26,194 nucleotides of DNA from a virus. This document shows positions 1 to 26,194 of this stretch, one piece after another. The stretch lies in the IMG/VR virus record IMGVR_UViG_3300023192_001899, positions 1 through 26,194 of that record; one strand, 5' to 3'. Numbering within the stretch: position 1 is the first letter of the stretch; the number at the start of each line of letters is the position of its first letter. The position numbers and the translations under genes are program-made. The notes under the pieces were generated by a model. It ran no database searches. It saw nothing but the letters and a program-made list of their open reading frames with translations, and was not told the DNA's origin.

Positions 1-842
1 GAATCATAAATTATAATCTCTGCAATATTAACTGTAGATTCGTTGGTGTATGTTGTACCACCTCTACCTGAAGTATACATTAAACCAATTGTAGGATGTG
101 TAGGGGAAAAACCACCAGTACCTCTTACCCAATCGGTTACTGTTGATTTTCTTACACCATTCAAATAGTTTCGCATTGTTGTTGATGCGTATTCATGTCT
201 TGCGACCATGATGTATGATGTGTCGTTTACTAAAGTATCTCCGAGTGCAACATCAGCAGTAGTTGATTTGCCAAGAATTGTAGATTTAGAATCCGCATCA
301 ATCCCCATAGAGAGGACATTGGCAGTATTAGTCGCTGTAGATGTCCAATCTTGACTTGAGTATTGACTAAAAATTGCTTGGTGGTCGGTTGCAACACCTG
401 TAGGTTTAATCATTAAAATAACTGTGTAGTCACTATCCGAAGAATCATCTGTAAACAAATCAACAATACCTGTAGTGTCTAAGTATTCATCCGATGAACC
501 TGTAAACAAGATTGCGGGTTTTGTTCCGAACACATTTTCTTTGTAGTGTGGTCTTCGAGCCGCAGTACTCGGTACTGTACAATCGTTATCATTGCCAGAT
601 TCATCTGACCATGCAGTTACATCACCATCTGCTACAAAAGTATCAATTGCATTGTCTGCTCTTAACCACAATTGTAATCCAGTAATATCTTTGGGGTCGA
701 ATGCGTTTGCATCTAAACCACTTGCAAAAAATTTTCTACGAATAACTCGAACGGCTCGCGTTGATGCAAATTTCTCTGAACGGCCTTTAAGACCCGCTTT
801 AGCAGATGGTTTGTGTGGGAAAATATTTTCGAAACCACTCAT
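1..842 (-). CDS. LamG/concanavalin A-like virion or adhesin protein (3' end outside window)
   Basis: An open frame of 280 codons runs from the ATG at 842 off the left edge without a stop, so the C-terminus is missing. After a basic N-terminus (about residues 1-50, rich in Lys and Arg) comes GLQLWLRADNAI (from about residue 55), followed by a WSDESGNDND segment and, near the window edge, AEIIIYDS. These are the first and last strand signatures of LamG-like jelly-roll (concanavalin fold) domains, which bind carbohydrate or serve as decoration domains in phage virions. The start overlaps the stop of the upstream gene as ATGA, and no Shine-Dalgarno is visible, so it is probably translated by coupling. 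It is likely a structural or receptor-binding protein. The domain class is fairly secure; the role in the virion is inferred. Confidence 0.72.
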   Translation of the reverse strand, partial: MSGFENIFPHKPSAKAGLKGRSEKFASTRAVRVIRRKFFASGLDANAFDPKDITGLQLWLRADNAIDTFVADGDVTAWSDESGNDNDCTVPSTAARRPHYKENVFGTKPAILFTGSSDEYLDTTGIVDLFTDDSSDSDYTVILMIKPTGVATDHQAIFSQYSSQDWTSTATNTANVLSMGIDADSKSTILGKSTTADVALGDTLVNDTSYIMVARHEYASTTMRNYLNGVRKSTVTDWVRGTGGFSPTHPTIGLMYTSGRGGTTYTNESTVNIAEIIIYD

Positions 843-1840
843 GTTGCATAATACGAGAATGTTAGACCCGAAGTGACACCACTGGTTACATAAACTTTCT
901 GCAAATTGTCTACTTCAACGAATATTTCTTCTCTGTCTGTCAATTCAAAACCTTGAGTCATTCCTGTGGTAGACCCGGCAGCAGAATCATATACAACTTT
1001 AATTACGCCAGAGCCAGCAACATTCTTTATTCTCACACCAGATTGTAGTGTCGTTGATGCGGCGTTTACTCTTTCAAATGTGGCGCCAGCAGTTCTTGAA
1101 CCTATTGAAACTGGATTGTCAACTGATACACTACTAATTCCGACTGTTACATCACTTGCAATAGAACCTATCGATACGGTGTGTGTAAACCCATGGTTAA
1201 GTTGTACTCCAAATGTTACACCGCTAGCAATGGAACGGAGGTCTGCTGAGAGGCCTCGAATATAATGAGTTCCATCGTTTCCTGTTCCGCCAAACTTCAT
1301 TAAATGAATCGCAGAAGTTATAGTTCTAAGTTTTTCTGAAATTGTTCCTTCCCAACCTTGTGTTCCAACGGAGTGGGGTATTAGGTATCCATCGGTTGTT
1401 GCACCAATGTGTGGTATTGCACCACCAGCAGTTGAACCTGCAATCGGAAGATATACGCCCAGCGATTGTCCACCAATTCCAGTAATGTTAGAAGAAACAT
1501 ATAATTCACTTGCTGAACCACCTTGGTTTACTAGACTAACATCTAAAGACCTGTTAGAAGAACCATTTATTGCTGTAGAACTGATTGCATTTCCAGAACT
1601 GTCTCTTAATTGTATAGGAAGTGGTCCTGCACCAGCGCCTGCTGTTCCTGAAGCCGAGGTTTGTTCATCAGCCCAATAAAATTCACCAGTAGAACCCCAA
1701 GCAACTTTAAAAACTTGTACTTCAAAGGTTGTACCGCCACCACTGATACCAGTAGCATCACCTTGAAACTGTTCTGTCAATATCCCCGCGCCAGTTGTTC
1801 CTGCGGCTGCACTAAGTTGAATACCACCTTGTTTTGCCAT
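839..1840 (-). CDS. Putative virion structural protein, Gly/Ser/Thr-rich
   Basis: This 333-aa protein has no T4 homologue that I recognise. Its composition is that of a beta-rich virion protein: Gly, Ser, Thr and Ala dominate, there are no membrane segments and no Cys, and short repeated patterns such as SIGS and TVGISS occur around residues 215-255. The last about 70 residues (QGFELTDREEIFVEVDNL, then a YVTSG segment) resemble the small beta-sandwich end domain common in phage capsid-decoration and neck or fibre proteins. The start at 1840 has a clear Shine-Dalgarno (GGGAG, 7 nt upstream of ATG). Its TGA overlaps the next ATG, so it forms a two-gene unit with the LamG protein, suggesting the two products assemble together. 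The function is inferred from composition and context only. Confidence 0.6.
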   Translation of the reverse strand: MAKQGGIQLSAAAGTTGAGILTEQFQGDATGISGGGTTFEVQVFKVAWGSTGEFYWADEQTSASGTAGAGAGPLPIQLRDSSGNAISSTAINGSSNRSLDVSLVNQGGSASELYVSSNITGIGGQSLGVYLPIAGSTAGGAIPHIGATTDGYLIPHSVGTQGWEGTISEKLRTITSAIHLMKFGGTGNDGTHYIRGLSADLRSIASGVTFGVQLNHGFTHTVSIGSIASDVTVGISSVSVDNPVSIGSRTAGATFERVNAASTTLQSGVRIKNVAGSGVIKVVYDSAAGSTTGMTQGFELTDREEIFVEVDNLQKVYVTSGVTSGLTFSYYAT

Positions 1841-1888
1841 TTAATTCTCCCTGATTAAAATAGTTCTACTTTTAATATGTATAAGTAA

Positions 1889-1916
1889 TTGACATTGAAT
1901 TTTATTATAGTATAAT
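1889..1916 (+). promoter_or_regulatory. Sigma70-like promoter upstream of gp33
   Basis: A perfect -35 TTGACA at 1889-1894 is followed after 16 bp by a perfect -10 TATAAT at 1911-1916. Transcription would start near 1923, about 23 nt before the gp33 ATG, leaving room for AGGAG at 1932-1936. The host-type consensus suggests early or middle expression. Confidence 0.75.
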
Positions 1917-1945
1917 ATGTTATATATGAATAGGAGATTATAAAT

Positions 1946-2161
1946 ATGATTGAGATTGAAGCATCTAAATTTTGTCAAGAAGTAGAAAATGAGGCAAAAT
2001 TATGTGGTTCTTATATTGAGGCAGTTTTGTTGGTTTGTGAACAAGCACGATTAGAACCGGCGATAGCCGCTAAATTACTTTCTTTGCCTATTATCGAAAA
2101 GATTCAGGCAGAAGGAATAAATTTTAATCTCTTACCAAAAAAATCAGAATTACCAGTATAA
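1946..2161 (+). CDS. gp33: Late-transcription coactivator gp33
   Basis: This 71-aa acidic protein resembles the gp33 of marine T4-like phages: a central YIEAVL segment and a C-terminal LPIIEKIQAEGINFNLLPKK stretch are the conserved parts. In T4, gp33 (112 aa) binds the RNA polymerase beta flap and links the late sigma factor gp55 to the sliding clamp gp45, so that TATAAATA late promoters are used. The ATG has AGGAG 9 nt upstream and sits behind a consensus promoter. It lies directly upstream of gp32, as in the T4 order 33-59-32, but there is no gene 59 between them. The short length fits the cyanophage-type version. Identification rests on motif memory and synteny. Confidence 0.75.
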   Translation: MIEIEASKFCQEVENEAKLCGSYIEAVLLVCEQARLEPAIAAKLLSLPIIEKIQAEGINFNLLPKKSELPV

Positions 2162-2166
2162 ATTAC

Positions 2167-2195
2167 TTGACTTAGGTAGATATTAGTAGTATAAT
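2167..2195 (+). promoter_or_regulatory. Sigma70-like promoter upstream of gp32
   Basis: A -35 TTGACT (2167-2172) and a -10 TATAAT (2190-2195) are separated by 17 bp. The start would be near 2202, giving a leader of about 50 nt before the gp32 ATG. Its sequence around the -10 (tattagtagTATAATA) resembles that of the gp33 promoter (tattatagTATAATA), so both are probably used by the same polymerase form. Confidence 0.75.
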
Positions 2196-2203
2196 ACACA
2201 TAT

Positions 2204-2239
2204 CGAATACATCGTACACAACGTACACAACGAATATAA
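2204..2239 (+). repeat. Four imperfect 9-nt tandem units in the gp32 leader
   Basis: Downstream of the promoter the leader reads as four 9-nt units: CGAATACAT, CGTACACAA, CGTACACAA, CGAATATAA. The middle two are identical, and every unit starts with CG followed by A/C/T-rich sequence. The array has little self-complementarity, so the mRNA would be largely unstructured here. It ends at the AAGGA ribosome-binding site (2238-2242). In T4, gp32 represses its own mRNA by binding an unstructured leader; these units are candidates for that operator. Confidence 0.6.
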
Positions 2240-2251
2240 GGAAACATATAC

Positions 2252-3160
2252 ATGTCATTTAGCGATTTAAAGAAAAATACACGCGGCAATTTTGATAGAC
2301 TTACGACCGAATTGGATAAGTTATCAAAGAAGAGTGAGTCATACAAAGACGATAGATTCTGGAAGCCAGAATTAGATAAGGCATCAAACGGTTATGCTGT
2401 AATTAGATTCCTTCCTGCACCACAAGACGAAAACCTTCCTTGGGTTCGTGTTTTTAATCATGGATTTAAAGGACCTGGCGGTTGGTTGATTGATAATTGC
2501 CCAACTACTATAGGTAAAAAATGTCCTGTGTGCGAATCAAATAGCGCATTGTGGAATAGTGGAGTAGAATCCGATAAGGATATTGCTAGAAATAGAAAGA
2601 GGCGATTGAGTTACATTGCAAATATTCTAATAGTTAGTGACCCAAAGAATCCCGAAAACGAGGGAACGGTTTTTCTTTACAAGTTTGGCAAGAAGATTTT
2701 TGACAAGATTATGGAAACAGTAAAGCCCGAATTTGAGGATGAGACACCAATCAATCCATTTGATTTGTGGACAGGTGCAAATTTTCGTTTAAAGGTTCGA
2801 AAAATTGCGGGATTTATTAATTATGACAAGAGTGAATTTGAAACATCGTCTGCCATTCTTGATGGTGATGATGCAAAGTTAGAATCACTTTGGAAAACTC
2901 AATACGCACTCAAAGAATTTTCTGATGAATCTAATTTCAAGTCTTACGATGAATTAAAAACTCGATTGACTGATGTTTTGGGCGGAAATGTCCGATATAC
3001 CGAAACCGCAGAAAAGACTTCAGAAGAGGATTTTAACAAGACTAAAACACCTTTTGATTCTCCCCCTGATTCCTCAAAGGAAAATAATGACATTAGTGAT
3101 ACTGCTGTTGAAGATGGTGATGCATTATCATACTTTGAGAAATTGGCAAATGAAGGATAG
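2252..3160 (+). CDS. gp32: Single-stranded DNA-binding protein gp32
   Basis: This 302-aa protein (T4 gp32 is 301 aa) coats ssDNA at replication forks and in recombination. The zinc ligands of the family are present: H70, C83, C91 and C94, within a FNHGFKGPGGW...C...CPVC pattern. The basic N-terminus (DLKKNTRGNFDRL) corresponds to the domain that gives cooperative binding in T4. The core continues with aromatic and basic segments to about residue 235. A Ser/Asp/Glu-rich linker then leads to an acidic tail ending SYFEKLANEG, the part that in T4 contacts replication partners. The ATG has AAGGA 9 nt upstream. It is flanked by its own promoter, a repeat-bearing leader and a strong terminator, so it is probably a single-gene transcript with read-in from gp33. 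Confidence 0.95.
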   Translation: MSFSDLKKNTRGNFDRLTTELDKLSKKSESYKDDRFWKPELDKASNGYAVIRFLPAPQDENLPWVRVFNHGFKGPGGWLIDNCPTTIGKKCPVCESNSALWNSGVESDKDIARNRKRRLSYIANILIVSDPKNPENEGTVFLYKFGKKIFDKIMETVKPEFEDETPINPFDLWTGANFRLKVRKIAGFINYDKSEFETSSAILDGDDAKLESLWKTQYALKEFSDESNFKSYDELKTRLTDVLGGNVRYTETAEKTSEEDFNKTKTPFDSPPDSSKENNDISDTAVEDGDALSYFEKLANEG

Positions 3161-3182
3161 TCGGGTATCCTCATTCGCCATG

Positions 3183-3216
3183 AAAGACCCTTGCTTCGGC
3201 GAGGGTCTTTTTTTTT
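3183..3216 (+). terminator. Rho-independent terminator after gp32 (UUCG tetraloop)
   Basis: A 12-bp stem (3183-3194 pairs with 3199-3210, one G-T wobble) closes a C(TTCG)G tetraloop and is followed by a T-run to 3216. It ends the gp33-gp32 unit and overlaps the stop of the convergent gene. On the minus strand no T-run follows the stem, so it looks one-directional. Confidence 0.92.
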
Positions 3217-5557
3217 ATTCTAAACTAAGATTTACCTCACCTACATTAGCACGATTTCTGTCATAGGTCCAATCTTCATCATTAAGAACTGATTCTGTAA
3301 TAACAGTTGAGTTTGACCTAATGTCTTGGAAGTTTTGGTATATTGACATGGCTTGGTCTCTTCCGTACATGCGATCTAGTTCAAACATACTAAGTCTAGC
3401 ATTATCGCCTAACGCCCTTATGGCGTCCACATTACCTCGCGCGGCTACTTTTGCTATGTGAGTACTTGGAGATAGGCTTGATTCAAATATATTCCAACTT
3501 CCACCACTTTGCATCATTTTATGAATCGTTTGTCGTCTGTGTTGAACAACTCCCTTTTTATTAATACCGGCCAAAGGAATCAGAGTTACACCAGCATCTG
3601 TATCTGTTGGGTGGAAATCGCCTGATCGTAATCTTTTTATTATTTGGATAATTCGGTCATCATCAACTGCGGTTTTATTAGTATTTGCTTCATCTTCGGC
3701 AATAGCATATGCGGTTTGATTTATTAATCTATTCACAGCAGAAGCAATTGCAACTGGCTTTGGTATATTAGTCGGTGGTTGGTCGTGATGCCAAACTCTA
3801 TATTTGTCCAAACTTGGATTTTCGGCTTTTTCATAGAGAAGACGCATAAGTTGGCCAGAATAAAATAATCTTCTTCCAAGAGTTGTTTGTAAAGAGTGTC
3901 CTCCGGCCATTGATACTAAATCTTTTTGCCTGTTTCTTCTCATGGCAGGCAATATAATGTTTTGCCTCTCCCATTGTTTTGAATCATCTACGCCAATTAT
4001 CGCTTCTATTCCTTGAGCAATTTCTTCAGTAGTTCCTATATCTTGTCCCACCAATGAATTCAACCATGCAAGGCCTTCTACTGCTCTGGCGGCACCATAC
4101 AGTCCCGCTGCTTTATCAAAGGATGCATCACCTATAGTTCCAGTTCCTTCACCAGCGGCCATTTGTTCATATTTTTCTGTCATTCCCATCAAAACATCAG
4201 TGCCTGCAATTATTGGTGCGAATATCATTGCTTCGGCTCGAAGCGCGCCCCCCAAACCACCTTTCGATATAGTAAATGCTCTTCTCAACCATCCAGGCCG
4301 TACGGCGTTTGCCAGTTTTCTCTTTTTCATTGCAAGTTTGAGAGCATCATCAACGGTTGACCCTGCTGGCATATGTGTTGGTAAACCTATATTTTTTAAA
4401 TATGCAGCCTGATTTTTTATAAATCCGCCGCTGGCACTTCTAACACTAAGTTTGCCAGCGGAACTCATAGTTACTCTAGTTCCATCTGCACCTACATGTA
4501 ATATATGTGTCATCGCCGCGGCAGTTGATTTCGCAGGTTGGATTGCCCCTACTAAATTTCTACCTCTACCGGCGCTACCGCCAGTTATCCGAGAACCTAA
4601 TGTACCAGTTGGTATTGGAGCCATGTGGGCCGTACCTCGCCCAAGTCCTAACATTCTTGCGAAGAATTGGAATATTTTGCCTCTAGCACCTGAATGCATT
4701 AATGTTGCAGTTATTCCAGTTGTCACAGCCGCAACCGTGAATGGATTAGTTGCAATATCAATTGCAGTATCTACCGCTCCACCATCGCCATCAGGTTTGC
4801 CATCACCATCTTTGTCTGTACCGCCGACGCCGCCACCTAAACCTCTACCATTTCTTCCTAGAAGTGTTAAAATTTGATGAAGCAAACTAATTACATCATC
4901 TTCTTTATGTCTTACTTCCGTTTCACGGATTTTTGCTTCTCTTTCTTCTTCTTTTGCTTCACTTTCAAACCCAGCGCCTCCACCATCGCCATCAGTGACA
5001 GCATCTCGTTGGGCTTCTGCTATTTCTAATCGTAAATCTGCAACACTTCTTTTTGCCTGATTTCCTCCTCCTGGTGCATTCAACATCCATTTGCCAAATT
5101 TGTTTCCAAATATACCAGTGAATAAACTTTCACCAATTGCTCCACCACCACCACCTAAACCAGCCGCGGTTCCTCTTGCTTTTCTTGCAGCCCCTTGAAC
5201 ATTTGCGGCGAGTTCTCCCAGATACGCTTGTTCTTCTGGTGTATCTGCCTCTGCGGCAACAATTGCTATATCTTTCGCCCGTTGTTCTATTTCTTTTAAT
5301 CTGTCTTTACTTGCATCGCTGCCTTCTTCTACAAGTTTGACTAATTCGGTTCGAAGATGTCTAGTAGTTACACCTAATTTGTTATCTTCTCTATCAAACA
5401 ATTCAGTTGCAAGTGCATTTGCCTCTCCAACTTCTTTGATGATATCTCTAATAGATTCACGACTCAATTCCTCAACAGTCATAGTCGCGCGGACTCCCTT
5501 TTTGGCTTCTTCAACCTTTTCTTGGAGTCTTCTAACTGTTTCGTCTATTGTTGCCAT
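3215..5557 (-). CDS. Tail tape-measure protein candidate (gp29 position)
   Basis: A 780-aa protein with a helical, charged N-terminus (residues 1-110, likely coiled coil, many Glu, Lys and Arg). Gly-rich linkers follow (about 125-145 and 240-265, the latter with a DKDGDGKPDGDGG run resembling a calcium-binding loop). Hydrophobic, Ala/Gly-rich segments around 270-300 and 430-500 come next, and then a helical C-terminal half. This pattern fits tape-measure proteins. Position supports it: tape-measure genes usually follow the tail assembly chaperone pair, and here it starts 2 nt after the stop of the gp51-like -1 frame. T4 gp29 is 590 aa. No Shine-Dalgarno is visible before the ATG, so it is probably translated by coupling. 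I cannot see a decisive gp29 motif; another internal virion protein is the alternative. Confidence 0.6.
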   Translation of the reverse strand: MATIDETVRRLQEKVEEAKKGVRATMTVEELSRESIRDIIKEVGEANALATELFDREDNKLGVTTRHLRTELVKLVEEGSDASKDRLKEIEQRAKDIAIVAAEADTPEEQAYLGELAANVQGAARKARGTAAGLGGGGGAIGESLFTGIFGNKFGKWMLNAPGGGNQAKRSVADLRLEIAEAQRDAVTDGDGGGAGFESEAKEEEREAKIRETEVRHKEDDVISLLHQILTLLGRNGRGLGGGVGGTDKDGDGKPDGDGGAVDTAIDIATNPFTVAAVTTGITATLMHSGARGKIFQFFARMLGLGRGTAHMAPIPTGTLGSRITGGSAGRGRNLVGAIQPAKSTAAAMTHILHVGADGTRVTMSSAGKLSVRSASGGFIKNQAAYLKNIGLPTHMPAGSTVDDALKLAMKKRKLANAVRPGWLRRAFTISKGGLGGALRAEAMIFAPIIAGTDVLMGMTEKYEQMAAGEGTGTIGDASFDKAAGLYGAARAVEGLAWLNSLVGQDIGTTEEIAQGIEAIIGVDDSKQWERQNIILPAMRRNRQKDLVSMAGGHSLQTTLGRRLFYSGQLMRLLYEKAENPSLDKYRVWHHDQPPTNIPKPVAIASAVNRLINQTAYAIAEDEANTNKTAVDDDRIIQIIKRLRSGDFHPTDTDAGVTLIPLAGINKKGVVQHRRQTIHKMMQSGGSWNIFESSLSPSTHIAKVAARGNVDAIRALGDNARLSMFELDRMYGRDQAMSIYQNFQDIRSNSTVITESVLNDEDWTYDRNRANVGEVNLSLE

Positions 5558-5559
5558 GT

Positions 5560-5745
5560 TTACATACTACTTTTTTGAATTTTTTCGTTTTCTTCTTTCA
5601 CATGTTGTGTTAAAAGTGTAACATATATTTCTCTTTCCCAAGGTATCATATTTTCTAAGTCTTCTAATGAATAATTATGATGTTGCATCAATTGAAAATT
5701 TAACTTATAAAAAGTTGTTAATGCCTCATGACAGAGGCTTAGAGA
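5560..5745 (-). CDS. gp51: gp51-like segment, read as a -1 frameshift extension of gp26
   Basis: The -1 frame relative to gp26 is open for 61 codons after the slippery site, ending with TAA at 5560-5562. Its product contains LNFQLMQHHNYSLEDLENM, then IPWEREIYVTLLTQHVKEEN, which resembles the gp51 (baseplate hub assembly) family of marine T4-like phages and, more broadly, the T part of tail chaperone G-T proteins. It has no usable start near its beginning: the first ATG in frame is the M of QLMQHH, with no Shine-Dalgarno, and would remove the first 24 residues. Translation is therefore most simply explained by frameshifting at 5745-5751, giving a gp26-gp51 fusion of about 293 aa. Too short for most gene callers and easily missed. 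Confidence 0.72.
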   Translation of the reverse strand, partial: SLSLCHEALTTFYKLNFQLMQHHNYSLEDLENMIPWEREIYVTLLTQHVKEENEKIQKSSM

Positions 5746-5751
5746 AAAAAA
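5723..5751 (-). promoter_or_regulatory. Programmed -1 ribosomal frameshift signal in gp26
   Basis: On the minus strand, T_TTT_TTT (5751-5745) lies exactly in the gp26 reading frame, as GAT TTT TTT CTC TAA. A 6-nt spacer (CTCTAA, containing the gp26 stop) separates it from a 5-bp GC-rich hairpin, GCCTC (5738-5734) with GAGGC (5727-5723) and a 6-nt loop. Heptamer, spacer length and hairpin match the known -1 frameshift design. Slippage gives TCT CTA AGC and enters the open gp51-like frame. Confidence 0.78.
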
Positions 5752-6440
5752 TCTCGAATACCCTCCAGCGTCATTTTATTTTCTTCACCACATTTGACAC
5801 AAGTAAAATCAACATCATGCGAAAGTTTTGGCATTGTTTCAAAAAATTCTAATATTTTATCAAATTGTGAATGCGTTAGTCCATCAAGAAATTCTTCTAA
5901 TTCCTCTATTGTATATTCAGTTGATTTATAAACTTTATCACCATCATAAATGGTATCAATACATTCGGCTGCAAATTTTAAATTATCAGGTGAATGTATT
6001 TGATTTGTAAATACACTCTCCATTCCAAGAGTAGGATATTTCATCACCACTCCTTTATTTTCACCAAAATCTATTTTATTTGTATGATTTTTATCTTTCG
6101 TTACTTTAAGTTTAGTTAAATCAACTTCTACTGTGTTTGTTTCACTACATGCGTAACATGTCAGAGCGGGCTCTGCCATTTCTCCAACAGATTTTGCTCG
6201 GATATTCAAAAACAAATAACACATATCTGAAAGTGGTATTGTCTCTGGTTTTACAACACCAAATGTACATTCTCTAATAATATCTTTCATTGCATTTATA
6301 ATATTATCGATTTCTTCACCTTCGAATGCTATCAATAATGCTTTTTCTTCTCGTACCAAAAAAGGTCTAAAGAATATCTTCTCTTTACTCGAAGGTATTG
6401 TTAATTTATATTTTGGTAATGTTAGTGTAGGTAATGTCAT
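5739..6440 (-). CDS. gp26: Baseplate hub assembly protein gp26 (tail assembly chaperone-like)
   Basis: A 233-aa protein of the T4 gp26 type (T4 gp26 is 208 aa), which helps assemble the baseplate hub. N-terminal signature: LPKYKLTIPSSKEKIFFRPF with LVREEKALLIA. Two CxxC pairs, C95/C98 and C214/C217, could bind one zinc ion together and are a recurrent trait of these proteins in marine T4-like phages. Start: ATG at 6440 with GGAG 7 nt upstream. Near the 3' end the frame crosses a T7 slippery run two codons before its stop; part of the ribosomes should shift to -1 and add a 61-aa gp51-like tail. It sits immediately upstream of the tape-measure candidate, the usual place for tail chaperones. Confidence 0.82.
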   Translation of the reverse strand: MTLPTLTLPKYKLTIPSSKEKIFFRPFLVREEKALLIAFEGEEIDNIINAMKDIIRECTFGVVKPETIPLSDMCYLFLNIRAKSVGEMAEPALTCYACSETNTVEVDLTKLKVTKDKNHTNKIDFGENKGVVMKYPTLGMESVFTNQIHSPDNLKFAAECIDTIYDGDKVYKSTEYTIEELEEFLDGLTHSQFDKILEFFETMPKLSHDVDFTCVKCGEENKMTLEGIRDFFL

Positions 6441-6458
6441 AATATTTCTCCATTATGT

Positions 6459-6902
6459 TTATATGAGGTCGCCCAATGCGTCCCCTATCAAGTCGCTGAC
6501 TTGACCGGTCATTTGTGCAGGGTCTAAACCCCAAGGAAGACGAACTACTCGGCCACCTATTGAAGTTGGTATCATTGGAATGGGAGAATCTCTGCCACCA
6601 TGAGGCATAATTGCTCTTTCTAATCTTCCAACAAGGTCTAATTTACCAAGAATTGATTCAAGGAATCCCGGAGCGTCTGGTTTTTCTGACCTCCACTTTC
6701 GGAAAGAAAATCCTATACGCTGTTTATTAATTTCTGCACCTTTTTCATCGCCATATTCTATTGGACCTATTGTTTTTGGCCATGCATCTTCTAAAATAAT
6801 TCGATGAATTGGAATGTCTGATTCGTCTAATTGTGTAATTTCAATTTCTGATTTATAGTTATCTAAATAACCAAAGTTTGGGTTGATGGACTTATAATAA
6901 AT
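6459..6902 (-). CDS. Tail-tube-like baseplate protein, C-terminal part (different frame)
   Basis: This frame is open from just after a TGA (6905-6903) to TAA at 6461-6459, 147 residues, with no plausible early start. It begins IYYKSINPNFGYLDNYKSEI and continues EITQLDESDIPIHRIILEDAWP, the middle and C-terminal part of the tail-tube fold shared by T4 gp19, gp48 and gp54. It is thus the continuation of the 113-aa reading frame just upstream. It ends with a Gly/Arg/Pro-rich segment and a small hydrophobic helix (QVSDLIGDALGDLI). The gp26 start is 19 nt further on. The only late ATG in frame (6608) would leave a 49-aa peptide, so independent translation is unlikely. Confidence 0.68.
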   Translation of the reverse strand: MYYKSINPNFGYLDNYKSEIEITQLDESDIPIHRIILEDAWPKTIGPIEYGDEKGAEINKQRIGFSFRKWRSEKPDAPGFLESILGKLDLVGRLERAIMPHGGRDSPIPMIPTSIGGRVVRLPWGLDPAQMTGQVSDLIGDALGDLI

Positions 6903-7204
6903 TCACTTTGCCATTGTTCAAATACAATTCTTTCCTTAAAATCTTTTGCAAGTTTAAAAGTTACATCCATGTCTCCAGAATATGAAACTTCATAAGGCAT
7001 TTCATTAATAGGACCATGCACTTTGATATCTTGAGTTGAAATATTTCTACCAGGCATGGTGCAAGTTTCACATGATACACATAATCGAAGATTAGATAAC
7101 GCATCCAAATTAGAAAATGCTATTTCATATTTGTGTGGGTATGAACTACCCCAATGTGATATACTGGCGACCAGACTGTTAATTGTGGTGGGAACTTTTG
7201 ACAT
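6863..7204 (-). CDS. Tail-tube-like baseplate protein, N-terminal part (gp54/gp19-like; frame broken)
   Basis: The 113-aa frame carries the tube-fold N-terminal half: KYEIAFSNLDALSNLRLCVS, then CETCTMPGRNIS, a PYEVSYSGDMDVTFKL strand and FEQWQSEF. Normally this family continues into a YYDDY-type strand; here that continuation (INPNFGYLDNY) is in the -1 frame, so the present stop at 6863 truncates the fold. The start overlaps the upstream stop as TAATG. One additional T in the TTT run at 6901-6899 (minus strand) would join the halves into about 247 residues. It is probably the baseplate tube initiator or a hub tube protein. Either a real frameshift or a one-base sequence error explains the split; no canonical heptamer is in the right frame. 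Confidence 0.68.
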   Translation of the reverse strand: MSKVPTTINSLVASISHWGSSYPHKYEIAFSNLDALSNLRLCVSCETCTMPGRNISTQDIKVHGPINEMPYEVSYSGDMDVTFKLAKDFKERIVFEQWQSEFIISPSTQTLVI

Positions 7205-7995
7205 TACAGTGCCGCTACTCCTTCATGTTCTTCTTGTAACATTCGTCTACTTTCAACCCAAACTTGATATTTAGTTTTCTTTATAAACCTTTCTACTGGT
7301 AAGTACATTGCAATACCCCAATCTTTGGGTGGTATTAGTAAAATTCGTGAACCAATAAATCTAGTTTTATATCTTCGAAGACATGGTCTATAGTATCTAA
7401 ATTTCCGCGCACCCTTTAATATTTTATAATTAATACGAAGTCGGGTCATATCATTCTCAATATCACCGCTAAGTAATACTTGGAGATTATTAAACAATCT
7501 TGTTCTCAAATGTATATCCAAATAATGTAAATTTAATCCCAAAAATCCATCCTTAGTAAATTTTATAACATAAACTAGAGGCAGTGAATCGTAATATTTT
7601 ATAGTTGATTTTGTTTTGGGTTTATAATTAAACAAAAACATTCTTCCTGTTCTTCTAAGCATACCAGACTTTTGTACCATCCTACTCTGGTCTCTTAAGA
7701 ATGTTTCTTCGGGAGTAATATCCGACAAATCAAATATTTCGCGAAGAAGTTCTCTATACCATTTAAGAGCCTCTTTTGACCCTCGCTTAATTCCAGTATC
7801 TTTAAATAATTCATCTAGTGCATCAAAAACATTTCTTCGCGAAAGTATAACATCAGGACTGGAAATTTTTCCCGAAGAATAATATGAACCTGCGGATTGT
7901 GGGCCAAGACGCTCAACACTAGGTGCATCAGCAGCGACTGATGATGCTTGTGGCGTTGGGTGTAGTTCTTCAGATGTTGATGGTTCTTCCGGCAT
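7204..7995 (-). CDS. Conserved phage protein of unknown function next to gp4
   Basis: 263 aa. Residues 1-45 are low-complexity (Ser, Pro, Ala, Glu; probably disordered). Residues 50-90 look helical. A strongly patterned core at about 133-172 reads YYDSLPLVYVIKF, then GFLGLNLHYL and an Arg-rich helix. The C-terminal half is rich in Arg, Lys and Tyr, suggesting nucleic acid or virion contact. I recall similar LPL...GLNLHYL cores in T4-like phage proteins but cannot name the family. T4 has gene 2 (DNA end protector) beside gene 4, so gp2 is a synteny-based candidate only. The gene follows gp4 by 17 nt, and its TAA overlaps the start of the tube-like gene. No Shine-Dalgarno is evident before this start. 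Confidence 0.65.
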   Translation of the reverse strand: MPEEPSTSEELHPTPQASSVAADAPSVERLGPQSAGSYYSSGKISSPDVILSRRNVFDALDELFKDTGIKRGSKEALKWYRELLREIFDLSDITPEETFLRDQSRMVQKSGMLRRTGRMFLFNYKPKTKSTIKYYDSLPLVYVIKFTKDGFLGLNLHYLDIHLRTRLFNNLQVLLSGDIENDMTRLRINYKILKGARKFRYYRPCLRRYKTRFIGSRILLIPPKDWGIAMYLPVERFIKKTKYQVWVESRRMLQEEHEGVAAL

Positions 7996-8012
7996 ATAAA
8001 TATATATGTTAT

Positions 8013-8447
8013 TTATGGTGATAATGTCTCATCGGTTATGATAATAAATTTCCACCCTTTATTTTCTGCATATTCTGTAGCCGCTTTCCATTTTGCAGAG
8101 TTAATTCCCCAATTTTTTACTTCTGTAAAATATGTTCGTGTCTTTCTTTCAGGTCTTTTTGGTGGTTTGCACTGTTTTTTGGGTTTTACTTCAATTAAAA
8201 GTGTTTCTATAATTCCATCTTTGTTTTTTAATTTTACCAGAAAATCTACAAAATATCTGTGCATCCTGTTGTCAATAGGAGATTTGTATGGAACTACAAC
8301 CTCTTCAGAGCCCCATTCTAAAATCGCATCAGTTTTATCGCAATAAAGCATGAATCTTTTTTCTAATAAACTGCGATATATAACTTTAGTTGGGTTACCG
8401 ATGTATTTTTTCGGTTGTTTTGGTTTGTATCGCCCTTTGTACGCCAT
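8013..8447 (-). CDS. gp4: Head completion protein gp4
   Basis: 144 aa (T4 gp4 is 150 aa). gp4 acts after DNA packaging to complete the head so that tails can join. The conserved pattern of the family is visible: KYIGNPTKVIYRSLLEKRFM, YCD, a WGSEE...VPY motif, HRYFVDF, LIEVKPKKQ and, near the end, NSAKWKAATEYAENKGW. E29, D68, E86 and K88 (ExK) are arranged as in PD-(D/E)xK nucleases, consistent with the nuclease-like fold proposed for this family; the usual P before D68 is V here. It is the first gene of the leftward block, starting 36 bp from the opposing baseplate unit. No clear Shine-Dalgarno or minus-strand promoter was found immediately upstream. Confidence 0.9.
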   Translation of the reverse strand: MAYKGRYKPKQPKKYIGNPTKVIYRSLLEKRFMLYCDKTDAILEWGSEEVVVPYKSPIDNRMHRYFVDFLVKLKNKDGIIETLLIEVKPKKQCKPPKRPERKTRTYFTEVKNWGINSAKWKAATEYAENKGWKFIIITDETLSP

Positions 8448-8448
8448 A

Positions 8449-8456
8449 TATAAATA
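8449..8456 (+). promoter_or_regulatory. T4-type late promoter for the rightward baseplate operon
   Basis: TATAAATA, the exact T4 late promoter element, lies in the 35-bp gap between the divergent gp4 and tail-tube cap genes. The start would be near 8462, leaving about 20 nt before the ATG at 8483 with AGGAG at 8472-8476. gp33, encoded at 1946, is a component of the machinery that uses such sites. Confidence 0.72.
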
Positions 8457-8482
8457 TGTATTCTATCTAACAGGAGATGTCG

Positions 8483-9727
8483 ATGGCAAAAGCAAGAGAT
8501 TCATTATCTGCATTATTTTCTGACACCGCAAGTGTTCAGGATTCTGTATTTGGCAAATTAGATATTCAACCAGCAGATACTGGTGGTCTTGATGGAAAAC
8601 CAGAAATGAAATTGGAATATCCCATAAACCTTGGGTCAAATGATGTAAATCATTTTGTGGTATTTCATATTTGGGGAGATATAGTTTCAAATCTTTCCAG
8701 TGAAAGTCAAGGTATGATTGAAGATGCACAAAGTTATGTAAACAAATGGAAAACATGGGGCGCGGTGGCGGGCGGTGGAACAGTTGCGGGATTGAGAGTG
8801 GGGCCTAGAATAATAAAATGGTTGACTGGGGCAATAAATTTGTTCAAGGGTATTAAAAAAGGTAAAGTGGTATTTACAGTTGGTGGTATCCTTGGTGGTG
8901 CGTGGGCTGGTAGTACAGTCGGCGGTAGGCTTTCTCACGGTCTTGGTCTTACTGATGCGGAAAAAAAACATCTTAAAACTTACGATGCTCATAAAAAAGA
9001 AATCTATAAGGGAGTGTTTGCTGACAAAGAAGATTGGCATGATGAACAAGGAAGATTCACCAGATTTGGCAAGGCAAGGGCCAGGATGACAGACACAATT
9101 GCTTTGTATATGCCACAAAAGATTCAATCATTATCTGTTCTAGAATATGAACAACAAGATTTGTCATTTATACAAGGGATGAGAGGAGACCTAACTGGTT
9201 ATCTGACTCGTCTTGGAATAACAAAACTTACTGGTACATTAGATTCTGTTTCCGCTGCTGTTGGTGGCGCCCCAAACACTCAAGCAGCCTTGCAAGCATC
9301 AATGAGAATTGCGGAGAACCCTAGAAAACAATTAAGTTTTCGTGAGCCCGTATCAAGAAAATTTGAATTAAACTTTAACTTCTCTCCAAAAAATGAAATG
9401 GAAAGTGTAAGAGCATATCAAATAATTCAAACATTTAAAAAACATGCATATCCAAAATTAAATAGGATGATTGGTAAGGGTACATTTTATACTTTCCCTG
9501 CTGAATTTGACATCGAATATTATACTATGCAAAATGGAGAACCAGTAGAAAATAATTGGTTAAACAAAATAGGCAGATGTGCGTTAAGAGAAATTAATGT
9601 AGATTATGCATCTAGTGGTTCATATTCTACTTTTGCTAATGGCGCGCCAACAAACATGATGCTTTCTTTAACATTCGAAGAGATGAGACTATTGGATTCC
9701 GAACTAGTAGAAAGCGAAGGTATGTAA
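8483..9727 (+). CDS. gp48: Baseplate tail-tube cap/initiator protein (gp48/gp54-like)
   Basis: 414 aa from the ATG at 8483, chosen because AGGAG (8472-8476) is 6 nt away; the ATG at 8477 directly abuts that site and is unlikely. The C-terminal half carries the tube domain: EMESVRAYQIIQTFKKHAYP, FPAEFDIEYYTMQNG, then IGRCALREINVDYASSGSYS and PTNMMLSLTFEEM. T4 gp48 (364 aa) and gp54 (320 aa) have this domain and connect baseplate to tube. Residues about 90-155 are unusual: two Gly-rich hydrophobic stretches (VAGGGTVAGLRVG and FTVGGILGGAWAGSTVGG) resembling glycine zippers or membrane-active helices. It is the first gene of the rightward operon; the next starts after 1 nt. gp48 and gp54 cannot be separated here. 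Confidence 0.78.
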   Translation: MAKARDSLSALFSDTASVQDSVFGKLDIQPADTGGLDGKPEMKLEYPINLGSNDVNHFVVFHIWGDIVSNLSSESQGMIEDAQSYVNKWKTWGAVAGGGTVAGLRVGPRIIKWLTGAINLFKGIKKGKVVFTVGGILGGAWAGSTVGGRLSHGLGLTDAEKKHLKTYDAHKKEIYKGVFADKEDWHDEQGRFTRFGKARARMTDTIALYMPQKIQSLSVLEYEQQDLSFIQGMRGDLTGYLTRLGITKLTGTLDSVSAAVGGAPNTQAALQASMRIAENPRKQLSFREPVSRKFELNFNFSPKNEMESVRAYQIIQTFKKHAYPKLNRMIGKGTFYTFPAEFDIEYYTMQNGEPVENNWLNKIGRCALREINVDYASSGSYSTFANGAPTNMMLSLTFEEMRLLDSELVESEGM

Positions 9728-9728
9728 A

Positions 9729-10643
9729 ATGTATTTTAAGAATTTTCCTAGATTATTATTAGATTCTGGAACTGGTGCAACATCTGGCGCTAGAATTGCA
9801 GTTGATGTTCTTCGGAGAGTTGGATTTAATTCTCAAGGACAAACAGGTTCTGAATATTTTGTTCAATACGATATAAAAGATTATGAAACACCAGAAACGG
9901 TTGCAGATTCTTTATATGGTTCACCAGAATATCATTGGGTTGTTCTTATGTTTAATGATATATTGAATCCGTTGTTTGAATGGCCTCTTAGTACCAGAAA
10001 ATTTGAAAAGAAATTAGAAAACAAATATAATGGTGTTACTCTTTTTATAGATGAAGGGGCTTCTGGGCCATCTGGAACTTTCAGTAGAAACGACACACTC
10101 ATACAAACTTCTTTAACTGGCGGCGCTGCGGGCTCAACTGGATTTAAAAGTCTTGTCTCTGAATATGACCCTACATTACATAAAATTGTTGTTACAGATA
10201 TTGATTTGACTTATACTTTTTCGGCAGGTGATGAAATAAAAGCATTCAATTCAGCAGGTGGTACTGGATGGGATGACTATGTTGGCTCTGCACTAGTAAA
10301 AAGAGTTGTTACTGATTCTAAACAATCACTACATCATTTTGAAACGAGTGGTTCAGTAACTGGTGGATATGATGACATAGGTGGTGGAACAGGTACATCT
10401 GTTGTTTGGTTAGACCCTTTGTCAAAATATGATGGGATAACACAACATTCTTTAGGTTCTGGAGGCACAACTTATGGAAATACTTTATTATATGGTTATA
10501 TTATGAATAATGCTACAACATATGTAAAAACAAATTATCAGTATGAAGACGAATTAAACGAAACAAATAGAAGTATATCATTATTAGACCCACAATATCT
10601 ACCATATGTACTTGATGAATTTAAACAATTGATTAGACAATGA
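9729..10643 (+). CDS. gp53: Baseplate wedge protein gp53
   Basis: 304 aa; T4 gp53 is 196 aa. The N-terminal part has the family pattern: a LysM-like segment QYDIKDYETPETVADSLYG, then YHWVVLMFNDILNPLFEWPL. The C-terminus (DELNETNRSISLLDPQYLPY, then VLDEFKQLI) matches the family ending. Between them, residues about 100-230 form an extra Gly/Ser/Thr-rich insert with beta character, which accounts for the additional length. gp53 clamps neighbouring wedges together in the baseplate. The gene overlaps the next by ATGA, indicating coupled translation. Confidence 0.88.
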   Translation: MYFKNFPRLLLDSGTGATSGARIAVDVLRRVGFNSQGQTGSEYFVQYDIKDYETPETVADSLYGSPEYHWVVLMFNDILNPLFEWPLSTRKFEKKLENKYNGVTLFIDEGASGPSGTFSRNDTLIQTSLTGGAAGSTGFKSLVSEYDPTLHKIVVTDIDLTYTFSAGDEIKAFNSAGGTGWDDYVGSALVKRVVTDSKQSLHHFETSGSVTGGYDDIGGGTGTSVVWLDPLSKYDGITQHSLGSGGTTYGNTLLYGYIMNNATTYVKTNYQYEDELNETNRSISLLDPQYLPYVLDEFKQLIRQ

Positions 10644-12040
10644 CATCACCAGAAAATCAACAACAAAACAGAACAAATCAAGACATAAATGCGGTTCTTC
10701 GAAACAAAGATGTTCGTATTGATGATATTCGTATTGTTTCTCTAGATGGATTAGATATTAGTATTATAGAATATTTTGCATCGATAGAAATTTATGAAAA
10801 TTTGTTTTTAAATAATATTACTGGCAGAATTTCTTTGATAGATGGTTCTAATTTACCTACTGAACTTCCCTTAACTGGCCAAGAAATATTAATTTTCACA
10901 TTTTCTACTCCAGGAATTGAATCTATATCATTAACCGTTTCACTTGATAAAATATCTGAAAGAATTCCACTTACAAATGAAAGAAGTCAAGTATATGATT
11001 TACATTTCATTTCAATACCTTTTATTGTTAATCTCACTAAAAAAGTTAGTAAATCATACACAGGAAAAATATCTGAAATAGTAAGAAAAATATTTTCTTC
11101 TTATCTTTCTAATCCTGATGGTGGTGAAGGTTTAGTTGCTCCCAACATAAAAATAGAAACGACGTTTGGTTCTCATAAATTTGTCATTCCAAACTGGCGG
11201 CCGCAAGCGGCTATTAATTGGTTAGCACAAAGAGCAATTTCTGACACATATCCAGACCGTGCAAACTATATTTTTTATGAAGACTTGGATGGATTTAAAT
11301 TTGTATCGTTAACATCCCTAATGAATGGTCCTGTAAGAGAAGTTTATGAAAGTATAGTAACAAGGGAAGAATATGATACCGAAGATGATTATGAATCCAC
11401 ACACAGAAATATACAAAGCCCGATAATTGTTAGAGGTTTTGATAGGTCAAAAGAAATACCAAAAGGAACATTTTCTTCAAGTTTAATGACACACGATATT
11501 GTAAAAAAAGAATGGGGAACAACGAGTTATAATTATACACAAGAATTTGATTCTAGTAAGTCATTAAATAATTGGCCTATCCTTCCTGTTGGTTCTGATT
11601 ACTTTGCAAGACATCCAGATGCAAAACAATATTTTTCTCCTAAACATGCAGGGATTCATGGAGGAGTACAAGCAAATACTCAAGAGGGCGAGGAAGTACA
11701 ATTTTTAGAATATCCAGACAATTACAGACAAGAACTATGGATGTTAACGCATGATTCTTTAATCAATCAATTAAAATCTTCTAGAATAGAATTTGATATT
11801 TTTGGTGATTCAAATAGGAGGGTTGGAGACAGGGTTGAAGTTATTGTTCCTCCTATGAAGGCGGTTGGCTTCAATTCTTCTGAAGTGGATACACTTATTT
11901 CTGGCACATATCTCATAACACAAATCAGACACAGAATTAGTCTTGGTGGTCATGAGATGCGGATAGAATTATCAAAAGATTCTTTCATTGAAAGAATGCC
12001 AGATTTTATACAATATGAACCAGAAGGAATCCATTCATGA
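10640..12040 (+). CDS. gp27: Baseplate hub protein (gp27-like)
   Basis: 466 aa. The N-terminal third is beta-rich (DDIRIVSLDGLDISIIEYFA, SIEIYENLFLNNITGRISL), then a TGKISEIVRKIF helix and a WRPQAAINWLAQRAIS helix typical of the hub fold shared by T4 gp27 and Mu gpD. The end, GDRVEVIVPP...LISGTYLITQIRH, followed by a HEMRIELSKDSF strand, is the characteristic closing barrel. gp27 forms the trimeric hub that holds the gp5 spike, and the next gene is the spike. Overlaps both neighbours by ATGA, so hub and spike should be made in matched amounts. T4 gp27 is 391 aa. Assignment rests on fold-type motifs and position. Confidence 0.7.
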   Translation: MTSPENQQQNRTNQDINAVLRNKDVRIDDIRIVSLDGLDISIIEYFASIEIYENLFLNNITGRISLIDGSNLPTELPLTGQEILIFTFSTPGIESISLTVSLDKISERIPLTNERSQVYDLHFISIPFIVNLTKKVSKSYTGKISEIVRKIFSSYLSNPDGGEGLVAPNIKIETTFGSHKFVIPNWRPQAAINWLAQRAISDTYPDRANYIFYEDLDGFKFVSLTSLMNGPVREVYESIVTREEYDTEDDYESTHRNIQSPIIVRGFDRSKEIPKGTFSSSLMTHDIVKKEWGTTSYNYTQEFDSSKSLNNWPILPVGSDYFARHPDAKQYFSPKHAGIHGGVQANTQEGEEVQFLEYPDNYRQELWMLTHDSLINQLKSSRIEFDIFGDSNRRVGDRVEVIVPPMKAVGFNSSEVDTLISGTYLITQIRHRISLGGHEMRIELSKDSFIERMPDFIQYEPEGIHS

Positions 12041-13035
12041 GAAATTATATGGGAAAAGATGGATTTGTTTGGTTTCAAGGTGTGGTAGAAGATAGGAATG
12101 ACCCATTGGAACTTGGTAGATGTAGAATTCGTGTGCTTGGGTGGCATACTGTAAATAAATTAAACATACCAACAGAAGATTTGCCTTGGGCATATCCTAT
12201 ACAACCTATAACTTCTGCAGCGATGAATGGTATAGGTCAAACTCCATTGGGACCTGTTGAGGGGACATGGGTTGTTGGGTTTTTTAGAGATGGTGCTAAT
12301 GCACAAGAACCTGTATTCTTTGGAACAATAGGTGGTATTCCACAAATATCTGCTAAAACATCTGAAGGATTCAATGACCCTAGCGGAACTTATCCAAAAG
12401 AAGATTATATTTTAGAAGCAGATACAAACAGATTGGCCCGAGGCATTACTATGGGAACTGTTGTAGAAAAGAAAATATTATCTGCTGGAACAGGTGGAAG
12501 GCCAACAGCAAACGAAAAGAATGAACATGGTTGGGTTGAACCACACACACAATTTAACTCTCAGTACCCCTACAATCATGTGTACGAGTCAGAGAGTGGA
12601 CACATTCAAGAATTCGATGATACACCCAACGCAGAACGAATTCACACTTATCATAGGAAAGGGACATTTGAAGAAATTCATCCAGACGGAAGTAGAGTAA
12701 CAAAAGTAGTTGATGATGATTATGAATTGGTTTATGGAAAGAAGTTTGTTCACATTTCTGGCAATGCCAATGTACTTATTGGTGATGGTGAAAAGAAAAG
12801 TAACATTACTCTTTATGTTAAAGGAAATGCAGATATACAAGTAGATGGAAATGTAACTGAAGTTGTTGGTGGTAATGTAAAACAAACCGTAAAAGGTAAT
12901 GTTGACATAACAAGCACAGATGGAAAAATTAAAATGACATCTGATGGAAATATTGATATTATTAGTGGCGGAAATATACACTTGATGTGTAATAAGAACT
13001 TAAGATTAAGTGGCAGCACAATCGATTTAAACTAG
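12037..13035 (+). CDS. gp5: Central spike protein, gp5-like, without lysozyme domain
   Basis: 332 aa (T4 gp5 is 575 aa). Residues about 5-105 form the gp5 N-terminal OB-fold: GFVWFQGVVEDRNDPLELGR, VLGWH, DLPWAYP and the WVVGFFRDG...PVFFGTIGG pattern. The C-terminus (about 215-332) has regular short repeats (GNADIQVDGNVTEVVGGNVK, then GNVDITSTDGK, GNIDIISGGNI) of the triple-stranded beta-helix needle. The middle (about 115-210) shows no T4-type lysozyme sequence. It would pierce the outer membrane, but peptidoglycan cleavage must come from elsewhere. It overlaps the hub gene by ATGA; an alternative start is the ATG at 12049. The PAAR tip gene follows after 9 nt. Confidence 0.88.
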   Translation: MRNYMGKDGFVWFQGVVEDRNDPLELGRCRIRVLGWHTVNKLNIPTEDLPWAYPIQPITSAAMNGIGQTPLGPVEGTWVVGFFRDGANAQEPVFFGTIGGIPQISAKTSEGFNDPSGTYPKEDYILEADTNRLARGITMGTVVEKKILSAGTGGRPTANEKNEHGWVEPHTQFNSQYPYNHVYESESGHIQEFDDTPNAERIHTYHRKGTFEEIHPDGSRVTKVVDDDYELVYGKKFVHISGNANVLIGDGEKKSNITLYVKGNADIQVDGNVTEVVGGNVKQTVKGNVDITSTDGKIKMTSDGNIDIISGGNIHLMCNKNLRLSGSTIDLN

Positions 13036-13044
13036 GAGAAAGAA

Positions 13045-13308
13045 ATGGCAGGAGTTTCAAGAGCATATCAAGATACAGCAGGCGGCACCATACTTTCTGG
13101 TGCTGGAAATGTTAATGTTAACGGAATGCCCGTTGCATTATTATATTCTCCAGTTGCAGGACACGGAAGAAATAAACATGCAGGTCCAACAATGGTGCGA
13201 AGTTCTAATACAGTCAAAGCAAATGGCAGAGGTGTAGTTAGACAAGGCGATATAGCGAGTTGTGGACATCCTGCAACTGGTTCAGGAAATGTTTACGCAG
13301 GAGATTAA
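13045..13308 (+). CDS. PAAR-repeat spike tip protein (gp5.4-like)
   Basis: 87 aa. Short PAAR-type protein that caps and sharpens the spike needle, usually with a bound metal. Visible features: a small VNVNGMPVALL strand pair, HGRNKHAG, the TVKANGRGVVRQGDIA loop and a GHPATGSGNVYAGD ending; H and C residues near the tip could bind iron or zinc. T4 has the equivalent in gp5.4 (97 aa). It starts after GGAGAAAG, directly behind the spike gene, and is followed 2 nt later by the next gene. Confidence 0.88.
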   Translation: MAGVSRAYQDTAGGTILSGAGNVNVNGMPVALLYSPVAGHGRNKHAGPTMVRSSNTVKANGRGVVRQGDIASCGHPATGSGNVYAGD

Positions 13309-13310
13309 TT

Positions 13311-14114
13311 ATGGGATACTTTCCAACAACTGGGTGTGAGATTTCTTCTACCGAATTTACGGATGGAGAAAAAGACATTATAAAAACTGTTATGGATGGA
13401 AATGCTTTTCAAAATCCAGTGGCAGGCGCCATTGGTGGAGTAAACACAGCAATTTCTGGTGTTCAGGGATTACTCAATGGAGTTGCTTTTCCAAGCATAT
13501 TTGCTGGGCTGTCTAGTGCAATAAGTACTTTATCTGGACAGGTAAGTTCATATAAAACTCACTCCGATAGAGTATCTGGTGTAAATTTAGATAGTCTTGG
13601 TCCAAACGATGAACCAAGCCTGTTAGGTTTATATGGAATAGCATCGGCATTTAATTCGGCGCAAGAGTCTATGATTGGTGGGGTGGTAGATAATTTTAGT
13701 GATGTGTTTGGTAGTATTTTAGGACCAGCGAATTCGGCTATTAAATCTGCAACCGATACTTTAGAAAATGGAATATATAATTTTATTCAACAACATTCAG
13801 GAGTAAGTTCTGGAAGTTATCCCGGAGGATTTACAGATGCATTAAGTAACTTTACTACTAAAATGTCTGGGTCGTCGTCTAATATTGGTACATTAATCAG
13901 TGGAGATAATACAAAATATAGTAATGCGCTAGGTTATGTTAAAAAATTTAGTTTGGGTAATGTTGTATTAGGTAGTCAAAGTGACCCTTGTTTTGGCGGC
14001 AACCTAATCAAAGGTGTAGTTGTGAATTCTAATGTACGACAAAAATTAGATGCATTACCAAAATCACCCGCGATGGTTGATTTCGAAGCCCTATCAGCGA
14101 CAGCACTGGAATAA
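13311..14114 (+). CDS. Putative virion/baseplate protein, unknown family
   Basis: 267 aa from the ATG at 13311, selected for its GGAG 8 nt upstream; an upstream start at 13260 would overlap PAAR extensively and yields an implausible basic leader. The protein is rich in Gly, Ser, Asn and Ala, with alternating helical segments (GAIGGVNTAISGVQGLLNG, SAISTLSGQVSSYKTHSDRV) and a possible cysteine pair (one near the start in GCEISS, one in DPCFGGN near the end). No T4 homologue is recognised. The SSYKTHSDRVSGV stretch resembles segments I associate with cyanophage baseplate-region proteins, but that is memory rather than a test. Its place between the spike tip and gp25 suggests a structural or assembly role. 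Confidence 0.65.
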   Translation: MGYFPTTGCEISSTEFTDGEKDIIKTVMDGNAFQNPVAGAIGGVNTAISGVQGLLNGVAFPSIFAGLSSAISTLSGQVSSYKTHSDRVSGVNLDSLGPNDEPSLLGLYGIASAFNSAQESMIGGVVDNFSDVFGSILGPANSAIKSATDTLENGIYNFIQQHSGVSSGSYPGGFTDALSNFTTKMSGSSSNIGTLISGDNTKYSNALGYVKKFSLGNVVLGSQSDPCFGGNLIKGVVVNSNVRQKLDALPKSPAMVDFEALSATALE

Positions 14115-14143
14115 TACATAATAGGACAAACAAGGAGTATATT

Positions 14144-14797
14144 TTGAACATAGAAAATTGGGATAATTGGTTAAAAGTTGGAGTATCTTTAGGTGCATTG
14201 TTGGCCGGTATTTCTACATATTTTCTTGCCAGATGGAGAAAGAAGGTAAAAAAGAAAAGAAATATTATATCTCCTACCGAAAAAATATTACCTGAATTTT
14301 GGGATATGCACACTAGAATACAAGATACATTAACTGAATTAAGGTTGATGATTAACTGTGCCAGAACTCAATTAGTTCAATTCCACAACAGCGGTCATTT
14401 TTTAGACGGAATCTCAATGAAAAAGTTTTCTTTAACACACGAATCTGTTCAACGTAGTATTGTTGCTGAAGGAAGCAAAAAACAAGATTTAATATTGAGC
14501 ATGTTTTTACCTATATTAAATTTAGTAAAGAAAGATAATGCAGAAATCCATATGGTCTCTGTTTTGGAAGAATCATATGCAAAACATTTTTTAGAAAGTA
14601 GTAATGTAATAGCATTTTCTGTTTTGCCTGTAAAAACTAGTGGACTTATTTCTGGTTATGTGATATCTCAATGGTGTAGTTGGGAAAAAGCAGACGATGT
14701 GGATGAAGAGATTGTAGAGGATTGGATGCATCGAAGTAGAAGTTTATTAGAGGTTGAATTGGAAACACATAGTCAAAAATTTAGAAATTTGGCATAA
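14144..14797 (+). CDS. Membrane-anchored protein with GAF-like domain, unknown function
   Basis: 217 aa. Start is TTG at 14144 (MNIENW), supported by AAGGAG at 14132-14137 with a 6-nt spacer. Residues 9-29 form one transmembrane helix (WLKVGVSLGALLAGISTYF), followed by a very basic stretch RWRKKVKKKR; by the positive-inside rule the rest would lie in the cytoplasm. A helix (about 45-70) leads to a globular domain with NCARTQLVQFHNSG, then KKFSLTHESV, the FHN(S/G)G...THE pattern I associate with GAF-like domains in phage and bacterial proteins. The domain ends around residue 190, before a helical tail. It is an odd member of a baseplate operon: T4 has no counterpart here. Possible roles are sensing, lysis timing or exclusion; none is shown. 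Confidence 0.7.
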   Translation: MNIENWDNWLKVGVSLGALLAGISTYFLARWRKKVKKKRNIISPTEKILPEFWDMHTRIQDTLTELRLMINCARTQLVQFHNSGHFLDGISMKKFSLTHESVQRSIVAEGSKKQDLILSMFLPILNLVKKDNAEIHMVSVLEESYAKHFLESSNVIAFSVLPVKTSGLISGYVISQWCSWEKADDVDEEIVEDWMHRSRSLLEVELETHSQKFRNLA

Positions 14798-14800
14798 ATA
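14793..14800 (+). promoter_or_regulatory. Possible T4-type late promoter before gp25
   Basis: CATAAATA fits the relaxed NATAAATA late motif and overlaps the stop of the previous gene. Transcription would start about 10 nt before the gp25 ATG at 14816, which leaves little space for a ribosome-binding site. This could be an internal booster for the wedge genes or chance in AT-rich DNA. Confidence 0.35.
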
Positions 14801-14815
14801 TAATAGAGATATCAT

Positions 14816-15214
14816 ATGGCATCAGAATCAAATTTTAATCGATACAAAGACTTAGACTTAGATTTTATAGCACATCCAACAACTGGGGATGTTGTTCAAA
14901 AGATAGGTTTAGATGCTATAAAAAGGTCTGTCAGGAATTTGATTTACACTAGAAAACATGAAAAACCATTTCAACCAGATATACATTCAAAAATTAGATA
15001 TCTTTTATTTGAACCAGCGACTCCACTTGTAAAAATTGAATTAAGAAAATCAATAGAAAATGTTTTAAACCAACACGAACCAAGAATTAAACTTTTAGAT
15101 GTCAGAGTTTCAGGATTACCAGAAGATAATTTATATAATATAACAATTGTATATCGTGTTGAAAATGTTCCTGAACCACAAAATATTTCCGTTCAACTTG
15201 AGAGGTTACGATAA
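14816..15214 (+). CDS. gp25: Baseplate wedge protein gp25
   Basis: 132 aa, exactly the length of T4 gp25. Family landmarks: DLDLDFIAHPTTGDVVQK, the ALKRSVRNLI-type helix (AIKRSVRNLIYTRKHEKPFQ), then a LLFEPATPLVKIELRKSI segment and NIVYRV-like end strands. gp25 joins gp6 and gp53 in the conserved wedge core and nucleates the sheath; the lysozyme-like label of this family is by sequence similarity only. Its TAA overlaps the gp6 ATG (TAATG), so the two core wedge proteins are coupled. Confidence 0.93.
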   Translation: MASESNFNRYKDLDLDFIAHPTTGDVVQKIGLDAIKRSVRNLIYTRKHEKPFQPDIHSKIRYLLFEPATPLVKIELRKSIENVLNQHEPRIKLLDVRVSGLPEDNLYNITIVYRVENVPEPQNISVQLERLR

Positions 15215-17103
15215 TGCCAAACGATAATAAAATTGAAATCAATGAACTAGATTTCTTAACAATAAGAACCAATTTAAAAAGTTACTTAAGCGGTAGAAGT
15301 GAATTTTCAGATTTTAATTTTGAGGGTTCTGGTATTTCTGTAATGCTAGACCTTCTCGCTTACACCACTCATTATCTTGGATTTTATAATAATATGATAG
15401 CAAATGAAATGTTCTTGGACAGTGCAATTAAAAGATCATCGGTAATTTCTCATGCAAAGGCATTAGGATATACACCAACCTCAAAAACTTCTGCAAGTGG
15501 CGCCGTAGATATTACCATCACGGATAGCGACTCATCAACAACATTTCTTACAAAAAGAACTAAATTTACTGCCTCGAAAGATGGAACATCATACACTTTT
15601 TATAATCCAGATGTAGAAACCTTTGAAGTGTTAAACGATACACAAAAAATTGCAAGGAATGTTATTCTTAAAGAAGGAACTTATAGAAATTATAGTTATA
15701 TTGTTAACAATGATGGTGATTCTCAACGATTTATTATTCCAGAAAAAAATGTAGATACCAGTGAAATTAATGTATATGTTCAAACTTCTACTTCAGATTC
15801 ATCAGGATATTCTGATACTTGGTCTAGAGTTACAGATATTACATCATTAACATCTACCACTAAAGCATATTGGGTTCAAGAACTGGAAAATGGACAATTT
15901 GAAATTGTCTTTGGTGATAATATTCTTGGAAAGAAACCAGATTCTGGAAATGTTATAATTTTAGATTATATAGTTTGTTCTGGTTCAAATGCAAACGGTA
16001 TTGGAAGTACTGAATCGGCTACAAGTAGAGCATTTTCTACCGGCGTAATTACATATGTTGACATTGAAGTTGTTTCCCCTACCTCTGGAGGTTCGGAAAA
16101 AGAATCACTTGATTCTATTAAATGGAATGCTCCTAGGTCTTTTCAATCACAAAATAGAGCAGTAACTGCTAATGATTATAAATCATTTATTACTCAAAAT
16201 TATTCTAAAGCAAATGATGTATTTGTATGGGGCGGTGAAGATAACGATCCACCAGAATATGGAAAGGTTTTTGTTTCTGTAAATCCCACAGAAGGAGAAT
16301 CATTAAGTAATAATGATAAACTTACTTTACAAAATTTACTTAAAAATCAAAATGTGGTGAGTATTATACCTGATATTGTTGATCCCAATTATCTTTATGT
16401 TAATATCAATACTAGTATTTCTTATGATGCTGACACAACAACAAAAAGTACAAGTGATATAAAATCACTGGTCGTTACTCAAATTCTTGCGTATACCTCA
16501 CTATATCTAGAAATGTTTAGTAGAAACTTAAGATATTCTAAGTTTTGTAAATTTTTAGATGATGCTGATGATTCTATACTTGGAAATGAAACCACAATTA
16601 CATTGCAAAAGAGAGTTGAACTTGCATTGAACAAGGTTCGGTCGTACACAATTAAATTTGAAAATCCGATTTATCATCCTGAAACTGGTCACAAACCAGT
16701 TATTTCAAGCAGCGGAGTTTCGTATACAAAAACAGATGGAACAACCGTTACTGCATTTTTTGATGATGATGGAGCAGGAATGATTAGATTGTTTGAGGTA
16801 ATTGATGGTGTAAATAGTTACATCTCGTTGGATGCTGGCACCATAGATTATTCAACGGGGATATTATCTATTAAAGATTTTCTTCCTGTATCAGCAACTG
16901 GCAACCTTTTAAAATTTAATGCTGTACCTGCCAATAAAGATATTTTATCTGAAAGAAATGTAATTTTACAGATTGATGCATCTGTTGCAGATTCTATTAC
17001 TGTTAATGTGGCACCATACAATCCTTATATATCAACAACTACTCCGTCTTCAGTTTCAACTAGTTCATCTTCTAGTACTACTACTAGTAGTGGAGGGTAT
17101 TAA
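15214..17103 (+). CDS. gp6: Baseplate wedge protein gp6
   Basis: 629 aa (T4 gp6 is 660 aa). gp6 dimers form the continuous ring of the baseplate. Motifs of the J-like family include FNFEGSGISVMLDLLAYTTH, the FYNNMIANEMFLDSA stretch, RSSVISHAKALGYTP, an ENGQFEIVFGDNILGKKP segment, and APRSFQSQNRAVTANDYKSF. A C-terminal domain follows and finishes in a 25-residue Ser/Thr tail (SVSTSSSSSTTTSSGGY). That tail is followed 3 nt later by the next gene, which opens with eight glycines. The start overlaps the gp25 stop as TAATG, with a GAGAGG site upstream. Confidence 0.92.
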   Translation: MPNDNKIEINELDFLTIRTNLKSYLSGRSEFSDFNFEGSGISVMLDLLAYTTHYLGFYNNMIANEMFLDSAIKRSSVISHAKALGYTPTSKTSASGAVDITITDSDSSTTFLTKRTKFTASKDGTSYTFYNPDVETFEVLNDTQKIARNVILKEGTYRNYSYIVNNDGDSQRFIIPEKNVDTSEINVYVQTSTSDSSGYSDTWSRVTDITSLTSTTKAYWVQELENGQFEIVFGDNILGKKPDSGNVIILDYIVCSGSNANGIGSTESATSRAFSTGVITYVDIEVVSPTSGGSEKESLDSIKWNAPRSFQSQNRAVTANDYKSFITQNYSKANDVFVWGGEDNDPPEYGKVFVSVNPTEGESLSNNDKLTLQNLLKNQNVVSIIPDIVDPNYLYVNINTSISYDADTTTKSTSDIKSLVVTQILAYTSLYLEMFSRNLRYSKFCKFLDDADDSILGNETTITLQKRVELALNKVRSYTIKFENPIYHPETGHKPVISSSGVSYTKTDGTTVTAFFDDDGAGMIRLFEVIDGVNSYISLDAGTIDYSTGILSIKDFLPVSATGNLLKFNAVPANKDILSERNVILQIDASVADSITVNVAPYNPYISTTTPSSVSTSSSSSTTTSSGGY

Positions 17104-17106
17104 TAA

Positions 17107-19338
17107 ATGGTATTCATACCAGGCGGTGGTGGTGGTGGTGGTGGAGACGAGAGTGTACTTCCTGTTCCATCACTTATTACTGGAAAAACAGCCGGTAGTC
17201 AAGATAAAATTTCGAACATTGTTTCGGAACTTGTTCCCGGATATGTCAAAAATAATCATCAAGGCTTTATTGATTTTATGGAAGCATATTATGAATGGAT
17301 GGAACATACAGAAAATCCAGCAGGAATTTCTTTAACATTTATGGATACATTAGATGTAGATAGAACATTAGATTCATTTGTTAAATATTTTCAAAAAACA
17401 TATATCTCAGATTTTCCAAAAAAGTTTGCCATTAACTCTTCTGGAGAATCATTAGACGAAAAAACATTACTCAAGAATATTTCTGATTTTTATGGTTCGA
17501 AGGGAACTGAAAAAGCAATTAAATTACTTTTAAGAGTTTTGCACGACAGTGGTGCTAGTTTTTATTATCCTGGTGAAGATTTACTTCGTGTGTCTGACGG
17601 CAAATGGATAGAAGATAAATCTATAAAGGTTACATCTAATAATGAAATATTAAATTTTCAATGGGTTGGAGGAAAAATTTATCAACATGATTTACTTGGT
17701 GTTGGAGATGTAACTGCATATGCAGATGTTGAATCTATTATTCAATATAATATTAAACAGTATAATGTTACAGAATTATTTTTAAAAAATATTAGTGGAG
17801 AATTCGTTCAAGGATCAGAAGTGAGGGGAACTATTGATGATGGGTCAGAAATTAGAGAAGTTATATATGCAATTCCATCAATAATTAATATAAATGTTCC
17901 CGGTTATGGATATAGGTCGGGAGACTTGGTAGAAATTCCAGAAAGTAGCACAGAATATTTATCTGGTAAAGGTATCGATGCAAAAGTAACACAAGTGGGA
18001 GCGGGCGGAGAAATTGTTCAAGTATCTATAAATAGTTTTGGAGTAAATTATAGAAGTACTGATGAAACTTTACCAGTTACTTTTAGAAGTACATCTGGAG
18101 ATGGAAATGCATCGGGTACAGCAAGATTAGAAGCACTTTGTGAATACCCTGGATATTATTTAGGCAATGATGGAAAACTTAGTTCTAATAAATTTATACG
18201 CGATAATAATTTTTATCAAGAGCATTCTTATGTTTTAAAGTCTGAAGTATCACTTGATGTATATAAAAAACAAGCAAAAAAACTTGTACATCCAGCAGGA
18301 ACTAAAATGTTTGGTAATATTTCTTTATTTTATTCTTCTGTAGTGGCATCTCCATATTTTACAAAACTCAAATCAGAGGAAACTCCTGTGATTGGTCACT
18401 ACCTACCATATACATTAAATTCGGTTGACAATCTTCGGGGAAGTACAGCATCATCTGGTACTGCGGTTGATTTATATCCAACAGGATTTTATCCGGGACA
18501 AACAGCAACAGGGCATTGTTTGGGAACTACTGGCGGCCGAGTAGAAATTATTGGAACTGGTGATGGAGCATTTACTCTTGGGTCATTTGCAATAGGTGAA
18601 AGTGTGAGTGGAGGTACTTCTGGATTTACCGCAGATATATTTGGATGGTCTAGAAAAAGTGCTACTGGTGGTGTTCTCTTTCTTAAAGCAAATGATGGTA
18701 ACTCGCTTGATTTTACTTTAGGAGAAACCATTATTGGTACAGGTGGAATAACTGCAACAATTAAAAGTATTCAAGTCGGTAATGGAACTGTTTTAGATTC
18801 ATTAGGCATAACTCATATAGGATTAACTCATGCATTAACTGCGGGTTCGGAAGATTTTGGATATACATATTGGGGTGTTAATGAATCTTTTCAAAAGAGA
18901 TTTCCAACTGGATTTCCTAGAGAAATATTTGTAAATACTTTTGATAATGCTTCTGGAGGATATACAACAGGATATGATTATACGATTGGAAATGTTGTTC
19001 AACAAACTATTAGTAGTGGCATTTCTGCACATGGAATTGTGAAGGATTGGATTCCAGGACCTTCTGGAGCAACTGGAAATGTTTTGAAAGTTTATTTAAC
19101 AAGTAGTGAAAATTTTGGCACTGGAGATGTTATTGAAATAGATAATCATGATGGACTTGAAAGTATTAAATATCATTTTGTTACAGGTGGAGTTGGAGAT
19201 GTTGGTGAAGCAAATGCAGGAGTTACAATTGACCAACCTATTAAAATGCTTGGTCTTGAAACCGTGGTTAGATTACCAGCGTCATATATGTTTCATAGTG
19301 GAGATACAGAAACTGGTGTTACTGGTGGATACACCTAA
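17107..19338 (+). CDS. Baseplate wedge protein in gp7 position
   Basis: 743 aa. After a poly-Gly start (GGGGGGGG, residues 6-13) the N-terminal domain has LVPGYVKNNHQGFIDFMEAY, YEWMEH, DVDRTLDSFVKYFQKTY and KNISDFYGSKGTEKAIKLLL, a pattern I recognise from wedge proteins next to gp6 in many myoviruses. The middle is beta-rich. The C-terminal third contains two copies of a motif like GESVSGGTSGFTADIFGW (about 497 and 540). T4 has gp7 (1032 aa) at this place, but I see no direct T4 gp7 sequence match, hence no symbol. GGAGGG 9 nt before the ATG supports the start. Confidence 0.75.
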   Translation: MVFIPGGGGGGGGDESVLPVPSLITGKTAGSQDKISNIVSELVPGYVKNNHQGFIDFMEAYYEWMEHTENPAGISLTFMDTLDVDRTLDSFVKYFQKTYISDFPKKFAINSSGESLDEKTLLKNISDFYGSKGTEKAIKLLLRVLHDSGASFYYPGEDLLRVSDGKWIEDKSIKVTSNNEILNFQWVGGKIYQHDLLGVGDVTAYADVESIIQYNIKQYNVTELFLKNISGEFVQGSEVRGTIDDGSEIREVIYAIPSIININVPGYGYRSGDLVEIPESSTEYLSGKGIDAKVTQVGAGGEIVQVSINSFGVNYRSTDETLPVTFRSTSGDGNASGTARLEALCEYPGYYLGNDGKLSSNKFIRDNNFYQEHSYVLKSEVSLDVYKKQAKKLVHPAGTKMFGNISLFYSSVVASPYFTKLKSEETPVIGHYLPYTLNSVDNLRGSTASSGTAVDLYPTGFYPGQTATGHCLGTTGGRVEIIGTGDGAFTLGSFAIGESVSGGTSGFTADIFGWSRKSATGGVLFLKANDGNSLDFTLGETIIGTGGITATIKSIQVGNGTVLDSLGITHIGLTHALTAGSEDFGYTYWGVNESFQKRFPTGFPREIFVNTFDNASGGYTTGYDYTIGNVVQQTISSGISAHGIVKDWIPGPSGATGNVLKVYLTSSENFGTGDVIEIDNHDGLESIKYHFVTGGVGDVGEANAGVTIDQPIKMLGLETVVRLPASYMFHSGDTETGVTGGYT
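17122..17145 (+). repeat. In-frame GGT microsatellite coding for poly-Gly
   Basis: Eight glycine codons in a row: GGC, six GGT, GGA. Such trinucleotide runs can change length by slippage without breaking the frame, here altering a flexible leader at residues 6-13 of the wedge protein. Confidence 0.85.
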
Positions 19339-19350
19339 TAGGAGATAGAA

Positions 19351-21732
19351 ATGGCATCTAATGCATTGAGAAAAGAATTACAAACTACATTTGCTAAAGA
19401 CCTTTACGATAACTTTAGCAATGATGCTGATGATCAATATTTTCTATTACTAGGAAAGGTTGATTCGTGGGGTTTAACCGGTCCCCCTGAAGCGGGGCCA
19501 TACGGCACAACAGGTGATGACTATCCGGCTGTTAATGTTGACACTACGGAGATGGGATTACAAGCATGGAGAGATGGAATTGGTGCAAAACGAATTTCAT
19601 CTAGAAACATATATCACATGGTTCGTAGATATAATTGGACTTCTGGTACTGTATATGATGCATATAGCGACACAGTAGACCTTTTTGGAAGTACCCCCAC
19701 ACAATTCTTTATTTACACAATTAATGGAAATGTTTATAAATGCATTAGCAATAATGGTGGTGCTCAATCACTTTATGAACCTGCCCACACAGGAACTCAA
19801 ACAATAACAGTTCAAGATGGATATAAATGGAAGTTTGTATATCGGGTAGTGGAAGATGCTAGAGAATTTATAACAGAAGATTATATTCCAATTCAATATG
19901 TTATAGATGATACTATTGATGCTACTAAAAATCAATGGGATGCTCAGCAGGCTTCTATTCATGGTGCTATAGAACATATAGTTTTTACTGATGTAGATTC
20001 TAGTTTAGAGAAAGCACAATGGGAAAGATCAACAGAACCTCAAGATGAACCAGTTGTACATTCGGATGCTCTTGCTGGCGCAACAGCAATATCTCTAGAA
20101 CAATCCTATGTTACTAATAGTGCAGACGATTATTATAACGGATACGCAATTTATATTAATGCCAATGCTGGTGTAGGACAAAGAAGAATAATTACAGATT
20201 ATGATGGCGGAGATAAATTAGTATATTTTGATGTGCCTCTTTTAGAAGATGTTAAAGCAACTCAAGGTTCAGAAGTGGGGTCTAAATATAAAATTATGCC
20301 AGATATTATATTTGATGGTGATGGTGCAAGCGCGGAAGCAATTGCTAATATAGATTCTAATTTTAATATTTCTAGTATAAGTTTAATTAATTCTGGTAAA
20401 AATTATACAGTTTCTATACCCAGAATTTTACCACTTGGTGTTTCTGGAGGTATTATTGGTGTTGATCTAGTAGATGGGAAACTTTTATCTGGACCAACAC
20501 TTAGTCCTGTGATTTCCTTACCTGGCGGCCATTCCAAAAATGCTCTTGATGATTTTAACAGTGATAAGATTATGATTAGGGCTACTATAAAAGGAGATGA
20601 TTCTAATTTTGTAGTTGCTCAAGATTTTCGTCAAGTTTCGTTATTAAAAAATCCTAAAATTAGTGGTGGAATATATGATGGATGGACAGCAGGACATGAA
20701 ATTGTTCGAAGAAAACAAATGACTATAGTTGAACCATATTTTTCTGTTGTTGGATTTAATGATAACACATTTTTGTCAACTAGTGGAGCAACTGGGGACA
20801 GTATCATAGGTGAAAGATCACAAGCAACAGCAAAAATTCAAAACTGGACTTGGGATGGAGATCAAGGAATATTAGAACTTTCTAATGTTCAAGGAAATTT
20901 TGAATTAGATGATCCTGCATCTACAGATGCTAGAATAGTATTTAAATCTGATGCCGGCGGCGCTACAGGGGATTTTATTGTTGGTAGAGAAGTAAGACAA
21001 CATAATGGTCTAGCAGGTGTATGTGGCGCAACTGCTGCTGGTATCATACAAGATTGGAGTGCTCCCTTGGCGGGACCCTATGAACTAATTGTTAAAGTAA
21101 CTAATAATTTATTCCTTTCTAGTGGCACTACTGTTGCAGAATATCACATTGGATTATCTGCTGGGATTGTCACTGGAACAAATTGGGAGGGTTCTTTTGA
21201 TACAGTGGAAAGAAGAATGGGAGAACTTATAAAACACTTTAGTTCTACTCAGGGGGTAACATTTGAATTTGTTGAACAGGGTGATTATCAAAACTTGGCA
21301 AGAGCAAATAAACTGACTGATGTTCAAGACGAAGAAACTTTAGAAAAATCATACAGACTTACACATAAATTTGTAATTACAGATTCTGGTAGCGCATTAG
21401 ATTCATCTTCATATGCCGCCGATTCAATTTTTTATCAATTAGAAAGTTTAACAGGAATAATGAAAAGTGGAAAAATAGTAAAATGGTCAGCGACAAGTGG
21501 GGCATCGGGAGAAATATTTCTAAATGAAACACGCGGTGGGTTTGCAACTGGTGGTTTTCACGGTTCTGGTGGTGTTGCTATTGCCAATCATGCAATCGAT
21601 TCAATTGACAATCCAGATTTAGAAATAGGGTCTGGACAAGTATTATACATACAGAATGTAAAGAGGATTATTAAAAATTATGAACAAGACGAAGAAGTTA
21701 AAATTGTGATTGGATTTGACGAATGCAGTTAA
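19351..21732 (+). CDS. gp8: Baseplate wedge protein gp8, extended
   Basis: 793 aa, more than twice T4 gp8 (334 aa). The N-terminal 200 residues have the gp8 pattern: DDQYFLLLGKVDSWG, AWRDGIGAKRISSRNIYHMV, RRYNWTSGTVYDAYSD and NVYKCISNNGGAQSLYEP, then DGYKWKFVYRV. The rest adds beta-rich modules, including GDSIIGERSQATAKIQNWTW (about 483) and GDFIVGREV...GATAAGIIQDW (about 540), close in form to motifs in the preceding protein. gp8 in T4 sits at the wedge periphery, contacting gp7 and gp10. Good ribosome site (AGGAG, 8 nt before the ATG). It is 12 nt after the previous gene. Confidence 0.85.
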   Translation: MASNALRKELQTTFAKDLYDNFSNDADDQYFLLLGKVDSWGLTGPPEAGPYGTTGDDYPAVNVDTTEMGLQAWRDGIGAKRISSRNIYHMVRRYNWTSGTVYDAYSDTVDLFGSTPTQFFIYTINGNVYKCISNNGGAQSLYEPAHTGTQTITVQDGYKWKFVYRVVEDAREFITEDYIPIQYVIDDTIDATKNQWDAQQASIHGAIEHIVFTDVDSSLEKAQWERSTEPQDEPVVHSDALAGATAISLEQSYVTNSADDYYNGYAIYINANAGVGQRRIITDYDGGDKLVYFDVPLLEDVKATQGSEVGSKYKIMPDIIFDGDGASAEAIANIDSNFNISSISLINSGKNYTVSIPRILPLGVSGGIIGVDLVDGKLLSGPTLSPVISLPGGHSKNALDDFNSDKIMIRATIKGDDSNFVVAQDFRQVSLLKNPKISGGIYDGWTAGHEIVRRKQMTIVEPYFSVVGFNDNTFLSTSGATGDSIIGERSQATAKIQNWTWDGDQGILELSNVQGNFELDDPASTDARIVFKSDAGGATGDFIVGREVRQHNGLAGVCGATAAGIIQDWSAPLAGPYELIVKVTNNLFLSSGTTVAEYHIGLSAGIVTGTNWEGSFDTVERRMGELIKHFSSTQGVTFEFVEQGDYQNLARANKLTDVQDEETLEKSYRLTHKFVITDSGSALDSSSYAADSIFYQLESLTGIMKSGKIVKWSATSGASGEIFLNETRGGFATGGFHGSGGVAIANHAIDSIDNPDLEIGSGQVLYIQNVKRIIKNYEQDEEVKIVIGFDECS

Positions 21733-21758
21733 TGTATAATATCAGGAGTTCACTATAA

Positions 21759-24700
21759 ATGGTATACGACGCGACATTATTTAATACAGACCCATACTAT
21801 GATGACTTCAATGTGGATAAGAAGTTTCTTAGGATGCTTTTTAGGCCTGGATATGCAGTTCAAGCAAGAGAACTTACTCAACTTCAAACTATAATTCAAA
21901 ATCAAGTAAAAACTTTTGGAGATCATATCTTTAATGATGGTTCTAGAATTATTGGTGGAGAAATTACCAATCAAGATGTAACTTTTATCAGAGTTAATAA
22001 ACTAGACCCGGCATCTCAGAGCGCCGGCGGAACAGCAGAAGTTGATGTTACAAAATTTCTTGGTACTACTTTAACACTACAACAGGGTACTGATACACGA
22101 AAAGCAAAAGTTTTACACGGATTAAGTGCTGATACTACTACAGATGATGATTACTATATGCTATTCCTTCAGTATTTAAGTGGAAGTTCTGGCGGAGAAG
22201 AAGGTGATCAATTTGGTCCAGATGATGTTGTGCAAGGTATATCTGGGAGTAATACTTTTACAGCAAGAATTTCTGCTACAGGGTCATCCACTCCATTAAC
22301 AGATGCACTTTATGTTTCTGGTGTAACAGGAACATCAAAATTAACAACAGTTTCAAATGGTATTTATTTTTATGATGGATATTTTGTTAAAACAGACACT
22401 CAATCTACTTCTCCATATGGAACAACTGGTGCATCATCAACAATTAGAGATTTTCTTGACCCGACAAGCAGAGTAGGATTTTCTGCCGATAAACAAATTA
22501 TAAATTATGTTGATGATTATACTTTAAGAGACCCTGCATCTGGTTCTTATAATTACAATGCACCCGGTGCTGACAGATTCAAAATTAATTTGAACCTTTC
22601 GTTTAAAAACTTTGTCAATAGTTCTACCGCAGGGTCAAATGCATTTGCTGATAAGAATTTCTTTGAAGTTGTTAGATTTGTAAATGGTAATACAACTATT
22701 AAAAAGAATTATACTGACTACTCGGAAATTGAGAAAACCCTTGCAAGAAGGACATACGATGAATCTGGCTCATATACAGTAAAACCATTTGAAATTGATT
22801 TACGAGAATCCCTTTCGATATTTAGTGAAGAAAATGGTGGTTCGACAGGAAAGGCTGCATGTGGTTTACAATCGGGTAAGGCATATGTGTTTGGATATGA
22901 ACTTGAGACTGTGGGGACTCAATATGTTCTCATGGATAAAGGTCTTTCATCCGATTCAATTGCTTCACATCCGATGAATGGTGTTAAGTTTGGTCAATAT
23001 GTAAAAGTTAGAAGTGGCTTGATTGGGGAGACCGGGCAATCAGGAGCATTAACTGGCGGTTTCCCAATTGTCAATAATCATCCAAAAATATTACTTAGCG
23101 GAACTGGAGGAACTGGAACTGCAAGAGTAAGAGCGATTGTACCAAATAATGATTTCACTGGGTCAATGACATCTGATACAGGTTCATATAACATGTATCT
23201 CTTTGACATTGCATTGGGAGGTATAACTGCATTCGGACACATTAATACTTTTGGCGGTGACACAACATTAGGAGCAGGGAGTTTAACTGCTGGATTTGTT
23301 GTCGCAGCCGGTGGTTCTTCTGACACAGGAGGATTTAGTGGGGCTACTATTCTTTTTGAACCACATTTAAGCACATCAATTTTCCCTGCACCAATAGGAA
23401 ATGCAATTAAAAATGTAAGCAGTTTGACATATAGAGTTAATAAAGGATTTACTTTCAAACAAACTTCTGCCAGTACTGTTTTTCCTCTTCCAGTTGGGAA
23501 TGATTCACTGTCTTTTATTGGTCCGGCGGCTGGGGCGCCAATTGATGATTCAGATAAAAAATCATTTTACTTGCTAGTGTGTGGAGGTGGTGGTAGTACT
23601 ACAGTTGGTGTTACTGGCGAAAGAGTAGATACTGGACCCATTCAAATGATATTGGGAGATTCAGGAAAAGAATTACAGATTGGCCACGCGACTGTTTCTA
23701 ATTATCAACTGCCTGTTGGTGATTATACTTTAAATGCTGTAGTAAATGTTGTAAATCCTGATGAAACATCACCTCTTTACAGAAATAAGGTATTTGTAGA
23801 AGGACTTGTAGAGGGGGCAACTGGATGTAGTACAGCCCATGTAAATGATGGAGGAATTAATTCTAGTCTTTCTGGTTCAACAGGTGGATATTATCTTTCA
23901 CTCAATCACCATGACATCTATGATGTTGTTTCTGTTCAAAGCAATAATGACACAATACAAAACGCATATGGACTTACAGGAAGTGAATCTAAAGAAATAT
24001 TCTTATTAGATAATGGACAAAAAGACAACTATTATGATTTTGGTAGACTATATTTAAATCCGTCACTTGGAACAGGAGGCGGGGCTCTTACTGGAGATGT
24101 TAATTTAACTATTACCTATAGTAGATTTGATCATGCTTCTGGAATAGGACCATTCACGGTTAACTCTTATACTCATGCTAATTCAAACTTTAGTTATAAT
24201 GATATTCCAATTTATACAAGTCCCAAAACTGGTAAAAGTTTCTCTTTACGAAATTGCCTTGATTTCCGTGCTACAACAGATTCATCTGGTAATATCAATC
24301 CATTAGGATTATCTCCAAGAAATAATCAACAGTTTCTTTCATCATATGACCATTATCTTTCACGAATTGATAAAATTGTATTAACAAAAGAACGAGAATT
24401 TGATGTCATTCGTGGTATTCCTGCACTTAACCCACAAACACCTCCAGACCGTAATGATGCAATGACACTTTATGTCTTGACTGTTCCTGCGTACACATTC
24501 AACATCAAAGACATTACTAGTAAATATATTGAAAATAAACGATATACTATGAGAGATATTGGTGCAATTGAAAAACGAATAGAAAATCTTGAATATTATA
24601 CAAGTCTATCTTTACTTGAACAACAAACAGAAGCACGATCTATTACTGATTCGAATGGTGTTGACATTTTCAAGAATGGTATTCTTGTTGACCCATTTAG

Positions 24701-26194
24701 AGGACATGCAGTTGGTGATGTTTTAAATGCAGACTATACATGTTCAATTGATACAGAGAATGGTCATCTTCGACCTCCATTTACAAGTGATGCCGCGGCA
24801 CTTTCAGAAATTGCAGGTTCAACTAATGGTATTGTACTTTCTTCCGATGGTATCGCTACATTAGGTTATAGTGTATACAGTCAATTTGTATGGCAACCCC
24901 TCGCGAGTGGTACTGTTCAAGTTAATCCGTTCAGTGTTCCGTCTTGGATGGGACATATTAAAATTGATGACCCATTCGATGGGTGGTATAATCAAACAGG
25001 AGAACCACTTGTCAAAATTAACACTCAAGGTGAAAATGACAGATGGAAAGTTAACAATCAAAGACAAGGATATGGATATGGTACTCAATGGAATGATTGG
25101 GAATCTATCTGGTCTGGTAGAACTATAACGGTAAGTGATATTTATGGAAATCGTGGTAAAGATTATCTAAACGAATTTAGTACTGGTGCAACAGGAAGTA
25201 ATATCGAAAATCGAATTAAACTTGCAGACTCTGCCGCAATCCGTTCTACCGAAACTTTAAAGAATAATGAAGGCCGTATTGGCATTCGTGTTAGAAAATT
25301 ACCAGAAAGATTAGAAAAACTTGTAAACAATAAACTGGTAGATGTTAGTGTTGTTCCATTTACAAGAGCAAAAACAATAACATTAAATGCATATGGATTA
25401 AAACCAAGCACACAAGTCTATCCATTCTTTGATGGTACTAGTGTTGCAGAGTATTGTGGGCCTACTGGTGGTGGAGCATCTGGTGGAGACATTTGGACAG
25501 ATTCAGAAGGAAAAGTTTCTGATATGTTCTTCTCTATTCCTGAGACAACATTCCGTACAGGAGAAAGACTTTTCCGATTAACAGACGACGCCATCAATAC
25601 ATTGTCTTCAACAACAACCGCGGCCGATGCAATTTATTATGGACTTGGAAATGTTCAACAGAGAGATGGCGACATGGCATCTACTAGGCCCATTGTAGGT
25701 AAACGACAAGTTGTTAATGATGAAGCGATTGTCAAGGATGCATTTGACCGTGAACAATATATTAATACAAGTGGCAATAATCTATGGATTGACCCTCTTA
25801 GCCAATCATTTACTATAAATCGAAATGATTATCCTGGTGGCGTGTTCCTGCATAGCATTGACCTTTACTTCCAGAGTCGCGATACAGATATTCCAATTAC
25901 ACTAGAAATTCGACCAACTATTGGTGGATGGCCTAGTCTTTCACAGTCGCTTCCATTCTCTACAGTAACATTAATTCCAGCCGAGGATGAAATACAAAAT
26001 AATTATCCAAATGAAGTTGACTATACAAGATTTACATTTAGTAGTCCTGTTTATATTGCCGCTGGCGAATATTCATTGTGTCTGAAAACAACTAGTGATT
26101 TGTATAATTTATTCTCTGCACAATTAGGAGAGAGTCAATTAGATACTGGTGTTCTTATTACTGAACAACCGTATACTGGTTCGTTATTCACACC
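21759..26194 (+). CDS. DUF4815-type giant structural/baseplate protein (3' end outside window)
   Basis: At least 1478 residues, open to the right edge. The N-terminus reads FNTDPYYDDFNVDKKFLRML, FRPGYAVQARELTQLQTIIQ and NQVKTFGDHIF, the signature of DUF4815 proteins common in T4-like marine phages. Around residue 878 a second signature follows: EREFDVIRGIPALNPQTPPD, IKDITSKYIENKRYTMRDIG and AIEKRIENLEYYTSLSLLE. The last part visible (IAAGEYSLCLKTTSDLY, then TEQPYTGSLFTP) suggests the C-terminal beta domain is not finished. A Gly/Ser/Thr-rich insert fills 150-700. By position it replaces T4 gp9/gp10, so it probably forms or anchors peripheral baseplate fibres. Start: ATG with AGGAG 10 nt upstream. 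Confidence 0.87.
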   Translation, partial: MVYDATLFNTDPYYDDFNVDKKFLRMLFRPGYAVQARELTQLQTIIQNQVKTFGDHIFNDGSRIIGGEITNQDVTFIRVNKLDPASQSAGGTAEVDVTKFLGTTLTLQQGTDTRKAKVLHGLSADTTTDDDYYMLFLQYLSGSSGGEEGDQFGPDDVVQGISGSNTFTARISATGSSTPLTDALYVSGVTGTSKLTTVSNGIYFYDGYFVKTDTQSTSPYGTTGASSTIRDFLDPTSRVGFSADKQIINYVDDYTLRDPASGSYNYNAPGADRFKINLNLSFKNFVNSSTAGSNAFADKNFFEVVRFVNGNTTIKKNYTDYSEIEKTLARRTYDESGSYTVKPFEIDLRESLSIFSEENGGSTGKAACGLQSGKAYVFGYELETVGTQYVLMDKGLSSDSIASHPMNGVKFGQYVKVRSGLIGETGQSGALTGGFPIVNNHPKILLSGTGGTGTARVRAIVPNNDFTGSMTSDTGSYNMYLFDIALGGITAFGHINTFGGDTTLGAGSLTAGFVVAAGGSSDTGGFSGATILFEPHLSTSIFPAPIGNAIKNVSSLTYRVNKGFTFKQTSASTVFPLPVGNDSLSFIGPAAGAPIDDSDKKSFYLLVCGGGGSTTVGVTGERVDTGPIQMILGDSGKELQIGHATVSNYQLPVGDYTLNAVVNVVNPDETSPLYRNKVFVEGLVEGATGCSTAHVNDGGINSSLSGSTGGYYLSLNHHDIYDVVSVQSNNDTIQNAYGLTGSESKEIFLLDNGQKDNYYDFGRLYLNPSLGTGGGALTGDVNLTITYSRFDHASGIGPFTVNSYTHANSNFSYNDIPIYTSPKTGKSFSLRNCLDFRATTDSSGNINPLGLSPRNNQQFLSSYDHYLSRIDKIVLTKEREFDVIRGIPALNPQTPPDRNDAMTLYVLTVPAYTFNIKDITSKYIENKRYTMRDIGAIEKRIENLEYYTSLSLLEQQTEARSITDSNGVDIFKNGILVDPFRGHAVGDVLNADYTCSIDTENGHLRPPFTSDAAALSEIAGSTNGIVLSSDGIATLGYSVYSQFVWQPLASGTVQVNPFSVPSWMGHIKIDDPFDGWYNQTGEPLVKINTQGENDRWKVNNQRQGYGYGTQWNDWESIWSGRTITVSDIYGNRGKDYLNEFSTGATGSNIENRIKLADSAAIRSTETLKNNEGRIGIRVRKLPERLEKLVNNKLVDVSVVPFTRAKTITLNAYGLKPSTQVYPFFDGTSVAEYCGPTGGGASGGDIWTDSEGKVSDMFFSIPETTFRTGERLFRLTDDAINTLSSTTTAADAIYYGLGNVQQRDGDMASTRPIVGKRQVVNDEAIVKDAFDREQYINTSGNNLWIDPLSQSFTINRNDYPGGVFLHSIDLYFQSRDTDIPITLEIRPTIGGWPSLSQSLPFSTVTLIPAEDEIQNNYPNEVDYTRFTFSSPVYIAAGEYSLCLKTTSDLYNLFSAQLGESQLDTGVLITEQPYTGSLFT

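Follow-up and report, generated by a model that had tools for sequence, protein, structure and literature searches.

A selected slippery heptamer at the end of gene 26 points to programmed -1 frameshifting that would yield a short and a long tail assembly chaperone in T4-like phages

The window analyzed here is the whole 26,194-nucleotide stretch of IMG/VR virus record IMGVR_UViG_3300023192_001899. A gp26 gene on its minus strand overlaps a second frame encoding gp51-like sequence, followed by a long open reading frame (ORF). The features at this locus are as follows.

5739..6440, minus strand: gp26, the 0-frame product of 233 aa and a candidate for the short tail assembly chaperone (TAC) form, TAC-N (PF12322 T4_baseplate, E 3e-60; phrog_150, E 2e-64; AF2 pLDDT 89.9)
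5761..5766, minus strand: Shine-Dalgarno-like (SD-like) GGAGGG, a proposed 5' stimulator that precedes the heptamer by 9 nt (read in the sequence; anti-SD pairing z about -12 over 104 non-redundant loci)
5745..5751, minus strand: slippery heptamer T_TTT_TTT (sequence; T_TTT_TTN in 176 of 185 related loci)
5739..5741, minus strand: gp26 0-frame stop TAA (sequence)
5723..5738, minus strand: hairpin GCCTC-TGTCAT-GAGGC, starting 6 nt past the heptamer, a possible 3' stimulator (sequence, folding)
5560..5745, minus strand: -1 frame gp51 extension of 61 codons plus stop, candidate TAC-C (phrog_634, E 2e-27; pN/pS 0.13 before any start codon)
3215..5557, minus strand: 780-aa ORF, candidate tape measure protein (from position and size only)

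The gp26 ORF (6440-5739) terminates in GAT TTT TTT CTC TAA, which agrees base for base with the reading in the original prediction. After a slip on the in-frame T_TTT_TTT, the -1 frame stays open for 61 codons, to a TAA at 5562-5560, giving a conceptual gp26-gp51 fusion of 232 + 61 = 293 aa; both the open stretch and the fusion length are as first proposed. The -1 peptide had also been called gp51-like, and it does match phrog_634, annotated as "baseplate hub assembly catalyst" (E 2e-27, or E 6e-29 when the whole window record is compared with the family). In phrog_150, the gp26 family, gp26 covers columns 5-232 and the -1 peptide covers columns 228-282, the last 55, directly after gp26. The predicted hairpin with its 6-nt loop is likewise present: a 6-nt spacer (CTCTAA) separates the heptamer from arms GCCTC (5738-5734) and GAGGC (5727-5723) around the loop TGTCAT, with a local folding energy of -9.4 kcal/mol.

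The gp51-frame stop lies two bases before the 780-aa ORF (5557-3215). This ORF had no PHROG or Pfam match and no family match as a tape measure protein; a long ORF also follows gp51, directly or past small ORFs, in S-PM2, S-SM1, HTVC008M, and others. The gp26 protein (5739-6440) carries two Cys-x-x-Cys pairs (CYAC and CVKC) that resemble a zinc site and occur in many, not all, relatives. Upstream, the gene for a gp54-like tail-tube initiator (6459-7204, minus strand) is spread over two frames in the window, with a junction near 6870-6880. Alignment to the closest relative, L002 (80% DNA identity, one open frame), places a single 1-base gap there, probably a sequencing or assembly error.

Relatives gathered from IMG/VR and isolate genomes provided 185 loci with a complete gp26 end. 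T_TTT_TTN was found at this end in 176 of them (145 TTTTTTC, 30 TTTTTTT, and 1 TTTTTTG), and in 174 of these 176 the -1 frame matched a gp51 HMM. The nine heptamer-free loci comprise five Straboviridae, three Ackermannviridae, and one damaged ORF. In the five Straboviridae (T4, Acinetobacter phage Konradin, 44RR, an RB49-like phage, and Erwinia phage Cronus), 51 is a separate gene; for 44RR, the top-scoring ORF taken at this step was gp51, and its gp26 likewise ends without Phe-Phe. The counterpart site in T4 gp26 reads GAG TTC TTT. Judged by their gene sequences, these five phages are a natural negative control.

Three loci from Ackermannviridae or similar phages (L017, L019, and L020) have a gp26-type gene with a -1 overlapping gp51-like ORF and lack a classical heptamer; L017 and L020 have TAATG, and L019, from a Klebsiella phage, lacks an early start as well as the heptamer. 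At L125, near position 2700, a stop breaks the gp26 ORF ahead of its usual end and gp51 continues, which resembles a sequencing error or decay.

The heptamer is also conserved beyond what its amino acids require. In a non-redundant set of 104 loci (<80% gp26 identity), picked for the heptamer and with nine of the 185 loci outside it, the pattern xxT TTT was present at Phe-Phe in 104 of 104. From the codon usage of each locus, we would expect a T-ending preceding codon in ~68 and TTT as the first Phe codon in ~77 (joint log10 P for all 104, -35). Only 8 of the 92 remaining Phe-Phe pairs within the same gp26 genes fit this pattern, which persists at the slip site even in phages of Rhizobium, Stenotrophomonas, and Variovorax with 52-55% GC. 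Therefore, the heptamer is a selected feature and not a chance one, and its conservation among relatives, put forward as a check in the original prediction, is borne out both in number and at the codon level.

Conservation of this extent bears on two other ways of obtaining such an overlap. One is that sequencing error or gene decay has split a single gp26-gp51 gene, and the window does contain a likely 1-base indel elsewhere, in its tail-tube-initiator gene. However, the same frame relation and heptamer recur in >170 records, finished isolate genomes included, and in L002 the neighboring gene is intact and the gp26/gp51 shift is still there. For the family as a whole, we reject this explanation because of the conservation and give it next to no credence. 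The other is transcriptional slippage on the T run, producing mRNAs of altered length that are then read normally. Such slippage is known for A/T runs (PMC3711429), and the window has seven consecutive Ts, but runs of 8-9 or more are normally needed (PMC3711429, PMC5009743), and 145 of the 176 loci have T6C, with only six Ts. In addition, the selected SD-like element described below, at the spacing found in dnaX, fits ribosomes and not RNA polymerase. We therefore reject transcriptional slippage on run length and consider it very improbable.

In the window, the first TTG and ATG of the extension fall at residues 18 and 19, inside the conserved gp51 domain, so a separate start would yield only a truncated gp51; the earlier statement that gp51 lacks a start holds for the residues before 18 and not for those that follow. 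Among relatives, the expected absence of a start is found in part: 92 of the 176 loci (51 of the 104 representatives), window included, have a -1 ORF free of ATG, GTG, and TTG up to residue 18 past FF, and the rest have possible starts. The start-free stretch has the consensus ..LSH.SLENYY.TNFAL, a pN/pS of 0.13, and 1588, 949, and 3455 differences at the first, second, and third codon positions. This stretch is thus under strong purifying selection, which argues that it is translated in the -1 frame, and the shift is the only visible entry to it.

We weighed these data against the possibility that gp51 is initiated independently, or through stop-restart coupling at the gp26 stop, as a protein in its own right and that the heptamer simply follows from the conserved Phe-Phe. 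At the overlap, TAATG, TGATG, or ATG is present in several isolates (KVP40-like R10Z, Stenotrophomonas BUCT608, Rhizobium Y68, and S-PM2), 15 of the 104 representatives have an ATG among the first few codons past the slip, gp51 has its own CDS in GenBank records, and restart can make use of SD sequences close to gene ends (PMC5009743). Against this, residues 1 to 17 remain conserved in the start-free loci, Phe-Phe alone does not explain xxT TTT throughout the non-redundant set, and the SD-like element precedes the earliest possible start by ~20 nt, a distance too great for initiation. We therefore regard a purely separate gp51 as very unlikely, although separate initiation may add to the gp51 supply in loci with an ATG near the stop.

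A TAATG or TGATG restart accompanies the heptamer in L016 (KVP40-like), L015 (Stenotrophomonas), and L014 (Rhizobium), and in these loci, to judge from the sequences, gp51 could arise both as a fusion and as a free protein. In GenBank, the gp51 CDS begins at the overlap starts or at internal Met codons, as in HTVC008M (45 aa) and C48C1 (34 aa). With internal starts, the conserved first part of gp51 is lost, as seen in HTVC008M (L011, 3711-3848), Mosig (L012, 3720-3854), and C48C1 (L013, 3738-3842).

Two kinds of putative stimulatory element accompany the heptamer at the proposed frameshift site. Upstream, the relatives carry a GGAGG-like sequence at -15 to -10 relative to the heptamer (9-10 nt upstream), a conserved element that the original prediction had overlooked. 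Across the 104 loci, predicted pairing to the 16S 3' end exceeded that of synonymous-codon shuffles with the same codon usage and reached its maximum at this element (z about -12), where the GG is partly fixed by an invariant glycine and only codon choice is informative. Codon choice is indeed skewed: the Glu codon of the element is GAG in 37 loci (12.4 expected), and the Leu codon before it is CTG in 20 (5.4 expected). L024 has Gly GGA in place of the Glu codon and nevertheless retains AGGAGG.

On the downstream side, folding of the first 50 nt is more stable than that of the shuffles (mean z, -0.98; s.e., 0.13; six control positions, -0.42 to +0.17). Hairpins of at least 5 bp at a spacing of 4-10 nt were found in 12 of the 104 loci, the window among them, compared with 1.2 expected from shuffles, a tenfold excess. 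Conservation of the window hairpin itself had been proposed as a further check, and here the prediction failed: the hairpin is common to the window and L002 only, being absent from the next relative, L024, and from L008. We therefore reject this particular hairpin as a conserved stimulator, with downstream structure enriched in general. Both the SD-like element and the downstream structure may act as stimulators of slippage. On balance, we favor, with somewhat better than even confidence, a model in which a dnaX-like three-part signal drives the T4-like TAC frameshift, with the codon-selected SD-like stimulator 9-10 nt upstream as the most consistent of its helpers, with conservation across marine T4-like phages, and with the T4 group, which lacks the heptamer, encoding the two forms as separate genes.

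Taken together, the conserved and codon-selected heptamer and the purifying selection on a -1 frame with no usable start uphold the original reading of the locus. We consider it highly probable (roughly 0.93) that this T4-like (Kyanoviridae-related) phage uses programmed -1 ribosomal frameshifting to produce a tail assembly chaperone in two forms. Most ribosomes would stop at the gp26 stop and release the 233-aa TAC-N. A minority would slip back one base on T_TTT_TTT, with two Phe-tRNAs in the P and A sites, and would read 61 more codons to produce the 293-aa gp26-gp51 fusion, TAC-NC. As in Escherichia coli dnaX, two elements would probably aid the slip: the SD-like sequence that precedes it by 9 nt, through pairing with 16S rRNA, and RNA structure immediately on the downstream side. 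TAC-N and TAC-NC would then act on the candidate tape measure protein of the adjacent gene as lambda gpG and gpGT do, and T4 itself would obtain the same two products from two genes, 26 and 51. That slippage occurs, and how efficiently, like the stimulator roles and the chaperone function, is what we infer from these patterns.

T4 gp51 is required for assembly and is absent from the particle (PMC3004832). At 249 aa, it aligns over its full length to phrog_150 (columns 13-280 of 282, E 3e-84), and T4 gp26 aligns to columns 14-235 of the same family. A profile for which conceptual frameshift fusions were the sole input matches Konradin gp51 collinearly across the junction (hmm 67-282), and hhalign relates T4-type gp26 to T4-type gp51 at 99.5% and window-type gp26 to T4-type gp51 at 97.3%. 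In AF2 models, gp26 and T4-type gp51 have the same order of secondary-structure elements, with three C-terminal helices added in gp51, and the T4-type gp51 model retrieves gp26 proteins in BFVD. By these alignments and models, T4 gp51 is a gp26-like domain plus a gp51 domain, and T4 therefore has two genes in place of a frameshift. This supports the earlier proposal that gp26 and gp51 are the equivalents of G and G-T. In an unrooted tree, gp26 and gp51 of the T4 group, encoded there by separate genes, fall into one clade apiece, and the frameshift loci cluster. Frameshifting first, followed by duplication, is the simpler reading of this unrooted tree, though not a proved one.

Like lambda gpG/gpGT, the locus would encode a short protein and a rarer -1 fusion just upstream of a long tape-measure-like gene, with a C-terminal domain read only past the shift. 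The lambda heptamer, G_GGA_AAG, differs from the T_TTT_TTT found here, and the lambda system is not known to have an SD-like stimulator. A further difference is that gp26 has ~230 aa and Cys pairs and matches the fold of no solved structure. Searching the PDB with gp26, by sequence and by fold, returned no TAC, and the fold search gave no match at E <= 0.001, in a database that may contain no comparable TAC structure. Common descent with lambda gpG is thus no more than a possibility. By sequence, the window proteins belong to the T4-like TAC families (PF12322, phrog_150, and phrog_634).

The abstract of a study by Vladimirov and colleagues reportedly describes the frameshift as conserved in several T4-like groups, with T4 using genes 26 and 51. 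This study identified the TAC genes of T4-like phages (Vladimirov, Gautam and Davidson 2022, Virology 566:9-15). It is cited in PRFect for T4-like phages with a short gene and a long fusion gene and in the phage Adele paper for poly-T -1 signals in T4-like TAC-N genes (PMC12846349). As far as these accounts of it go, the view of gp26/gp51 as the G/G-T equivalents of T4-like phages is prior art, with the same gene families, arrangement, and poly-T slip site as in the window and with short and long forms as separate genes in the T4 group, and we see no difference of principle. Our analysis adds metagenomic counts, a test at the codon level, a survey of start codons, and the SD-like stimulator, some of which that paper may already contain; the stimulator and the scale on which conservation was tested may be new.

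The arrangement of an SD-like element ~10 nt upstream, a heptamer, and a downstream stem-loop is also that of E. coli dnaX (PMC3711429). In dnaX, in contrast, the heptamer is A_AAA_AAG and slippage gives a shorter product, not a longer one. The TAC loci of Vandenendeviridae and Andersonviridae such as phage Adele likewise have a poly-T -1 frameshift near the TAC-N 3' end and a downstream piece annotated as a separate gene, although their motif is GTTTTT and they belong to another phage group (PMC12846349).

G-T frameshifting was described in a 2016 review as conserved in long-tailed phages "except T4" (PMC5009743). The relatives of T4 indicate that its lineage departs from this only in the way the pair is encoded. 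In database records of these phages, gp51 is mostly a separate or truncated gene, an annotation that should be corrected, and the SD-like stimulator offers a directly testable detail. Judging from their sequences, gp26 and gp51 in very common marine phages would be two forms of one chaperone, rather than a component of the hub and an assembly "catalyst" with no relation to it.
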